Positions 1-64,000 of a stretch of DNA of 64,000 bases are shown here, piece by piece. The stretch covers positions 881,501-945,500 of the forward strand of contig NC_019689.1 of the NCBI RefSeq assembly GCF_000317025.1, given 5' to 3'. The position numbers and the translations under genes are program-made. The stretch's first letter is position 1; the number at the start of each line of letters is the position of its first letter. The notes beneath the pieces are model-generated. The model was not told the origin of the DNA. It made no database searches and worked only from the letters and a program-made list of their open reading frames with translations. Source of the stretch: Pleurocapsa sp. PCC 7327. GTDB lineage: Bacteria; Cyanobacteriota; Cyanobacteriia; Cyanobacteriales; Microcystaceae.

Positions 1-251
1 GTTATCTAAAAGATAGCGATCGCGCTGAATATTACAGCGTCACTGACAAAGAAGCAATAGAGGCATTCCAGCGAGTATCCCAGTTAGAAGGAATTATTCC
101 GGCGCTAGAAACCGCTCATGCTTTTGCCTATTTAGAAACGCTCTGCCCTCAACTCGAAGGCAGTCCTCGAATTGTCATTAACTGTTCGGGACGAGGGGAC
201 AAGGACGTACAAACCGTGGCCAAGTATCTCAGCAATTCTGTGGATATTTAG
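1..251 (+). CDS. trpB: Tryptophan synthase beta chain, C-terminal part (gene starts before the window)
   Basis: The frame starting at base 3 runs open to a TAG at 249-251 and encodes about 82 residues of the TrpB C-terminus. It shows the typical run from DKEAIEAF through EGIIPALE and AHA to the phosphate-binding style VINCSGRGDKD followed by VAKYL, which is highly conserved at the end of this PLP enzyme. TrpB condenses indole with serine to make tryptophan. The N-terminal part with the PLP lysine lies outside the window. The gene is convergent with the DUF29 gene downstream (71 bp gap). Confidence 0.9.
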   Translation, partial: YLKDSDRAEYYSVTDKEAIEAFQRVSQLEGIIPALETAHAFAYLETLCPQLEGSPRIVINCSGRGDKDVQTVAKYLSNSVDI

Positions 252-322
252 CACTAAAAGCGTCCCAACATCTTCAAGAAAGCAATCGCGCGCGTTGGAA
301 AAACTCCTTCTTTTTACTTGTT

Positions 323-787
323 CTAGTCGGGCAAAAAATTTGGAGCAAAGATATTTGCCAGTGAAAAAGGACAACGTTCTAGAAAAATATCTTTGCTCAA
401 TCCCGTTTCAAGAGATGCATCTTCTACTGCATCTTGATAGCAAGTATTAAAAATTTCCTCTATTCTATTTTTTAGTGAAGGACTGTCAGCTAGAAGCGAG
501 CCAATCTGTCTTCTTTGCTCTCTAATCGTAGAAATCCAGCTATTGGAGCGTTTATCGGGCTGATACTTCCATTTGAGTAAATACGTCAGCAAAAGAGTCA
601 AACGATTGTATAGCTCTCGTTTCTCGCTCCTTGCCCTGCTTTCTATTTCTTCAATTAAGTTGTCTAAATCTAATTGTTCAAACTTCTTCTGTCGTAAGAG
701 TTGAGCCGTGGTTTCTAGCCACATCAAAAAGTCTCGATCGTATAAAGATTTAGTGGTTTCATCTGTTGTTGTCTGAGGATTAGCCAT
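323..787 (-). CDS. DUF29 family protein
   Basis: The product has 154 aa. The layout is that of the cyanobacterial DUF29 family: an N-terminal YDRDFLMWLETTAQLLR block, then LDLDNLIEEIESR, a KRELYNRLTLLLTYLLKWKYQP helix block and a C-terminal part around SLKNRIEEIFNTCYQDA. The family is all-helical, small and cytoplasmic and often occurs in many copies per cyanobacterial genome; its function is unknown. The ATG at 787 gives the family's usual start and length. It stands alone, convergent with trpB, and has about 200 bp of non-coding sequence upstream. The family call is fairly sure; no role can be inferred. Confidence 0.8.
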   Translation of the reverse strand: MANPQTTTDETTKSLYDRDFLMWLETTAQLLRQKKFEQLDLDNLIEEIESRARSEKRELYNRLTLLLTYLLKWKYQPDKRSNSWISTIREQRRQIGSLLADSPSLKNRIEEIFNTCYQDAVEDASLETGLSKDIFLERCPFSLANIFAPNFLPD

Positions 788-989
788 CTTTCTCTCCTTT
801 TTCGCTCAAAGCGCAACATCCTCATAGAGGAACGGTCCGACTTTTTTTGTCTAATTTATGTCTGGCTCTTCGGCATTTCGGACTCTCTAAAATGCTTCTG
901 GACAACGCTAGCAAATAGACCTTTCAAGCGGATGCTTACACCTTAGTCTAGAATTGCCAGATATAAGCAAAGCGATCGCATATCGAATT

Positions 990-1235
990 TTAGTCAATTA
1001 GATAGTCAAGTTCATCGTCGTATATTTCATGGAGCATTTCACAAGCAACGTTCAGCGCGTCGGCTTGACGATCCCAATTAGCTGCCGCTTGGTCTTGCTG
1101 TAAGATTTTTGCTAATTCTGCTTGCATATCGGTATAACCGTAGAGCGTTTCGACGATATCTTCTAAGCTATAGCGTTCCAGCAATTTTAAGAGGGCGGTT
1201 TCTAGATTTTTGTCGGCATTGAATGTAGGTAACAT
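990..1235 (-). CDS. Hypothetical 81-aa acidic helical protein
   Basis: An 81-aa reading frame with strong amphipathic helices (ETALLKLLERYSLEDIVETLY, then AELAKILQQDQAAANWDRQAD) and a very acidic C-terminus (YDDELDYLID). There are no cysteines except one, no signal peptide and no membrane segment. Composition and codon use look like a real cyanobacterial gene rather than a chance frame, but I do not recognise a named family. It is divergent from flv3, with about 295 bp between the two starts that should hold both promoters. No strong ribosome binding site is visible before the ATG at 1235. Confidence 0.5.
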   Translation of the reverse strand: MLPTFNADKNLETALLKLLERYSLEDIVETLYGYTDMQAELAKILQQDQAAANWDRQADALNVACEMLHEIYDDELDYLID

Positions 1236-1530
1236 CTTTATCGATCCACAGCAGCGAACTTACATTTTCTATCGTCAAGGTTTTTCTAAAGCTCGCCTGT
1301 GAGATAAACGATCGCAGCGCGTGATATTATCCAATCCGAAGCTTGATGTAGCCAACAATGTCTTGTGAGCGCGATCGCTGTTTTAGAATTTTAATAATAA
1401 CAAAATTTATCGATTCTTTCTTAAGCAATTCTTAGCTTATAGTCAATTTTAGATAAGTTTCTTAATAAACCGTTACAAAGTGACTGTGTCAAAATAAAAA
1501 CAATATAAAAAAGCGTAAAGGAGAAGGTTG

Positions 1531-3258
1531 ATGGTCGCAACGCCCGTAAAAGCAGAAAAGCGGCTGACGATGCAAACCGCCGAGATCGCGGCAAACACCA
1601 CAGCCATTCGTTCCCTAGATTGGGATCGCGATCGCTTCGATATCGAATTCGGTTTACAAAATGGTACGACTTATAACTCTTATATCATTCAGGGCGAAAA
1701 GCTAGCCTTAGTCGATACCTCCCACGAAAAATTCCGCCAATTATATTTAGATACTCTGACAGGATTAATCGATCCCAAAACGATTGATTACCTAGTTATC
1801 AGCCACACCGAACCCGATCATAGTGGCTTAGTCAAAGATATCTTGCAACTTGCCCCTCAAGTGACTGTTGTCGGATCGAAAGTGGCCATTCAATTTCTAG
1901 AAGATTTCGTTCATCAGCCTTTCCAACGGCAATTGGTAAAAAGCGGCGACACTCTCGACTTAGGAAAAGGTCACGTTCTCGAATTTGTCAGCGCGCCCAA
2001 CCTTCACTGGCCCGATACCATTTTGACCTACGATCGCGCCACGCAGTTATTATTTACCTGCGATGTCTTTGGAATGCACTATTGTTCCGACAGTCTCTTC
2101 GATGAGGACTTAAAAGCAATAGAACCGGATTATCGTTTTTATTATGAATGTCTAATGGCTCCCAATGCCAGATCCGTTCTATCTGCCCTAAAACGGATGG
2201 AGTCCTTAGCGGGAGTTACAATGGTAGCTAACGGTCACGGTCCTCTATTGCGCTATAACGTAGACGAGTTAATCGGACGCTATCGCACCTGGAGTGAAGG
2301 GCAAAGTAAAGCCGAGAAGACAGTCGCCGTCTTTTATGTCTCTGACTATGGCTATAGCGATCGCATTTCGCAAGCGATTGCCAGAGGAATTATCAAGACG
2401 GGTGTCGCCGTAGAAATGGTGGATTTAAAATCTGCCGAACCCCAAGACGTGCAAGAATTGGTCGGTCGTTGTGCTGGCATTGTTATCGGCATGCCACCTC
2501 TTTCAGGCAGCCATCTAAAAGAAACCACGACGAGTATCGGCACAATTTTAGCAGCTGCCAAACCCAAGCAATTCATCGGCATGTTTGAATCCTACGGCGG
2601 CGACGATGAACCCATCGACCCGCTTTTAACCAAGTTTCGAGAGGCTGGTTTGACAAAAGCCTTCCCCTCAATTCGCATCAAAGATACGCCTAGCGAAGCT
2701 ATCTATCAATTGTGCGAAGAATCGGGAACCGACTTAGGGCAAGCGCTATCGATCGATCTCAAAGTCAAGCAACTCAAAGCGATCGATAATGAATTAGAGA
2801 AAGCAATTGGACGCATTAGCGGCGGACTGTATATCATCACCGCTAAAAAAGGCAACCTTTCCGGGGCGATGTTGGCTTCTTGGGTAGCACAAGCGAGTTT
2901 TGAACCCCCAGGATTTACGGTTGCAGTGGCGAAAGATCGCGCGATCGAGTCATTAATGCAAGTTGGAGACAAATTTGTCTTGAACGTCCTCGAAGAAGGC
3001 AAGTACCAAGCGTTGATGAAGCATTTTCTTAAACGATTTCCGCCAGGCGCCGATCGCTTTGCTGGAGTTAAAACCCAATTTGCTGCCAATGGTTCTCCCA
3101 TTCTAACCAATGCTCTAGCTTATTTAGAATGTGAAGTCATCAGTCGTATGGAGTGTAGCGATCATTGGATTGTCTACAGCAAAGTAACCAACGGGCGCGT
3201 GTCCAATTCCGATGCGTTGACTGCGGTTCACCATCGCAAGGTGGGCAATTACTACTAA
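1531..3258 (+). CDS. flv3: Flavodiiron protein Flv3 (oxygen photoreduction)
   Basis: This 575-aa flavodiiron protein has a metallo-beta-lactamase-like domain (about 25-260), a flavodoxin-like FMN domain (about 265-405, VAVFYVSDYGYSD) and a C-terminal flavin-reductase-like domain (about 430-575), the three-domain layout specific to oxygenic phototrophs. The diiron ligands H92-x-E94-x-D96-H97 are all present, so this is the canonical-ligand partner. The N-terminus closely resembles Synechocystis Flv3. The Flv1/Flv3 heterodimer reduces O2 to water with electrons from the PSI acceptor side. The ATG at 1531 is chosen over the TTG at 1528 because an AAGGAG at 1517-1522 lies at ideal spacing. flv1 follows 533 bp downstream on the same strand. 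Confidence 0.93.
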   Translation: MVATPVKAEKRLTMQTAEIAANTTAIRSLDWDRDRFDIEFGLQNGTTYNSYIIQGEKLALVDTSHEKFRQLYLDTLTGLIDPKTIDYLVISHTEPDHSGLVKDILQLAPQVTVVGSKVAIQFLEDFVHQPFQRQLVKSGDTLDLGKGHVLEFVSAPNLHWPDTILTYDRATQLLFTCDVFGMHYCSDSLFDEDLKAIEPDYRFYYECLMAPNARSVLSALKRMESLAGVTMVANGHGPLLRYNVDELIGRYRTWSEGQSKAEKTVAVFYVSDYGYSDRISQAIARGIIKTGVAVEMVDLKSAEPQDVQELVGRCAGIVIGMPPLSGSHLKETTTSIGTILAAAKPKQFIGMFESYGGDDEPIDPLLTKFREAGLTKAFPSIRIKDTPSEAIYQLCEESGTDLGQALSIDLKVKQLKAIDNELEKAIGRISGGLYIITAKKGNLSGAMLASWVAQASFEPPGFTVAVAKDRAIESLMQVGDKFVLNVLEEGKYQALMKHFLKRFPPGADRFAGVKTQFAANGSPILTNALAYLECEVISRMECSDHWIVYSKVTNGRVSNSDALTAVHHRKVGNYY

Positions 3259-3306
3259 AATTAATGTGTATTGAGTAGTTTTTGCCTAAAGCAGAAGATT
3301 ATAAAA

Positions 3307-3735
3307 ATGTCAGAAGACAAGGGAGAAGTAGACAAAACTTTGCCTTCAAAGTTATTTTCTCCCTCTGACACTTCCGCTAATATTAGGTGCGATCTTTTAT
3401 GAACTTGCACCAGAATATTTGCAAAATAATCTTTCAAAAAAAGTAGATTCGGAGAAAATGAAGACAGCTAAAACTTTTCAGAAATCGAATTACCGGAGTT
3501 TGATTGTTGGCTCAATGGATTGCTTGTTATTGTAAGAATGACTACCATTGCTGCGCTATCAGCATTTAAACAATATCGAAAAGATCGAGCAATTCTTTCA
3601 GAGGCTGAAATAAATTTCAATCGAGAATCGAAATTTGAATTTTACAAGACATTTCATCAAGATTTGAGGTTAGAACAATACGAACAAACCTTAAAAAAAT
3701 TGTCAAAAAAAAAGCTAGTCAATACTCATGATTAA
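3307..3735 (+). pseudogene. Possible decayed gene between flv3 and flv1
   Basis: No single frame is open across this interval, but three protein-like pieces follow each other. An ATG at 3307 opens MSEDKGEVDKTLPSKLF until a frame change near 3380. A second frame (about 3362-3532) reads LPLILGAILYELAPEYLQNN and continues to about SMDCLLL. A third frame (3472-3735) reads ELPEFDCWLNGLL and then the 60-odd residue charged stretch ending KKLVNTHD. The pieces could be relics of one gene with frameshifts, or chance frames in AT-rich DNA. The Synechocystis flv4-flv2 pair flanks a membrane-protein gene (sll0218), but I see no clear likeness to it. Treat as tentative. Confidence 0.3.
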
Positions 3736-3791
3736 AATCAAAAAAAGAAAAATTACCTATAAAAACTGATAAATAATACTAATAACTAGAT

Positions 3792-5522
3792 ATGAAACCA
3801 AGAGATGTTCAAGTATTCCCTATTGCTGCCCAAACAACCGTATTGCGATCGCGCACTTGGAATAGACTCAAATTCGAGATAGAATACGGTTTACAACGTG
3901 GAACGACCGCCAATTCCTATCTCATTCAAGCCGATAAAATTGCCCTATTCGATCCGCCTGGAGAATCTTTTAGAGATATTTTTCTCAAAGCCTTACAGCA
4001 ACGGATCGATCCGAAAACAATCGATTACGTCATTTTGGGTCATGTCAATCCCAATCGCTGCGTTACCTTAGAAGCCTTATTAGAAATTGCACCACAAATA
4101 ACCTTTATTTGTTCTAATCCTGCTGCAATTAATCTCAAAAACATTTTCTCGGAACCCGAATTTAATATTCAACAATACAACGTTAAGGTAGTCAAGGGAG
4201 AGGAAATTCTCGATTTAGGACAAGGGCATCAACTGGAATTTATTCCCACTCCCAATCCTCGTTCCCCCGGTCAATTATGTACCTACGACCCCAAAACCCA
4301 AGTCCTTTTTACCGATAAACTTTTTGGGGCGCACGTTTGCGGCGATCAGGTATTTGATGAAGGATGGAAGGTCTATGACGAAGATCGACGCTATTACTTT
4401 GATTGCTTGATGGCACCCTATGCCAAACACATCGCAACGGCATTAGAAAAACTCAGCGACAAACCTGCTAAAATCTACGCCACGGGCCACGGACCATTGG
4501 TGCGCTACGGATTGACCGAATTGAAGGCAGCTTATAAAGAGTGGACGAGTGCCCAAAGATCTCAAGAACTCGCGGTAGCCTTAATTTATGCTTCTGCCTA
4601 CGGAAATACGGCTACTCTGGGGCAGGCGATCGCGCAAGGCATCATTAAAGCAGGAGTCGGAGTAGAATCGATTAACGCAGAAGTCGCCGAACCCGAAGAA
4701 ATTAAAGCAGCCATCCAAAAATGCGCCGGATTTATTTTTGGTTCTCCCACTCTAGGCGGTCATGCGCCTACCCAAATTCAAACAGCACTGGGAATTACTT
4801 TAGCCAATGCCGATAAAACGAAACTAGCAGGCGTATTTGGATCTTACGGTTGGAGTGGAGAAGCGATCGATCTATTAGAAAGTAAATTCCGCGATGCGGG
4901 TTATCGATTCGGATTTGAAACCATTCGCGTGAAATTTAAACCCACCGATGTCACCCTCAAATTCTGTGAAGAAGCGGGAACGGATTTTGCCCAAGCGGTG
5001 AAAAAAGCCGCAAAATCCCGCAAACCCAAACCATCGGTTAGCGAGTCCGAATCGGCAAGAACCGAACAAGCTTTAGGAAGAATTGTCGGTTCTTTGTGCG
5101 TGGTGACTTGCCAGCAAGGAGATTTAAGCGGGGCAATGCTAGCGTCTTGGGTATCTCAAGCAACCTTTAATCCGCCGGGATTAACCATTGCAGTGGCGAA
5201 GGAACGCGCGATCGAATCTTTATTGCATAGCGGTAATCGATTCGTCCTCAATATTTTGCAGGAAGGCAATCATTTGGGGTTGATGAAACACTTTCTCAAA
5301 CCTTTTACTCCTGGCGAAGATCGCTTTGCCGGGTTGCCAATAGAAGCAGCAGACAATGGTTCGCCTATCCTAAAAGATGCTCTTGCCTACCTAGAATGTC
5401 GCGTTGAGAACCGAATGGAATGCGGCGATCACTGGGTTGTCTACGCAGTGGCAGAGAAAGGCAAAGTTCTACACCAAGGAGTTACAGCCGTTCACCATCG
5501 CAAATCGGGAACTCATTATTAA
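3792..5522 (+). CDS. flv1: Flavodiiron protein Flv1 (partner of Flv3, lacks canonical iron ligands)
   Basis: A 576-aa homolog of the upstream Flv3 with the same three domains (beta-lactamase-like, flavodoxin-like with VALIYASAYGNTA, flavin reductase-like). Where Flv3 has HxExDH, this protein reads H84-V-N86-P-N88-R89, so the usual Glu, Asp and second His are replaced. That substitution is known for Flv1 and Flv2. The N-terminus MKPRDVQVFPIA and the DPP and GHVNPNR stretches match Flv1 rather than Flv2. It acts with Flv3 as an electron safety valve after PSI. The adjacency and order flv3-flv1 are conserved in many cyanobacteria. No frameshift or truncation is seen. Confidence 0.92.
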   Translation: MKPRDVQVFPIAAQTTVLRSRTWNRLKFEIEYGLQRGTTANSYLIQADKIALFDPPGESFRDIFLKALQQRIDPKTIDYVILGHVNPNRCVTLEALLEIAPQITFICSNPAAINLKNIFSEPEFNIQQYNVKVVKGEEILDLGQGHQLEFIPTPNPRSPGQLCTYDPKTQVLFTDKLFGAHVCGDQVFDEGWKVYDEDRRYYFDCLMAPYAKHIATALEKLSDKPAKIYATGHGPLVRYGLTELKAAYKEWTSAQRSQELAVALIYASAYGNTATLGQAIAQGIIKAGVGVESINAEVAEPEEIKAAIQKCAGFIFGSPTLGGHAPTQIQTALGITLANADKTKLAGVFGSYGWSGEAIDLLESKFRDAGYRFGFETIRVKFKPTDVTLKFCEEAGTDFAQAVKKAAKSRKPKPSVSESESARTEQALGRIVGSLCVVTCQQGDLSGAMLASWVSQATFNPPGLTIAVAKERAIESLLHSGNRFVLNILQEGNHLGLMKHFLKPFTPGEDRFAGLPIEAADNGSPILKDALAYLECRVENRMECGDHWVVYAVAEKGKVLHQGVTAVHHRKSGTHY

Positions 5523-5601
5523 GATGAGTTGGCGACGCAGCGAGCAATCGCCGCCTTAAAACGTCGCAAAACTTCCGCAAGTGTAGATGCGCTTCGATCG
5601 C

Positions 5602-6573
5602 TCAATACAAACGACTCAGAACATAATCTGCTAAGTCTGCTAGTGCCTGCGAAGCTTCAGAAGGTTTGAGACAATCGAGCTGTTGTACGGCAAGCTTAGC
5701 ATAATCAGCAGCTAACTCTCTCGACCGTTCGATTCCATTGCCTTCTTTAACTAAAGCGAGGGCTTGTTCTATGTCTCCCTCCTGGCTAAATTCTCGTTTG
5801 ATGAGGACTTCTAAATAAGGCTTGGCTTCCATTGCATACAGCGCTGGCGCCGTCAGGTTTCCGCTAATGAGATCCGAACCTGCGGGTTTTCCTAATATTT
5901 CCGTCTCAGTCGTAAAGTCTAAAATGTCATCGACGATTTGAAAAGCCAGACCAATGTAACGACCGTATGAATATAAATGTTCTGCTACCGCTTCTGGAAC
6001 TTCGCTCAATAATCCCGCCGCCTTGGCGCTGTTTGCCATTAACGAGGCGGTTTTATAATAAGTTTTTTCTAAGTAGGCTTCGATCGATAAACTCGGATTA
6101 AACCGATTCATTGCTTGCTGGATCTCTCCTTCTGCGTAGTCTCGAATCACTTCCGACAAGAGTTTCACCACTTCCAAGTTATCCAAATTAGCCAGATACC
6201 AAGAAGACTGGGCAAATAAGAAATCTCCGGCGAGGACGGCAACGCGATCGCCAAATAAACTGTTGACCGTGGGAACGTTACGGCGGAGTTCTGCTTCATC
6301 GATTATGTCGTCATGGACTAGGCTGGCAGTGTGAATCATCTCCGTGATCTCTGCCAACCGTCGATGTCGTAGCGTAATATCTCGATCTAGCATGGTAGCC
6401 CGCGCAACCAGCAGGACAATCGCAGGTCTAATTCGCTTTCCCCCAGCTTCAAACAAATGTTCGGCAGCCGCTTCTAAAAGTTCGTGACGAGCACCCACGA
6501 GTTTTTTAAGATTTTCTGTTAAAAGGCGCAGATCGTTATCTACGGGAGCAAATAAAGAAGTTGTTGAGATCAT
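5602..6573 (-). CDS. sds: Solanesyl (all-trans-nonaprenyl) diphosphate synthase
   Basis: A 323-aa trans-prenyltransferase. The first aspartate-rich motif DDIID lies at 88-92 within LVHDDIIDEAELRR and the second, DDILD, at 215-219 within FQIVDDILDF. The GGKRIRP substrate-binding block is at 44-50. The enzyme extends an allylic diphosphate with IPP; in cyanobacteria this subgroup supplies the C45 side chain of plastoquinone-9, which is why the solanesyl name is given. Chain length cannot be proven from sequence alone. The start at 6573 gives the family's usual length of about 323 aa. It is convergent with flv1 (79 bp apart) and has a long empty upstream region. Confidence 0.88.
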   Translation of the reverse strand: MISTTSLFAPVDNDLRLLTENLKKLVGARHELLEAAAEHLFEAGGKRIRPAIVLLVARATMLDRDITLRHRRLAEITEMIHTASLVHDDIIDEAELRRNVPTVNSLFGDRVAVLAGDFLFAQSSWYLANLDNLEVVKLLSEVIRDYAEGEIQQAMNRFNPSLSIEAYLEKTYYKTASLMANSAKAAGLLSEVPEAVAEHLYSYGRYIGLAFQIVDDILDFTTETEILGKPAGSDLISGNLTAPALYAMEAKPYLEVLIKREFSQEGDIEQALALVKEGNGIERSRELAADYAKLAVQQLDCLKPSEASQALADLADYVLSRLY

Positions 6574-7214
6574 TGGTTAGCCAGTTTTGGCGAGATAGTT
6601 ACGAAAGTTTACATATCCTTGTATTTATTTTAAGCTAAGCTTCCCAGACAAGAAAATTTTGTTTGATTCTCAATTTGTCGCGATCGCTCGCAAGCGTTCT
6701 TGGCTGGCTCGATCGCCACCAAAAAAAATCTTTCAAATCGGGCTTTGTATGTTAGTCTAGTTATTAAGAGATTTCAGAATTTAAAAAACTTATTCGCTCC
6801 AAAGCTAGACACAAGATTTGTTGTAAAGCTTTGGAAAGGCTTAGATTGGGTAGATGCTTTGCTATCTTTTCCATAGCCATTTTGTGAGCGAAAAAAGAGC
6901 ACTTTGTTGCTCTCATTAGTTATAAAAGGAAGGCAAACATCTCTTATTAAGAGTTTGCCCAGCCTTAGACTAGGCACGACAATATACTTGTTGGAAAGGC
7001 TAAAGGGAAAAATATCCCTTTCCCTCTTACCCATTTCCCCTTACCCGCTCTAAAGCAAGAAGTCTAATCCAAAACAGTGAGGAGAGACAGACTTTCTCTT
7101 CTTATTGTCGAGCGAACGTTTGATAAAGTCAAAAAGCCGCGCCAGGGTTTCTTTGCCCCGACTCTCTAGGGAGTCAAAAACTTTTAGTATTTTTTTATCC
7201 TTGATTCTGGAAAA
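6574..7214. other. Intergenic region upstream of sds
   Basis: About 640 bp with no convincing gene. A weak minus-strand frame at 6774-7034 lacks coding character. Near 6933-6958 an imperfect hairpin pairs GCAAA with TTTGC and CTCTT with AAGAG. The sds promoter should lie just above 6573. Confidence 0.5.
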
Positions 7215-7334
7215 ATGCCTGCGATCGTCTTGCTTCTCGCCGCCGCTTATTTGTTGACAATTTATATCTTACTTGCGCTGGCAAAGCGAATTAACAAAGT
7301 TATGCCCAGCTCCTCGCGAGACATTAGTCATTAG
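7215..7334 (+). CDS. Putative 39-aa single-span membrane microprotein
   Basis: An ATG at 7215 opens a 39-codon frame ending at TAG 7332-7334. The product begins with about 23 strongly hydrophobic residues (MPAIVLLLAAAYLLTIYILL and on) and continues with a basic AKRINK and a short polar tail, the pattern of the small single-helix subunits of photosynthetic complexes. It does not match PsbM, PsbX, PsbT, PetG, PetL, PetM, PetN or Ycf12 as I know them. A CTGGAAAA stretch lies before the ATG, which is not a strong ribosome site. It lies alone in a 855-bp intergenic region. It could be chance. Confidence 0.35.
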   Translation: MPAIVLLLAAAYLLTIYILLALAKRINKVMPSSSRDISH

Positions 7335-7371
7335 TTGTTAGTCATTTGTCCTGAGTAACAAATGACCAAAA

Positions 7372-7405
7372 CAATTGGCAATTGCCAATTGGCAATTGCC
7401 AATTG
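7372..7405. repeat. Perfect 34-bp palindrome, possible terminator hairpin
   Basis: The segment alternates CAATTG and GCAATTGC units and equals its own reverse complement over all 34 bases. It lies 24 bp past the stop codon of the minus-strand beta-helix gene, so it may end that transcript, although no T-run follows. It could also be a member of a dispersed palindromic repeat. Confidence 0.6.
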
Positions 7406-7428
7406 AAGTTTAACCAAACCTAACTCAA

Positions 7429-9696
7429 TTAACTCGTAACTGTAATGTCAGTATTGGTTAGAGACGGTAAGCCGTTTAGGATCGCTATCTGGACTTCGGC
7501 AGAAGATCCCGTTCCATCGCTATCAAAGAATAACGAGCCGTCAGCATTGTTGTAAATAAATCGGTCGTCTGCATCAGTCGCTGCCGTCCCTACAGTAAAC
7601 TGAGATGCTGCTAGCGTAGCATCAGCCGTCAGTCCGCCACCGAAACCAGCAGCAGAGACGAGAATCGTATCGTCAGCAGTAGAAAAATCAGTAATGCGAT
7701 CGATCCCTTCCTTGGCAGACTGGAAGACGAAACGATCCGCGCCCGCACCGCCAGTAAGAGTGTCGCTACCCATACCGCCGACTAATATGTCATTGTTCGC
7801 TCCACCAGAGAGACTGTCGTTACTTGCTCTCTCTTGTAAGGGGTCTGGATTGGAAGCAACAGTGGATTTATTACCATCAATCGCAGCGTTACTCCCATCT
7901 CCATCAGTAGAGCTAGGCGTAGGCGTTGCACTGGCAGTAGACGCTCCACTACTCGCACCTAGTCCGGCAGCCGGACTATCTGAAGGCACTGAATGTACTA
8001 ATAAACCATTACTTTCTTGCAAAGATCCTAATTTTGGATCGGCAATGATAATATTCGCAGTAGCGTTGGTATCGTTGAAATTCTTCGTTTGTTTGGGGGG
8101 ATATTGAATGTTGTTACCATTGTCGGTTAGCGCCCGATTGGTGTGCTGTTGAATCCCCCAACCCTCCGTACCGTTAGAGGCGGTGTTTTTATAAAAAATC
8201 GTATTTTTGACGCTCACGGGCGAATTGTCTGCCGACACCCCACCGCCTACCCATCCGGCGTAATTGTAAGCAATCGTGCTATTGACAATATCTGTCTTGC
8301 CATACAACGCCATTGCCCCACCATTACCGCTCTTTTCGAGGGATTCGGCTCGGTTGCCAGAAAAAGTAACGTTATTGATTTGCGTCGGGGAGTTCATCAT
8401 CCACAATCCACCCCCTTGACCAGCAGCTTTATTACCAGCAAAACTGCTGTCAGTAATCGTCAATCCTCGATTGACCTCATTACTCATCACCACGACACCG
8501 CCGCCATTTCCCCCATTTCCCCCATTGGGTAGCGCTAGGACATGGTTGTTCTCAAAGACGCTTCTGGTGATGCTGACTCGATCTTGTCCGCCTGTATATA
8601 AATATGCGGCACCGCCTTCGCCTCTGCCTTGATTGTTTTTAAAGGTGCTATTGCTAATCTCAATTGCACCGCCTGCGCCATCTCTCGCACTGGCGCGATC
8701 GGCAAAAATAGCTCCACCATAGCCTCTCAAAAATGGATTGGGGTTGCCTGAATCGTAAGAAGCTGCCGTTGTTTTGTTATTGATAAATTGACTATTTTTA
8801 ACAGTCATGTTGCCGTTCAGGCTGTTGATAGCCGCGCCATTAATGCCTTCATTACCGATAAAGGCACTATCGGTGACGGTCAAGTTATTGGGACCCCAAA
8901 AGGCGATTGCCCCCGCGCCTCTTTCATCGTTGCCTGCTGTCGCTTTATTGCCTTCAAATCGACTGCCCTTGACCGTTAGATTGCCTTCATAAGCGATAAA
9001 AATCGCTCCTCCTCCAAGGTTGGCATTATTGTTGATGAAGTCAACATTTTCTACGATTACGCTTCCTTGGTGAGTGGTACTAATGGCTCCACCGCGATCG
9101 CTGGTAGAGCCATTAGCAAGCGTAAGGTTTTTGATGGTCAAGTCGGTTGGCGTTGCAGAAGTGGAATTGAGATAGAATATGCGAGTTTGGTTATTCCCAC
9201 TTATCGTCAAATTAGAGGCGCCTTGTCCGTCTATGATTAAGTTTTTGCCCGTGGGAATCGAAAGTTCGCGATTGAGGGTAATTGTTTTATTCGCTAGCTC
9301 GGCAGCAAATCTAATCGTATCTCCCGATTTTGCATTTTCGAGTGCTTCTCTTAAAGACCCAGCGCCACTATCATTGGTATTTGTAACGACTAAAGAATTC
9401 GCTCCATTCTCAGTAGAAGCGACAGATATGGGTTGAGTTTCTTGTGGCGATGATTTTTCTCCTGCTAGGGTTTCACTGTTTGCTAGTTTTGGATCGCGAG
9501 CAGAGTTATTGGGTTTGGAACTGGAAGTGTTTCCCGAATTAATGAGAGCATCGGAGTTATTATCTGTCTTCTCTTGAACCTTCGAGCTGGTATCTTTCTC
9601 AGCTTCAATCTCATCGGAACGACGTTTTAAAAGTGTAGTTGTCTCTTGGTTGTCTTCTAAGGAAAGCGAGCGTGAGAGGCGATTGTTATTAGACAT
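7429..9696 (-). CDS. Beta-helix surface protein with CSLREA-like start and C-terminal RTX repeats
   Basis: A 755-aa polypeptide. Residues 1-98 are hydrophilic and disordered-looking. At 100-130 comes LVVTNTNDSGAGSLREAL, the signature that opens many secreted parallel beta-helix proteins. Residues 130-560 hold repeated turns with NNxA, GGAI and GGGI/V steps (right-handed beta-helix, polymorphic outer-membrane protein style). Residues 626-660 carry glycine/aspartate nonapeptides (GGANNDILVGG, GGAGADRF) of the calcium-binding RTX type, followed by the ITDFSTADDTI block typical of type I secretion substrates. There is no N-terminal signal peptide, in keeping with a C-terminal secretion signal. 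Probably extracellular or cell-surface; ligand unknown. No secretion genes lie nearby. Confidence 0.8.
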   Translation of the reverse strand: MSNNNRLSRSLSLEDNQETTTLLKRRSDEIEAEKDTSSKVQEKTDNNSDALINSGNTSSSKPNNSARDPKLANSETLAGEKSSPQETQPISVASTENGANSLVVTNTNDSGAGSLREALENAKSGDTIRFAAELANKTITLNRELSIPTGKNLIIDGQGASNLTISGNNQTRIFYLNSTSATPTDLTIKNLTLANGSTSDRGGAISTTHQGSVIVENVDFINNNANLGGGAIFIAYEGNLTVKGSRFEGNKATAGNDERGAGAIAFWGPNNLTVTDSAFIGNEGINGAAINSLNGNMTVKNSQFINNKTTAASYDSGNPNPFLRGYGGAIFADRASARDGAGGAIEISNSTFKNNQGRGEGGAAYLYTGGQDRVSITRSVFENNHVLALPNGGNGGNGGGVVVMSNEVNRGLTITDSSFAGNKAAGQGGGLWMMNSPTQINNVTFSGNRAESLEKSGNGGAMALYGKTDIVNSTIAYNYAGWVGGGVSADNSPVSVKNTIFYKNTASNGTEGWGIQQHTNRALTDNGNNIQYPPKQTKNFNDTNATANIIIADPKLGSLQESNGLLVHSVPSDSPAAGLGASSGASTASATPTPSSTDGDGSNAAIDGNKSTVASNPDPLQERASNDSLSGGANNDILVGGMGSDTLTGGAGADRFVFQSAKEGIDRITDFSTADDTILVSAAGFGGGLTADATLAASQFTVGTAATDADDRFIYNNADGSLFFDSDGTGSSAEVQIAILNGLPSLTNTDITVTS

Positions 9697-10276
9697 GATG
9701 GATCGAATTATAAACAGAACAACAGTAGAAAGATGAGGTCATCTTTCGAGCTTGTCTTAAAGTAATGTTCGATTTAATTGTTATCAGTACTTCTCCAAGA
9801 ACATGGTTATGTAAGCATAACTGACCGAGAAGTATAAGCTTCTAAAAGCTTACGATATTGAGGTCAAAATGAAAAGCGTTTGCGACAATACAAAATGAAA
9901 ATCAAAGTTACAAAAGCTAGAGCCTGGGAATTGGAAGGCGATCGCAAGCACTATAATTCAAGAGCAGATTTAGAAATCTAAAATTATCTTGGAAATCTTG
10001 ACGTTAAATAGCTAAAAAGTTATTTTGGAAAGTTGAGGATATAATTGCTATATAAAGACAACAAATAAGCTTCGCGATCGCTGCTTGAACCGTTAATAAT
10101 TATTTTAGAGTTGCTAGAGTTGCATGGCTTGCGATCGCAACCGTCCAAACTCATCGACAATCTCAGCCAGCAAAACCTTTCTGTAGCGAGCGTAACCGAC
10201 AGAATTACTCTGTCATTAGAAACTTTACTTTTACTAAAATTTATGTTATAGCAGTATGTAAGCGCTATATAAACGT
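9697..10276. other. Intergenic region with no intact gene
   Basis: About 580 bp without a supported gene. Protein-like but startless codons run from about 10062 to 10252 (a leucine-rich stretch ending KFML before TAG). Two tiny ATG frames near 9895 look like chance. The region upstream of 9696 should hold the promoter of the beta-helix gene. Confidence 0.4.
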
Positions 10277-10575
10277 ATGTTACCGAGCAACGTCTTCGGA
10301 AGAGCCGTAGATTATATTGAAAGAGGCGACAAACAAGATTTCTCTAGTCTGATGCCCAGACCTGGTTGGGGAAAAGTTCCAGATTTATAGGTTTGGACAC
10401 AACCAGTTTTTGGTTATTTTAACGCCACTCTGTCTCCTTAGCATTAGAAGAAGTAACAGGCAAAATTTTCGGAACAAGATTGTTTCTAACTAGAAAGTTT
10501 GGACGATCTAAACCGAACCAATTTTTAATTAGGGCAAATAGATTAAACTGTCCTCGCAATTCCATTGAAATTTAA
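10277..10575 (+). pseudogene. Decayed gene remnant of unknown family
   Basis: An ATG at 10277 opens 37 codons (MLPSNVFGRAVDYIERGDKQ onward, containing MPRPGWGKVPDL) to a TAG at 10388. The same frame continues beyond it with VWTQPVFGYFNATLSP until another stop. In the neighbouring frame a further 45 codons from about 10438 (LALEEVTGKIFGTRLFLTR and on) run to TAA at 10573. Two open, protein-like pieces interrupted by stops and a frame change suggest a dead gene of at least 100 residues. I do not recognise the family. Confidence 0.35.
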
Positions 10576-10634
10576 CTAGAAAAAAGCAATGGAAAGCCTG
10601 GAAGTTCCTATTCCAGAAAACTTAGCAATTTTTT

Positions 10635-11639
10635 ATGAGTACCAAGCAACTGCTAGATGTCAAGCAACTTTTGAGTCGATATCAAAAAGGCGAACGCAAT
10701 TTTCAAGGCGTACAAATCCTCCAAGCCAACTTTAAGACTGCCCATCTCAATCGCACCAATTTTAGGCAGGCAGATTTCCAACAAGGCAATTTAAAAGGTG
10801 GGCAATTCATTAGCTCGAATTTCAGCAATGCAGATTTACAGCAAGCTAATTTATGCCGAGCTAAACTGATAGAGGCGAATTTGTCAGGAGCAAATTTGAC
10901 AGAAGCATTCTTGATTCAAGCAGATTTAAGCGGAGCGATATTGAGCGGTACGATTTTAAGAAAAGTCGATTTGAGTAGAGCATGTTTAGTCGGTAGCAGT
11001 TTAGTTCAGGCACAACTGTTCAGGGCAAAGCTGAAATCAGCCAATTTTACCGGGGCTAGCCTTACCAGCGCGATGCTGCGTCAGGCAAACCTACGCGAGG
11101 CTATTTTAACCCGTGCCATTTTGACTGAAGCCAACCTCAGCGAAGCCAATTTAAGGAAAGCAACGTTGATCCGCGCTTATTTGCATCGAGCGAATCTCAG
11201 AGACGCTAATCTAGAGAAAGCAGATCTGAGTTTTGCCGATCTGCGATCGGCTGACTTGAGGGGGGCAAATCTGCAAAGTGCAAATTTAGAGGGCGCGATT
11301 CTAACGGGGGCAAATCTGGCTGGAGCGAATTTGAATCGAGCTTATTTGCAAGGAGCCGACTTAAGCCGTGCAGATCTTCAGCAAGCCAATCTAACCCATG
11401 CCGATCTCAATGGATGTAACTTACTCAATGCTAACCTGGGCAATGCCGATCTGTGTGGGGCAAACCTAGCCAATGCAGGTTTGTTATTGACTCATCTAAC
11501 AGGCGCAAATTTAAGTCGGGCAAATTTGCATCAAGCTAATTTGATTGGCGCTCAACTCTCCGAAGCCAATTTGATGGCGGCTTCTCTGGAAGAAACGATC
11601 CTACCCAATGGAAGTCAAAGCGAATTGTGTTGGGATTGA
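10635..11639 (+). CDS. Pentapeptide-repeat protein
   Basis: A 334-aa protein made almost entirely of tandem pentapeptides of the A(D/N)Lxx type from about residue 27 to 320 (for example ADLSFADLRSADLRGANLQS). Such repeats fold into a right-handed quadrilateral beta-helix. There is no signal peptide or membrane segment, so a cytoplasmic or thylakoid-lumen location cannot be decided beyond noting the absence of a leader. The short N-terminal region (MSTKQLLDVKQLLSRYQKGE) is helical, a common cap in cyanobacterial members. The family is abundant in cyanobacteria and mostly without known function. A single gene, with a weak A/T-rich leader and speD 175 bp after it. Confidence 0.88.
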   Translation: MSTKQLLDVKQLLSRYQKGERNFQGVQILQANFKTAHLNRTNFRQADFQQGNLKGGQFISSNFSNADLQQANLCRAKLIEANLSGANLTEAFLIQADLSGAILSGTILRKVDLSRACLVGSSLVQAQLFRAKLKSANFTGASLTSAMLRQANLREAILTRAILTEANLSEANLRKATLIRAYLHRANLRDANLEKADLSFADLRSADLRGANLQSANLEGAILTGANLAGANLNRAYLQGADLSRADLQQANLTHADLNGCNLLNANLGNADLCGANLANAGLLLTHLTGANLSRANLHQANLIGAQLSEANLMAASLEETILPNGSQSELCWD

Positions 11640-11814
11640 CTTTGCGAACAAATAAAATAGATTATTAGTGAGTGCAAGTATCGGGGAGATTACCTAAGTA
11701 ATTTCCCTAATTGCGTTGTTTTCAACAAAAATACGGATAGCCATTGAGATTGTAACCTTGCTATGCTATACCTATATATCTTGGAAGGTTTTAGCAGGAG
11801 TAAACATAGAAAGA

Positions 11815-12213
11815 ATGAAAAAACTGGGGACCCATCTGATTCTGGAAGCTTGGCAAGCACCAGCGGACCTTCTCAACGATGCCGAACGAATTCGTCAAGC
11901 TCTGATGGACGGGATTGCCGCCGGAGAAGCAACGTTGATCGATATGTGCGTGCATCAGTTTAGTCCTCATGGTGTCACGGCAACTGCAACGCTTGCAGAG
12001 TCACACATTGCTATCCATACCTGGCCAGAGCACGGCTATTTCGCAGCGGATTTCTTTTTCTGCGGACGGGGTAAGCCAATAGAAGCAATGAAAATTTTGC
12101 AAACAGCGCTTCAAGCCAAGCAAATTAAAGTTCAAGAAATTGAACGAGGGTTTCCTATGTCGCCTAGTATGATGCAACACCAAGAAGAAGAAGTTTTTCA
12201 AGGTGTTGCTTAA
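11815..12213 (+). CDS. speD: S-adenosylmethionine decarboxylase proenzyme (prokaryotic type)
   Basis: A 132-aa proenzyme that self-cleaves to create a pyruvoyl cofactor and decarboxylates S-adenosylmethionine for spermidine synthesis. The cleavage site is E62-S63 in LAESHIAIHTWPEHGY, exactly at the position known in the bacterial class, with H68 and C83 (FFFCGRGKP) as the conserved processing and catalytic residues. The frame is open upstream to 11716, but the ATG at 11815 (MKKLGTHLILEAW) is the family's usual start and is preceded by AGGAG (11796-11800) and AGAAAG. It is a single-gene unit followed by a terminator-like hairpin. Confidence 0.9.
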   Translation: MKKLGTHLILEAWQAPADLLNDAERIRQALMDGIAAGEATLIDMCVHQFSPHGVTATATLAESHIAIHTWPEHGYFAADFFFCGRGKPIEAMKILQTALQAKQIKVQEIERGFPMSPSMMQHQEEEVFQGVA

Positions 12214-12267
12214 TTTGTAGATAGTCAGAGGAGTTATCTCTGCTTGCTGTTAACTAAAAAAATCTAG

Positions 12268-12300
12268 CCCGCCCCAGATCGTTATCGCAGTAGGGGCGGG
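12268..12300 (+). terminator. Terminator-like hairpin after speD
   Basis: CCCGCCCC (12268-12275) pairs perfectly with GGGGCGGG (12293-12300) around a 17-nt loop, followed by TTTGTTATTG. It lies 55 bp past speD. The right arm resembles the dispersed GGGCGGGTTT repeat seen near 32.9 and 53.1 kb, so it may be both repeat and terminator. Confidence 0.65.
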
Positions 12301-12418
12301 TTTGTTATTGATGAGAGGAATCAGGAGAAAACCCCATCAATCTAGCAACTTTCCCCTTCAAGGATTTGATGGTTGGTTTAATGTAGATATGTAAGTATGC
12401 CAGTCCGAGCGATCGCCG

Positions 12419-14665
12419 ATGACCAAGAATCCGCCGCCACAGTCACAAACCCAACTGAGTCGGATGTTGACTCAGGCAGTACAAAAAATCCAGGCAAAGG
12501 TAAGAACGGGTGTCCTCAAGAAAGGAGCCAAAGTACCGGAGTTGTGGATCTGGGATGGCAATGCAGATAAACCCGAAAAATTGCCGCTAGTGGGCGATCG
12601 CTATACCTTGGGACGAAGTTCGAGAGCTAGCGATATCGTAGTGCGCAACCCAATCGTCAGCCACGTTCATTGCTCGCTGCATCGCGATCGCAAAAATCCC
12701 CGCTCTTTTATCCTTAAAGACGAGCAGTCAACCAACGGCATCTATCTCGGCAGGCGCAAACTGCGATCGCACTCTCTTTATCACGGCGATAGGATTAGTC
12801 TCGGTCCGCCAGAACTCGCCGCCGCCGTTCAAATTAAATACTACAATCCGCCGCCAATTTGGGTGAAAGGATTTCGCTACTTTCTTTACGGAACTGGGGG
12901 AATTTGCGGGGTATTGGCGCTATGGATCGGAATTGAATGGACAAAAATTCCCGTCCGTCCCCTGCCATCGGGAATAACGGGTCCGGTGGTCATCTATGCC
13001 GGAGACGAACAAACGCCCCTAAGTCCCGTTCAACAGAATACTCACCGAGAACTGGAAAATTTATCCGACTTTTCGCCCTATTTGCCCAAGGCAGTCATTG
13101 CCTCAGAAGACAGCCGCTACTACTGGCACATTGGCATCGACCCTTACGGAATTTTGCGAGCAGCGATCGTTAATTTGCGCGGACAGGGAATTCGTCAAGG
13201 AGCTAGTACGCTCACGCAACAATTGGCACGAAGCCTATTTTCCGAGGTTGGGCGAGAGAATACGGCGGGACGGAAGCTGCGAGAGATGGTAGTTGCCCTG
13301 AAACTGGAAGCTGTTTACAGCAAAAACGAGTTGTTGAAAACCTATCTCAATCGAGTCTATCTTGGGGCGGGAAGCTATGGATTTGAAGATGCGGCGCGGT
13401 TTTACTTCGAGAAATCTGCCCAAGATTTAACCCTGGCGGAAGCGGCGACTTTGGTAGCGATGTTACCTGCCCCGAATAGTTACAATCCGGTGCAGAATTA
13501 CGATACAGCTTTACAACTGCGCAACCGGGTGATTAGCCGCATGGCAAGCTTGGGAATGGTGAGCGCAGAGGAGGCGGATAGAGCAAGGCGATCGCGCATT
13601 GAAGTCAGTCCTAAAGCGACAGAAGCGCTCTCCAGTATCATTGCTCCCTATTACTACAGCTACGTCTTTGAAGAACTTCGTATGCTGCTGGGAGAAGAAT
13701 TAGCCAAAGAAGGGAATTTTATTGTCGAAACCGCCCTGGATTTGGACATGCAAGCGGATGCTGAAAAAGCCCTGCGCAATGCCGTGAACGCCAATGGAGC
13801 AAGCTTGAATTATTCTCAAGGCGCGATCGTTACCATCGATACTCGTACCGGAGCCGTTCTCGCCCTCACAGGCGGCGTAAATTACAAAGAAAGCCAGTTC
13901 AATCGAGCGACTCAGGCACAGCGGCAACCCGGCTCGACCTTTAAAGTATTTGCCTATGCAGCAGCCCTAGAACAAGGCATCTCTCCCCAGAAAACCTACT
14001 CGTGCGATGCCGTCAGTTGGCAGGGACAACGGTTTAAGCCCTGCGAACGCAGTAGCGGCGATATCGACATGTATCGCGCCCTAGCACAGTCAGAAAATGC
14101 CGTTGCCCTACGAGTAGCTAGGGAGGTTGGTTTGGATCGGGTAGAAGAGATGGCACGTCGCCTGGGCATTAAATCCAAACTCAATCCAGTGCCGGGGTTA
14201 GTCTTGGGGCAAAGCGAAGTCAACGTTTTAGAAATTACTGGCGCTTACGCCACCTTTGCCAATCGAGGAGTCTGGAATCGTCCCCATGCCATCAAACGAA
14301 TTCTCGATGGAAGCGATTGCAAGGATGCTGACGATCTCGATACTTGCCGCGAGATTTATGCTTTTGAGAAGGATAATACCGCCAGCAGGCAAGCGATCGC
14401 GCCTGCCGTCGCCGATACGATGACCGATCTCTTGCGAGGAGTCGTTCGAGGTGGAACGGGTAAAGCAGCCCGCATTGGTTTGGGGGAAGTTGGAAAAACA
14501 GGCACGACAAATGATTCCGTCGATCTCTGGTTTATCGGTTACGTTCCCAGACGCGATCTGGTGACGGGAGTTTGGCTGGGCAATGACAATAATTCTCCGA
14601 CGCAGGGCAGTAGCGCTCAAGCTGCTGCCCTGTGGGGTGACTATATGAGAGAGGTAGCGCAATGA
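12419..14665 (+). CDS. Class A penicillin-binding protein with N-terminal FHA domain
   Basis: A 748-aa fusion. An FHA domain (about 55-140, with GRSSRASDIV and SHVHC phosphothreonine-reading motifs and STNG) precedes one membrane helix (about 153-172). The glycosyltransferase-51 domain follows, with catalytic E230-D231 in ASEDSRYYWHIGIDP and GASTLTQQLAR at 261-271. The transpeptidase carries S506-T-F-K509 (acyl-enzyme serine), S558-E-N560 and K693-T-G695. It polymerises and cross-links peptidoglycan in the periplasm, while the FHA domain faces the cytoplasm and suggests control by a Ser/Thr kinase. FHA-PBP fusions are known in cyanobacteria. All active-site motifs are intact. Confidence 0.92.
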   Translation: MTKNPPPQSQTQLSRMLTQAVQKIQAKVRTGVLKKGAKVPELWIWDGNADKPEKLPLVGDRYTLGRSSRASDIVVRNPIVSHVHCSLHRDRKNPRSFILKDEQSTNGIYLGRRKLRSHSLYHGDRISLGPPELAAAVQIKYYNPPPIWVKGFRYFLYGTGGICGVLALWIGIEWTKIPVRPLPSGITGPVVIYAGDEQTPLSPVQQNTHRELENLSDFSPYLPKAVIASEDSRYYWHIGIDPYGILRAAIVNLRGQGIRQGASTLTQQLARSLFSEVGRENTAGRKLREMVVALKLEAVYSKNELLKTYLNRVYLGAGSYGFEDAARFYFEKSAQDLTLAEAATLVAMLPAPNSYNPVQNYDTALQLRNRVISRMASLGMVSAEEADRARRSRIEVSPKATEALSSIIAPYYYSYVFEELRMLLGEELAKEGNFIVETALDLDMQADAEKALRNAVNANGASLNYSQGAIVTIDTRTGAVLALTGGVNYKESQFNRATQAQRQPGSTFKVFAYAAALEQGISPQKTYSCDAVSWQGQRFKPCERSSGDIDMYRALAQSENAVALRVAREVGLDRVEEMARRLGIKSKLNPVPGLVLGQSEVNVLEITGAYATFANRGVWNRPHAIKRILDGSDCKDADDLDTCREIYAFEKDNTASRQAIAPAVADTMTDLLRGVVRGGTGKAARIGLGEVGKTGTTNDSVDLWFIGYVPRRDLVTGVWLGNDNNSPTQGSSAQAAALWGDYMREVAQ

Positions 14666-14677
14666 ACGAGCGCGAGA

Positions 14678-15391
14678 TTAAATTGCGGCGGAATAGGCTT
14701 CGTCAACCTTAAGGGTTGTGCCAGTGACGAATTTGGCATCATCAGAAAGCAGAAAAGCCACCGTTTTGGCAAACTCGGCATAGGTAGCTGGGCGACCAAA
14801 CATAAGATCGGTCGGAACATTCCATCCTTCCAACTCTTCCATCGAATCGGCTACGAAAAAAGGCGCTACAGAAATCATGCGAATTTTGTCAGATCTGTAG
14901 CGCCTGGCATACAGTTTGGTAAATCCTTCCATGGCAGCGCGGAGGGTTCCGCTAAAAGGGGTTCCCAGTGCTGGTTCGTGGGAGTCAGAAGCTGAAATAT
15001 TGACGATCGCGCCGCCTCCTGCCTGTCGCATGGGTTCTGTTACCAGTCTTGCTATGCGAACGACGCTCAAAAATAGCATTTCAAAATTTGCCTGCCACAT
15101 TTCATCAGAAATCGAGAGCAAATCTGGTCGCGGCGGATCGCCAAAACTATTTACTACAGCATCAATGCGACCAAATCGAGCCAGCGTTGTCTCAACTAAT
15201 CGTTGCAAATCTTGGGGGTTGGCGATCGATCCTTGAGTGGCGATGCCGCCCAACTCATTGGCTAGATTTAAAATATCGGGCGATCGCGCCATGAGCGAAA
15301 CGGCGTAGTCCCGCGTTGCTAATTCTCGCGCACAACCCGCTCCAATTCCGCGACTTGCCGCCGTAACGATCGCAACTTTTTTTGCCCTCAT
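14678..15391 (-). CDS. SDR-fold protein with altered active site
   Basis: A 237-aa short-chain dehydrogenase/reductase-type protein. The Rossmann motif TAASRGIG at 10-17, the NSFG strand at 81-84 and NIS with S133 are present. The usual Tyr-x3-Lys is not: the aligned stretch TPFSGTLRAAMEGFTKLY has Ser147 for Tyr and Arg151 for Lys. An SDR subgroup with this SxxLRAA signature exists, so this is a family trait rather than a mutation. Substrate and even catalysis are uncertain. It is convergent with the PBP gene (12 bp apart). A weak A/T-rich leader precedes the ATG at 15391. Confidence 0.75.
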   Translation of the reverse strand: MRAKKVAIVTAASRGIGAGCARELATRDYAVSLMARSPDILNLANELGGIATQGSIANPQDLQRLVETTLARFGRIDAVVNSFGDPPRPDLLSISDEMWQANFEMLFLSVVRIARLVTEPMRQAGGGAIVNISASDSHEPALGTPFSGTLRAAMEGFTKLYARRYRSDKIRMISVAPFFVADSMEELEGWNVPTDLMFGRPATYAEFAKTVAFLLSDDAKFVTGTTLKVDEAYSAAI

Positions 15392-15584
15392 AGCCGCTTT
15401 CCTAACTTTATAAAGTTTTTTTTCAACTAATCCGCTGCTTGACGCGCTCCTATTGATGGATAGGTCTGCATGGCTTTAATGAAGTTTCGCGATCGCATCG
15501 ATCGCATTTTGCAGTAGTAGCAGTAGTAAAAGTATAGGCTAATCTGCCAATATACTGAAGTTCCTAGAACCCTGAAATTAGCTT

Positions 15585-16112
15585 ATGATCTCCATTTGCT
15601 GTTCTCATACTCTCCTACCGTCAAACATCTTGAAAATTTTACTTATATTACTGACCTCGATGGTTAGTGGCTGTAGCAATGCCCTTTTGATTTCGCCTCA
15701 AATTCCTACTGGAGGATTAAATAGTCAAGCGCCCGACGAATCGCCCGCTTATAGCAGCGATGGACGATATTTAGCATTTTCATCGGATCGCAACGGCAAT
15801 CGCGATATCTTTCTGTACGACTTGCAACAGCGCCGTCTCGTTTCCTTGCCCAATTTAAATCGCGGCGATTCGAGTCAAGATAGTCCCGCCCTAAGTGCTG
15901 ACGGACGCTACATTGCTTACGTTTCCAACGAGCGGGGCAAGACAGATATTATGGTCTACGATCGCAAAACCCAACGAGCGGAACTACTGAGCGCTAACGT
16001 GCGGGGAACGGTCAGCAACCCAACCATTAGCGGCGACGGACGAAAAGTAGCGTTTCAAACCAGTCAATTCGGTCAGTGGGATATCGCGATCGTGGAGCGC
16101 AATATAGATTAA
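15585..16112 (+). CDS. PD40/TolB-like beta-propeller lipoprotein
   Basis: A 175-aa protein with a hydrophobic leader (KILLILLTSMVSGC) ending in a lipobox-like Cys around residue 30, then three PD40 repeats: ESPAYSSDGRYLAFSSDRNG, DSPALSADGRYIAYVSNERG and SNPTISGDGRKVAFQTSQFG, each followed by a xDIxxYD strand. These are TolB-type WD40-like blades, here too few for a full propeller, so it may oligomerise or be a short family member. Probably anchored in a membrane facing the periplasm. The start may be at 15585 or later; the leader is long for a lipoprotein. It stands upstream of the LysR gene on the same strand (98 bp gap). Confidence 0.75.
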   Translation: MISICCSHTLLPSNILKILLILLTSMVSGCSNALLISPQIPTGGLNSQAPDESPAYSSDGRYLAFSSDRNGNRDIFLYDLQQRRLVSLPNLNRGDSSQDSPALSADGRYIAYVSNERGKTDIMVYDRKTQRAELLSANVRGTVSNPTISGDGRKVAFQTSQFGQWDIAIVERNID

Positions 16113-16210
16113 ATAAAATAATTAGATGTATCAATTTCTACCGAACTTAAGTACTAAATTCGCTATCTTCAAAAAATTATGACAATAATGGGAGCGAGCC
16201 AAGCTAAATA

Positions 16211-17194
16211 ATGCGGATCGAGCAGTTACAGGCTTTTTTATCAGTTGCAGAAACGGGGAATTTCGGACAAGCGGCGCACAAATGTGGCGTAACCCAGTCC
16301 ACCATTAGCCGACAAATTCAGGCGTTGGAACAGGATTTGGGTCTGCCCCTGTTTCATCGAACCTCTCAAGCTAAACTCACCCTGGCAGGAGAAAAACTAT
16401 TGCCTCGCGCTCGCAAAATTTGCCAGGAATGGACGACGATTGCTCGAGAAATCGCCGACCTACAAGCAGGAAAACAGCCAGAACTCTGCATTGCCGCGAT
16501 TCACTCCGTCTGTTCCTCTTACTTACCTCCCGTTTTACAACAATTTTGCCGCAACTATCCAGAAGTTCAACTACGGGTAACGGCATTGGGAAGCGATCGC
16601 GCCCTAAAAGTCCTGCGGGATGGTTTAGTCGATATAGCGATCGTCATGAACAATCGCTTTTTAACGTCGAGTCCCGAAGTCGTCGTCGAGTTACTTTACG
16701 AAGAAGACATCGAAATTTTAATGGCGGCCGACCATCCACTGACTCAACACGCGCAAGTTTCTTGGTCGGAATTAGTGCGTTATCCCCAAGTCGTTTTTAA
16801 AGACGGCTATGGAATGCAAAGGTTGGTACAAGAATGGTTTTCCCGTCAAAATGCCACTCTCAAAGCCGTGATGGAACTGAACACGCTCGATGCCTTCCGA
16901 GGCGTGGTAAGACAGGGAGAAATGATTGCCCTGCTGCCCAAAAGTGCTTTAGTAGAAGCTTGTTACGATCCTACCCTAGCCGTGCGCCCGATTGCCCCGC
17001 CCACCGACTCCGCCGCTACAGTCCTGTCTAATGGCAGATTCAAAAGCAGTTTAACCCGTCAAGTCGTATTAGTCACTACTAGCGATCGCCTGCAAATTCC
17101 CCCTATTGCTCACTTTTGCCATTTAGTCCGACAATTAACCCATGCCGCCGAACATCAGCGCTCGATCGACGGCAAATCATTATTAGTACGCTGA
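16211..17194 (+). CDS. ntcB: LysR-family transcriptional regulator, NtcB-like
   Basis: A 327-aa LysR-type activator. The N-terminal helix-turn-helix (about 1-60, with NFGQAAHKCGVTQSTISRQIQALEQDLG) is followed by a linker helix and a periplasmic-binding-like effector domain (about 90-310). Stretches such as KICQEWTTIA, CIAAIHSVCSSYLPP, LGSDRALKVL, VDIAIVMNNRFLTSSPE and FKDGYGMQRLVQEWF match my recollection of NtcB, the cyanobacterial activator of nitrate assimilation genes. This is from memory, not a search; another LysR identity is possible. No nitrate genes are in the window. A TrpD2-like gene follows 53 bp downstream and may be co-transcribed. Confidence 0.65.
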   Translation: MRIEQLQAFLSVAETGNFGQAAHKCGVTQSTISRQIQALEQDLGLPLFHRTSQAKLTLAGEKLLPRARKICQEWTTIAREIADLQAGKQPELCIAAIHSVCSSYLPPVLQQFCRNYPEVQLRVTALGSDRALKVLRDGLVDIAIVMNNRFLTSSPEVVVELLYEEDIEILMAADHPLTQHAQVSWSELVRYPQVVFKDGYGMQRLVQEWFSRQNATLKAVMELNTLDAFRGVVRQGEMIALLPKSALVEACYDPTLAVRPIAPPTDSAATVLSNGRFKSSLTRQVVLVTTSDRLQIPPIAHFCHLVRQLTHAAEHQRSIDGKSLLVR

Positions 17195-17247
17195 TAGTTA
17201 ATGTACAGAGCCGATCCGATCGCGTCTCTATTGAAAACCGATCCCTG

Positions 17248-18318
17248 ATGAGCAATACATTTAGAGAACTACTAAAAAAAATTGGCAGTGGAGTCCACAC
17301 GGGAGAGAATTTAACCCGCCAAGAGTCAGAGGCGGCGACGGAAGCGATCTTGCGACAGCAGGCAACGCCAGCGCAAATTGGGGCATTTTTAATCGCGCAC
17401 CGCATCAAGCGCCCCACCCCCGAAGAACTGGCGGGAATACTAGATGCCTACGATCGCCTCGGACCAAAAATCGATGTCGCCAACTTGCCTTTTGAAAAAC
17501 CCGTTACTGTCATAGGTACTCCCTACGACGGGCGATCGCGTACCGTTCCCGTCACGCCAATTACAACTCTCATCTTAGCCGCAGCAGGCGTGCCAGTCGT
17601 GATGCATGGCGGCGATCGCATGCCAACTAAATACGGCATTCCTCTGGTTGAAATTTGGCAGAAATTGGGAGTCGATTTTACCGCTTTATCTCTTCCTCAA
17701 GTTCGACAGCTACTGGAGAAAACCGGACTGGGGTTTATTTATCTTCCCAAACATTTTCCCCAGGCACACGATCTAGTTCCCTACCGCGATCAAATTGGCA
17801 AACGCCCTCCCTTCGCCACGGCAGAATTAATTTGGTCGCCCTGTGAAGGCAAGGTGCATCTCGTCGCTGGATTCGTTCATCCTCCCACAGAAGAACGTTT
17901 TCAAGAAACTCTCCCCATGCAGGGCATTAATTTTTATACGACGGTCAAAGGCTTGGAAGGAAGTTGCGATCTCGCATGCAGCCGCACTGCTATTATCGGT
18001 TTAGGACAACCTACCGATCCGCCTACCTTTGAGCGTCTGTTGTTAAATCCTCGCGATTACGATTTCAGTCCCAAAGACGTGCCTCTCGAATCGACAGACC
18101 AAGCAATCGAACAGATGCGATCGGTATTGCAAGCCCAACCCTGCGAACTGATGGATGCGGCTATTTTAAATGGTGGGTTTTATCTCTGGCGATGTGGCGT
18201 TTGCGAAGATTTAAAAACAGGTTTCGCCTTAGCAGAAGCGATGTTAATTCAGGGTAAAGTAGCAGAAAAATTAAAGGAAATCTCGACATTTAGTAGCGAG
18301 GAGTTAGTTGTTAACTAA
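17248..18318 (+). CDS. Anthranilate phosphoribosyltransferase-like protein (TrpD2 type)
   Basis: A 356-aa protein of the TrpD/nucleoside phosphorylase fold: helical N-domain (LLKKIGSGVHTGENLTRQESEAA, then QIGAFLIAHRIKRPTPEEL) and an alpha/beta domain. The PRPP loop of true TrpD (GTGGD) reads GTPYDGRSRT here and the KHGN loop reads VMHGGDR, so anthranilate transfer is doubtful; this matches the divergent TrpD2-like family of unknown substrate. The ATG at 17248 (MSNTFRELL) is chosen over the 44-codon longer frame that overlaps the LysR gene, because family homology begins there. Position right after the NtcB-like gene suggests a link to nitrogen metabolism, which is inference. Confidence 0.75.
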   Translation: MSNTFRELLKKIGSGVHTGENLTRQESEAATEAILRQQATPAQIGAFLIAHRIKRPTPEELAGILDAYDRLGPKIDVANLPFEKPVTVIGTPYDGRSRTVPVTPITTLILAAAGVPVVMHGGDRMPTKYGIPLVEIWQKLGVDFTALSLPQVRQLLEKTGLGFIYLPKHFPQAHDLVPYRDQIGKRPPFATAELIWSPCEGKVHLVAGFVHPPTEERFQETLPMQGINFYTTVKGLEGSCDLACSRTAIIGLGQPTDPPTFERLLLNPRDYDFSPKDVPLESTDQAIEQMRSVLQAQPCELMDAAILNGGFYLWRCGVCEDLKTGFALAEAMLIQGKVAEKLKEISTFSSEELVVN

Positions 18319-18593
18319 CAGCTAGTTAAGAGCGATCGTGTTAAAAAAGAAAAAGAGAACTTTTGCAGAATTCGATTTTGCTTCAAATTTCGCTTGGAAA
18401 TTAATTTCCCAGCTTACAGCACAAGTCCTCGCCTATAGGACTTACATATATTGGTTCCAAGAAATTAATTTCTTGGTGGGCGATCTCAAATTCGTTTAAT
18501 TAGCCTAATAGTTAGTGCGAAAGAGCCTTCGCGCTTCGCGTCTTGAAAAGCGAGCAAGATGTATGCCCCTCCGGGGCACGCTACGCGAACGCA
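18319..18593. repeat. Intergenic palindromes and REP-like sequence
   Basis: Two palindromes share a GAAATTAATTTC core: GGAAATTAATTTCC (18396-18409) and the 20-bp CCAAGAAATTAATTTCTTGG (18457-18476), separated by a stretch containing TATAGGACTTACATAT. Further on, 18527-18595 holds CTTCGCGCTTCGCG and a GCCCCTCCGGGGC hairpin followed by ACGCTACGCGAACGC, a type of sequence dispersed through many cyanobacterial genomes. No gene is present. The hairpins may end both flanking transcripts. Confidence 0.6.
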
Positions 18594-19157
18594 CTACTGG
18601 ATATTTTGACACTCAAGAAAATCCAATCCTAGAAAAATTGCTGTAATTGTTCCAGCAACACAAATTTCTCCGCTAGTTATCTTTTTCTTAACCTCTTCGA
18701 TCGGAATTACAACTACTTCGATGTCCTCCGTATCATCTAAATTTTGCTTGCTAAGAGGGGAAGCATTAAGCGCAATAAAAATATGAATTTTATTAGTATC
18801 TTTAACGGGATTGTCGTATATAGTTGCTAATTTAATGAATGGCTCGGCAATATAACCCGTTTCCTCTTCTAGTTCGCGACGAGCTGCAATTAAACTATCT
18901 TCTTTGTGCCCGTCAAAAGTTCCTGCTGGAAGTTCTAATAATATATCTTCTATGCCATGACGATATTGACGAACAAAAACAATCTCTTTTTGTTCGGTAA
19001 TGGGTAAAATAAGAGTAATTTCTGGTCTAACGTTGACAAAGTAGTCGTCGATAATTTTTCCATTTGCTAGCTCTACTTTATCTTGTCTAACCTTGCACCA
19101 ATGATTATTAATAACCCATTTAGAATTAAGAATTTTCCACTTATGAATTTCTTTCAT
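18594..19157 (-). CDS. Nudix hydrolase, ADP-ribose pyrophosphatase-like
   Basis: A 187-aa Nudix protein with a complete Nudix box, GTFDGHKEDSLIAARRELEE followed by ETGY (G-x5-E-x7-REx2EExG), which binds the catalytic metals. The preceding strand FVRQYRHGIEDILLELPAG is characteristic of the ADP-sugar pyrophosphatase subgroup, which cleaves ADP-ribose or NDP-sugars. Cytoplasmic and soluble. The ATG at 19157 (MKEIHKWKIL) is preferred over a TTG at 19178; neither has a clear ribosome site. It is divergent from the epimerase gene (57 bp between starts), so the two probably share a compact promoter region. Confidence 0.85.
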   Translation of the reverse strand: MKEIHKWKILNSKWVINNHWCKVRQDKVELANGKIIDDYFVNVRPEITLILPITEQKEIVFVRQYRHGIEDILLELPAGTFDGHKEDSLIAARRELEEETGYIAEPFIKLATIYDNPVKDTNKIHIFIALNASPLSKQNLDDTEDIEVVVIPIEEVKKKITSGEICVAGTITAIFLGLDFLECQNIQ

Positions 19158-19214
19158 CTGAAGTCGCGACTTAAGCAATAATTAAATTATCCATAAAATC
19201 TTTGAAAATTCAAT

Positions 19215-20279
19215 ATGCAAATTTCTGTTGAAACTTTTACCGTTAATAAGCGGTTTCCGTTAACGATTAGTCGCGGTACAACGGCTCAAACAACAAATAT
19301 TTTAGTTCGGATCGAACAAGATGAGATTGAAGGATGGGGAGAAGCTTCGCCATTTTCTATCGTTCGAGAAGATCGCAAAAATACCGACGAACTTTTAAAA
19401 GAATTAGAGCAAATTATCCCAACTTTAGAAAAATATAGCTCGCTAGATCGACAAGAAATTGAAAAAAAACTCCAAGAAATGCAGGTATCCTCATCGCTGC
19501 GGGCAGCCATTGATACGGCACTCCACGACTGGTTGGGAAAACGGGCGGGTTTACCCCTGTGGCGATTGTGGGGATTAAATCGCGATCGCATCGTACCAAC
19601 TTCGGTGACAATTGGAATTAATACGCCCCAAGGGGCTAGGAAACGGGTTAAGGACTGGATAGCATTGATGGGGGCAAAACTATTGAAAGTAAAACTAGGA
19701 AGTCCAGAAGGAATTGAGGCAGATCGGGCAATGTTGCTAGCAATTCGCGAGGAAGCCCCCCATGCCCAATTAACCGTAGATGCCAATGGGGGATGGAATC
19801 TCGAAGGGGCAATGGAAATGTGCGATTGGCTGGCACAGCAAGGGGTTAAGTATGTAGAACAACCACTGCCAGTAGGAGAAGAGAAGAATTTGTCACAATT
19901 GCGATCGCGATCGCCCATCCCGATCTTTGTCGATGAGAGTTGCTTTAGTAGCGGCGATATTCCCCGACTTGCCAACTGTGCGGACGGAATTAATATCAAA
20001 CTGATGAAAGCGGGCGGTTTAACCGAAGTAATGCGATCGATCCACGTGGCGAAGGCGTGCGGGTTACAGATCATGTTTGGCTGCTATTCCGATAGCAGTT
20101 TAGCTAATACAGCCATGTCTCACCTCGCTCCTTTAGCCGATTATCTCGACTTAGACAGCCATCTCAATTTAGCTGACGATCCTTTTGCCGGGGCTATCTT
20201 AGAGGAAGGGCGCTTGCTTCCCAACGATTTACCAGGATTGGGAGTGCAGTATCGTAGGAATTTAGCACCATGTCCATAA
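19215..20279 (+). CDS. Enolase-superfamily epimerase, DgcA/dipeptide-epimerase type
   Basis: A 354-aa enolase-superfamily enzyme of the muconate-lactonizing subgroup. A capping domain (1-120) precedes the barrel with the catalytic K-x-K (KLLKVKLGS, about 155-160), metal ligands in LTVDANGGW, YVEQPL and FVDESC, and the second Lys in INIKLMKAGG. The QISVETFTVNKRFPLTISRG start is typical of L-Ala-D/L-Glu epimerases and of the N-acetyl-D-glutamate racemase DgcA. Followed 291 bp later by a DUF1611/DgcN-type gene on the same strand, with a short broken gene between, it fits the DgcN-DgcA D-glutamate pathway better than murein dipeptide recycling. Substrate is inferred. Confidence 0.8.
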   Translation: MQISVETFTVNKRFPLTISRGTTAQTTNILVRIEQDEIEGWGEASPFSIVREDRKNTDELLKELEQIIPTLEKYSSLDRQEIEKKLQEMQVSSSLRAAIDTALHDWLGKRAGLPLWRLWGLNRDRIVPTSVTIGINTPQGARKRVKDWIALMGAKLLKVKLGSPEGIEADRAMLLAIREEAPHAQLTVDANGGWNLEGAMEMCDWLAQQGVKYVEQPLPVGEEKNLSQLRSRSPIPIFVDESCFSSGDIPRLANCADGINIKLMKAGGLTEVMRSIHVAKACGLQIMFGCYSDSSLANTAMSHLAPLADYLDLDSHLNLADDPFAGAILEEGRLLPNDLPGLGVQYRRNLAPCP

Positions 20280-20540
20280 CCATTGATGAATCGGATCTCA
20301 AGGAAATTCTGACCAGATTGGAGATGAAAATTGACAACGTACAGAAGGATGTAGGAGAGATAAAAATCTCCATGACAGAATTCAAAGGCGAGTTAAAGCG
20401 AGTAGAAGTAGAACTTGGGGGAGAGATTAAATCGCTAGACGAAAAAGTTATTGGTTTTGGAAAGCGGAATCCTAATATCGCTTGTAATAGCTATTTTAGG
20501 TGGCTTTGCTAAATTATTTGGATTTGTAGGCAATCCTTAG
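20270..20540 (+). pseudogene. Frameshifted small coiled-coil membrane protein gene
   Basis: The frame opens at ATG 20270, overlapping the epimerase stop by 10 bp, and encodes a coiled coil (LKEILTRLEMKIDNVQKDVGEIKIS, then VELGGEIKSLDEKVIGFGKR). At about 20464 the in-frame translation turns into unrelated residues and stops at 20512. The +1 frame from 20467 instead reads GILISLVIAILGGFAKLFGF plus VGNP and stops at TAG 20538-20540. Coiled coil plus C-terminal membrane helix is the normal layout of this small cyanobacterial family, in which a short linker joins the two parts. A deletion or frameshift at the junction is therefore likely. Confidence 0.7.
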
Positions 20541-20570
20541 AAAAACTATTTTTGATGTAGTAATAAACTT

Positions 20571-21605
20571 ATGCGAATAGTGGCTCAAAATCGAGTTGCC
20601 ATTTTACTCCACGAAGGAATTCGCGGAACTCATGGAAAAACGGGGTTGGCATATTTGCGTTACGGAGGAGCAACCGTCGTAGCGGCGATTGACGCGCAAT
20701 GTGCCGGAGAGTCTTTAGCTGCCTTGACGGGGATTGAGAAAGACATTCCCATCGTAGCGAATGTGACAGAGGCATTGCCTTACAATCCCGACGTTTTGTT
20801 AATCGGCATTGCCCCGTCGGGAGGTGCATTACCCGATGCTTGGTGGGAGGAAGTCAAAGGCGCGATCGCTGCCGGGTTATCTTTAGCCAATGGTTTGCAT
20901 ACGCCAATGGCAAATCGGTTCAGACAGTTGCGCGAGGGGCAGTGGATTTGGGATATTCGTCAGGAACCGAAAGAATTGCACATCGGGCAAGGAAAGGCGC
21001 GATCGCTTACATGTAAGCGGATTTTAACAGTTGGCACGGATATGGCGATCGGCAAGATGTCAACCAGTATAGAGTTAAATCGAGCCGCACAGAAACGGGG
21101 AATTAAGTCTAAGTTTTTGGCAACCGGACAAGGCGGATTGACGATCGCCGGGGATGGAATTGCCCTCGATGCCGTGCGAGTCGATTTTGCAGCTGGGGCT
21201 GTAGAACAGATGGTACTTGATTGGGAAGACGAGCATGAGGTACTGTTTATAGAAGGCCAGGGATCTTTGCTGCATCCTGGTTCTACGGCAACTTTACCCT
21301 TACTCCGAGGCAGCCAACCGACAGGATTGGTTTTGGTTCATCGAGCAGGACAAAAGCATATCCGGGATTTACCAGATATTTTAATCCCGCCATTAACAGA
21401 GGTCGCAAAGCTTTATGAGATGGTAGCGAGTGCGGCTGGGGTGTTTGGGCAGGTTAAAGTGAAAGCGATCGCGCTCAACACGTCTCATCTCGATGCAGAA
21501 GCGGCGCAAGAAGCGATCGAACGAGTGAGACAAGACACCGGGCTTCCTTGCACCGATGTCGTTCGATTTGGGGCTGATTCGTTACTTGATAGAGTTCTTG
21601 TTTAA
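20571..21605 (+). CDS. DUF1611 family protein, DgcN-like
   Basis: A 344-aa DUF1611 protein: an N-terminal Rossmann-like domain (about 8-125: RVAILLHEGIRG, NPDVLLIGIAPSGG, GLSLANGLH) and a C-terminal P-loop-like domain with LTVGTDMAIGKMSTSIEL (about 148-166), ATGQGGLTIAGDG and LFIEGQGSLLHPG. DUF1611 includes DgcN, reported as a D-glutamate N-acetyltransferase that works with the racemase DgcA. The neighbouring epimerase gene supports that pairing here. Cyanobacteria have D-glutamate in peptidoglycan, so turnover is a plausible use, but activity is inferred from family and context. The ATG at 20571 gives the expected length. Confidence 0.8.
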   Translation: MRIVAQNRVAILLHEGIRGTHGKTGLAYLRYGGATVVAAIDAQCAGESLAALTGIEKDIPIVANVTEALPYNPDVLLIGIAPSGGALPDAWWEEVKGAIAAGLSLANGLHTPMANRFRQLREGQWIWDIRQEPKELHIGQGKARSLTCKRILTVGTDMAIGKMSTSIELNRAAQKRGIKSKFLATGQGGLTIAGDGIALDAVRVDFAAGAVEQMVLDWEDEHEVLFIEGQGSLLHPGSTATLPLLRGSQPTGLVLVHRAGQKHIRDLPDILIPPLTEVAKLYEMVASAAGVFGQVKVKAIALNTSHLDAEAAQEAIERVRQDTGLPCTDVVRFGADSLLDRVLV

Positions 21606-21692
21606 AAAGCTTCGAGGGGTAATAATCGTGACTAAACCAAGCTAGATCGAGCTTTGGAAGACAAAAAAAGTTTCTCGATGTAGTCTGGCTAG
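21606..21692. other. Short non-coding spacer
   Basis: The 87 bp between the DgcN-like gene and the patatin remnant show no gene or clear hairpin. Confidence 0.4.
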
Positions 21693-21955
21693 TTAACTGA
21701 CTAGCTGGTCGCTTAAGCGTTTGAGAGCATCGCTGTTGTCGCGGATGATTTCTTGGGCGACTGACTTAAGAATATGGATATTGGTAAGACTCGTTAGGGC
21801 GGACGAGTTCCCTTGTTCCTAGCGAGACGACTAAAAAATCGTTGACATTTGGAAAAGTCGTTTTCGCTTCAACCAGCGCACACATAGTTGAATTATTGGC
21901 AAAAACGCCGCCGTCGATTAACGCATAGGATTTTGCTAAATCATCCGTTTCTATC
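21693..21955 (-). pseudogene. Patatin-like phospholipase remnant
   Basis: On the minus strand, from about 21955 down, a frame reads IRIETDDLAKSYALIDGGVF, then ANNSTMCALVEAK, FPNVNDFLVVSLGTRE and NESYQYPYS before a stop. IDGGVFANN plus the DFLVVSLGT strand is the C-terminal catalytic-Asp region of patatin-like acyl hydrolases. After a frame change a second piece reads ILKSVAQEIIRDNSDALKRL and ends at TAA 21693. The N-terminal nucleophile region (GxSxG) is absent, since the cytochrome gene begins its 3' end at 21956. It is a dead 3' fragment with at least one frameshift. Confidence 0.7.
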
Positions 21956-23407
21956 CTAATAGGCTCGAAATAAGTTGGCGCATTTGAGATATTCGATCAA
22001 GGCTTTTTTATCGTCGGCAGGCAGATCGGTGCCGTAGAGATGTCCCTGGTTTCCATTTGCCTCAACGCTGGTATCGTATTTAAAACCGACTTTCTGGGCT
22101 TCTTGTCCTTGAGCAACAAAGCCAACTTTTTCTGGGTCGTAGACATCGTAGCCTCGATAAAAAACAGGAGTGCGTTTCTCTGGAACTTCTAGGAGGTCTG
22201 TTAGGTAGGGAACCGAACCATTATGCAGATAAGGCGCTCTCAACCACAGTCCATCGAGAGAGACAGATACATAGCCATCAGTCTTGCGAAGGTTGTCAAA
22301 GTCCCAATCGTAACCTTCTGCATATTGGTTATAGGCATCTGCCGCTTGCTGAGTCCACATATCGAGGCGATAGCGATCGGTTCCTACCTCTTCAAGCGGG
22401 ATAACCGTTCCCGTTCTTTCTCCGCCAAAGGCATGACAGGAGGCACAACTATTATCAAAAATCTTACTTCCCTTGTCAGCTAAAGCGCGATCGATAGGAA
22501 ATGGGTATTTCGGCGGATCGAGTTGAGTAATATAGTCTTCTACGCGCTGGAGATCCGCGATCGGAATTGACTTTCTCGTCGCACCGTCGCCGATCGCTCC
22601 CGTATTCACAGTCTCCGTCAGTGACGTTTCCAAGCCATCCCAATGCAGCGCAAACCCTTGATGCTGCTTTTGATTCCAAAGCGACATCATATCAGAATTC
22701 CCGATGGTATCGTCTAGCGGCAGACTGAGGGTTCTAAACTTTACTGGGTTAAATGGATCGATGCGACCGGGACCCCAATTAGGTCGAGAATCCATCCAGG
22801 CATAAGATTGCTGTTGTTTGAGAATTGCTTTTTTGGTTTGCGGAATAATCAGATAGCGATATAGTAGTTTTTCCAACCAAGACAACTGATGATTATATTG
22901 GATCGCCGGAAGAATGTAATCGGCAGTAAATCTGGGGTCGTTGGCACAGGCAAACAAAAATCGCAGGTAGCCTTGAGAATCAAATTTGTTAGCAGGTCCG
23001 GCGAGAACGATGGTAGGCTTATCTTTAGGGTCTTTCCGATAGGTGGTGTTGTGGCAAACCGCACAAGTAATTCCCTGACGAGGAAACCCGATCGTTTTCT
23101 TGGAAATCCCAACGGGAGTCTCTTTCCCCTCTTCCCAGGTCAATCCTAAAGAAGTATAGCCGCCGGATCCTGGCAACTTTTCTGGGAACAGTCGAGGAAG
23201 TACCAGCCATACCCAATAAGGCATTCCTTCGGCATTTTCCGTACCGATGGAACCATATTTAAAATGTTCCTCTGGCGATTCATAGTAGGTAGGAACTTCT
23301 CTAAAGAGGTTATACCAGCCGACGTAAGCCACCACGCCTACCAGGAGACTTAGACTAATAGCGATGGCTGCGATCGCTCTTATTAATTTACTCCTTAATA
23401 TTTCCAT
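21956..23407 (-). CDS. Membrane-anchored di-heme c-type cytochrome A
   Basis: A 483-aa protein with an N-terminal uncleaved-looking membrane helix (about 9-31) and two haem-c sites, C115-A-V-C-H119 and C321-A-S-C-H325. Conserved blocks include EHFKYGSIG, MPYWVW, GYTSLG, WGPGRIDPFNP and, near the end, WLRAPYLHNGSVPYLTDLL and the YRGYDVYDPEKVGF segment, which are shared with the cytochrome at 23910-25400. The second haem domain resembles the di-haem peroxidase/RoxA-like class. It should face the periplasm or thylakoid lumen. Part of a minus-strand cluster with the membrane protein, cytochrome B and the OYE-like flavoprotein. Its electron partner is unknown. Confidence 0.82.
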   Translation of the reverse strand: MEILRSKLIRAIAAIAISLSLLVGVVAYVGWYNLFREVPTYYESPEEHFKYGSIGTENAEGMPYWVWLVLPRLFPEKLPGSGGYTSLGLTWEEGKETPVGISKKTIGFPRQGITCAVCHNTTYRKDPKDKPTIVLAGPANKFDSQGYLRFLFACANDPRFTADYILPAIQYNHQLSWLEKLLYRYLIIPQTKKAILKQQQSYAWMDSRPNWGPGRIDPFNPVKFRTLSLPLDDTIGNSDMMSLWNQKQHQGFALHWDGLETSLTETVNTGAIGDGATRKSIPIADLQRVEDYITQLDPPKYPFPIDRALADKGSKIFDNSCASCHAFGGERTGTVIPLEEVGTDRYRLDMWTQQAADAYNQYAEGYDWDFDNLRKTDGYVSVSLDGLWLRAPYLHNGSVPYLTDLLEVPEKRTPVFYRGYDVYDPEKVGFVAQGQEAQKVGFKYDTSVEANGNQGHLYGTDLPADDKKALIEYLKCANLFRAY

Positions 23408-23409
23408 TT

Positions 23410-23520
23410 TTTAGTTAATAGTTAGTGGTTAGTAGTTAGTGGTTAGTTATCTCCCCGTCTCCGAGTCCCTCCGTCTCCCTGCTCCCCGTCTCCCCGTCTT
23501 CCCCATCACCCCATCGCCAC
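23410..23520. repeat. Heptamer-like and CTCCCCGTC low-complexity repeat
   Basis: From 23410 the sequence repeats TTAGTGG/TTAGTAG words and then CTCCCCGTCTCC-type words up to about 23520. Such short tandem repeats are widely dispersed in large cyanobacterial genomes. The second half overlaps the 3' end of the membrane-protein gene. Similar words recur near 53.2 kb. Confidence 0.7.
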
Positions 23521-23899
23521 GCATGGCAAGATATAGGAGAATGCCCTCGACGACTCCGAAGACAAGATCGACTAGAGCGATCGTCACAAACCCCAGATCT
23601 TGACCGAAGAAGAAGACGGCAACCAGGAAAAACGACGACCCACCCCCTCGCGTCACCAATACTGACATCCAAGCCGTTGCCTTGTAACGAAAGGGGTCGA
23701 TCGCGCCGGGAATATAGAGAATACTAATTTCTAAAAGCAGCAACCCAGCCGCACGCACCCAGATAATCGGAACGGGAATTTGCATTCTTAGCAAAGAAAG
23801 TAGTGCTTCTGGAAAGAAAAGTAGGGGAACGACAAAAAACATATTGACGACAATCCCCAGCCAGACAACTCGCCCAAACCATTTTGCATAAACGTTCAT
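23447..23899 (-). CDS. Four-helix integral membrane protein
   Basis: A 150-aa protein with about four hydrophobic spans (10-32, 40-60, 75-100, 105-127) and few polar residues between them. No cofactor-binding motif stands out. The family is unknown to me; similar small membrane proteins of the DoxX/DUF-type size class exist. It lies between two cytochrome genes on the same strand, 10 bp downstream of cytochrome B, so it is probably co-transcribed and may be a membrane partner. The last 23 residues (GDGVMGKTGRR and on) are encoded by a low-complexity GGAGACGGGG-type repeat, so the real C-terminus has probably been extended by the repeat. Confidence 0.7.
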   Translation of the reverse strand: MNVYAKWFGRVVWLGIVVNMFFVVPLLFFPEALLSLLRMQIPVPIIWVRAAGLLLLEISILYIPGAIDPFRYKATAWMSVLVTRGGGSSFFLVAVFFFGQDLGFVTIALVDLVFGVVEGILLYLAMRGDGVMGKTGRRGAGRRRDSETGR

Positions 23900-23909
23900 G
23901 CGTTCTCCT

Positions 23910-25400
23910 TCAAAGCTTCTTCATATACTCAACCAATGCCTCTTTGTCCTCCGACGAGAGATCGGTGCCATATACATGACCGCTATTGCTATTACCTGCC
24001 AGAGTCGTATCGAACTTAAAATATTGCTTGCCGTTTTCTGAGGCGACATTGGAGACAAAGCCGACGTTCTTTTGGTCGAAAACGTCATACCCCCGATAAA
24101 ACACCTTGGGTCGCTTTTCGGGAACTTCTAACAACTCTCTTAAAGTCGGTACGGAACCATTATGCAAATAAGGCGCTCTTAACCACACCCCATCTAAAGG
24201 CATATTGGCATAGCCATTCGTCTTGCGGAAATGTTGAAATCGTTGATCCACACCTCGATAAAAAATGTCAGTAAAGAGGGTATTCTGATTCGAGAGCGTC
24301 TCGTAGGTATAAGAATCCAGGCGACCGGGATCGGTGCCAATCTCCTCAATCAGAACTACTTTACCTACCCCAGACCCCCCAAATGCATGACAACTGGCAC
24401 AAGTGCTTTCAAAAATGGATTTCCCGGCAGTCGCCAATTCTTCATCGATCGAATATGGATAGCGAGGAGCAGGCAGATCTAGGAGCCAATCTTTAACGCG
24501 GTGAATCGCATCAAAGTCGATGGTGGTTGGCGTAACTAATGCCAAAGCCGCACTATTATTGCGTTCGTCAACGGAATCGTTATTGCCATCCCAGTGTAGC
24601 TGCATTCCCTGGCGCGATCTCTGCTGCCAGATGCTCGGAAAATCTGCGATGCCGTTCAGTTCGTCTTTTGAGAGCTTCTCTATGGGAAAATTAAACTGGC
24701 GCGTTTTATAGCCAGTAAAGGTATCGACTCTCCCCGGACCGTATTCTGATTGGTCATCCATAAACGCAAATTTACTTCTCTGCAAGAGCAGCGCATCTCG
24801 CGTTTGCGGAATCGCAAAAAAGCGGTAAACCAATTTCTCAAGCGGGTTGAGTTTGGTTCCCATCGCTTCAATCTGCGGCATCAATTCCCTAGCATTGAGC
24901 CGCTCGTCGATCGCGATATTGGAGAGAAATTGGATATACGCCCCCAAATTGACGGTATTTGAGGGCATAGTCGTAATAATGCGCGGTTGGCTATCAGGTG
25001 TCTCTCGCAAGCTTCCAGCATGGCAGGTAGCGCAGTTTTGAGCGACCCGTTCAAACCCAATCTTACTTTTTGAGAAGCCTATCGGAAGATCTTGTCCGGG
25101 TTCTTGAATAAAGCCTAAAGAGGTATACCCTTCGCCGGGTAATTTATCGGCAAACACGACCGGAAGCACTTTCCAGATCCAATAAGGAATGCCATTAGCC
25201 TTCTCGCCGCCAATTGACCCATATTTAAAATGTTCGTTAATGTCTGCATGTCTAACAGGTCCGTTATTGCTAATGATGGGCAAGGCAAGAAGGAAGACAA
25301 TGAGAGTCGCAACTACGACGACTCCACCCACAAACATCAAAATTTGCTTAAAAATCGCTTTAAATCCTGCTGCCTTCTCTTGTTTCTCTTGTTCGCTCAT
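23910..25400 (-). CDS. Membrane-anchored di-heme c-type cytochrome B
   Basis: A 496-aa paralog of cytochrome A with a membrane helix at about 19-42 and haem sites C123-A-T-C-H127 and C334-A-S-C-H338. It keeps the EHFKYGSIG, IPYWIWKVLP, YGPGRVDTF, MQLHWDGN, WLRAPYLHNGSVPTLRELLE and YRGYDVFDQKNVGF blocks. The ATG at 25400 (MSEQEKQEKA) is chosen over the TTG at 25421. It lies 43 bp downstream of the flavoprotein gene and 10 bp upstream of the membrane-protein gene, which makes a four-gene transcription unit with cytochrome A likely. Function unknown; electron transfer or small-molecule oxidation in the periplasm or lumen is inferred. Confidence 0.82.
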   Translation of the reverse strand: MSEQEKQEKAAGFKAIFKQILMFVGGVVVVATLIVFLLALPIISNNGPVRHADINEHFKYGSIGGEKANGIPYWIWKVLPVVFADKLPGEGYTSLGFIQEPGQDLPIGFSKSKIGFERVAQNCATCHAGSLRETPDSQPRIITTMPSNTVNLGAYIQFLSNIAIDERLNARELMPQIEAMGTKLNPLEKLVYRFFAIPQTRDALLLQRSKFAFMDDQSEYGPGRVDTFTGYKTRQFNFPIEKLSKDELNGIADFPSIWQQRSRQGMQLHWDGNNDSVDERNNSAALALVTPTTIDFDAIHRVKDWLLDLPAPRYPYSIDEELATAGKSIFESTCASCHAFGGSGVGKVVLIEEIGTDPGRLDSYTYETLSNQNTLFTDIFYRGVDQRFQHFRKTNGYANMPLDGVWLRAPYLHNGSVPTLRELLEVPEKRPKVFYRGYDVFDQKNVGFVSNVASENGKQYFKFDTTLAGNSNSGHVYGTDLSSEDKEALVEYMKKL

Positions 25401-25443
25401 AAATCGATCGCCTGCATGCAAATTTTCAATCCAAAATCCAAAA

Positions 25444-26889
25444 TCATTTAAATGGTGGTGGATCGAACACGGTCATCACTTCTCGAATCATTGCCTCGTA
25501 GTCGTCGCCGTAGCGTGCTGGCTCGTAGCATCCTAACGGGTTTTCTAAGGTGTTGAGCAAGCAACGGTTGCAGTAAGTGCAAGGTCGCTCTGGAAGGTCT
25601 TTTCCTTGCTCGAAATGCTCGACCAAATCGTTATTGGCAACTAAAGGACGGGCGATACTCACCGCATCGCAAAATCCTTCGCTAATGGCTTTGCGAATAT
25701 AGGAGGCTTGCTGAAATCCACCCGTGCAGATGATTGGAATCTTAACATTCTTCGCGATCTCCCGTGCATAGCCGAGATTTCTTCCCTGATAAGTCTCTAG
25801 GAGTTTTTGTAGCTCTTGCGGCGAGACAAATTTCCGAAAATCGGGGTGCAACTCTTCTGCTTTGACGGGCAATCCTTGCAAGAGATTCGGTTGTCGGTAT
25901 ACTTTTCGCGGAATCCGATACCAAAGCCACTCAAAAATCTTATGCAAGGCTCGATAACGGAATAGGAGATAATTGCGGAAGGTTTGGTTGCCGCTAGAGA
26001 GCATCGTATCGTAGGTATTGCTTGCTTTATCGGTAGCATACTTGCCTGCGAGGGGAAATGTTCCTGGCGGATTTAAAGGATGGGGAAAAAGACTGCCAAC
26101 TGAAACATGAATCGCGTCTACCCCTGCCTCTTCTATCCACTGACAAATTTGAACGGTATCTTCTAGCTTATTTCCGGTTTTTTCCCAGGGAATGACTGCA
26201 TTGTTAAAGTCTTCGGCACTGATTTTGATCTGGAAGTGAAAATCGTCTCCGACTTCTGTGCGAACTGCCTCGATAATGTCTAGCAGAAAGCGAGCGCGAT
26301 TTTTTAAAGAACCGCCAAATACATCCGTGCGATCGTTGATCCCCGAACTGAGAAATTGTGTAATTAGATAGCCGTTCGCTCCATGCAATTCTACACCATC
26401 TAATCCTGCCTCTTTAGCGCGTTTAGCCCCTTTGCCAAACGCTTGCACGACCTGCTTAATTTCATCTACGCTCATTGCCCGACACTCCAATCCGTGGAAT
26501 AATTCGGTACGACCAGTCGAACTCTGGCGTATATCGTCGTTCTCAACGCCCTGTATGTCCTGCTGACGACCAGAATGGCTCAGTTGCATGATAAACTTAC
26601 AGCCGTATTCGTGAACTTTTTCGCCGACTTTGTGCCAGAAAGGAATGCGATCGTCGCGATCAATCGTTGCATAATTGGGAACGATTCGTCCTTTAATCGT
26701 GACGGGAACGAAGGAAGAAACAATTGCTCCGACACCGCCTCGCGCAAATTTCTCTTCCCAATTTATCCTTGCCTGATTGCCCGAACCATCGTAGTTGTCA
26801 AATCTTCCAGAAATATTAGAGCGAAAGATCCGATTTTTAATGGTTAGATGGCGGAATTCCAAAGGTTGAAAAATAATATCGCTTTCCAT
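25444..26889 (-). CDS. NADH:flavin oxidoreductase, old yellow enzyme family with Fe-S cysteines
   Basis: A 481-aa protein. The N-terminal barrel is that of the OYE family: FQPLEFRHLTIKNRIFRS for FMN binding, FIMQLSHSGRQ, the catalytic-type GVELHGANGYLITQFL with SGINDRTDVFGGSLKNRARF, and ICTGGF near the phosphate site. The C-terminus carries C437-x2-C440-x2-C443 and C454 (CTYCNRCLL, NPLGC), a likely 4Fe-4S site as in the larger dienoyl-CoA reductase/trimethylamine dehydrogenase subgroup. The second half of those enzymes (FAD/NAD domain) is absent, so a separate donor is needed; the adjacent cytochromes are candidates. An insert at about 270-370 is unusual. It is the first gene of the four-gene minus-strand cluster. 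Confidence 0.82.
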   Translation of the reverse strand: MESDIIFQPLEFRHLTIKNRIFRSNISGRFDNYDGSGNQARINWEEKFARGGVGAIVSSFVPVTIKGRIVPNYATIDRDDRIPFWHKVGEKVHEYGCKFIMQLSHSGRQQDIQGVENDDIRQSSTGRTELFHGLECRAMSVDEIKQVVQAFGKGAKRAKEAGLDGVELHGANGYLITQFLSSGINDRTDVFGGSLKNRARFLLDIIEAVRTEVGDDFHFQIKISAEDFNNAVIPWEKTGNKLEDTVQICQWIEEAGVDAIHVSVGSLFPHPLNPPGTFPLAGKYATDKASNTYDTMLSSGNQTFRNYLLFRYRALHKIFEWLWYRIPRKVYRQPNLLQGLPVKAEELHPDFRKFVSPQELQKLLETYQGRNLGYAREIAKNVKIPIICTGGFQQASYIRKAISEGFCDAVSIARPLVANNDLVEHFEQGKDLPERPCTYCNRCLLNTLENPLGCYEPARYGDDYEAMIREVMTVFDPPPFK

Positions 26890-27726
26890 GAGCGTTTTGC
26901 TTTATTTGCGATCCCTTAAATTTGCTGCAATATACTACTAACCGAATCTAGAGCTGTAGCAATGCTAAAGATAGACCGATTCGGAAGTACTTTTTATGAA
27001 GTAATCACTAAGCGCTATTGAGGGAAATACGGTGGGATCGAGGGATAAATACAAGAGTTAATCCACGTTTAATTTCCGTAGAATCTCGTTAAATCTCTCC
27101 CTGTCTTAAACAATTCAGGAATTTTTTGCTTAGTTTTAACCTTTCTTTCAATATATTTAGACGATTTCTTCCCCACAATACCTTACCGATCGCTCGCTTG
27201 AAAGCCTGTTTGTGACAAAAATTTATCTTTGAGGCGAATCATTATCTTGCTAAGCCGTTCGAGAGCTTTATGAGAGGACTAAACTCTTTAATAAGAGCAA
27301 GTAAAATTATTAATACTCCATAATTATTCAAAAAAATATAGATATTAAATGGCTATTTAATCCACGCTTAACAGAAGTAGCAATTCAAGAGATACAATTT
27401 TAGTATCCTTATTCTAGTAAAGCTTTTGAGATCCAATCGCCATTCAGCGACGGAAGATAAGCTCAGCACAATTCGTTAAATTGTTGCCTTGAAGAAATTT
27501 TAATTGTTAATAGGTTTTTGGCTATAAGTAATTTAACCTGTTTATAATAGCAAACTTTCTTAACATAAAGAGATAATATAACAAATATTAAAAAATCTGC
27601 CAATTTTAAATTACAAATTATTACAAATACGAGATTTATTTCTAACAAGAAGACAGGGTAGTATAGAAAACCACAGTTGAGAAAAAGTTCCCTAATCGAA
27701 GCTTTAATATCCGACAGGAGAAATTT
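26890..27726. other. Divergent promoter region of the cytochrome clusters
   Basis: About 840 bp of AT-rich sequence between the divergent flavoprotein and cytochrome C genes, with no supported gene. Two copies of TTAATCCACGYTTAA occur at 27058-27072 and 27357-27371 (14 of 15 identical), 299 bp apart, and could be regulator sites. A ribosome site AGGAG at 27716-27720 precedes the cytochrome C gene. Confidence 0.5.
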
Positions 27727-29895
27727 ATGAACAAGCCACGCATAGGCGCGATCGCCTGTTTAGTGGTGCTGATGCTAATGCTTCTGAGTTGTTCCCCCTA
27801 TGAATATGAAACGACATCTGTCGAACGCCTCAGAGAGTTGATAGCACAAGCCGAGGCAGCTAATGCAGCTAAAGCTGATGTCTCTTCTGCATCGCCCAAG
27901 TACGACCAAAACCAAAACACAAATCTATCTACGCAAGCAACTGAGTATAGCCAGAACGAATCTACAAAAAATGCAGAATCCTACGATCGCGATTATCTCG
28001 GTTATGTACCCGACGATTATTATGGCAATTTAACCGAAGCCGAGAAGCGCGGTTTGCAGACCTGGTACTTTTGGACTGGCGGCAACGAAAAATTCTTCCG
28101 CGATTTTGCCAAGCGAACCCACGGGGAAGCCGATTTTTTTAGCCTTCTCGATGCCCGTCCCGATAGCGAACTGTTGCCAGGCGACACCCATCACATTCAA
28201 CGCAACGAGCGTTTTAAGACCATTGGAGCCATTAACGATCCTGGATGCAAACAAGCAACAGAACCAGACGAGTACGGTTTATGGTTGGATAATTGTGATA
28301 AAGATCCCCAGGCAGCGGGAATTATGGGAGCGCGTAAGTTCCCCAATCCCAACTTCGATCCCCAGAAATGGGATGTAGCCAAATACTATGCAACCGGAGA
28401 CGAAAAAGCACAACTCGAACCTCCTTACCGAATCGGGATTTCTTGTGGGGTTTGTCATATCGCTTACGATCCCCTCAAACCCCCTGCCGATCCAGAAAAT
28501 CCGAGATGGGAGAATCTAGCGTCGGCGATCGGCAACCAGTATCTTAAAGAAGGAGCCTTATTCGGCGGCAATCTACCAGCCAACGATTTTCGCAGACAGG
28601 TAATTGACAGACAGCCGCCAGGGACTTCCGATACCTCTCGCATCGCTACCGATCATATCAACAATCCCAATGCCATTAACGCGATTTTTAATCTCGAAGA
28701 GCGGCTGATCTTAGCAAATCAACCCAGCCATCAACAAGTCATGAACGATGGGACAACCCAGGGAGTGCCCAACATTCTCAAAGATGGTGCGGACTCCGTT
28801 GGTGTTGCCCTCGCTTCGGAGCGCGTATATATCAATATCGGCTCGTGTTCGGATTATTGGCTGACACTCCACGATCCGTTGCTGGGCAGAAAGTCCCAGA
28901 AGCCTTTTGATATTGAGACAGCTAGGAAAGAATGCGAATATTGGCCCAAAACGGAAGCACGCATGGCAGATGCCGAAGCCTTCTTGAAGACTCTCAAACC
29001 GCTTCATCTGGCAGATGCACCTGGAGGGAAAGCTTACTTAACCAACGATCGAACGGTACTCGAACGAGGGAAAATTGTCTTTGCCGATACTTGCGCGACC
29101 TGTCATTCTAGCAAGCAACCACCTGCTGAAATTGCAGCCAATCCCGAACAAGCAAAGCAATGGTATCGCGAGTCCGTTCTGAGTTCGGATTTTCTCGACC
29201 ATAACTTCTTGTCCGACGATCTGCGCAAACCAGTCACGCTGATTGGCACCAATGCTTCCCGCGCCTTGGCAACTAATGCCATGCAGGGTCATGTTTGGGA
29301 GCAATTCTCGTCAAAGACCTACAAAGAACTCCCATCGCCGGGTACGCTTACGCTTGAGAATCCTTTTGACAAAGATAAGCCGATCGCATTTAAAATACCA
29401 GCCGGAGGCACGGGCTATTACCGAACTCCATCGCTGATTAGCCTATGGTCGAGCGCTCCCTTCTTCCATAATAATGAGCTGGGTAAATATAATGGCGATC
29501 CCTCAGAGGAGGGACGGATGGAAGCCTTCAACGATGCGGTTGAAAAGCTTCTCTGGCCCGAAAAACGCCAGGGAAGGATCGAGCAAACGGATCGAGAAAC
29601 TTATCTAGAAATCGGCAGACTCAAAGCAACGGTTCCTCAAGGCACGCCAATTAATCTGCTGGCAAATTTAGATCCCCGCAATACCCCAGCCATCCTGCAA
29701 AAAACGTTGGACTCAGAAGCAGGGGCTAAAAAGCTACAATTTCTGGCTAGATTCATTCCCGATGATGTGCTCGCCCCGCTGCTGCTGAAAAACAACCAGT
29801 CTCCCGATTTTATCGAAGACCACGGACACTACTTTGGCACGGATTTGCCGGATGAAGACAAACGAGCATTGATTGAGTTCTTGAAGACTTTTTAA
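27727..29895 (+). CDS. Large di-heme cytochrome c lipoprotein C
   Basis: A 722-aa protein with a lipoprotein signal (LMLMLLSC with Cys22) and haem sites C240-G-V-C-H244 and C456-A-T-C-H460. A low-complexity linker (about 40-85) follows the lipid anchor. The C-terminus has GTGYYRTPSLISLWSSAPFF HNN-type sequence (split here: SAPFFHNN) and ends with YFGTDLPDEDKRALIEFLKTF, which is also how the two smaller cytochromes end (GTDLxxxDKxALxEYxK). So all three share the second-haem domain. Size and layout recall RoxA-like di-haem oxygenases, but substrate is unknown. A strong AGGAG ribosome site precedes ATG 27727. An SDR gene follows 147 bp downstream. Confidence 0.8.
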   Translation: MNKPRIGAIACLVVLMLMLLSCSPYEYETTSVERLRELIAQAEAANAAKADVSSASPKYDQNQNTNLSTQATEYSQNESTKNAESYDRDYLGYVPDDYYGNLTEAEKRGLQTWYFWTGGNEKFFRDFAKRTHGEADFFSLLDARPDSELLPGDTHHIQRNERFKTIGAINDPGCKQATEPDEYGLWLDNCDKDPQAAGIMGARKFPNPNFDPQKWDVAKYYATGDEKAQLEPPYRIGISCGVCHIAYDPLKPPADPENPRWENLASAIGNQYLKEGALFGGNLPANDFRRQVIDRQPPGTSDTSRIATDHINNPNAINAIFNLEERLILANQPSHQQVMNDGTTQGVPNILKDGADSVGVALASERVYINIGSCSDYWLTLHDPLLGRKSQKPFDIETARKECEYWPKTEARMADAEAFLKTLKPLHLADAPGGKAYLTNDRTVLERGKIVFADTCATCHSSKQPPAEIAANPEQAKQWYRESVLSSDFLDHNFLSDDLRKPVTLIGTNASRALATNAMQGHVWEQFSSKTYKELPSPGTLTLENPFDKDKPIAFKIPAGGTGYYRTPSLISLWSSAPFFHNNELGKYNGDPSEEGRMEAFNDAVEKLLWPEKRQGRIEQTDRETYLEIGRLKATVPQGTPINLLANLDPRNTPAILQKTLDSEAGAKKLQFLARFIPDDVLAPLLLKNNQSPDFIEDHGHYFGTDLPDEDKRALIEFLKTF

Positions 29896-29971
29896 TTGAA
29901 GGTGATTGGTGACTGGGAAATTCCTTAATCGCTCATTACTAATCTCACCAATCCTTTCATATTCCGAGTAA

Positions 29972-29999
29972 GGTAGGGTGGATTGTAATCTACCCTACC
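29972..29999 (+). terminator. Hairpin after cytochrome C gene
   Basis: GGTAGGGT (29972-29979) pairs with ACCCTACC (29992-29999) around a 12-nt loop, 77 bp after the stop of the cytochrome gene. No long T-run follows, so termination strength is uncertain. Confidence 0.5.
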
Positions 30000-30042
30000 A
30001 ATCTCAGCAAATGAATGCAAAGTTTCAATAGGGCTTAAGATC

Positions 30043-30843
30043 GTGAATGCAAACAATTTTAATTCTTCCAAAACCGCCCTAATTACTGGTGCTTCTAGCG
30101 GCATTGGCTATGAATTGGCGAAGATCTTCGCCGATCGCGGTTACAATCTGGTTTTAATTGCTAGAAACGAACAAAAACTCAGTCGGGTTGCCGATGAATT
30201 CCAAGAAAAATTTGGCACTTTAGTGAAGATTATTGTTGAAGATTTATCTATACCAGATGCGCCAACAAAAATTTTTCAACAACTCCAACAAGACGCGATC
30301 GCAATTGACGTTCTAGTCAATAGTGCTGGTTTTGCTGCCTATGGATTTTTCTGGGAAACCGACCTGAATGCCGAATTGCAAATGATGCAAGTTAATATGG
30401 TAGCGCTGACCCATTTAACCAAATTATTTCTTAAGGAAATGGTGGCTAGAAGGCAGGGGAAAATTTTAAATATCGCATCTACTGCTGCTTTTCAGCCAGG
30501 TCCTTTGATGGCGGTTTATTACGCCACTAAAGCTTACGTTCTCTCATTTTCTGAAGCGCTTGCCAACGAATTACAAGGAACGGGAGTAACCGTCACGGCG
30601 CTTTGTCCCGGACCGACAGAATCTGGCTTTCAAGCGAGGGCCAACATGGAGCGATCCAAGCTGGTGAGCGGAAAACGCATTATGGATGCGAAAACTGTTG
30701 CCGAGATAGGCTATCGCGGCTTAATGAACAATCAAACGGTTATCGTCCCCGGTCTAAAAAATAAGCTGCTGACTCTCAGTGTTAGGTTTACTCCCAGAAA
30801 TCTCGTGACCAAAATTGTGAGAAGTATGCAGGAAAGAATTTAA
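30043..30843 (+). CDS. Short-chain dehydrogenase (DltE-like)
   Basis: A 266-aa SDR of the classical type: TGASSGIG at 15-22 for NAD(P) binding, NSAGFAAYG, catalytic Ser in NIASTAAF and Y159-x3-K163 in VYYATKAY. After the fold core it has CPGPTESGFQARA and a C-terminal LSVRFTPRNLVTKIV stretch typical of the DltE/hydroxysteroid-type group. All catalytic residues are present. It begins with GTG at 30043; a nearby ATG is out of frame. It follows the large cytochrome on the same strand and could oxidise or reduce an alcohol or ketone in the same pathway, which is inference from position. Confidence 0.82.
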   Translation: MNANNFNSSKTALITGASSGIGYELAKIFADRGYNLVLIARNEQKLSRVADEFQEKFGTLVKIIVEDLSIPDAPTKIFQQLQQDAIAIDVLVNSAGFAAYGFFWETDLNAELQMMQVNMVALTHLTKLFLKEMVARRQGKILNIASTAAFQPGPLMAVYYATKAYVLSFSEALANELQGTGVTVTALCPGPTESGFQARANMERSKLVSGKRIMDAKTVAEIGYRGLMNNQTVIVPGLKNKLLTLSVRFTPRNLVTKIVRSMQERI

Positions 30844-30902
30844 ATAAACTAAATACTATTAAACACTAAAAATGCTCGCCTCGATCGCAATCCCGATTCA
30901 GA

Positions 30903-30920
30903 CTATGACAAATGTCATAG
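30903..30920. repeat. 18-bp perfect inverted repeat
   Basis: CTATGACA-AA-TGTCATAG lies between the convergent SDR and kinase genes. It could be a bidirectional hairpin or a protein-binding site. Confidence 0.5.
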
Positions 30921-30990
30921 AATGAAATGTAGTAAATATTAATCTTGGTGAGGTGAAGCGAGAAGCTCTGCCCCGTGTAGAAAAGACGAT

Positions 30991-32841
30991 CTAAACTAAC
31001 CTGCGTAAATCTCCATCATCATCTTTCTTGAAATTAACAATTTTTTGGAAATCAATCGCAAACAAGATTCCTTTGCGTTCGGACCACGTCGCAACTAACA
31101 TTTTAAATTCCCCAAACGCTGCCATTGCCGTGGGAGGGAAAGGCACTTCAAATTGTCCGATGCGGTTGCCCTCTCGATCCAAGAGGCGGAATTGCCCCGA
31201 ACGATCCACAAGAATGTAACCCCACTCTCGTTCGAGAATAAATTCTGGGACGATTTCGAGAGTAATGCGAGTAACTTTCAAAGGTTTGAGATTGATGAGT
31301 ACGCTCATAATCGGATCGCTTTTTTCAATCGCAAAGAGGCGATAGGGTTCGCTTGTGCTTGGCGTAACGCGATGTAAAGTAATGGGTAAGGAAAAAGCAT
31401 CTATTAGTCTTCCGCGACGATTAAACAATCGAAATACCGTATCGTCGCTGCCCTCTTCGAGAAAAGAAAAGATCGCGAGTCCATGATGGCGATCGAGAGC
31501 AATTAATTGAGAAGGTAGGGGAGAATCGATCGATGTTCCAAGGGATTGAAAATCTGGTAATTTGAAAATTTGTAGCGACTTGGACGGGGTATCGCTAGCG
31601 ATCGCGATCCAATGTCCCTGGGATTCGATCGCGCTGACGAGAGTTTTAGCGTTGTGAGAAAATAAAGGCACTAGCTCGGATGTTTCCGAATCGTTGGCAC
31701 CGCCAGATAAGCAGCATATTAAATCGATGGCGCTTTTGGATAAGCAATAGATCGCATAAGTCTCCTGGTGGGACTTCGTGGTAACAAATCCGCCTTGAGG
31801 ACGCACGTTCAAATCGACGACAGGCGCATCAAATTTGACTTGCCACTGCTGTACGGGATTGCCAGTTAGCTCGTTACTGGCATAAATGCGACCCAAAACG
31901 CGATTGCCAATGGCTAAATATACTTGCTGCGAGTCAACGGCTAAATGAGTAATGGGTTCTGAAAGAGGTTCTTGAAAGAGAATTTTCAGATCGTTAGAGG
32001 AGACTTCTAAGGGAGCAAGCGATAAAAAGCCAGTTGGATACTTCTCGGCTGCCAAGACTTCAGCCGCTAACCGAACCGACTTTAACATTTCGCTGGCACA
32101 GGAAAATCGCCTTTGGGGTAATTTTTGTAGGGCAGTCAGAATAGTAGAACGCAGAAGAAAAGGCACGCTTTTAGGAATTTCTATGGGTTGATTGAGGTGA
32201 GCTGACTGTAATTCCCCAGGCATTCCAGAAAAAGGTCGTTTGCCAAGAATTAGTTCGTAGAGCATCACGCCAACCGCATAGAAATCGGAGGCAGGAGAAT
32301 ATTGTGCATAAAACCGCTCTGGTGCCATATAAGCGGGACTGCCCGTGTATCCTCGTCCCGTCCCTTTCCCGCCTGCCTCTAGCTTGAGCCGAGCGATCCC
32401 GAAATCAGAGATGCAAGCGGTCCAACCAGAGCGATCGATCTTGAGGAGAATATTTTCTGGCTTGAGATCGCAGTGAACGATATCTCGACTGTGAGCGTGT
32501 TCTAGTGCCAACAAAACATCGGTAATAATTTTTAGACCATGCACTAGACTAAGCTTACCTTCAGATTCCATCACGTCTCGTAACGTCCCGCCCTCGCAGT
32601 AATCCATCACGAGATAGCGCCTAGTCTTGCCATATTCAAGCCCCTGGCAACTGACGATGTTAGGATGTTTCAGGCTGGTAAGGTGGGCAAATTCGCGTAA
32701 AAATAGCCGAGTAGGAAATCTGTCTTTGTCGAGGTCTTTGAGCGCCACTATCTCTCCGGTTTCGCGGTGGACTGCACAGAATACTCGACCAAATTGCCCT
32801 TGTCCTATCTGACCCAAAATTCGGTATTTGGAGCGCTGCAT
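30991..32841 (-). CDS. Ser/Thr protein kinase of the Pap operon (slr0152 equivalent)
   Basis: A 616-aa protein. A Hanks-type kinase domain occupies about 1-270: GQIGQGQFGRVF glycine loop, VALKDLDKD with the ATP lysine, HCDLKPENILL catalytic loop, DFGIARL and YMAPERFY. The remaining 340 residues form beta-rich repeats with no membrane helix, probably a propeller-like sensor. It is the last gene of a collinear copy of the Synechocystis slr0144-slr0152 operon, where the kinase is slr0152. The HCD in place of HRD is common in this kinase group. A palindromic repeat sits between it and the TPR gene, so it may be transcribed separately in part. Confidence 0.88.
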   Translation of the reverse strand: MQRSKYRILGQIGQGQFGRVFCAVHRETGEIVALKDLDKDRFPTRLFLREFAHLTSLKHPNIVSCQGLEYGKTRRYLVMDYCEGGTLRDVMESEGKLSLVHGLKIITDVLLALEHAHSRDIVHCDLKPENILLKIDRSGWTACISDFGIARLKLEAGGKGTGRGYTGSPAYMAPERFYAQYSPASDFYAVGVMLYELILGKRPFSGMPGELQSAHLNQPIEIPKSVPFLLRSTILTALQKLPQRRFSCASEMLKSVRLAAEVLAAEKYPTGFLSLAPLEVSSNDLKILFQEPLSEPITHLAVDSQQVYLAIGNRVLGRIYASNELTGNPVQQWQVKFDAPVVDLNVRPQGGFVTTKSHQETYAIYCLSKSAIDLICCLSGGANDSETSELVPLFSHNAKTLVSAIESQGHWIAIASDTPSKSLQIFKLPDFQSLGTSIDSPLPSQLIALDRHHGLAIFSFLEEGSDDTVFRLFNRRGRLIDAFSLPITLHRVTPSTSEPYRLFAIEKSDPIMSVLINLKPLKVTRITLEIVPEFILEREWGYILVDRSGQFRLLDREGNRIGQFEVPFPPTAMAAFGEFKMLVATWSERKGILFAIDFQKIVNFKKDDDGDLRRLV

Positions 32842-32863
32842 GTTTATCAGTGACCAGTGATAA

Positions 32864-32928
32864 GGGCGGGTTTATTTGTCAAAATCATTAATCTTTTCCC
32901 AGGAAACAATCTAAACCCGCCCGTACAG
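32864..32928. repeat. Dispersed GGGCGGGTTTA inverted repeat
   Basis: GGGCGGGTTTA (32864-32874) pairs perfectly with TAAACCCGCCC (32912-32922), followed by GTACAG. A copy with the same ends (GGGCGGGTTTAT and CCGCCCGTACAG) lies at 53124-53187. It sits between the last two genes of the Pap operon and could attenuate read-through into the kinase gene. Confidence 0.75.
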
Positions 32929-32945
32929 TTACTTCTGACTCCTTC

Positions 32946-33824
32946 TTATTCAAACAATCCGCTAACAGGGATTCTTTGAGAGAAATGATTATTAGTTTCT
33001 GGTTCCTCGTGTTTGGCAACAGTGCGGAAGTCGTGCATTCCTTGGCTAAGATTTCTAGCTTTTTGGTAATTCCCGATATCTCCCTGTTCGAGAAAGTATT
33101 TAGCCGCCTTGCGAAAATCTTCAACCGCCATCTTGCGATGTCCGATATCTTTGTTGAGCATGCCTCGATGGAAGTAAGCATTGGCATAGGTGGGATCGAG
33201 GCGAATGGCTTCGCCGTAATCTTCAATGGCTTTTTGCTTGTCTCCCAAACGCTCTTGGCTAAATCCGCGTTGGAAATAGAATTCAGCCGAGTTGGGATTA
33301 GCTGACATTTTCTGGGTGATTTCTTGGATTTCTCGCATTTCCAGCACGACGGCTTCCAATTGCTTTTGTTGGGATTCTAGGGCGCGATCGAATTCGTTTA
33401 ACTTGTGAGTTTCTTGGTTGAGATTAGCTGTAAATTTCTGAAGTTCTCCAAGTTGTCCCGACAGGGTGTCGAGGCTAGTTTGATGGGCTTGCGTTTGCTG
33501 GCTCAGTTGAGCGACAGACTTTTGCTGAAATTGATTCAACTCGGCAATGCTCTTTTGTACGCTACTAAGTTGCTGGCTAATTTGCTGGTTTAATTGCGCG
33601 ATCGCGGCTTGCTGGCTGTCAGCCATCTGGGTCATCAGTTGCTTGCGATTGAAAACATGAAGGGCAACTGAGGCAGATAGCGGAATCGCAGCGAAGGCAA
33701 CTTGTTGAAAAACGAGCGAGGCAACCGAGCCGCCAGCAGCACTAACTAAGGCAATAATATCTAAAGTATTTAACCCAGAAGCGTTTTTGGCGGTTGCTTG
33801 GGGATTTTCTAATGGCTTTTCCAT
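32946..33824 (-). CDS. TPR and coiled-coil membrane protein of the Pap operon (slr0151 equivalent)
   Basis: A 292-aa protein: a hydrophobic region at about 20-58 (DIIALVSAAGGSVASLVFQQ and on), a long Gln-rich coiled coil (about 65-165) and at least two TPR motifs near the C-terminus (AEFYFQRGFSQERLGDKQKA, then ANAYFHRGMLNKDIGHRKMA). The Synechocystis equivalent Slr0151 is a TPR protein tied to PSII assembly and repair. The order with the two ferredoxins upstream and the kinase downstream is the same. The protein probably sits on the thylakoid membrane and scaffolds PSII intermediates; that role is taken from the family. Confidence 0.85.
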   Translation of the reverse strand: MEKPLENPQATAKNASGLNTLDIIALVSAAGGSVASLVFQQVAFAAIPLSASVALHVFNRKQLMTQMADSQQAAIAQLNQQISQQLSSVQKSIAELNQFQQKSVAQLSQQTQAHQTSLDTLSGQLGELQKFTANLNQETHKLNEFDRALESQQKQLEAVVLEMREIQEITQKMSANPNSAEFYFQRGFSQERLGDKQKAIEDYGEAIRLDPTYANAYFHRGMLNKDIGHRKMAVEDFRKAAKYFLEQGDIGNYQKARNLSQGMHDFRTVAKHEEPETNNHFSQRIPVSGLFE

Positions 33825-33869
33825 AGTGTCACGCTACCTTTCAATAAAATGTTCTAAATTATTTACAAA

Positions 33870-34184
33870 CTATGAGAGATATTTTTCTGCTTGATGGGTA
33901 AGGATCGTACAATCTGAGGCCGGAGAACAAGAACACAGAAGAACGAAACCAGCCTTGATTTCGTCAGATTTTAGGAAGCTTGAGGCTTGTCCTGTTTGCT
34001 CTACTTTCCCCTCAACGACTTTACCCAGACAGTCGAAACAAGAACCCGCTCGACAAGAGTAAGGAAGTTCTATTTCTCTTTCTTGTGCGGCATCGAGAAT
34101 GAATTGGTCGCTAGGAACTTGAATCGCTTCCTGAGTTCCCTTGGCTTCGTTGACTAAAGTGACGGAAAAGGTTTTGTCGTTCAT
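33870..34184 (-). CDS. Plant-type 2Fe-2S ferredoxin of the Pap operon (slr0150 equivalent)
   Basis: A 104-aa ferredoxin. The cluster cysteines are C44, C49, C52 (YSCRAGSCFDC) and C84 (VLLCSC). This is the chloroplast-type spacing C-x4-C-x2-C. The C-terminal half is less like PetF1, and the region near C86 and C92 adds two extra cysteines. As slr0150 in Synechocystis it belongs to the PSII-assembly operon rather than being the main photosynthetic ferredoxin. It lies 46 bp upstream of the TPR gene and 35 bp downstream of the phycobilisome-fold gene. Confidence 0.87.
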   Translation of the reverse strand: MNDKTFSVTLVNEAKGTQEAIQVPSDQFILDAAQEREIELPYSCRAGSCFDCLGKVVEGKVEQTGQASSFLKSDEIKAGFVLLCSCSPASDCTILTHQAEKYLS

Positions 34185-34218
34185 AATCTAGAAAATTGAG
34201 CTGAGAGAGTAGACTGAG

Positions 34219-34692
34219 TTAAGCAGCGCCCAAAACCGCGCGATCGAGTTGCAAGACAGGGAGCATGAGTGCTGCTTCCTCAGCACTCAGATATAGTTTG
34301 ATAACATCTTGAATGAGCAGATAGTTGATCTGAGCGTATTTGGTATAGCCAAAAGACTTGACGATGGTTTTGTACCAGAGCAACAGACCGTCTTGCAGGC
34401 GATCCAAGTCATCAAATAGCATGAAAGTAGCAGAGCAGCGCAACATATTTGTCATGTCTCGACGGCAGATTTCGGTAATATCCTTTCCGTTCAGCTCAAA
34501 GAGATTTTCATTGCGACTGCGCTTTTGAGCTTCCCACCGATGAATGATTTGCTCTTCATTATCCCGAATCTTCTCGTAAGCGCTCAGACGATCTTTGACA
34601 GATTCAAGATATGCTTCGAGAAACTGTAACTCTTTGTCAGTAGCGTAACGACCTTCAACGTCCACACTCAAACGAGCCAATTGTTTCAACAT
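34219..34692 (-). CDS. Phycobilisome-fold protein of the Pap operon (slr0149 equivalent)
   Basis: A 157-aa all-helical protein with the globin-like phycobilisome subunit layout: RYATDKELQFLEAYLES, then NLFELNGKDITEICRRDMTN, MLRCSATFMLFDD and LLLWYKTIVKSFGYTK. The latter two blocks correspond to the helices around the chromophore site of phycobiliproteins, but the chromophore-binding Cys in its usual R/C context is not evident (one Cys in ICRRD, one in LRCSA). It may therefore be a bilin-free structural relative. In Synechocystis slr0149 is in the operon with slr0144-slr0152. It acts in PSII assembly by family association only. Confidence 0.82.
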   Translation of the reverse strand: MLKQLARLSVDVEGRYATDKELQFLEAYLESVKDRLSAYEKIRDNEEQIIHRWEAQKRSRNENLFELNGKDITEICRRDMTNMLRCSATFMLFDDLDRLQDGLLLWYKTIVKSFGYTKYAQINYLLIQDVIKLYLSAEEAALMLPVLQLDRAVLGAA

Positions 34693-34779
34693 TGTCCTAA
34701 ATTTCCTCGATCAAACTGTTAATTATTAATTAATAGCTGTGGCATTCATCCCACTAACGACTAACCATTAACCAACCAA

Positions 34780-35262
34780 TTAAGCGTCTTTCGTTTTCGC
34801 CAGATACTCCGAGACTTGTCCCTTCGTATCTTTGAGTTGGGTAATCATGGTACGGGTGATTAACTTTCCGGCTTCGACTAAAACGGCACCAGTTAAAGGA
34901 TGCAGAATATCTTGTTCGGCTCGACGACCGATCAAGGATTCAACGTCTTCGATTTGGTTGACGTAAGTACCGGAAGGCAACTCAATCACAACTCCCTCTC
35001 CCATTACCCTTGCCTGGCAAGCTAGGCGAGATAATTGATTGCAGGTGGTAATGACTTCGAGGGTTCGCTGTTCTCGGCGATTCATTGGAGACAAGCTCTC
35101 CATGCCTTCTTTAATAAATACGTGGCAAGTGGCACACATTCCCCGACCGCCGCATTCTTTCATGATGTTCAACTCATTTTTGAGCAACCCAGACAAAAGA
35201 TTGTCGTTAGTTTGGATAGCTATTTCTGTGTTAATGGGGTCGAGCTTAACGACTTTAGCCAC
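34780..35262 (-). CDS. 2Fe-2S ferredoxin of the Pap operon (slr0148 equivalent)
   Basis: A 160-aa protein with a 2Fe-2S fold: C37-x5-C43-x2-C46 (ECGGRGMCATCH) and C82 in RLACQARV. This is the adrenodoxin/ISC-like spacing, different from the other ferredoxin in the operon. About 60 extra residues follow the cluster domain (to AKTKDA) and hold helices (RRAEQDILHPLTGAVLVEAG, KLITRTMITQLKDTKG). Two ferredoxins with different cluster spacing in one operon point to separate redox partners. The start at 35262 follows a TATCC-rich, A/T-rich leader with AGGA. Confidence 0.85.
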   Translation of the reverse strand: MAKVVKLDPINTEIAIQTNDNLLSGLLKNELNIMKECGGRGMCATCHVFIKEGMESLSPMNRREQRTLEVITTCNQLSRLACQARVMGEGVVIELPSGTYVNQIEDVESLIGRRAEQDILHPLTGAVLVEAGKLITRTMITQLKDTKGQVSEYLAKTKDA

Positions 35263-35281
35263 TTAATTTATCCTCCTATGA

Positions 35282-35944
35282 TTAGTTTCCGCACAGTAGT
35301 TCCATAATCTTGTTATGGTCGTGTCCTTCTTCTCGCCATGCTTCTACGGATTCGAGTCGCTCGGCTAAACCTAAGATAAAAAAGTTGCATTCTGCACCCA
35401 TCGATTCGCAGGCAGTTTGCACGCAGTGCAAGTTGCGTCCGGTTAGCTGGCTGAAGAAGGCGCTCAGAATCCCTGCTTCAAAAAAACACATAGGTTGCTT
35501 TCCCGAAGGAGCCACTCGAGCAAAGGCAGAATTCTCAACTTTGACAGCCAGAAATCCTTTTTGGTAGAAATCGAAGTCGATATCGATAACGCCCCAACCG
35601 TGGGTTTTCCAACATTGCTTAACGCATTGTAAGAACTCTACCATCTCCATCTGAGCGATAGGCTTGCCATAGTATTCGCCAACTTCCTCAGCGAATCGCT
35701 TGAAGAAGCTCTTGCCCCACCAGCGACCGCAGTTGAACATAACTAATCCCGATCCTTCTTGACCGACTTCTTGTTCGAGTCCTGTATAAATGGCTTGCAA
35801 CAGCGTATGGGGTAAGGCCAGCAAGCGAGAGCCACTGCGGTTTTCAATCAGACCGAATTCAAATTCGCCTTTAACGTAGGCATCGGGAGCGAAATAATTT
35901 CCTAGCGAGGAACGTTCTTTAACTAAAGTTGCAATATTAATCAT
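35282..35944 (-). CDS. V4R-domain protein of the Pap operon (slr0147 equivalent)
   Basis: A 220-aa protein with a V4R (4-vinyl reductase) domain: VMFNCGRWWGKSFFKRFAEE, VIDIDFDFYQKGFLAVKVEN, and the closing FFEAGILSAFFSQLTGRNLH with CESMGAECNFFILG. V4R domains bind small molecules and occur with bacteriochlorophyll enzymes; here the domain stands alone. The ATG at 35944 (MINIATLVKER) is preferred to 35998, since the longer form would overlap the preceding gene by 35 bp and an AGGA lies before the shorter start. It is paralogous to the V4R protein at the head of the operon (36841-37563). Confidence 0.85.
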   Translation of the reverse strand: MINIATLVKERSSLGNYFAPDAYVKGEFEFGLIENRSGSRLLALPHTLLQAIYTGLEQEVGQEGSGLVMFNCGRWWGKSFFKRFAEEVGEYYGKPIAQMEMVEFLQCVKQCWKTHGWGVIDIDFDFYQKGFLAVKVENSAFARVAPSGKQPMCFFEAGILSAFFSQLTGRNLHCVQTACESMGAECNFFILGLAERLESVEAWREEGHDHNKIMELLCGN

Positions 35945-35963
35945 TATTTTTCCTACCCCGTTA

Positions 35964-36452
35964 TCAGTTGTTAGTATTGGCTTCAACGGACGCTTCACCC
36001 ACCAGGGTTTTATAGGCTTGTGCCAGGAAAGGTTGAATTAGGACGAATTGCTCGGCGGGTAGTTCTTGTTGCAAGCTGAAGATTAACGATTCGTAAAGGT
36101 GCTTTTCAATTGCCTCCATTTGGTGAGCTTTGACGATATCGGTGAGCCATTCGAGCAGGCGGCGCTCTAAATATTCGGGATTGTTTAGCAGCATTGCCAT
36201 AGCACAGTAGCGCATGACTGAGAGCCAGTGCTTGAGCGCGCGTTCTAGAGTTTTAGAGTTTTCATTAGGAAAAGTTTCTAGCAGTTTGTCGGCAACGGGT
36301 TGGAAAACAACGACTTCCTGGTCGCGCAAGGATTTATAGGTTTCGAGTCGTTTGGCTAAAGACGAAACCTGAAGATTGAAAGCGTTAATTTCCATGGGTT
36401 GCAGGTAGCGATCTTCGGCTTGTTGAAACAAAGCCTCAAAGTCAGTATGCAT
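35964..36452 (-). CDS. Phycobilisome-fold protein of the Pap operon (slr0146 equivalent)
   Basis: A 162-aa helical protein similar in layout to the slr0149 equivalent: EDRYLQPMEINAFNLQVSSL, the middle RALKHWLSVMRYCAMAML block and LLEWLTDIVKAHQM. The RYCAMAML block aligns with phycobiliprotein helix E around the bilin cysteine, but no further chromophore motif is clear. The operon thus carries two such proteins. It overlaps nothing and sits 11 bp downstream of the triple-repeat gene. Role in PSII assembly is by family. Confidence 0.8.
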   Translation of the reverse strand: MHTDFEALFQQAEDRYLQPMEINAFNLQVSSLAKRLETYKSLRDQEVVVFQPVADKLLETFPNENSKTLERALKHWLSVMRYCAMAMLLNNPEYLERRLLEWLTDIVKAHQMEAIEKHLYESLIFSLQQELPAEQFVLIQPFLAQAYKTLVGEASVEANTNN

Positions 36453-36463
36453 AGGAGTTCTTT

Positions 36464-36844
36464 CTAAAATAAATCGGATAAATTACTGAGTTTCATTTGT
36501 TGGTTTCGAGAAGGGATGGGATTCGACGCAGGAGTAGATTTGCGAGAGGCAAGAGGAGCCATTCCTGGTTTGCCGTCCCATGCGCTCATTTGGAAAAATT
36601 CGCCAACTGACAGGATAAGTGACAGTTCTTTAGGTGCCTGCTGGTAGAAAATTTGCTTGCCGAGAAGCTTGCCTTCCCAGTTACTTTGGTTGAGAAAGTC
36701 TTCGAGACTCAGACACAGCCAGGAAGTTGGCGCGATCGCACTTTCAAAAAACTCTCCTTGTGCGGCAAGCTGACGACCTTCCCAATTGGAATTGCCAAAA
36801 AAATCTTGGACGCTTAGGCATTGCCAGAAAGTTACCTCATTCAT
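36464..36844 (-). CDS. Triple-repeat protein of the Pap operon (slr0145 equivalent)
   Basis: A 126-aa protein built from three related units of about 20-30 residues: FWQCLSVQDFFGNSNWEG (6-23), SWLCLSLEDFLNQSNWEG (41-58) and LSLILSVGEFFQMSAWDG (74-91). Each has the pattern W/L-x-CLS(V/L)-x-(D/E)-F(F/L)-x2-S-(N/A)-W-(E/D)-G. The C-terminal 35 residues are polar. No known fold comes to mind. It overlaps the upstream V4R gene by 4 bp (ATGA), so translation is coupled. In Synechocystis slr0145 sits in the same place. Confidence 0.8.
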   Translation of the reverse strand: MNEVTFWQCLSVQDFFGNSNWEGRQLAAQGEFFESAIAPTSWLCLSLEDFLNQSNWEGKLLGKQIFYQQAPKELSLILSVGEFFQMSAWDGKPGMAPLASRKSTPASNPIPSRNQQMKLSNLSDLF

Positions 36845-37563
36845 CTGAGTTCCCCATCTTGCAAGCGCGTTTCAATATCTCGTGCTGTCGCGCCTTCGTG
36901 CATCCAGAAGGTAGCGGCATCGAGGCGGTCTTGTTTGCCTAAGAGGAACTTGCAGTAGGTTTCTCCCATGGCGTAGCATTGGATCTCAATGCAGTTCAAT
37001 TCTTTTTTAACTAGGCTGCTGAAGAACCCGGCTAGAAGACCTGCATAGATGTGACAGACGGGTTTGCCAACATCGCCTAATGTCCGGGCTACGGCTGAAT
37101 CGAAGATGTTGACGAACATAAAGCCATTTTTTTGATCGCTCAGGTCGAAATCCCAGTTGCCCCAGCCTTGAGCGGTAAAGGGCCACCACCACGCTTCTAG
37201 CACGTAGGGCAGATTGAGTTGGCTGATTTCGGTCTCATACTCGTACTCTTTGATAAACCAGTTTCGGAAAAATTCGGCATCTCTTTTGCCCCATTCTTTG
37301 CCAATGTTGTACATAACAACGCCAGAGGCATTACCGACTTCTTGCTCTAAACCTTCGATCAATCCGACGATGAAGTCTTCGCTCGCTAAAATGTTACGGG
37401 ATTCGTTCCAATCGAGAATTTCTCCGCTTTGAGTTTGGAAGACGAAGAAATCTTCCCAGCGAAAGTGATGGTGCTTTTTAGGATATTTCTTTTTTAGAGT
37501 ATGTTCTGCTGTTTTGAGAAAGAGTTTTTGACCGGGGTTGGAATTGGTTGGAGTATAGACCAT
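36841..37563 (-). CDS. V4R-domain protein heading the Pap operon (slr0144 equivalent)
   Basis: A 240-aa V4R-domain protein: DFFVFQTQSGEILDWNESRN, VVMYNIGKEWGKRDAEFFRN, WDFDLSDQKNGFMFVNIFDS and the closing IYAGLLAGFFSSLVKKELNC with CYAMGETYCKFLLG. It is the first gene of the nine-gene minus-strand operon whose Synechocystis counterpart slr0144-slr0152 is involved in PSII assembly. Slr0144 is the V4R member associated there with PSII intermediates and possibly chlorophyll. Its start at 37563 is followed upstream by a leader that can form a stem-loop (37587-37620). Confidence 0.87.
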   Translation of the reverse strand: MVYTPTNSNPGQKLFLKTAEHTLKKKYPKKHHHFRWEDFFVFQTQSGEILDWNESRNILASEDFIVGLIEGLEQEVGNASGVVMYNIGKEWGKRDAEFFRNWFIKEYEYETEISQLNLPYVLEAWWWPFTAQGWGNWDFDLSDQKNGFMFVNIFDSAVARTLGDVGKPVCHIYAGLLAGFFSSLVKKELNCIEIQCYAMGETYCKFLLGKQDRLDAATFWMHEGATARDIETRLQDGELR

Positions 37564-37586
37564 AGGATAAATATCCTCATGTTTAT

Positions 37587-37620
37587 CAAGCTAATCTATA
37601 AGCTTAAATTTCTTAGCTTG
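37587..37620 (-). promoter_or_regulatory. Leader stem-loop upstream of the Pap operon
   Basis: CAAGCTAA (37587-37594) pairs with TTAGCTTG (37613-37620), and further out CCATAGGAT (37560-37568) can pair with ATCCTATGG (37627-37635), crossing the start codon of the first gene. The nested repeats could be an operator or an RNA structure that covers the ribosome site. No known riboswitch is recognised. Confidence 0.4.
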
Positions 37621-37807
37621 ATATCATCCTATGGGAATCTTTCTTTGAGACCATCGGTAGTAATAGGGAATTAACTCGCTGAATTTTCTTAGGGTTCCGC
37701 GATTGTACTTAGATTATTTGTGACGGCTGTCAATGACATTTATGGAAAGTCTGTAGGCTGATAAACTTTTACTTAAATATCTGTAATGTGTATTAATTAA
37801 TAAATCG

Positions 37808-38419
37808 TTATCTATCAGCTTGTAAGCCCTCAGTCAACATTTGCGTTGTAAAGCTAGCTAAAGCTTCTACCGTACTGTTTTCTGGAACTTTAATCTGACC
37901 GTCAACGAGCAGCATGGCTAAGCCGTGTACCAAAGACCAAGCAACCCAGGCTAATCCCTTGGGATTTTCCTCACGAAACGCTCCGGCTTTTTGACCTTCA
38001 ATAATGACATTGACTAGCATCATAAAGGCTGTTGTGGCTGCTTCGCTCAAGGCAGGATATTGCCCTTCATCTTTCTGAGAATAGCGAAACATGACCTCGT
38101 ATTCGCAGGGATGCGCGATCGCGTATTGCACGTATGCAACGCCAATGGCTTGCAATCGTTGGGAATGCTCGTTCGGGATTTTCTCTAGGGTTTGGAGCAA
38201 ATAGTTACTCATCTCTTGAAACCCTTTTTCGGCAACGGCTGCCAAGAGAGCTTCGCGATCGGCAAAATGTCGATAGGGAGCAGTATGAGACACACCGATG
38301 CGCCGCGCCACTTCTCTGAGCGACCAATTGCTCATGCCTCGTTCTGCGATTAATTCTATAGCCGTGTCAATCAAAGCTTGGCGTAGATCTCCGTGGTGAT
38401 AGGTTTTTTTAGACTGCAT
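37808..38419 (-). CDS. TetR/AcrR family repressor
   Basis: A 203-aa TetR-type regulator. The N-terminal helix-turn-helix is ALIDTAIELIAERGMSNWSL followed by REVARRIGVSHTAPYRHFADR (about 15-55), the ligand domain is helical with ATTAFMMLVNVIIEGQKAGAF and WVAWSLVHGLAMLLVDGQ. It is divergent from the small gene and the flavoprotein gene at 38.5-40.4 kb, and two copies of an 18-bp palindromic site lie in the gap. It probably represses that unit and itself. Ligand unknown. Confidence 0.88.
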   Translation of the reverse strand: MQSKKTYHHGDLRQALIDTAIELIAERGMSNWSLREVARRIGVSHTAPYRHFADREALLAAVAEKGFQEMSNYLLQTLEKIPNEHSQRLQAIGVAYVQYAIAHPCEYEVMFRYSQKDEGQYPALSEAATTAFMMLVNVIIEGQKAGAFREENPKGLAWVAWSLVHGLAMLLVDGQIKVPENSTVEALASFTTQMLTEGLQADR

Positions 38420-38460
38420 AGGATTTCGTAATTTTTCTTAACTCTATTTTCACCTATCAA

Positions 38461-38513
38461 TGTTGACAGTGTAAACATATTGGTGCTAGATTAAATGTTA
38501 ACAGTGTAAACAT
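38461..38513 (+). promoter_or_regulatory. Twin TetR-type operators over a sigma-70-like promoter
   Basis: TGTTGACAGTGTAAACAT (38461-38478) and TGTTAACAGTGTAAACAT (38496-38513) differ at one base and start 35 bp apart. Each is an imperfect palindrome (TGTTnACA / TGTAAACA). The first holds a TTGACA -35 box (38463-38468); an 18-bp spacer leads to TAGATT (38487-38492) as -10. Bound repressor would cover the promoter. They lie between the divergent TetR gene and the flavoprotein unit. Confidence 0.75.
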
Positions 38514-38550
38514 GCATGAAGAACCCATTTATCTAGGTGGAGGCATCACG

Positions 38551-38748
38551 ATGTCTAACAGCTACAGCAACGAAGACGTACAACAGATTCTGCGACAGGC
38601 AACGACTCTTGAGCAGGAGAATTCTATCTCGCGAGAGCAACTTCAAGAAATCGCAGCTGAAGTCGGCATTTCGGCACTGCATGGAGCCTTTGTTTATGGC
38701 ACAGATGAGAAAACTGCTCAATTGGAGCGAATTAGTTGTTTTCATTGA
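38551..38748 (+). CDS. Small protein, probably truncated, ahead of the flavoprotein gene
   Basis: A 65-aa product from ATG 38551 with a good GGTGGAGG ribosome site upstream. The segment SNEDVQQILRQATTLEQENS plus REQLQEIAAEVGIS matches the N-terminal part of a common cyanobacterial family that normally continues with a helix and a two-helix membrane domain; here the sequence after EVGIS (ALHGAFVYGTDEK and on) is unrelated and ends at 38748. It looks like a truncated or frameshifted form kept as a leader of the operon. It is under the twin operators and 50 bp upstream of the next start. Confidence 0.55.
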   Translation: MSNSYSNEDVQQILRQATTLEQENSISREQLQEIAAEVGISALHGAFVYGTDEKTAQLERISCFH

Positions 38749-38798
38749 ACTTTTGCGATGCGATCGCGCCAAAAACAGTAGATTCAGGAGGAAATAAT

Positions 38799-40445
38799 AT
38801 GAATACCTCACACTACGACATAATCCTAATTGGTTCGGGGATGGGCGCTCTAACCGTTGCAAGCCTAATGGCACAGATGCGAGGGAAAAAAGTCTTAGTC
38901 CTAGAACGCCATTTCAAAGCAGGCGGATATACTCATTCCTTCAAACGACAACAGTTTCATTGGGATGTCGGCATTCACTATGTCGGACAAATGGGAGAAG
39001 GTTCTCAAATGCGCCGCTTGTTCGATCTAGTGACTCAAGGACGAGTTGGCTGGCAAAAAATGCCCGATTTGTTTGAGAAGTTCGTCTATCCCGACTTCAC
39101 CTTTAATCTATACAGCAATAAAGAACGCTATATTCGGGATTTAATCGAGCAATTCCCCGAAGAAGAAAAAGCGATTCGCCAATATTTCCGCGATACGGCT
39201 AAAGCAGCGATCGCTCTTGGGATGCAGGCAACCAGCGAATCTGGTGGCTGGTTGAAGTTGCTCGGTGCCATTGTCAACCTATTTAATCCTCCCAGACTAA
39301 ACCTAACGACTCAGGAATATTTAGACAGACATTTTCAAAATCCCAAACTGAAAGCCTTATTAGTGTCTCAATGGGGAACTTACGGACTTCCACCAAGCAA
39401 GAGTTCTTTTGCCGTTCACTCGGCGATCGCGCAACATTATTTAGAGGGGGCATACTATCCCGTTGGCGGTGCGGGTAATATTGCAGCCAGCGTTCGAGAG
39501 ACTGTAGAAGCGAGCGGGGGTAAGATTCTTTTAAATCGGGAAGCTACCGAGATTTTAATAGAATATGGAAAAGCTGTAGGGGTAAGGGTTCGCAAAGTCA
39601 ATGCCAAGGAAGAGACTTTTGAGGAATATTATGCCCCCGTTATTGTCAGTAATGTAGGAGCGACGGCTACTTATCTCAAACTAATTCCCAGCGATTATCC
39701 TATTCCTTTCCGCGAGTCGCTGCGACGCTTTGTAGGGCAGCATTCCCCAGTGACGAATATTACCCTGTATTTAGGATTTTCCGAAGATCCGCGCCAACTA
39801 GGATTTCAAGGGGAAAATCACTGGATTTACGAGAGTTTTGACCACGATAGTATTTATAATCGCCGGGGTGAGTGGATTGAGAATGGAAAACCGATGGGAG
39901 TTTATCTATCGTTTCCATCGCTCAAAGATCCCCAGGCGAAAGCTCATACCGCAGAAATTATTGCTTGGGCAGATTATGAAACATTTGCTCGCTGGCGGAA
40001 GCAACCTTGGTTGAAACGAGATGAGGAGTATCGGGCACTCAAGCAGCAGTTGAGCCAATCGTTAATCGACTTGGTAGATCGTCATTATCCCGGATTTGCA
40101 AAGATTGTTGAATATCAAGAACTTTCAACGCCGCTAACTAACGAGCATTTTACAGGACACGATCGCGGGGGAATTTATGGACTGCCTATTGCTCCCGAAC
40201 GCTTTGAGAAGGAAAATGCTGCTTGGACTCATCCGAAAACTCCCGTACCGGGACTATATCTAACGGGCGCGGATTTGTTTATGGGAGGCATTGTTCCTGC
40301 CATGATGGGCGGCGTAGTTACTGTAGCCAATCTCCCGGATGGGATTTCTCTGCCTCAAGTCTTCATGGCAGCGAGACAGTTCAAAGCAGCAATGGAGAAA
40401 CAGGAGTCTCACCTGACGCGCACGCCGAGTGCCTTGTCCCAATGA
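38799..40445 (+). CDS. Carotene isomerase / retinol saturase-like flavoprotein
   Basis: A 548-aa FAD-dependent protein of the phytoene desaturase/CrtISO/RetSat family: dinucleotide motif IILIGSGMGALTVASLM (8-24), KKVLVLERHFKAGGYTHSF, GIHYVGQMGEG, YYPVGGAGNIAASVRETVE and closing GLYLTGADLFMGGIVPAMMG for FAD binding. A ribosome site AGGAGGA lies at 38787-38793 before ATG 38799. The GYTHSF block and HYVG match the all-trans-retinol saturase/CrtISO side rather than CrtI. The substrate (carotenoid, retinoid-like or other polyene) is not known. It is probably TetR-controlled and converges with the cyclase gene, overlapping it by 37 bp. Confidence 0.85.
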   Translation: MNTSHYDIILIGSGMGALTVASLMAQMRGKKVLVLERHFKAGGYTHSFKRQQFHWDVGIHYVGQMGEGSQMRRLFDLVTQGRVGWQKMPDLFEKFVYPDFTFNLYSNKERYIRDLIEQFPEEEKAIRQYFRDTAKAAIALGMQATSESGGWLKLLGAIVNLFNPPRLNLTTQEYLDRHFQNPKLKALLVSQWGTYGLPPSKSSFAVHSAIAQHYLEGAYYPVGGAGNIAASVRETVEASGGKILLNREATEILIEYGKAVGVRVRKVNAKEETFEEYYAPVIVSNVGATATYLKLIPSDYPIPFRESLRRFVGQHSPVTNITLYLGFSEDPRQLGFQGENHWIYESFDHDSIYNRRGEWIENGKPMGVYLSFPSLKDPQAKAHTAEIIAWADYETFARWRKQPWLKRDEEYRALKQQLSQSLIDLVDRHYPGFAKIVEYQELSTPLTNEHFTGHDRGGIYGLPIAPERFEKENAAWTHPKTPVPGLYLTGADLFMGGIVPAMMGGVVTVANLPDGISLPQVFMAARQFKAAMEKQESHLTRTPSALSQ

Positions 40446-41404
40446 ATTGGCTTATCGGACTTGGGCAAGGGAGCTTCTGGAGTCTGTCCCACTGATACCC
40501 CATACTTCCAGTCTGGCGGGCAAATAGCAATATAACGTGCATACCCTCCCAAACCGCCTTTGAACTTGGAATATCCGATGGCAACCAAAGCCCCCGTTTC
40601 AGGCACCCGATCTAAATTCGCCACTCCTTCTGCCTGGGTATACCCGTTGTGTAAGAGCCAAGCTTCTCCTTCGAGAGTAGGCGTGCTGTCGGTATCGAGT
40701 GGCTCGTGCCCGTGCAGTAAGATCTTGCGCTCTAGATGCAGAAATTTGAGCGCCTCCAGCCCTACGCCAGGAAATTTGCGTCTTTTAGCCAAATCGGGGT
40801 TGGGCCATTCCTTAGACCAGTCGGAGCGCACGAAGACAACCGAGCCTTCGGGAATCTTGCCGTGCTTTTTCTCCCAAGCAAGAATATCCTTAACGGCGAG
40901 GTGATAATTGGGGTCTTTGGCAACTTTGTCTTGGATGGGAATGACGACGAGAGGACGAATGGCATAAGTGGCTGGGAGTTCGTCGATGGTTGGATAGTAA
41001 GGATCCCAATGGGCGGGCGGATCTAACTGAGTACCGAGCTGATCTGTAGATAAGTCGTAGTGGGTTGCCTCGAAGCCATCGGTTTTGTAGGTGTAGGGTT
41101 TGCCAGTCTTGGGATTGACTGTCGGCTCGAACTTGGACGGTCCAAACCCTTCCCAGACGGGAATTGAAGGCGCGATCGCATGGGTGAGATCGACATATTT
41201 GGCGTTTTTGAGCGACTGCTGATAGACTTGCCACAGGGAAGGCTCGCGTCTGGACTTTACCGCCTCTGCGGGCAAAGAGATCGCCGCGATCGCCAAAGCC
41301 ACAAAACAAAAGATTGCGAAAATAGTTCTCTTGGTTGGCTGACTAAAAAATCTATCTAAAACGCTTTTTAGAAAGGATTTGACGCGAAAGATAGCCTTAC
41401 TCAT
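40409..41404 (-). CDS. Secreted cyclase family protein (kynurenine formamidase-like)
   Basis: A 331-aa protein with an N-terminal hydrophobic segment ending AISLPAEA (about 27-50), so exported. The cyclase domain has VDLTHAIAPSIPVWEG near its start, the DQLGTQLDPPAHW block where the family usually has a HxGTHxDxPxH metal site (the first His and the H of GTH are replaced by Asp and Gln), and YSKFKGGLGGYARYIAICPP near the end. The metal site is thus changed, though ATHYDLS nearby may supply a ligand. Substrate unknown. Its 3' end overlaps the flavoprotein gene (convergent), which may couple their expression by antisense. Confidence 0.75.
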   Translation of the reverse strand: MSKAIFRVKSFLKSVLDRFFSQPTKRTIFAIFCFVALAIAAISLPAEAVKSRREPSLWQVYQQSLKNAKYVDLTHAIAPSIPVWEGFGPSKFEPTVNPKTGKPYTYKTDGFEATHYDLSTDQLGTQLDPPAHWDPYYPTIDELPATYAIRPLVVIPIQDKVAKDPNYHLAVKDILAWEKKHGKIPEGSVVFVRSDWSKEWPNPDLAKRRKFPGVGLEALKFLHLERKILLHGHEPLDTDSTPTLEGEAWLLHNGYTQAEGVANLDRVPETGALVAIGYSKFKGGLGGYARYIAICPPDWKYGVSVGQTPEAPLPKSDKPIHWDKALGVRVR

Positions 41405-41569
41405 AAGAAAAGCTTGCTTTAGGTCTATTGATAACTAGATACATTATCCAGCACTCGCTAGATGTTAAATCGCTGCTTCTCGTCATTTCCAGCAATAAAA
41501 ATTAGGCGATCGCGATAAAATAGAAAGGTTAGGATGATAAAATTAGTCGTCTCCTTCTTTTTGAAAAAC

Positions 41570-42163
41570 TTATTTTTCCTCAGTTGGAGATTTAACTCCG
41601 CGATCGAGCTGCCAAATAATGGCGTTGAGTATGAGAGTGCCATTTCCCGTGCAACGTTCTCGATAGTCTTCTTGCTCGGCAATAGCAGCTCCCAGTCTTT
41701 CTATGGTCTTTCCATATTTTTTATCTTTAACTAACTCCTTCTCTTCAGCAGTGAGAGGTCGCGTTTTCTCTAAAACGGATTGAATGATAGGAACGTAGGG
41801 AAAAGCTTCCTCAGCTGCCTCTTGAACTTCTAGTTGCAGTTTAGTCAGTTGGACGATTTCTTGTGCTCCTTGAATTACGAGAGCGAGGGTATCGGTTTTT
41901 TGAGAAACTTGCGACTCTTGCAGGCGAGAACTTTCCGGAGGAACGTAAAACAAATGTTCGGCAGTCATGCCATCGGGGAATTTGTCCGCTTCGATTTCTC
42001 CTCTTTCTCACATTTGCTGGAGAATCTCTAAAGCTTTGGTTCGATTTTGTGGGGTATCTCCTTCTTTGCCTTCTACTTCAATGAGAATTCCTTCTTGCTC
42101 GTCGGCAGGCTGGTTAATGTCGCTAACCGCTACAAAATGGGTAACAGTCTTCCGTCTAGCCAT
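41570..42163 (-). pseudogene. Hypothetical gene interrupted by an in-frame TGA
   Basis: An ATG at 42163 opens 51 codons (MARRKTVTHFVAVSDINQPA through IEVEGKEGDTPQNRTKAL to LQQM) and meets TGA at 42010-42008. The frame is open again straight after it, ERGEIEADKFPDG, and continues through the 132-codon frame starting MTAEHLFYVPPESSRLQESQ to the stop at 41570. Joined, it would be a 197-aa protein with a helical middle (ALVIQGAQEIVQLTKLQLEV). The single stop is the only interruption, so it is either a recent nonsense mutation or two short genes. I do not know the family. Confidence 0.65.
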
Positions 42164-42195
42164 TATTTTTAATCCTCAAGTTTAAATTTACGCTG

Positions 42196-42385
42196 AAGTA
42201 ATCGATACAATTGTACTAAAATTGCGTATTTAGGAGGGATTGATTCTTCCTATCAAAATTTTGGTATCGAGCTAGGCCGCACTTTGCTAGTCGTAGCCAT
42301 TCCTAATATGCCTGCCGAAGTATTTTGGTTCGAGAAAGCAGAGATTGACTTTTACTGGCAGCAGTGGAAAGAAAAAACGAGTTAA
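42196..42385 (+). pseudogene. Short gene fragment, unknown family
   Basis: A startless frame reads IAYLGGIDSSYQNFGIELGR, TLLVVAIPNMPAEVFWFEKA and EIDFYWQQWKEKTS to TAA at 42383. It has protein-like composition but no ATG in the first 35 codons and stops upstream. Probably the tail of a dead gene. Family not recognised. Confidence 0.35.
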
Positions 42386-42464
42386 TGCCTATTGGAGTGC
42401 CCAAGCACCAAATAAATAAGTAGTCGTCCTGAAAAATTTCCAAATCCCAATAAAATTGAACGTT

Positions 42465-42811
42465 TTAGTCAGATTGAGTTATTGCCCAACCAATTTCTGC
42501 TTGTAGAGCCAAATTATTTCGCTCTTGAGAAACGCCAACAAAACCTCCAATAAAATTCAGATTAAATATTTCTTGATAGTATTTCCAAACAAAAGGAACT
42601 TGCGATAAACCAACTGGGAAACAATCCATAGTTGATTCGGCTAAATATGGACTGTCCCAATTTTTAATTGCTGCATCTACATAAGGATTTATTTCAGTGT
42701 AATTTCCTTGTATATCTCTGAGATAAGGAAAAAAGACGTTAATCCAACCCTAATTGAAGCTCCTCCAGAAGTATCATCAAATTTGTAGAAAGAACGCCAA
42801 AATAGAACTCT
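42465..42811 (-). pseudogene. DUF4419 protein, C-terminal remnant
   Basis: Minus-strand pieces give WRSFYKFDDTSGGAS from about 42800 to 42765 in one frame, a stop, then GWINVFFPYLRDIQGNY and on, TMDCFPVGLSQVPFVWKYY and FIGGFVGVSQERNNLALQAE plus IGWAITQSD, ending at TAA 42465. SGG, GWI-FFPYL, FP-GLS-VPFVW and GGFVGVSQ are the signature steps of DUF4419. Frame change and stop near 42765 show that the gene is broken, and its N-terminal two thirds is absent: the PlsY fusion gene starts its 3' end right there. Confidence 0.75.
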
Positions 42812-45695
42812 AATCTTCCAATATTTCCACCACCCCCATTTGACCGTCAACTCGCACTCGCTGACCATCTCGCAACAGGTGAGTTGCATTGTAAATATCC
42901 ATGACGGCGGGAATTCCGTACTCGCGAGCAACGATCGCGCCATGGGATAAAGCACCGCCAACTTCAGCAATAATTCCGCCAGCACGAGCGAGGATAGCTG
43001 TCCAACCGGAATCAGTATAGGGAACGACGAGAATGGTTTGTGGGTCGATTTCCCCTATTTGTTGCAGCGTTCTGAGAATTTTGACTTGCCCTTCTGCTAT
43101 GCCAGGACTGGCAGCAATTCCCTGCAAGCGTCCTTTGGCAGGCAGAGGCGCAGCAGACAGAAAAGAGGTTTTCGGACTGCCGTAGACGACGAAGGGAACG
43201 TGAGTAATCGCTTGATTCTTCTTATATTGAGTTCGTCGTTGTTGGATGAGTTGGGGCAACCGTTCTCTCAGTTCGGGAGCGGAATTTTCAATAAAGCGGT
43301 GAATTTCATCAAATTCTAGAAAAAAGATGTCCCCTTGAGCAGAAAGCGTGCCGTCTTTAAGCCAAAATTCCTCTAGAGCGACAAAAGTCCATCGCAGATG
43401 AGCGAGCAGTTGCGAGTAGATTTCAGTTGCTTGTCCTTTGAGATTGAGACGCTTTTGTACGAGTTGTACTTTCCATGCCTGCGTTTGCACTGCGTTCTCT
43501 TTCGGTTGCGGCGGATGAAAGAGAAAGCGGGTAAATAGGGCTCTCATCGGGCGAGGATCTTCTATCCAGCGAGGAACTGCGATATCGGTTGCCACTTCGC
43601 TCAGGTAGCCATAGCGTTCGAGCCATTGTTTAAACTGTTCTAAAATGTTTTGTCCGTCGGGGGTTTCTGCCAAATATGCGAATAGGGAGGGGCAGCTATA
43701 ACCGCTCAATTGTTCGATAGGTAGTAAGTTGCGAGCATAAACAGCAAGATCGGCAAGCGATCGCGAGGAGGCAACTTCTGGAGTTTGGCTGTTATCGAGT
43801 TGTTCGGGCGATACTTTGAAGATTGCTTGTCGCAGGGCAAGACTTAGAGGAGCGAGTATGCTGTAGTAAGTTGCCTGTTTCAGAACGGGTAAAATCGTAT
43901 CTATCCTTTCCCATAACTCCGAAAGAGACGATTCTGATAGAGGGATAGCTTGGATCAAATTAAAAGTTGGCGTAAAGTATCTATATTTGTCTCGCTCAAA
44001 GTCTCGCTCTAAATTCCACTCTCTCTCCAATAACCTCAGCAATCCCGGAAGGTTGCGCAAGGTAGATTCTAAGGGAGGCTTGCTAAATTTTGCGCCTCTG
44101 GTAAGAAACTCTAAACTTTCTGAAGGGAGTCCCATGCGGCGGAAAATCTCTCCCAACAGCGTCGCGTTAAAATAGGCGCGTTGGTAATGTAGCGTTGCCG
44201 TTTCGTTAAAATCCAATCCCCTTGACCGTTTTCCCAAAACTATCCTAAAAATCTCGCCCCACACGCCACAAGTGAGGGGACGATTGAGCGACCACGTTAG
44301 CGGACGAATGACCCCTGGAATGACTTCAGCGGCAATCTTGCGCGTCCAAATCGGATGCAGATTGGTAATCGATCGCGCTTGAAGCAACCACAACTGTTGT
44401 CCGTCAAAAGTCCATTCGATATCTTGAGGAATGCCGTGATACAGATCTTCTATTTCCCGTGTTATTTGGGCAACTAATTGCAGTAATTCTCGCGGAACGT
44501 CGCCATTTTCTGAATTCTGTCCGGGCGAACTGCCGTTTGCTCCTACTTCTATATAATATCTTTCGGGAGTAACTTTCCCCGATACCACTCGCGCTGCGTC
44601 TCCTGGCAAGGCTTCGATGACAACGGCTGTATTCAAGGGATTTATAGGATCGCGGCTAAAAGCAACGCCAGAAAAAACGCCTCGAACCTGTTTTTGAATC
44701 AATACCGCCATCGCAGCATTAGTTTGATTTCTGTCTTGACGATACCTGACGGCAGAGGGAAGACTGTAGGAGGTTTGACAGTCGAGAATGGCAGCCTGTA
44801 GGGCTTCGCGGCTAGTAACGTTCAAAATGGTAATATACTGTCCCGCTGCTGAGGCGGTTTCCGAGTCTTCGCCAATGGCTGAAGAACGAACGACCAAGGG
44901 ATTTTCAACCGAGGGTTCGAGAAAGGCAAGTAACGGTTGCGGGTCGTCGCCTGGGGGAAGAACCCAGCCATCGGGAACGTCGTAACCTAATCGTTTTAGG
45001 CGCGAGAGAGTCGCAGCTTTTTGTCCGACTTTGCGGGCATCCAGCTTATCATTTAAGGAGGGGATGGCGCGATCGCCTTGGAAAAAACGAAACAGTTTTC
45101 GCGATCCTGCTTTTGCCGAGCGCGAGGGAAGATCGAGATCGTCGGGGATTTTTTGATAGATCCAGGCAAGCAACCCAACTAGCGCGATCGCAGCAGCAAT
45201 GTATTCGCTGCTATTGGGATGTCGCAAGGCTAAAATCAGAGCTAGCACAAACAGTCCTACCAAACGCCCGGATTTGCGCTCCCGAAAGATCGTAAAACTA
45301 ATTCCCCCTATCAGAACGGTCAAAAGGGCTGCCTTCCAATCGTGAGCGACAATTCCCCAAAATACATTGGTCGTTCCGGCACCTTTGCCCATCCAATAAC
45401 GTCCGGCAACTAGGGCAATCAAGGCGATTAACTCCCATACTGGTTGGGAGGGAAAGAACCAACGGGCTAAGAAAACGGCGGCGATTCCTTTTGCCGCTTC
45501 TGACAAAACGGCTAATATTCCTACAACAGTCCCGCCGTGATAAAAAGCTGCCGAGACGGAGATATTTCCCGTTCCCAATCTCGCTAGCTTTCGTCCCGTT
45601 AGCCCATAGGTAATCCAGTCAATTAGAGGAAGTCCTCCTAGCAGGGGACACGCTATAAAAATCAGTAGAGAACCCCAAAGCTGTGTAAGCGTCAT
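42810..45695 (-). CDS. PlsY acyltransferase fused to PEP-synthase-like ATP-grasp and phosphohistidine domains
   Basis: A 961-aa fusion. Residues 1-200 carry about five membrane spans and the PlsY signature (LGTGNISVSAAF, KGIAAVFLARW, and GKGAGTTNVFWG), i.e. the acyl-phosphate:glycerol-3-phosphate acyltransferase fold. Residues about 215-455 are a PEP-synthase-type ATP-grasp domain (LVVRSSAIGEDS, AAGQY, VFSGVAFSRDP, DIEWTFDGQQLWLLQAR). Residues 860-961 are the swivelling phosphohistidine domain (GGALSHGAIVAREYGIPAV with His918). The middle 460-850 is the linker seen in PEP synthase/rifampin phosphotransferase-like proteins. Phosphotransfer is predicted but the PEP-binding barrel is absent or altered, so the acceptor is unknown. 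Membrane bound. Confidence 0.85.
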   Translation of the reverse strand: MTLTQLWGSLLIFIACPLLGGLPLIDWITYGLTGRKLARLGTGNISVSAAFYHGGTVVGILAVLSEAAKGIAAVFLARWFFPSQPVWELIALIALVAGRYWMGKGAGTTNVFWGIVAHDWKAALLTVLIGGISFTIFRERKSGRLVGLFVLALILALRHPNSSEYIAAAIALVGLLAWIYQKIPDDLDLPSRSAKAGSRKLFRFFQGDRAIPSLNDKLDARKVGQKAATLSRLKRLGYDVPDGWVLPPGDDPQPLLAFLEPSVENPLVVRSSAIGEDSETASAAGQYITILNVTSREALQAAILDCQTSYSLPSAVRYRQDRNQTNAAMAVLIQKQVRGVFSGVAFSRDPINPLNTAVVIEALPGDAARVVSGKVTPERYYIEVGANGSSPGQNSENGDVPRELLQLVAQITREIEDLYHGIPQDIEWTFDGQQLWLLQARSITNLHPIWTRKIAAEVIPGVIRPLTWSLNRPLTCGVWGEIFRIVLGKRSRGLDFNETATLHYQRAYFNATLLGEIFRRMGLPSESLEFLTRGAKFSKPPLESTLRNLPGLLRLLEREWNLERDFERDKYRYFTPTFNLIQAIPLSESSLSELWERIDTILPVLKQATYYSILAPLSLALRQAIFKVSPEQLDNSQTPEVASSRSLADLAVYARNLLPIEQLSGYSCPSLFAYLAETPDGQNILEQFKQWLERYGYLSEVATDIAVPRWIEDPRPMRALFTRFLFHPPQPKENAVQTQAWKVQLVQKRLNLKGQATEIYSQLLAHLRWTFVALEEFWLKDGTLSAQGDIFFLEFDEIHRFIENSAPELRERLPQLIQQRRTQYKKNQAITHVPFVVYGSPKTSFLSAAPLPAKGRLQGIAASPGIAEGQVKILRTLQQIGEIDPQTILVVPYTDSGWTAILARAGGIIAEVGGALSHGAIVAREYGIPAVMDIYNATHLLRDGQRVRVDGQMGVVEILED

Positions 45696-45890
45696 TTGAT
45701 GTTTAAACCAATCCTTTGGATAAAGTCAGGGGCTTGCTCATAATACTAAGGTATCTGCTATTTTTTCGGAATTCAAAATTCGCTATAGACGATCCTAAAC
45801 CTAGCACGAGTCCGAACCATCTATCCGCTGTATTAGAGATGCTTCATAAAGAAGTCGGAAGTCGGAATTGGAGAGCGAATCAAGTTTAGG

Positions 45891-46742
45891 TTAGATGCTA
45901 TCTAAAAGTTCGTCCCACTCTTCCCATTGTGGGGCTGACGCTTCTGAGATGTTTCTATCCTCGTGAGGCTGAGTCGATAAAGCCTCTTCTGTTTGTTCTT
46001 CTGGTTCTATTTCTATGAAGGATTGTTTTTGCTCCTCAAGCTGACAGAGATGCAATTGTACATCGTTAACCGAACCTAATAATTGCTGTTTCTGGCTTTC
46101 TAATTCATATAGGTCGCGATCGAGTTGCTCTTTCTGGGCATATATCTCTGAGATATGGTCTTGCAGTTGCTGGTATTCTTCCCTTAATAGGGTTAAGCAA
46201 GTTTCCTCTCGATCGATTTGTTCTTGTCGATTTGCAATAATTTGGTCGAGTTCTTTTTTGAAATAGCTCATTTGCTGCAATTCTACTTGCAAAGCTTCAC
46301 AAGCTTCTTCTAACTCCTGCTTTTGTTCGGAAAGTTGCGGTAATTCTTGTTGGATTTCTCCTCGTCGTTCGTGCAGTTCGTTAACTTGGTTGATTAAATA
46401 ATTTCTTTCTACATTTAAATTACCAAGGCTCAATTCGATTTCTTGTCTGACGTTTGTCGTCGTCATTAAAGACTGACGCAGTTGATTTTCATAATTTTCG
46501 AGGCGATCGATCTCATCTTTGAGAGCTTGCGCTTTATTTTTTAAAGAGTTTCTTACTACTCGCTCTTGTCTGAGGGATTTTCTATCTACAACTGATGCTC
46601 CGATAAAACTAGCAGTTGTTGCGATCGCACCCGTTGTCAGTGCTTTTTTTAGATCTCTGTCGGCGATGAATCCAATACCACAACCTACGCCAAAAGCCAC
46701 TAAACAGAGCAAAATCCGATTCGCTAGCTTGGTTGACGGCAT
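45891..46742 (-). CDS. Membrane-anchored coiled-coil protein
   Basis: A 283-aa protein with two short hydrophobic segments near the N-terminus (about 8-25 and 34-51) and a long coiled coil from about 55 to 235, rich in Gln, Glu and Leu with heptad spacing (for example EEYQQLQDHISEIYAQKEQL). An acidic tail follows (EPEEQTEEALSTQ, EEWDELLDSI). No enzymatic motif. It could be a structural or cell-division-like scaffold, but I do not recognise a named family. It stands alone between the PlsY fusion and the DUF815 gene, with 195 and 401 bp non-coding on either side. Confidence 0.7.
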   Translation of the reverse strand: MPSTKLANRILLCLVAFGVGCGIGFIADRDLKKALTTGAIATTASFIGASVVDRKSLRQERVVRNSLKNKAQALKDEIDRLENYENQLRQSLMTTTNVRQEIELSLGNLNVERNYLINQVNELHERRGEIQQELPQLSEQKQELEEACEALQVELQQMSYFKKELDQIIANRQEQIDREETCLTLLREEYQQLQDHISEIYAQKEQLDRDLYELESQKQQLLGSVNDVQLHLCQLEEQKQSFIEIEPEEQTEEALSTQPHEDRNISEASAPQWEEWDELLDSI

Positions 46743-47143
46743 CTCAATTACTTATCCTGCCTTACTAATATAAGGGTTACGCAAAAATCTAACAAAGAAT
46801 TTTATTTTTTACAAAAATCTAAGATTTTGAGGTTGGGTTGCCCTCTCTTAAAATAGCAAAAGTTTTCTATAAAGAGGAGCGATCGCGATGACAAAATTTG
46901 GAAATTGAGAATTCCACCATAAATAACAATCGTTCAAATGGCATACGGTTACGGGATTTTTCAGTGTGTCTATGTCTTAGACATAATATGTAGTGCGGAA
47001 AGCGTAGCGTACGCGTAAGCGCGTGCGTCTCGCTTGCGATCGCGATGGTCGCACTTGTTTAATTACGATCGTATAATTGGATTCGATATTAGTAGTTAGA
47101 CTACCCATTAACACCTAACCACTATCCATTAACCACTAACCAA
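46743..47143. other. Intergenic region with palindrome and REP-like sequence
   Basis: No gene is supported. TATGTCT-T-AGACATA (46971-46985) is a perfect inverted repeat. From 46993 comes an AAGCGTAGCGTACGCGTAAG stretch with GCGTGCGTCTCGCTTGCGAT, similar in type to the element near 18.55 kb. Near 47097-47140 the words CTAACCACTA and CCATTAACC repeat, like the heptamer repeats at 23.4 kb. An AGGAG before a 7-codon frame at 46888 looks like chance. Confidence 0.5.
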
Positions 47144-48454
47144 TTACTGTTTACTGTTAATCGCTAATTCTCCTCTCAAAAAATCGATCAATTGTCTGGC
47201 AGTTCTTCCTGAACATCCGTTATGATGAGTTGCCCATTGTTTGGCACAAAATTCTAATTCATCTTTGTCGAGAGGAATGTTAGCTAATTGTGCTAAATGA
47301 CGGACAATTTCTAGATAGGTGTTTTGATTGGCAGGTTCAAAAGTAAGCGTCAAACCAAAGCGATCGCTAAAGGATAATTTCTCTTGTAGTGTATCCCAAG
47401 AATGCACTTCATCTCCATCGCTCGGACGAGGGCGATCGCTAAAAAATTCTCTCACTAAATGCCGTCGATTGGAAGTCGCATAAACCACAACATTTTGAGC
47501 TTTAGCGGTCAAACTGCCTTCTAAAACAACCTTGAGTGCTTTAAAAGCATCATCATCTTCTTCAAAGGATAAATCGTCCACAAAAATAATAAATTTCTGA
47601 GGGAAATCTCGTAGCTTTTCTAAAATAACTGGAAGGTCTTTTAACTCGGATTTGCTAACTTCAATTAATCTCAATCCTTGCGAGCTATATTGGTTTAATA
47701 ATCCTTTGACTAAAGAGGATTTTCCCGAACCGCGACTCCCATAAAGTAAAACATGAAGGGCAGGATATCCAGCTAAAAGAAATTCAGTATTTTTGAGTAA
47801 GGCTTCTTTTTGAGACTCGTAGCCAACAATTTCTCTTAACTCAATTGGATCGGGATGAGCAATTCCTAGCATTTTCCCTTCTTGCCAGCGTAAAGCTTTA
47901 TATTTAGCCAAAATTCCCGTCCCATTTTTTTGATAATAAATGGCTAATTCTTCTAAAGCATCTTCCCAATTCTCGTGCCAATGGAAAAAAGATTTCGAGA
48001 TTGATTCTAGATCCCACGCAATGGGAGTTACTGACACTTGCGTCGCTGTTTTTACCCATTGGCTAATCTGTTGCGGACTACAACGAGAGAGATTCTGTAA
48101 GATTTTTAGATCGTGTTTTGCGGCAGCAATTAGCGATCGCGGTAAATTTTCTAGAGAAACTGTTTGGACTTGTCTGCTAAAAGGATTATCGTCGTGCAAA
48201 ATTTGTGCAATTAAATAATCGCCCCAGCTTTTATTTAGAGCTGCTAAACTTTTAAACCAATTTCCGTAAGCTTGTAAGCAATTAATCGAAGTAAATGGTT
48301 GCGTTTTCGGATCGCTTTTATTACTGTTTAGCGTTTGCAGTAAATACAAAAAACTCCTTCCTACTTCATCTTTTAAAACTGATTGATAAAGCAGCAGTGA
48401 AGCAACTTGATTATGGAGAATTTTACTTGAAGTAACAACAGAATAATTAGTCAT
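47144..48454 (-). CDS. DUF815 AAA-type ATPase
   Basis: A 436-aa protein. The N-terminal 190 residues are helical; the ATPase domain begins at IGIAHPDPIELREIVGYESQ-type sequence (DPIELREIVGYE), with Walker A YGSRGSGKSSL, Walker B-like KFIIFVDDLSFEEDDDAFKA, YATSNRRHLV as sensor 1 and DRFGLTLTFEP near sensor 2. The blocks VGYESQKEAL, KSELKDLPVILE and EVHSWDTLQEKLSFSDRFGL are the DUF815 signature. A P-loop ATPase of unknown role, cytoplasmic. ATG at 48454 is preferred to the TTG at 48460. It lies 40 bp downstream of the channel gene, on the same strand. Confidence 0.85.
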   Translation of the reverse strand: MTNYSVVTSSKILHNQVASLLLYQSVLKDEVGRSFLYLLQTLNSNKSDPKTQPFTSINCLQAYGNWFKSLAALNKSWGDYLIAQILHDDNPFSRQVQTVSLENLPRSLIAAAKHDLKILQNLSRCSPQQISQWVKTATQVSVTPIAWDLESISKSFFHWHENWEDALEELAIYYQKNGTGILAKYKALRWQEGKMLGIAHPDPIELREIVGYESQKEALLKNTEFLLAGYPALHVLLYGSRGSGKSSLVKGLLNQYSSQGLRLIEVSKSELKDLPVILEKLRDFPQKFIIFVDDLSFEEDDDAFKALKVVLEGSLTAKAQNVVVYATSNRRHLVREFFSDRPRPSDGDEVHSWDTLQEKLSFSDRFGLTLTFEPANQNTYLEIVRHLAQLANIPLDKDELEFCAKQWATHHNGCSGRTARQLIDFLRGELAINSKQ

Positions 48455-48493
48455 AATCAATTCCGAATTCCTAATTCAGAATTCCGAATTCTA

Positions 48494-50185
48494 TTAACCT
48501 ACCATCATTTCCGAATCGTTAGTACGCCACAGCTGTTCTAGTGCAGTGGCTGGCATGGTAAGGTACAGTATGTCTTCAGGTGCGAGACGAGTTTCCAAAA
48601 GCTCCCAACTATGAATTGTATAGTTTTTTCGTTCGAGATAAAGGGGAACAAAATTAGCTTTCATTGCAGATTCTTTTACGGCTTTGCCACAAAAGGGATG
48701 TTTGGGAGTAATGAAAATCGCCAGGGCTATCCATAGTAAATCGTCAGTCATGCCATTGCCTAAAATTTTGCCTCCCAGGGCGGCAGCGGCAAAAGAAGGG
48801 GTTGCTAATTCAGTCGGACACAATACGCTATCAAACTCAAAAAACTCTTGAATCGAGCAAGCAAATTGAGAATCTTGAGAACGAACGACAACCGATAGTT
48901 TTGGAGAAACCGCTTTAGCAGTTAGAGCGATTTCCAAGTTTACCATGTCGTTGCTGGTAACGACGAGAAGGGCATCTGCGCGATCGCTATTTGCTGCTTT
49001 GAGCGTCGCGCTCATGCGGGCATCTTCTAGAATAATCGGAATGCCAAGAGAGCGAGCAGTATGTAAAAAGCGATTATTATCATCCGATTCAATGACGACA
49101 ACTTCGTGTCCTTGAGCGTGCAATTGACGGGCAATTTGCGTGCCAATCCCCCCTAAACCACAGATAATAAAATGGTTGCGGGTAGGAACTCGTGCCGCGT
49201 CCCAAAATTGTTTGAGGCGACTGCCCAGAATAAAATCGTTGAGCAGAGCGTAACAAATTCCAATGACTCCCGCGCCGACAATCATCATAATGACAGTAAA
49301 GATTTTGATGCTAGCAGGAGCTTTTTCAACCACGTCTTCCTCTCCGCCAGCCCCCGTAATCATGCCGACGGAGAAATAGAGTGCATCTACAATAGAAGTA
49401 TTGTAATTGACGCAAACATAGGTCAGAGTTGCCACAAAAATCATTGCTAGCAGCGACAGACTGACAAGCATGACAGGACGAACGTAGCGCTGATATTGAC
49501 GCAGATTAGCGATCGCTTTGACAAATTTTTGCCAAAAAGAACGGCGTTTGACGCGAATCGTCGGTTTAGTCCCGATAATTAAATGATCTCCTGTCTGTAA
49601 GGTTTTCCCTCGCACGACTGCCGAAATCAAATCGATTTCTCCATCTTTGGGTAAGTAGTAAATTAGCATTCGCGAGGGATCGTCCCAAAGGTCGCTCAAC
49701 TTCAATCCTTGCCACGGATGATTCTCACCAATGAGAATTTCTTGTATTGGCCAGGTACAATTGTAGAGTTCTAATTGTCCGATCGCTTTATTTCCCAGGG
49801 CCGCAAAAGAAAATATCGGTGCTGCCAGTGCGGAAACGCTCATACTGACATGATCGGGTAAAATGCGATCTAAGCGTTCCCCCAGAGTTTGATTGAACAG
49901 GCGGTTAATGATGCGAATGCGAGGATTGAGCAGTCGCGCTTGGGTTAAAACTCCTAAATTAATTGCATCGTCATTGCTGGCAAGCACGAGAGTATGAGCG
50001 TCTTTAATTCCAGCAGCTACCAGGGTAGCAGGAGAACGCAAATCCCCAACGACGATATTTTCGCTTCCTTCGCCAGGAATGGTGCGATCGCTTATGCCAA
50101 AAACCGCTGCGCCTTGTTGTTTGAGCAAGCAAAAAATCTTATACCCAGTACGACCTAAGCCGCAGACAATGATTCGGGGTTTCAT
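48494..50185 (-). CDS. Two-RCK ion-channel-like protein with degenerate selectivity filter
   Basis: A 563-aa protein: RCK/TrkA-N domain (1-210, IIVCGLGRTGYKIFCLL), two membrane helices with a pore loop (about 228-335) and a second RCK domain (about 340-545, FIICGLGGIGTQIARQLHAQ). The pore loop reads YFSVGMITGAGGEED, where potassium channels have T-V-G-Y-G, so the filter is not a standard K+ filter. The RCK domains keep their GxGxxG nucleotide sites and VIESD acidic ends. It resembles K+ transport regulators and channels such as CASTOR/POLLUX-type layouts only in general form. Ion and direction are not predictable. Gene order with DUF815 suggests co-transcription. Confidence 0.78.
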   Translation of the reverse strand: MKPRIIVCGLGRTGYKIFCLLKQQGAAVFGISDRTIPGEGSENIVVGDLRSPATLVAAGIKDAHTLVLASNDDAINLGVLTQARLLNPRIRIINRLFNQTLGERLDRILPDHVSMSVSALAAPIFSFAALGNKAIGQLELYNCTWPIQEILIGENHPWQGLKLSDLWDDPSRMLIYYLPKDGEIDLISAVVRGKTLQTGDHLIIGTKPTIRVKRRSFWQKFVKAIANLRQYQRYVRPVMLVSLSLLAMIFVATLTYVCVNYNTSIVDALYFSVGMITGAGGEEDVVEKAPASIKIFTVIMMIVGAGVIGICYALLNDFILGSRLKQFWDAARVPTRNHFIICGLGGIGTQIARQLHAQGHEVVVIESDDNNRFLHTARSLGIPIILEDARMSATLKAANSDRADALLVVTSNDMVNLEIALTAKAVSPKLSVVVRSQDSQFACSIQEFFEFDSVLCPTELATPSFAAAALGGKILGNGMTDDLLWIALAIFITPKHPFCGKAVKESAMKANFVPLYLERKNYTIHSWELLETRLAPEDILYLTMPATALEQLWRTNDSEMMVG

Positions 50186-50261
50186 CGATTTGCCTAGCTA
50201 GCCGCTATCGTTCAAAAGCTAAACTTTAATCTTCCCCTATAAATCTGCTGGAGAACTGTAG

Positions 50262-52988
50262 CTAGCAACACAATCGATTCCTGGCTTTTAGATCTTGCAA
50301 AAACTTTTCTGCTTCCTCGCGGGTACCGATCTTTCCATCAAGTGTAGCTGCTAATAACTCATCCAAAATTTCTCTATATTGAGGACCGGGTTTATAACCC
50401 ATTGCTTTGAGATCCTTTCCATCCAATGGCGAGCGAACTTGCGACCATCGAGCGAGATACTGCCAAATTGTACGGCGGATATTTTTTGAACTTCTAACGG
50501 CGACTAATATTAAACTCGCCAATTTATATTGACGCAATAAGTTGACGACTTCGCTAGGGCGATCGCACTTCGGCAAAGCACTATTAACTTCTCGTTCGAT
50601 GGTTTTTAATTGCTCTAGTCGTTCGAGGCTATCTTTCGGTAACTGAAGATTGGTAGCAATTTTAACGCCTTCTGACGATTCTATAGCGCTCAACAAAACT
50701 TCTAATCTAATTAACCAGTGATGCAAAAGATTTTCTGGATCGAGCCACCTCAACCAACGAGAAACGCAGCGAATTTGCCACCATAATTTTTTATCCAAAA
50801 CTAAAGTAGGATGCAAACAGCGCAGCGCTCCTAAATCGGCAAGCAATTGCAGGGCAGGCTTCCAATAATCAGCTTCGAGAATATAATGTAATTCTGCTTT
50901 CAGTCGAGTCGTGAGCGCGGGTGCGGGATGATTTTCTAGTTTTAGGCGATCGTAAACGCCACTTTCGATCGCATAGCGGATATATTCTTCGGTTTGAGGT
51001 TCGATTCCAAATCCTAGCCTGACGGCAAAGCGTACTGCTCGATAAATTCTGGTCGGATCTTCGATAAAACTATTGGCATGTAGCACTCGAATTTGACGCG
51101 ATCGCAAGTCGAGCATCCCGCCAAAGAAATCTAACAATTCCCCTTCTCTCGGAGAAGTCAACCGCACGGCTAGGGCATTGATGGTAAAATCCCGTCGGTA
51201 TAAATCTTGGCGAATCGAACTCGCCTCAACTTCTGGGTTAGCGGCAGGATAGGGATAGAATTCCGTCCGTGCCGTAGCAATATCTACCCACAGAGAGCCG
51301 AATTCGGGGTCTTTGTGCCACAAAAGGGCTGCCGTTTGAAACTCGCCATGAACCGATAAACGCGCCTGCGGATAAATTTCTCGCAGCCTAGAGGCTAATT
51401 CTACCCCCGCACCGACATCGGCAGAGCGGTGAAACCCATCTACTACCAAATCAATATCTTGCAAAAGCAGGGATTCGTGGTTTTCTGCCAACAGTAAATC
51501 TCGAACGGCTCCCCCGACTAGGTAGAGGTGCCAGCCGCGCTTTTGTGCCTCTTGTGCCGCTGTAGTGAGGAATTGCCAAAGCGACGGGCGAAGGCGATTT
51601 TGGAGCGAAGGCAGCAGACAAGAAACCAAAGGCTCTTTTTTCCCTTGTTCGTCTCGCTTGTGAGTGCGATCGTTATGAATTTGTCGCAGAACATCCGTGC
51701 GCGTGACAATGCCGATCAATTGACCGGACTCTACTACAGGCAAGCGTCCGACATCATAAGTGACCATGATCGATTCAATGTCTGGCAGCGGCGTATCCGA
51801 TTTAATCGTCCTCAAATTTCGGGTCATGTAGCCTTTGACGGGTGCGTGACTAAAACCGTGATGCAAGGCTAAATCGATATCCCGTCGAGAAATTACCCCT
51901 ACCAAGCGATCGCTCTCGTCCACCACCGATAAGCCAGAATGTCCGTAACGGAATAAAATTCGCTGCGCCTGTTCGATGGTGGTATCGGGACGAATGGTAC
52001 GTACGGGAGAAGACATCAAATCCCGTGCTGTTGGCGGGTGAGGAATTTGCTCTTTGAAGCGCTCGACCAATTCTCGTAACGTCGCTTCTGGATCGACTCC
52101 TCGCAGAATCACAGAGGCTGCTTGCGCGTGTCCGCCGCCGCCCAATGGCTCGAATAACTGATGAAGATTGGTCCCCTCAATGCGCGATCGCCCAATAATC
52201 GTCAACCGAATTTCCTTAAAAGGCTCCTCTCCTCTACCCTTGCTGTACTGATGGGCAAACAGTAGGGCATCGCTTTCGGTTAACTCGATCAATCGTTCTG
52301 CCAGATTGGACAATCCTGGCACGAAAGTCTCGGTAGTGAGAAGAATCGAGGCAATCGTGTAACCTCGGACGACAGACATTTGCAGCCTTTCGATCGCTTC
52401 TGTCAGTAATTGCTGCAAATAAGGCGGAAAACCGGGATCGGCATATTCGGCGATCGTTTTGACATTCGCTCCTTGTTCCATCAGCCATGCCAAAGCGCGA
52501 GCATCGCGAGCCGTACTTTGGGGAAATGTCAGCGAACCCGTATCCACGTGAATTCCTAGCGCCATGACAGTTGCTTCTACAGGGTTCAATCCAACCTTCG
52601 CCTGCTGCAATCGTTCGACAATGAGCGTAGTGGTTGCGCCTACCGCTTCAATTTGCTTCTGAGTCGCCGGAATATCCGAGCTGCTATCGAGATGATGGTC
52701 GTAAATCGCGATCGCCTTCACTTGTGGCAGATCGAACCATTCAGCCGCTTTTCCCAAGCGATCGCGCTGTTGGTTATCTACCACTACCAAAGAGCGAATT
52801 TTTTTCGGGTTGACGCTGCGCATTTCGATGAGCGACAATTCGTCTCGATGCAATGCCAAAAAGTCTCGCACGGCTGGATGCGCTCCCCCGGTCAAAACAA
52901 TCCTGCTGCCAATTTTCAGCCGCGACAGCCCCACTGCTGCCCCCAGCACGTCAAAATCAGCCGTCTGATGACACAAAATTAAATCCAT
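50262..52988 (-). CDS. DHH phosphoesterase - CBS pair - tRNA nucleotidyltransferase/poly(A) polymerase fusion
   Basis: A 908-aa fusion. Residues 1-305 are a DHH/DHHA1 phosphoesterase ([13 protein letters not shown] at 6-18, D71, D97-H98-H99 and [10 protein letters not shown]). Residues about 318-440 are two CBS modules ([13 protein letters not shown] and [12 protein letters not shown] with GVISRRDID and GIVTRTDV). Residues about 470-720 are the class II nucleotidyltransferase ([45 protein letters not shown] region). Cyanobacteria share this fusion, in which the transferase adds A (or CCA) to tRNA 3' ends with a separate partner. The phosphoesterase could act on oligonucleotides. It lies 76 bp upstream of the channel gene. 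Confidence 0.87.
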
Positions 52989-53123
52989 CGTTCGATTTTA
53001 GATTTTGAATTGGTCAATTGTTCTTTGTCATTGGTCATTGGTCATGTGATTTTAGATTTTAGATTTTGGTCGCCGTTCCGCAGATTTTGGATTGGGGATC
53101 GGTTAGTAGTTAATGGTTAGTAG
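52989..53123. other. Intergenic low-complexity sequence
   Basis: Repeated words TTGGTCATTGGTCAT, TTTTAGATTTTAGATTTT and TTAGTAGTTAATGGTTAG fill the 135 bp after the DHH fusion gene start. No gene or hairpin of note. Confidence 0.5.
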
Positions 53124-53187
53124 GGGCGGGTTTATCTAAAAACCCTAGAGATTTACCTACATTTAGTAGAAAAAACCGCCCGTACAG
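53124..53187. repeat. Dispersed GGGCGGGTTTA inverted repeat, second copy
   Basis: GGGCGGGTTTAT at 53124 pairs with AAAACCGCCC at about 53174-53183, followed by GTACAG, as in the copy at 32864-32928. The interior sequence differs between copies. It precedes psbZ. Confidence 0.7.
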
Positions 53188-53438
53188 TGGTTAATCGTTA
53201 ATTGTCTCCCCATCTCTCCACTCTTGCTTGTCCCCTTGTCTCCTTGTCTCCTCATCTCCTTGTCCCCCAGTCTTCTTCCCCCATTCCCTACTCTACCGCG
53301 TCTGATAAATCCAGTGAGACAGATGGGTCAATTTTTGGTAGCGTACTATTCAGGAAGTATTTTAAAATCGACCGATTAAAGGTGAGAATTATCAAAGGCT
53401 CACTTTCTGTAATAGGAGAACTCTAGGAGAACTATAAG
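53188..53438 (+). promoter_or_regulatory. psbZ upstream region
   Basis: The first half (about 53205-53290) is CTCCTTGTCTCC-type low-complexity repeat. The second half holds the psbZ leader; AGGAG (53412-53416 and 53424-53428 region) gives the ribosome site before the ATG at 53439. No clear promoter boxes can be pinned down. Confidence 0.45.
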
Positions 53439-53627
53439 ATGACTTTCCTTTTTCAAATCGCGCTGCTTGCTTTAGTTGCATTTTCCTTTGTTATGGTGAT
53501 TGGGGTTCCGGTAGCTTATGCTTCCCCCCAAAACTGGGATCAATCCAAACCTTTACTCTTTGTCGGTTCTGCGATTTGGGTTGTTCTAGTTATCCTAGTC
53601 GCCGTTTTAAACTTTTTCGTTATCTAA
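53439..53627 (+). CDS. psbZ: Photosystem II protein PsbZ
   Basis: A 62-aa protein with two membrane helices (3-25 and 38-60) joined by the [10 protein letters not shown] loop, the hallmark of PsbZ (Ycf9). It is a peripheral core subunit of PSII in the thylakoid membrane that stabilises PSII-PSII and PSII-antenna contacts. The sequence [18 protein letters not shown] and [15 protein letters not shown] is very close to known PsbZ. The ATG at 53439 follows a good AGGAGAAC site. psbZ followed by ribH is a conserved order in cyanobacteria, also seen here with 127 bp spacing. Confidence 0.96.
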
Positions 53628-53754
53628 GAGAAAATAGCTTAGCAAACACAGACCAGGGAAAATTCAAAGTTAGAGGATAGTAGTTCGGAGTTATTTTTCT
53701 TTAACTCCGAACTCCGAACTCCCAACTCTAATTGCTGATAACTAATTATTGATT

Positions 53755-54360
53755 ATGGCTGTTTTCGAGGGCACTTTTACTCAAGATCCGTCTTCCTTGC
53801 GTTTTGCGATCGTCATTGGTCGATTCAATGACTTGGTGACGGGCAAACTCTTGTCTGGATGCCAAGATTGTCTTAAACGTCACGGAGTCGATGTCGATCC
53901 CAATGGAACGCAAGTAGACTATTTTTGGGTGCCAGGGAGTTTTGAAATTCCTATGCTAGCGCGAAAAGTGGCAGCTTCTCATGCCTACGACGCAGTAATT
54001 TGTCTGGGGGCAGTGATTCGCGGACAAACTCCCCATTTCGATTATGTTTCTGCCGAAGCGGCTAAGGGAGTGGCAGCGGCTAGCTTTCAAACCGGAGTGC
54101 CAGTCGTTTTTGGCATTCTGACGGCAGATACCATGCAGCAAGCTTTAGAAAGGGCAGGAATCAAAAGCAACCACGGCTGGAATTACGCCCTTGACGCGCT
54201 GGAAATGGCAAGTTTGATGCGACAAGTCAACCGTCAATTTCCCTCGCCTACCTACAACAGCCATGGCGAGTTGCATGGGGAAATTCCCCCAGCTTTACCT
54301 GTCTCTTCTGAGAGTAATGCGATCGCACCAGAATCGATTGAAGAGGTCAAGGAAAAATGA
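53755..54360 (+). CDS. ribH: 6,7-dimethyl-8-ribityllumazine synthase
   Basis: A 201-aa lumazine synthase, the penultimate step of riboflavin synthesis. Motifs: [54 protein letters not shown] and [20 protein letters not shown]. Family members are about 155-165 aa; the extra C-terminal 40 residues (from about 160, [20 protein letters not shown] onward) are low complexity and probably disordered, outside the icosahedral core fold. The ATG at 53755 is used rather than a TTG at 53749. No riboswitch leader is visible. Cofactor FMN supply suits the many flavoproteins in the window. Confidence 0.92.
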
Positions 54361-54376
54361 GGCTTAGAAAACCCGA

Positions 54377-54604
54377 TTAAACCGACTCATCAATTTTTTT
54401 AGTAAGGTAAGGAGGCTCGATCGCTTCAAAATCTGATTCTTCTAAAGATAACAGCAAAGGCTCTTTATCATCTTCATCTTCAAGCGGATTTTTCAGTAAC
54501 TTAACTATCCAGCGACCCGATTTTTCCTCAGCTTGAAGATACCCATGAATGCCTACTGCATATTCAGGATAAATAACCCGAATTAAAGTTCCTACTTTAA
54601 GCAT
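54377..54604 (-). CDS. Hypothetical 75-aa protein, KOW/SH3-like
   Basis: A 75-aa protein: the pattern VGTLIRVIYPEYAVGIHGYL, ... GRWIVKLL and LSLEESDFEAIE is like small SH3/KOW-type barrels (G-x-W-x-V-x-L). The middle has an acidic EDEDD run. No cysteine or membrane segment. It lies 77 bp downstream of another small gene on the same strand and convergent with ribH (16 bp apart). Function unknown. Confidence 0.6.
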   Translation of the reverse strand: MLKVGTLIRVIYPEYAVGIHGYLQAEEKSGRWIVKLLKNPLEDEDDKEPLLLSLEESDFEAIEPPYLTKKIDESV

Positions 54605-54681
54605 TAAAAAAAAATTAAAGTCAAAAAAATCACTGACTTGTAGCGACTCAACTAAGAGAATTCTGTCACTTAAAATTGAAG

Positions 54682-55059
54682 CTAATTTCTTTGATTGTCC
54701 CTAATTAAAGGAGTAATATTGAGGTTATAAATTACTTTTTCCTTTTGAGGGATTTGGTAATTATCCCAGTCTGGATTGTCTTGGAGGAGAATAATTATCC
54801 CCGAACGAATCCAATTTTCTATGCGTAACCGCTCGTCCGAGGGAAAAGATGTCAAATTTGGGTCTTCGGAAAGTTGTTTTGTATTCTCAATCACTATATG
54901 CCGATTGCGAACATGATTGAGGACATAGGCAATTAGCCTTTGCCGCCAATAAGGAATAGAGAAGGCTACTTGGTAGGGATATTCAGGATAATACACCAAA
55001 ATATCTTCAATTTCTTTAATGACAAATAGCAAAGTTAAGTTGACAATTTGGTAAGACAT
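54682..55059 (-). CDS. Hypothetical 125-aa protein
   Basis: A 125-aa protein with PYWRQRLIAYVLNHVRNRHI and SFPSDERLRIENWIRSGI as clear helices, and a basic middle. It resembles a family of small cyanobacterial proteins of late-competence ComFB-like size, but that link is weak. No membrane segment besides a short hydrophobic LTLLFVIKEI at the start. It is between the DUF1830 gene (18 bp gap) and the KOW-like gene on the same strand, so the three are probably one operon. Confidence 0.6.
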   Translation of the reverse strand: MSYQIVNLTLLFVIKEIEDILVYYPEYPYQVAFSIPYWRQRLIAYVLNHVRNRHIVIENTKQLSEDPNLTSFPSDERLRIENWIRSGIIILLQDNPDWDNYQIPQKEKVIYNLNITPLIRDNQRN

Positions 55060-55077
55060 TGACTTATAATTTCTTTC

Positions 55078-55392
55078 TTATTTTGTGAACTTAAGTTTTT
55101 CTTCGGTAACGCGCAACTGCTGGCAAGGAATGACATCAGCAATAACGTTAGCGCCATTCTGACTGGTGTGAATTTCTAATTGGGCATCTGCTACTGTCTC
55201 AAATAGCAATTTCTGACCTGGCAAAATCACTTTTTCCCAGTGAAAATTAGGAATATTGGTAATCCGAATTACCTGAATTCGACTGGTAGCATTAATATAA
55301 AAGCAAAGAAGCTGGAAATCGCTCGGAGTCGCTACAGATCGATCGAGTGCGCATATATTTGAATCATGGTCGCTAGCTCCAACTGAGAACAA
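55078..55392 (-). CDS. DUF1830 protein
   Basis: A 104-aa protein matching DUF1830: LCFYINATSRIQVIRITNIP (about 29-48), then EKVILPGQKLLFETVADAQL and EIHTSQN, and IPCQQLRV near the end. The family is cyanobacterial, small, soluble and of unknown function. The only usable start is a TTG at 55392; a stop lies three codons above it. It heads a three-gene minus-strand operon with the two small genes downstream. Confidence 0.78.
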   Translation of the reverse strand: MFSVGASDHDSNICALDRSVATPSDFQLLCFYINATSRIQVIRITNIPNFHWEKVILPGQKLLFETVADAQLEIHTSQNGANVIADVIPCQQLRVTEEKLKFTK

Positions 55393-55594
55393 TTCTAGTT
55401 AGATTTACCGCATCTAGCTCAGGAAACCTAGCAACTTTTGCCATAATTTGTTTTAAGCTGTCATCTCGCGATTGACAACTTCTAAATACTAGAAAAGAAG
55501 CTTTGCTTCCTGGTTGTGAGTTCTTAAATTTTTGTTATTAAAAGCTTTTCTCAATTGTCTTTTCAGATGCTATATGGATTTTAGCGCCTTGTCT

Positions 55595-55608
55595 GTACGT
55601 TAGCGTAC
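55595..55608. repeat. 14-bp near-palindrome near Crp-type genes
   Basis: GTACGTTAGCGTAC, one mismatch from the perfect palindrome at 56421-56434. It lies 41-54 bp after the stop of the first Crp-type gene, in the gap toward the DUF1830 operon. Confidence 0.55.
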
Positions 55609-55648
55609 ATAAATCCCCCAACCCTTACAATTGATTAAACATTTAACC

Positions 55649-56398
55649 TCATCGAGAGTCAAGCAAGCGCATCAGTTCGCTTTGCACGAGGCGATAACAT
55701 TCGCAAGCAGCGGCTTCCAAATTCTCCCGCTCCATAATGGTAATCTTCCCACGGCTATAGCGAATCATTCCCGCCCTTTGAAGGGTGGCTGCTGCCACCG
55801 TAACGCCGGAACGACGGATACCCAGCATATTGGCGATAAATTCCTGAGTCAGCGGGAATTCATTTTTCTGGATACAATCTTGAACTGATAGCAGCCAGCG
55901 AGCGAGTCGCTCCTCTATAGTATGCTGACGGTTGCAGGCAGCACTTTGCGAAACCTGAGTCAATAGCGCTTGGGTATAGAGTAACAGCCGTCGTTGAAGT
56001 TCTCCTCCCCGATGAAACTCCTCCTTAAGCACACCTGCATCTAGCTTCATTGCTCCGTCTGGAATTTGCACGATCGCGCAGCTAGTAGTGAACTCTCCTC
56101 CTAAAAAGACGGGAAGTCCCACCATGCCTTCATTGCCCACCAAACCAACTTCGGTTGTCGAGCCGTCCTCCATAATAGAGACGAGAGAAATCATAGCTCG
56201 ATTGGGAAAATAAACCTCTGAAATCCTTTCCCCAGGTTCGTAGAGAATCTGTCCGGCGGAGAGCGATACAAGCTGTAGGTGGGGAGCAAGGCGCTGGTAT
56301 TCCGATCTGGGTAAAGCTGCTAGCAGTTGGTTAATAGGAACAGAATTGTCTTCGGGCACCGATAATAGAAATCTCCTGCAAATGAGAGAATTAATCAT
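55649..56398 (-). CDS. Crp/Fnr-family transcription regulator A
   Basis: A 249-aa regulator: cyclic-nucleotide-type sensor fold (about 20-160) with SAGQILYEPGERISEVYFPN, VGLVGNEGMVGLPVFLGGE and a C-terminal winged helix (about 165-235, PLTQEFIANMLGIRRSGVTV and RAGMIRYSRGKITI). It lacks the phosphate-binding R-x-A-A of cAMP binders, so ligand is unclear. It is a tandem paralog of the next gene (56465-57232), and a palindrome GTACGCTAGCGTAC lies 23-36 bp upstream of its ATG, positioned for autoregulation. Confidence 0.85.
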   Translation of the reverse strand: MINSLICRRFLLSVPEDNSVPINQLLAALPRSEYQRLAPHLQLVSLSAGQILYEPGERISEVYFPNRAMISLVSIMEDGSTTEVGLVGNEGMVGLPVFLGGEFTTSCAIVQIPDGAMKLDAGVLKEEFHRGGELQRRLLLYTQALLTQVSQSAACNRQHTIEERLARWLLSVQDCIQKNEFPLTQEFIANMLGIRRSGVTVAAATLQRAGMIRYSRGKITIMERENLEAAACECYRLVQSELMRLLDSR

Positions 56399-56420
56399 AC
56401 CTCTATCCGGGGGATTTTCA

Positions 56421-56434
56421 GTACGCTAGCGTAC
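56421..56434 (-). promoter_or_regulatory. Perfect 14-bp palindrome before Crp-type gene A
   Basis: GTACGCTAGCGTAC equals its own reverse complement and lies 23-36 bp upstream of the start of the first Crp-type gene. A near copy is at 55595-55608. An operator role is inferred from position. Confidence 0.65.
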
Positions 56435-56464
56435 ATAGAGGGGTGAAGGGTTTAGTTTTAAGAT

Positions 56465-57232
56465 TCAACTGCTTTGCCTCGTGCCTAGCAAGCGGATCGA
56501 CTCGCTGCGCACGAGGCGATAACACTCGCAGGCAGTTGCTTCTAACTCTGATTGATTGAGGATAGCAATCTGACCGCGACTATAGCGGATTAGTCCTGCT
56601 CTCTGAAAGGTGCCAGCCAATTGGGTGACGCTAGCGCGGCGCACTCCCAGCATCTCAGCGATGAATTGCTGAGTCAGCCGGAACTCGTCTTGCCCTACGC
56701 AGTCTCGAACTAACAGCAGCCAACGAGCCAACTGCTGCTCTAGTCGATGACGGGATTTGCACGCAGAAATTTGGGAGATTTGAGTCAATAGCGCTTGGGT
56801 ATAGAGTAGCAACCGTCTTTGTAGTTCTCCCCCTCTGTCAAACTCTCTTTTGAGTACGCTAGCATCCAGCTTCATCGCATTTCCGGCAATCTGCACGATA
56901 GCGCGGTTGATGGTAAAATCGCCTCCTAAAAATGCGGGGAGTCCCACGATGCCTTCATTGCCTACCAAGCCGATTTCAGTTGTCGAGTTGTCTGCGAGCG
57001 CAGAAACGAGAGAAATCATTGCGCGATCGGGAAAATAGACCTCTCTAATCGGTTCGCCAGGTTCGTAGAGGACTTGTCCGAGGAAGAGCGAGACAAGCTC
57101 TAGGTGAGGAACGAGATACTGGTACTCTGAGTCTGGCAAAGCTGCCAGTAGTCGATTGACGGGGACATGCAAAGCTTCAGACACGGGAATTAGAAGCCTC
57201 CTTCCTTGAGGTATTACCTGACATGACCGCAT
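56465..57232 (-). CDS. Crp/Fnr-family transcription regulator B
   Basis: A 255-aa paralog of regulator A with about the same layout: FLGQVLYEPGEPIREVYFPD, VGLVGNEGIVGLPAFLGGDF, HTH with RLTQQFIAEMLGVRRASVTQ and RAGLIRYSRGQIAI. The pair probably arose by tandem duplication (most motif blocks line up one for one). The first 15 residues differ. The start at 57232 has a weak AAGGAG-type leader (CATAAGGAGAG just upstream). No palindrome of the kind seen above gene A was found in its upstream region. Target genes unknown. Confidence 0.85.
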   Translation of the reverse strand: MRSCQVIPQGRRLLIPVSEALHVPVNRLLAALPDSEYQYLVPHLELVSLFLGQVLYEPGEPIREVYFPDRAMISLVSALADNSTTEIGLVGNEGIVGLPAFLGGDFTINRAIVQIAGNAMKLDASVLKREFDRGGELQRRLLLYTQALLTQISQISACKSRHRLEQQLARWLLLVRDCVGQDEFRLTQQFIAEMLGVRRASVTQLAGTFQRAGLIRYSRGQIAILNQSELEATACECYRLVRSESIRLLGTRQSS

Positions 57233-57390
57233 AAGGAGAGTAATTACCGTCCGATCTCCATATCAAAATGTTTTTTATTAGAAAATCAACAAATACAAGC
57301 TTTTCAATAGTAACTTCAATTTCTTGGATGGGGCTAAGCCCTTGACAGATGAAAATCCTTTTGAGATACTAGAGAAGGTGTTAAGATTAT

Positions 57391-57462
57391 GCGGGTATAG
57401 CTCAGTGGTAGAGCGTCACCTTGCCAAGGTGAACGTCGCGCGTTCGAATCGCGTTACCCGCT
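57391..57462 (+). tRNA. tRNA-Gly (GCC)
   Basis: A 72-nt cloverleaf: acceptor GCGGGTA (57391-57397) pairs with TACCCGC (57455-57461), discriminator T57462, D-arm TAGCTCAGTGGTAGAGC, anticodon arm with loop CTTGCCAAG giving anticodon GCC, and T-arm with TTCGAATC. No CCA is encoded; TTTT follows. Confidence 0.95.
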
Positions 57463-57622
57463 TTTAAGATAAAATAAAATCAAACCAGTTGAAGCCCAGT
57501 CAGAGGAAGGTGCTAGGATTTATAGTCTGACTCGTTTTGTTAATGAGAGATTAAATTCGCTTGATATCTTGATTCGAGTGCTGAGACTATACTATATAGT
57601 GCCAACGCTCTAACGATCGTTA

Positions 57623-58030
57623 ATGCTCGTGCGACCTCAGAAGTCTCTGAAAATAGATTTAAGTAAAGAGTATCCTTGTCCCTGTCGGCGGCGCGGTCGT
57701 CTGTTACCGATTCTGCTGACAGACGCATTTGGCTGCGATCGCTGCCAGCAAATTTTTGTCGTTGATGAAAAAAATCAGATAATAGAACAATTATCTTCTA
57801 ACTATCCCGGCAAACGCGCTTGGCGCTGGACGGGATATCGTTGGATTGCTGCCGGACTCGGAGACAGTGGGCTGCCTTTTATGTTGGTCATGCTCTTGGC
57901 GACGATCGTCATCGTGCTCGCCCTGGCATTGCGATCGCTACCGAGTATCGGTATGATTTGGGCAGCGATCGCAGTAGGATTGATTTTTAGTATAGTAGTA
58001 CTGATGTCCTGGCTAGCCAATCGGCATTAA
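57623..58030 (+). CDS. Conserved membrane protein with zinc-ribbon-like start
   Basis: A 135-aa protein. The N-terminal soluble part has four cysteines in PCPCRRRGRLLPILLTDAFG and CDRCQQIF (C-x-C ... C-x2-C), a possible zinc ribbon. Two membrane helices follow (about 84-104 and 110-131). The YPGKRAWRWTGYRWIAAG block in the middle is conserved-looking. A cyanobacterial family without a name that I know. It lies 11 bp upstream of the ProA-like gene on the same strand, so the two are probably co-transcribed. The soluble part should face the cytoplasm. Confidence 0.72.
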   Translation: MLVRPQKSLKIDLSKEYPCPCRRRGRLLPILLTDAFGCDRCQQIFVVDEKNQIIEQLSSNYPGKRAWRWTGYRWIAAGLGDSGLPFMLVMLLATIVIVLALALRSLPSIGMIWAAIAVGLIFSIVVLMSWLANRH

Positions 58031-58040
58031 AGGTCAAAAT

Positions 58041-59303
58041 ATGACGCAAGAAAGCTCCTCCAACCCTCTGCTTGCCCAAGCCAAGCGCGCCCATAACGCT
58101 TTTGTCGAATTGGGAAAAAGCAGTGGTTTGGAGCGCAATCGGGGTGTTAAAGCGATGGTTCGAGGACTTCAGGATGCCTTTAACGACATTCTGGAAGCTA
58201 ACACCCTCGATCTGGAAATGAGCCGAGAAATGGCAGTCCCGGAACTGATCTTGGAGTGGTTAAAGCTTACGCCAAAACGGTTGCAAACAACGGTCGAGAT
58301 TTTGCAACGGTTGGCAGAGTTACCCGATCCCCTGCAACAGGTAATCGTTGCTTCCTATCAACTGACTCCTTTCCAAACCTACTGTCAGCGCATGCCCCTA
58401 GGCACGATCGCGTTAATTCACGAAGCATTTCCCGAATTAGGTGCGATCGCAGCCGGGTTGTGTCTGAAAACCGGGAATAGCCTTATCCTGCGCGGATGCA
58501 GCGCGTCGAGCTATGCTAATGCGGTCATTGCCAAAGCGCTACAAAATGCCTTAGAAGACGCTGGATTGCCAGCGGGATGTATAGAAGCAATTCCCTCGGA
58601 TTCGGGAAGTTCGATTCAAGAGCTAGTAACCCAAGACCAGTATATTAACTTGGTTATTCCCTACGGTCGTCCCAGTTTAGTCGAACAAGTAACGCAACTG
58701 GCAACTGCCCCCGTTCTCAAATCAGCCATGGGAAATTGCTATCTCTATTGGTCGCTTAGTGGCGATCTCGATCTCGTGCGCTGGATCGTTATCGACAGCC
58801 ACGGTAGCGAACCCGATCCGGTCAACGCGATCGAGAAAGTTTTAATCGGTCCCAATCACAATCCTTCGTTGTTAGTGCGTCTGTTTAATAGCCTTCAAGA
58901 AAAGGGATTTGAGTTGAGAGGCGATAAAGAATTATTAGCAGACTTCTCCGACTATTTAACGCCAGCCACAGAAGTAGAATGGGGCAAACCCTATCTCGAT
59001 AAGATCGTCGCTTTTAAAGTCGTTGGGGATCTCTCGGAGGCGATCGCCTGGATTAATCGCTACAGCAGCGGTCATGCCGATTGCCTGGTGACAGAATCTT
59101 ATCAAGAGAGCCGCCAATTTGCTATGGAAATCGATAGCGCCCTGGTATATATTAATTCCTCACCTCGCTTCTCGCGCAATCCCAAACAGGGAGAATCTGT
59201 ATTTTTAGGAATATCCAACCAGAAAGGTCACCGTCGGGGTCTGATTAGCTTAGAAACCTTTACGACTCTCAAACAAGTAGTGCAGGGAAACGGGAAATAT
59301 TAA
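58041..59303 (+). CDS. ProA-like aldehyde dehydrogenase paralog without the catalytic cysteine
   Basis: A 420-aa member of the gamma-glutamyl-phosphate reductase family: MPLGTIALIHEAFPELGAIA and CLKTGNSLILRGCSASSYAN are the cofactor-binding strands, SGNYxx-type IPYGRPSL and AMGNCYLYWSLSGDLDL follow. In ProA the catalytic Cys lies in PGVCNAxETLLV, 30 residues after the first G of GNC. Here the aligned stretch reads EPDPVNAIEKVLIG, so Val261 replaces Cys. The protein probably cannot reduce glutamyl phosphate, and a true ProA should lie elsewhere in the genome. It may be a regulatory or structural paralog. Length is normal. Confidence 0.83.
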   Translation: MTQESSSNPLLAQAKRAHNAFVELGKSSGLERNRGVKAMVRGLQDAFNDILEANTLDLEMSREMAVPELILEWLKLTPKRLQTTVEILQRLAELPDPLQQVIVASYQLTPFQTYCQRMPLGTIALIHEAFPELGAIAAGLCLKTGNSLILRGCSASSYANAVIAKALQNALEDAGLPAGCIEAIPSDSGSSIQELVTQDQYINLVIPYGRPSLVEQVTQLATAPVLKSAMGNCYLYWSLSGDLDLVRWIVIDSHGSEPDPVNAIEKVLIGPNHNPSLLVRLFNSLQEKGFELRGDKELLADFSDYLTPATEVEWGKPYLDKIVAFKVVGDLSEAIAWINRYSSGHADCLVTESYQESRQFAMEIDSALVYINSSPRFSRNPKQGESVFLGISNQKGHRRGLISLETFTTLKQVVQGNGKY

Positions 59304-59436
59304 AAATGCTGAATATTGCCACTTTTTTTTATTTTTTTCTGAGTTTTTAGGGCTTCTCTCCGTAGCCAATGTTACAAAATCATGACATTGACTCTGTTAG
59401 CTTATAAAACAACTGTTTTGAAGGAAAAAAGCAAAG

Positions 59437-60222
59437 GTGGGTTCGATCTACGTTGCTATTGTTGAGGGAAATCCGCATCTGCGATCGCTGCTAGGCTGGC
59501 ATCTACAGCAAGCAGGCTATCGAACGCAACAAATCGCTACGATTGGGCAAGCCAGAACGGCGTTTCTCCATCGCCAACCGACATTAGCTATTGTGGATTC
59601 CGATCTGCCCGATGGAGACGGGATCGAATTGTGCCATTGGCTTTATCAACAGCGACAGACGCTGATCTTAATTCTCTCGGCACGCAATAGCGAAAAAGAG
59701 ATTGTCAAAGGACTGAAAGCGGGTGCGGATGATTATTTAACCAAGCCCTTTGGCATGCAGGAGTTTATGGCGCGTATAGAAGCCCTAACCCGCCGCATGA
59801 GAGCCGCTTCTGCGCCCTTGTATCTAGAGTACGGCGACCTGAAAATCGATTTAGTGCAGCGTCGGGTACAATTCAAGGAAGAATTTATCGAGCTAACGCC
59901 TCAAGAATTTAGCTTGCTCTACGTTCTTGCCCAGGCAGAGGGAATGGCACTGAGTCGGTCTGAATTGCTGCGTCGAGCTTGGCCCGAAGCGATCGACAAC
60001 CCTCGTACTATCGATACTCACGTACTCTCGCTGCGCAAAAAAGTCGAAACCGATCCCCGGCAACCCAGTTTAATTCAAACCGTTCGCAACGTCGGCTATC
60101 GGTTTAATCCAGATGTCCTTGAGGATGCGCCAATGCCTGCAATGCCGCCAGCCGCGATCGCGCGCGATCGCAGCAATGGAAACGGACATAATCTGTCGAG
60201 AATTGCCGCCAATCATTCTTAA
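59437..60222 (+). CDS. OmpR-family response regulator with atypical receiver (NblR-like)
   Basis: A 261-aa response regulator: receiver (1-120) and winged-helix DNA-binding domain (about 130-230, LTPQEFSLLYVLAQAEGMAL, SRSELLRRAWPE, TIDTHVLSLRKKVE and TVRNVGYRF). The phosphoacceptor Asp54 (AIVDSDLPDGDG) and K102-region KPFG are there, but the acidic pair is V-E-G-N at 9-12, with Gly11/Asn12 where two Asp normally bind Mg. NblR, the regulator of phycobilisome degradation, is known to be phosphorylation-independent with a similarly altered pocket, so it is a candidate; I do not assign the name. GTG start at 59437 with AAGGAA upstream. The last 30 residues are low complexity. Confidence 0.75.
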   Translation: MGSIYVAIVEGNPHLRSLLGWHLQQAGYRTQQIATIGQARTAFLHRQPTLAIVDSDLPDGDGIELCHWLYQQRQTLILILSARNSEKEIVKGLKAGADDYLTKPFGMQEFMARIEALTRRMRAASAPLYLEYGDLKIDLVQRRVQFKEEFIELTPQEFSLLYVLAQAEGMALSRSELLRRAWPEAIDNPRTIDTHVLSLRKKVETDPRQPSLIQTVRNVGYRFNPDVLEDAPMPAMPPAAIARDRSNGNGHNLSRIAANHS

Positions 60223-60362
60223 AATTTGCCGCATCGATGCTGTCCAAGAGTTTGGATTTTCCCCAGAAATATATCTTGAGAAAGATTTTTTTCAATCCAA
60301 TCTCCAAAGTCGGTCGAGTCATCTATCCTAAAGAGGAGATTGACTAGAGGAGAGGGAAAATC

Positions 60363-61364
60363 ATGATTCGAGCCTACGCAGCCCGCGAACCCGGTGCAAA
60401 ACTAGAGCCATTCGAGTACGAACCAGGTTCTCTAGGAGAAGAAGAGGTAGAAATCCAAGTCGAATACTGCGGCATCTGCCACAGCGACCTGAGCATGTTG
60501 AATAACGATTGGGGCATGACTCGCTACCCATTCGTGCCCGGTCATGAGGTTATCGGTACGATCGCCGCTTTAGGAGACAGAGTTAAACAACTGAAACTCG
60601 GACAACGGGTTGGACTAGGCTGGTATTCCCGTTCCTGTATGACGTGCGAGTGGTGCATGGGGGGCAACCACAACCTCTGTCAGACAGCAGAGGGAACGAT
60701 TGTCGGTCGCTACGGCGGTTTTGCCGAAAAAGTTCGCGCCCACCAAGGCTGGGTACTTCCCCTGCCCAAAAACCTCAATCCCGCTACGTCAGGTCCATTA
60801 TTTTGTGGCGGGATAACCGTTTTTAACCCACTCGTCCAATTCGATCTTAAGCCGACCGATCGCGTCGGCGTGATAGGCATTGGCGGACTCGGACACATGG
60901 CGCTACGTTTTCTTCGCGCTTGGGGATGCGATGTGACTGCCTTCTCCACCAGTTCCGACAAAGAAGCCGAGGCGCGAGAAATGGGGGCAAATCATTTCGT
61001 CAACTCCCGCGATCCACAAGCGTTGAAGGCAGTAGCCAATTCCTTTGACATGATTCTTTCTACCGTTAATGCCGATCTAGACTGGGGCACCTACATTGCT
61101 ACTTTACGCCCCAAGGGTCGGTTACATTTCGTTGGAGTCGTTCCCAACCCCGTATCGGCTCATGTTTTTCCTCTTATAGAGGGTCAGAAGTCAATTTCTG
61201 GCAGTCCGCTCGGCAGCCCTACTACTGTCGCTCGCATGCTCGATTTTGCTGAGCGCCATCAGCTCGAACCGATTACCGAAACCTTCACCTTTGACCAAGT
61301 AAATGAGGCGATGGAAAGACTCCACAGCGGCAAGGCACGATATCGGATAGTCTTGAAACATTAG
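60363..61364 (+). CDS. Zinc-dependent alcohol dehydrogenase
   Basis: A 333-aa medium-chain dehydrogenase of the YahK/cinnamyl-alcohol type. Catalytic zinc ligands are Cys in CGICHSDL (about 36-42) with GHEVIGTI (His 61, Glu 62) and Cys of the later FCGG block; the structural zinc has the four cysteines in RSCMTCEWCMGGNHNLC. NADP is bound by VGVIGIGGLGHMALRF (about 162-177). These enzymes reduce a broad range of aldehydes to alcohols. A strong GGAGAGGG leader precedes ATG 60363. It lies 140 bp after the response regulator. Substrate not known. Confidence 0.85.
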   Translation: MIRAYAAREPGAKLEPFEYEPGSLGEEEVEIQVEYCGICHSDLSMLNNDWGMTRYPFVPGHEVIGTIAALGDRVKQLKLGQRVGLGWYSRSCMTCEWCMGGNHNLCQTAEGTIVGRYGGFAEKVRAHQGWVLPLPKNLNPATSGPLFCGGITVFNPLVQFDLKPTDRVGVIGIGGLGHMALRFLRAWGCDVTAFSTSSDKEAEAREMGANHFVNSRDPQALKAVANSFDMILSTVNADLDWGTYIATLRPKGRLHFVGVVPNPVSAHVFPLIEGQKSISGSPLGSPTTVARMLDFAERHQLEPITETFTFDQVNEAMERLHSGKARYRIVLKH

Positions 61365-61466
61365 GAGCCAAACCAATTGACAATTCGCAATCGGAAGACA
61401 GCAGATTCCCATACTGCCCTGCTCGCTAATGAAACAACCCTGCGCCCCGAATTTCTCCGCCCTTAA

Positions 61467-62483
61467 ATGACCCTATCTCCTAGCCTACAAGCCAAACTCT
61501 CTACACCTCTAAAGATCGGTTCGCTTGAGGTTAATAGTCACGTTTTGCAGTCTCCTCTCTCTGGGGTGACGGATTTGGTATTTCGACGCTTGGTGAGGCG
61601 TTATGCGCCAAAATCGATGATGTATACGGAGATGGTAAGCGCGACCGAAATCCATCACCTCAAGGAACTGCCGAGAATCATGGAAATCGACCCCGACGAA
61701 CAGCCGATTAGCATTCAACTGTTCGACTGTCACCCCGATTTTATGGCTGATGCCGCTCAGAAAGCAGTGGCAGAGGGCGCTCAAACAATTGATATCAATA
61801 TGGGCTGTCCGGTCAATAAAATTACCCAAAAAGGCGGTGGTTCTTCTTTACTGCGCCAGCCAGAAATTGCCGCAGCGATCGTCAAAGAAGTAGCCGGAGC
61901 GGTCGATGTTCCCGTAACCGTCAAAACTCGCCTTGGCTGGGACGATGGCGAAATCAACATTCTCGACTTCGCCAAACGAATGGAAGACGCAGGCGCAGCA
62001 ATGTTGACTTTGCACGGACGCACCCGCGCTCAAGGATACAACGGTTCGGCGCGGTGGGACTGGATCGCACGAGTCAAGGAAGTACTCTCAATTCCCGTTA
62101 TTGCCAACGGAGATATCGTTTCTGTCGAATTCGCCGTGCGCTGTTTAGAAGAGACGGGTGCTGATGGGGTTATGTGTTCGCGGGGAACCCTAGGGCATCC
62201 TTTTTTGGTTGGAGAGATCGATTATTTTTTGAAGACGGGAAACCCATTACCATCACCGACACCCGTCGAACGTCTCGAATGTTCCAAAGAGCATTTGTGC
62301 CTTCTGTGGGAATATAAAGGCAAACGAGGGATTTTTCAGTCTAGAAAGCATCTGGCTTGGTATTGTACGGGATTTGCTAATGCATCTGAGTTGCGAGACA
62401 AAGTATCTCGGATCGAAACCGTCGAGGAAGGATGCGAGTTGCTCGATCGCGCCATCGCCCGTCTGGTTTGTTTGGAAAAGTAG
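61467..62483 (+). CDS. tRNA-dihydrouridine synthase (DusB type)
   Basis: A 338-aa FMN enzyme that reduces uridine in the tRNA D-loop. The barrel start VLQSPLSGVTDLVFRRLVRR, the catalytic Cys in DINMGCPVNKITQKGGGS (about Cys112), VKTRLGWDD, TLHGRTRAQGYNGSARWDWI and VIANGDIVS are the Dus signature. The C-terminal 80 residues form the helical tRNA-binding domain (CLLWEYKGKRGIFQSRKHLA). A member of the DusB-like group found alone in most cyanobacteria. It begins with ATG at 61467 and stands downstream of the alcohol dehydrogenase gene on the same strand (102 bp). Confidence 0.87.
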   Translation: MTLSPSLQAKLSTPLKIGSLEVNSHVLQSPLSGVTDLVFRRLVRRYAPKSMMYTEMVSATEIHHLKELPRIMEIDPDEQPISIQLFDCHPDFMADAAQKAVAEGAQTIDINMGCPVNKITQKGGGSSLLRQPEIAAAIVKEVAGAVDVPVTVKTRLGWDDGEINILDFAKRMEDAGAAMLTLHGRTRAQGYNGSARWDWIARVKEVLSIPVIANGDIVSVEFAVRCLEETGADGVMCSRGTLGHPFLVGEIDYFLKTGNPLPSPTPVERLECSKEHLCLLWEYKGKRGIFQSRKHLAWYCTGFANASELRDKVSRIETVEEGCELLDRAIARLVCLEK

Positions 62484-62562
62484 TATTTTTTTCCCTTTTG
62501 AATGGGACTGACATGCCGAAATCGGGAGCTTACGCTGAAATTTAGGTCAAACGGTAGAAGCT

Positions 62563-62793
62563 ATGCTTGAGTTTGAGAGCGATAATAGAATCTATGGAAA
62601 GCCCCGAAAAACTATGAGTCTTAAGGAGATCTTCAAACAGGGTTTAAGAGATGGTTATCTCGATCCAAAGCTCAAAGCAGAAGTGATGCGAATTTGCCAT
62701 CCCGATTCAATTTTGTCCGCTGAAGATCGCGTTTATTTAGATCGGTTAATGGGTGCAATTTTAACGGGAGAAATTGCTGGATTATATTTATAA
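62563..62793 (+). CDS. Hypothetical 76-aa protein
   Basis: A 76-aa protein (or 59 aa from the internal ATG at 62614). The second half, LRDGYLDPKLKAEVMRICHP and EDRVYLDRLMGAILTGEIAG, is helical and looks conserved; the first 17 residues are less so. There is no membrane segment or metal motif. No clear ribosome site precedes either start. It is on the same strand between the Dus gene and the DUF1400 gene. Confidence 0.55.
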   Translation: MLEFESDNRIYGKPRKTMSLKEIFKQGLRDGYLDPKLKAEVMRICHPDSILSAEDRVYLDRLMGAILTGEIAGLYL

Positions 62794-62939
62794 AAATTTG
62801 AATGGGAAATTGATACAAAGATAGGATTTCGGGGCAATCTATAAAAAGAAGTTCGCTAGCTCGGATCGATCGCGCCATCATCGGGGTCAGAGAGGGGCTA
62901 AGGCTAACAATTTTTTCCTCTTGCAATTAAACCGGACTT

Positions 62940-64000
62940 ATGAAATCTTGGCTCGGTTGGCGTAACGATAACGGATCTAAATTTCCTGAAGGCACGATCG
63001 CCCGCGATCGCGCAAAAGCTCAAAAGCCCTTCCAATCCTCCATTCCTTTATTCGGCAGCGTTGCCGCCCTTCTATTTTCCCTCGGTTATTGGATTGCTCC
63101 TTCTGCTTGGGCAGCCGAACGCTTAACCGTTCGCGCGGGACTTTTTGAGCACTCAGTCGAAGTAAAGTCCCTGGAACATTTAGCCAAGACGGGAGAAGTG
63201 CCATCCTCGCTAAAATCCTATGAGTTTTTGTTAACCCCTACTATCAAGCAGGCGTTTACTAAGAGCTTACATGTCGATTCGGCTCTAATCGAGCCACTTC
63301 TAGCAGATTTATTTAGCTCTCCCGATGGCGAAAAATTACTCGACCAACTCAGCAAAGCGCTACCGGGAACCGACGCGCAACGGATTAAAGATACCTTCAG
63401 CCTTGCTTTGCACGGAAGAGATGCTCTGAATTTTCTGAGTTTTATACGCGCCTATCCCGACGCAAATCTTACCGTCGATCTTGCCGAGGTGGCTAAGATC
63501 GCCGTGCAACTTAATGCTTCCGCTTGGCAAAATCAAATGATGAGTCCTCGACTAGAACGCGACCTCCGAGTAGAGGCAAATGAAAATGTTCCTCTCGGTA
63601 TAGATCCAACCGTATCGGGTAACGAAGCCGTTTCGATGGTGACGTTGAGGTTGAAAGATGGAACGAGACAGCGCAATATTCCCGTAGACATTTACTACAG
63701 CAGCAATACTCGCGGTCCTTTGGTCGTCATCTCTCATGGATTTGCAGCCGATCGCAAATTTCTCCGCTATCTTGCCCGACATCTAGCGTCCTACGGCATG
63801 ACAGTCGCTGCCCTAGACCATCCCGGTAGCAATATTGCCGTGCTAGTGAAAAAAGCCTTGGGCATGCGAGTCAGTCAGCTATTGCCTGCCTCCGAGTTTA
63901 TCGATCGCCCTCAAGACATCAGTTTCTTACTCGATCGACTAGAGATCCTCAACCGACGCAAAGGTGTCCTGAAAGGTAAATTGAACGTGCGGCAAGTAAC
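62940..64000 (+). CDS. DUF1400 alpha/beta hydrolase (gene runs off the window)
   Basis: The open frame starts at ATG 62940 and is still open at 64000, giving 353 residues so far. A basic N-terminus (1-33) and a signal-like helix (about 36-60, ending PSAWAAE) precede a DUF1400 domain (about 60-185; SLEHLAKTGEVPSSLKSYEF, GTDAQRIKDTFSLALHGRDA). The hydrolase domain begins near 215 with GPLVVISHGFAADRKFLRYL and AALDHPGSN. The nucleophile serine lies beyond the window or just after. Such proteins are exported and common in cyanobacteria, with predicted lipase/esterase activity. The frame is not closed by a stop because the window ends. Confidence 0.82.
   Translation, partial: MKSWLGWRNDNGSKFPEGTIARDRAKAQKPFQSSIPLFGSVAALLFSLGYWIAPSAWAAERLTVRAGLFEHSVEVKSLEHLAKTGEVPSSLKSYEFLLTPTIKQAFTKSLHVDSALIEPLLADLFSSPDGEKLLDQLSKALPGTDAQRIKDTFSLALHGRDALNFLSFIRAYPDANLTVDLAEVAKIAVQLNASAWQNQMMSPRLERDLRVEANENVPLGIDPTVSGNEAVSMVTLRLKDGTRQRNIPVDIYYSSNTRGPLVVISHGFAADRKFLRYLARHLASYGMTVAALDHPGSNIAVLVKKALGMRVSQLLPASEFIDRPQDISFLLDRLEILNRRKGVLKGKLNVRQV

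Follow-up and report, generated by a model that had tools for sequence, protein, structure and literature searches.

Which reaction is carried out by a protein that joins the membrane fold of an acyltransferase to the phosphotransfer domains of a dikinase within a single polypeptide? This question is raised by a gene of Pleurocapsa sp. PCC 7327 located at 42810..45695 on the minus strand of the window, i.e. the stretch of 64,000 nucleotides that was analysed as a whole. Small-molecule dikinases form a large, mostly uncharacterised family, and we did not find a membrane-integrated member in the open-access literature searched. A description of the fusion protein was likewise sought in open-access literature on PlsY, dikinases or rifampin phosphotransferase (RPH) in combination with cyanobacteria and was not found, so that the architecture is, as far as we have searched, undescribed.

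Domain composition and distribution of the fused protein

The coordinates of the 961-aa reading frame were confirmed. The initial annotation had placed PlsY-like, ATP-grasp and phosphohistidine domains in this one polypeptide, and all three are recovered both by Pfam, with matches above the gathering cut-offs, and in a structural model. The PlsY-like membrane domain (residues 1-188; 45132..45695, minus strand) contains a match to G3P_acyltransf (PF02660, residues 16-178, E 2.6e-16, score 60.6 versus a gathering cut-off of 24.1) and is also delimited by structural and profile-profile matches. It is followed by an ATP-grasp (PPDK_N-like) domain (approximately residues 212-446; 44358..45062, minus strand) with matches to PF01326 at residues 264-383 and in a second stretch (E 3.3e-39). 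A phosphohistidine swivel domain of the PEP-utilizers type (approximately residues 856-960; 42816..43130, minus strand; PF00391 at residues 884-954, E 7.9e-23) forms the C-terminus. Its predicted phosphate carrier is His918 (codon at 42942..42944, minus strand), the histidine within GGALSHGAIVARE, which had been singled out correctly and aligns with the catalytic histidine of RPH. Between the ATP-grasp and swivel domains lies a large central domain (approximately residues 449-780; 43356..44351, minus strand) that had been overlooked and to which no Pfam model matches. In an AlphaFold2 model of the protein, built from a 54-sequence alignment (mean pLDDT 82.6), this domain is mostly helical and is included in a structural match to RPH over the whole length. 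It takes the position of the RPH domain that binds rifampin and is the presumed substrate domain.

The fusion is genuine and is an artefact neither of assembly nor of chance, because full-length orthologues (45-68% identity) recur across many separate genomes and because a profile built from the PlsY-like domain has nearly all its matches in a single frame of about 950-1050 aa. This profile alone matches 180 of 291 Cyanobacteriia genomes, and among the matches listed nearly all are in frames of 950-1050 aa. About 85 of the 292 Cyanobacteriota genomes sampled encode a full-length relative, and families f47 and f55 of the same class add further full-length members. The GTDB species contigs contain 568 stretches coding for a relative; the best 80 of these 568 are all cyanobacterial and include Microcystis, Nostoc, Fischerella, Calothrix, Crocosphaera, Oscillatoria and Spirulina. 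A survey of the domain order, as had been suggested initially, found it conserved across what is evidently a conserved cyanobacterial family. The fusion was not detected in basal Cyanobacteriota lineages, which match the dikinase part only, nor on plasmids, where 322 records match and none covers 80% of the protein; among the plasmid matches listed, no alignment begins before about residue 190. Presence rises with genome size in 116 sampled genomes (52/61 at 4.5 Mb or more, 12/21 between 3.5 and 4.5 Mb, 4/34 below 3.5 Mb). As the fusion is present in most cyanobacteria with larger genomes, among them bloom-forming Microcystis and heterocyst-forming Nostoc and Fischerella, the reaction may belong to general cyanobacterial lipid or hydrophobic-metabolite chemistry.

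The PlsY-like domain compared with canonical PlsY

A canonical PlsY is encoded elsewhere in the same genome, about 900 bp past the end of the window (C1:946399-946959, E 4.8e-53), and the genome therefore does not depend on the fused domain as its one PlsY candidate. Matches to PF02660 occur in 115 of the 116 sampled genomes, and almost every one of these genomes has a single strong canonical copy. With regard to the fused domain itself, the designation as PlsY in the initial annotation holds for the membrane fold and not for the substrate site. The protein model shares the fold of PlsY 5xj7 (180 columns, rmsd 2.8, TM 0.75 by target length), and the profile-profile probability of relationship to canonical PlsY is 97%. 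The PlsY equivalog TIGR00023, however, gives 16.5 bits for the fused domain, below the cut-off of 137.2 that the canonical PlsY of the same genome, serving as positive control, exceeds with 200.5 bits. Compared with the PlsY structures (PDB 5XJ5-5XJ9; PMC5700162), the fused domain has about 20% identity, replaced substrate residues and a shortened loop, with six PlsY loop residues before GKG deleted.

In PlsY, Ser35, Arg45, Lys104 and Asn180 bind the phosphate of glycerol-3-phosphate (G3P), Ser142 and His177 contact its 2-OH, and the Lys104-Ala107 backbone together with His92, Ala40 and Thr41 holds the acyl phosphate (PMC5700162). While all residues of the G3P pocket are kept in canonical cyanobacterial PlsY copies (28/28), the fused family has Thr for Ser35, Tyr for Arg45, an aliphatic residue for Asn180, variable residues for Ser142 and an aromatic one for His177; the position of Lys104 is mostly occupied by Lys or Arg (99/107). 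One MAFFT alignment placed Gly at this last position, the profile alignment gives Lys/Arg, and a loss of Lys104 is not claimed. On the acyl-phosphate side, His92 is replaced by Arg in 107/107 proteins, Ala40 by Val, and Thr41 is Ser or Thr in most. Judged by its sequence, the fused domain should not acylate G3P, since most residues that hold this substrate in known PlsY are missing. The acceptor side differs from the known G3P pocket, and binding of an acyl phosphate or another phosphate on the donor side is still conceivable.

The replacements are not random. Among 107 intact relatives the signature GTGN-SVSAAFYHGG ... GRY..[KR]GAGTTN..WG is almost invariant, with G41, N44, V47, R99, G107, T109, N110 and W113 as its nearly unchanging loop residues. 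It comprises a first loop, GTGNISVSAAFYHGG (residues 41-55; 45531..45575, minus strand), in place of PlsY GSGNxGATNxxR, and a second loop, GRYWMGKGAGTTNVFWG (residues 98-114; 45354..45404, minus strand), in place of PlsY GHxxxxxxxFKGGKGVAT. Such near-invariance indicates a site that was altered and then retained rather than abandoned, and the PlsY-like part is probably repurposed and not dead.

The dikinase part and its joint decay with the membrane domain

RPH is the best match of the fused protein in both sequence and fold. The profile match to RPH 5fbs (E 1e-84) is far better than that to pyruvate phosphate dikinase, the model aligns with RPH structures over some 870-900 columns (5hv1: E 2.2e-27, 901 columns), and the ATP-grasp domain matches that of RPH in profile comparison. 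RPH (PDB 5FBS, 5HV1; PMC4844700) and the fused protein have the same order of ATP-grasp, central and C-terminal His swivel domains, and both retain the Lys and Arg of the ATP site and the His of the swivel domain, but RPH lacks a membrane domain, and the fused protein reaches 220.9 bits with the RPH equivalog NF041857, far under the cut-off of 999. K226, R270 and H918, corresponding to Lys22, Arg117 and His825 of RPH, are present in 107/107 intact relatives; the Arg and His were aligned with 5fbs and K226 was assigned by its position in GxKAxxL. In fact, the complete set of seven dikinase residues (K226, R270, D277, E427, Q439 and R441 of the ATP-grasp domain, and H918) is kept in all 107. In Listeria RPH, Lys22Ala and Arg117Ala abolish resistance and Glu297Ala does not (PMC4844700). 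The critical Arg666/Glu667 of the rifampin domain falls in a stretch that is unaligned with the fused protein, and the second half-reaction is for this reason not readable from RPH.

Other relatives are more distant. The two-component dikinases HpeHI, CreHI and PpsAB (PMC12167813) share the dikinase chemistry by homology, and the ATP-grasp component HpeI (9goj) matches residues 219-446 of the fused protein; these systems, however, are split into two soluble proteins, lack a PlsY-like domain and act on phenolic substrates. PEP synthase and pyruvate phosphate dikinase have homologous ATP-grasp and swivel domains. In both, the swivel domain is located mid-protein and is followed by a C-terminal pyruvate-binding barrel, whereas in the fused protein it comes last, ending at residue 960, and the central domain is unrelated. 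The initial label "PEP-synthase-like" is therefore better replaced by rifampin-phosphotransferase-like small-molecule dikinase. This is in line with 170.9 bits for TIGR01418 PEP_synth (cut-off 739.75) and with the fact that the same genome encodes two typical PEP synthases, in frames of 812 aa and 834 aa, which cover PEP synthesis elsewhere, besides a further relative of 778 aa. The prodigiosin-type ligases PigC and RedH belong to the same wider dikinase-like superfamily and give about 213 bits, similar to the RPH score, yet the fused protein stays far under their cut-offs (1300 and 1350) and neither ligase has a PlsY-like domain; prodigiosin genes were not noticed beside the fusion gene. By these comparisons the fused protein would be a variant among RPH-like dikinases, neither a PlsY nor a PEP synthase.

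If both halves had one function in common, they would be predicted to decay together. We scored 120 proteins for 13 PlsY-like signature residues and the seven dikinase residues. At least 11 of the 13 and all seven are kept by 107 proteins, while in the remaining 13 no more than eight signature residues are kept and one or more of the seven is missing; mixed cases do not occur (Fisher p 1e-17, with relatedness ignored). The broken proteins comprise three full-length pseudoenzymes (G058, G083, G211) with Gln for His918 and the first signature loop deleted, five proteins of 388-472 aa devoid of the C-terminal half (G326, G398, G417, G420, G444), three short paralogues without the central domain (G170, G324, G342), each accompanied by an intact copy, and two copies from family f5 (G091, with Gln918, and G174). 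The same change from His to Gln abolished activity in the relative HpeH (H581Q; PMC12167813).

The 13 cases cannot be counted as 13 independent decays, because a joint tree unites 11 of them in one group, for which long-branch attraction is a concern, and requires a minimum of two changes. In trees from which the other broken groups were left out, the f9 and f22 groups are placed close to members of their own order or family, the paralogue of f26 comes to lie elsewhere and the f24 group takes no clear position. Joint decay thus occurred in at least two, and probably in four or more, independent events. The two halves accordingly behave as one machine.

Proposed reaction, alternatives and genomic context

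We consider it reasonably probable that the fused protein is a membrane-embedded small-molecule dikinase of the RPH type, with a lipophilic substrate that the remodelled PlsY fold holds and that becomes phosphorylated. A cycle like that of RPH is implied by the position of the swivel domain at the C-terminus and by the conserved residues. ATP would bind to the ATP-grasp domain, the beta-phosphate would be transferred to His918 on the swivel domain with release of AMP and Pi, and the swivel domain would then dock on the central domain, where a lipophilic molecule would receive the phosphate on a hydroxyl or carboxyl group. This molecule would be held or received by the PlsY-derived membrane domain, the remodelled pocket of which would no longer fit glycerol-3-phosphate. 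The signature loops are predicted to face the cytosol like the ATP-grasp domain; positively charged residues lie next to the first loop and at the end of the membrane domain, a pattern that points to a cytosolic orientation of both. The fusion itself predicts the membrane as the place of the substrate, and a dikinase with a substrate or product located in the membrane is the simplest reading. The initial idea that a lipid-type membrane fold is joined to an ATP-driven phosphotransfer is supported by the structural matches to PlsY 5xj7 and RPH, and the domain set together with the altered PlsY site speaks for an unrecognised reaction, presumably on a lipophilic molecule.

Another conceivable, though rather unlikely, scenario is that the dikinase half makes an acyl phosphate from a free fatty acid or other carboxylic acid and that the PlsY-like half uses it on the spot to acylate a phosphate-free acceptor. 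Among known enzymes PlsY alone uses acyl phosphate, for which it requires a supplier (PMC5700162). Changes on the donor side look like adaptation and not like erasure (Arg for His92 throughout, Ser/Thr at Thr41, Lys/Arg at Lys104, a glycine-rich GAGTT loop), the clamp for the G3P phosphate is lost with Arg45 and Asn180, and the halves decay jointly, all of which would fit; the deletion of six loop residues before GKG does not. Furthermore, we know of no RPH-type enzyme that makes an acyl phosphate, and this counts against the proposal. Were it true, an ATP-driven acylation bypassing acyl-ACP and PlsX, with an acceptor other than glycerol-3-phosphate, would be widespread in cyanobacteria.

It also seems unlikely that the PlsY-like domain is a membrane anchor or a passive lipid-binding dock and that the dikinase acts on a soluble compound near the membrane, e.g. 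an antibiotic or a phenolic. RPH and the two-component dikinases do use soluble or amphipathic small molecules (PMC4844700, PMC12167813) and the known G3P site is gone, but a plain anchor has no need for almost invariant loop residues, and it is exactly these that are lost when the dikinase decays.

The decayed forms bear on a third, very improbable possibility, namely that the protein has a regulatory or structural role and that the ATP-driven phosphorylation of His918 serves as a signal to the membrane without yielding a product. Purifying selection maintains both the full-length pseudoenzymes (dN/dS 0.066 for G058-G083) and the truncated forms (0.14 for G420-G444) despite the absence of His918 and the loops, and they may have a residual non-catalytic, structural role. 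The central domain, however, is strongly conserved, as would be expected of a substrate site, and all intact members contain the complete catalytic set. Finally, a simple combination of an ordinary PlsY with an ordinary PEP synthase, as the Pfam domain names would have it, can hardly be upheld given the failure of both TIGR00023 and TIGR01418, the C-terminal swivel domain and the separate presence of a canonical PlsY and two PEP synthases. The automatic names "PEP synthase" and "glycerol-3-phosphate acyltransferase" are both probably wrong and can mislead metabolic models.

The genomic surroundings differ between lineages, and an operon common to the genomes compared was not found around the fusion gene. 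A cupin gene overlaps downstream in Nostocales only. A gene for an SGNH/GDSL hydrolase lies upstream in divergent orientation in Nostocales and immediately downstream in a single Leptolyngbyaceae genome, and it is unlinked to the fusion gene in the genome of the window. Its co-occurrence with the fusion in 116 genomes (p 5e-9 overall, p 0.03 at 3.9 Mb or more) largely reflects genome size, and we do not take it as a pointer to a pathway. None of the NtcA, Pho box, HLR1, LexA and Fur motifs is enriched in 121 upstream regions, and a defence function was discarded as PADLOC gave no match. In G215 (L048), a 186-aa PlsY-like reading frame lies beside an 809-aa dikinase frame and might pass for a natural two-gene version. 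This was rejected as a frameshift: at the junction the sequence reads ...AWIYQKLLMI followed by a stop in one frame and ...AADDLDLP... in another.

Full-length pseudoenzymes

Full-length pseudoenzyme forms of the fusion, the 961-residue protein combining PlsY-like membrane, ATP-grasp, central and swivel domains, are encoded at three loci from relatives' genomes (L034:5936-8638, L035:5455-8157 and L033:6411-9155). In these proteins, His918, the predicted phosphate carrier of the swivel domain, is replaced by glutamine, the ATP-site lysine (K226 in the fusion) is gone and the first PlsY signature loop (fusion residues 41-55) is deleted. They are under strong purifying selection, with a dN/dS of 0.066 for the L034-L035 pair. 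Their genes are flanked by an aminotransferase gene and by one whose product, a membrane protein, resembles GT39/ArnT glycosyltransferases.

Shortened and seemingly split forms

A short paralogue of about 592 aa (L047:5329-7104, L179:1093-2874, L180:1093-2871) comprises PlsY-like, ATP-grasp and swivel domains and lacks the central, presumed substrate domain (about residues 449-780 of the fusion); the same genomes also encode the intact fusion, adjoining the paralogue. Truncated relatives of 388-472 aa (L172:1495-2778, L171:1393-2811, L173:1216-2421, L174:1402-2568, L175:1087-2259) retain the N-terminal membrane segments together with a decayed ATP-grasp domain, the central and swivel domains being absent. 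The seeming split into a 186-aa PlsY-like and an 809-aa dikinase ORF at L048:6200-6360 results from a frameshift where the membrane and dikinase parts join.

Neighbouring genes

Directly upstream of the fusion in the window and on the same (-) strand, a 283-aa coiled-coil protein (45891-46742) is encoded, for which Pfam matches are weak only. Downstream of the fusion lies a (-)-strand gene (40409-41404) whose product matches the putative cyclase family (PF04199, E 1.5e-32). The gene for a membrane-anchored SGNH/GDSL hydrolase adjoins that of the fusion divergently in Nostocales (e.g. L150:6187-7152) and overlaps the end of the fusion gene in one Leptolyngbyaceae genome (L135:3170-4105); the orthologue in the window's genome is unlinked to the fusion (G000:C1:3239991-3240911). 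In many Nostocales, the start of a small cupin gene (PF07883) overlaps the fusion stop by 4 nt (e.g. L124:10904-11251).
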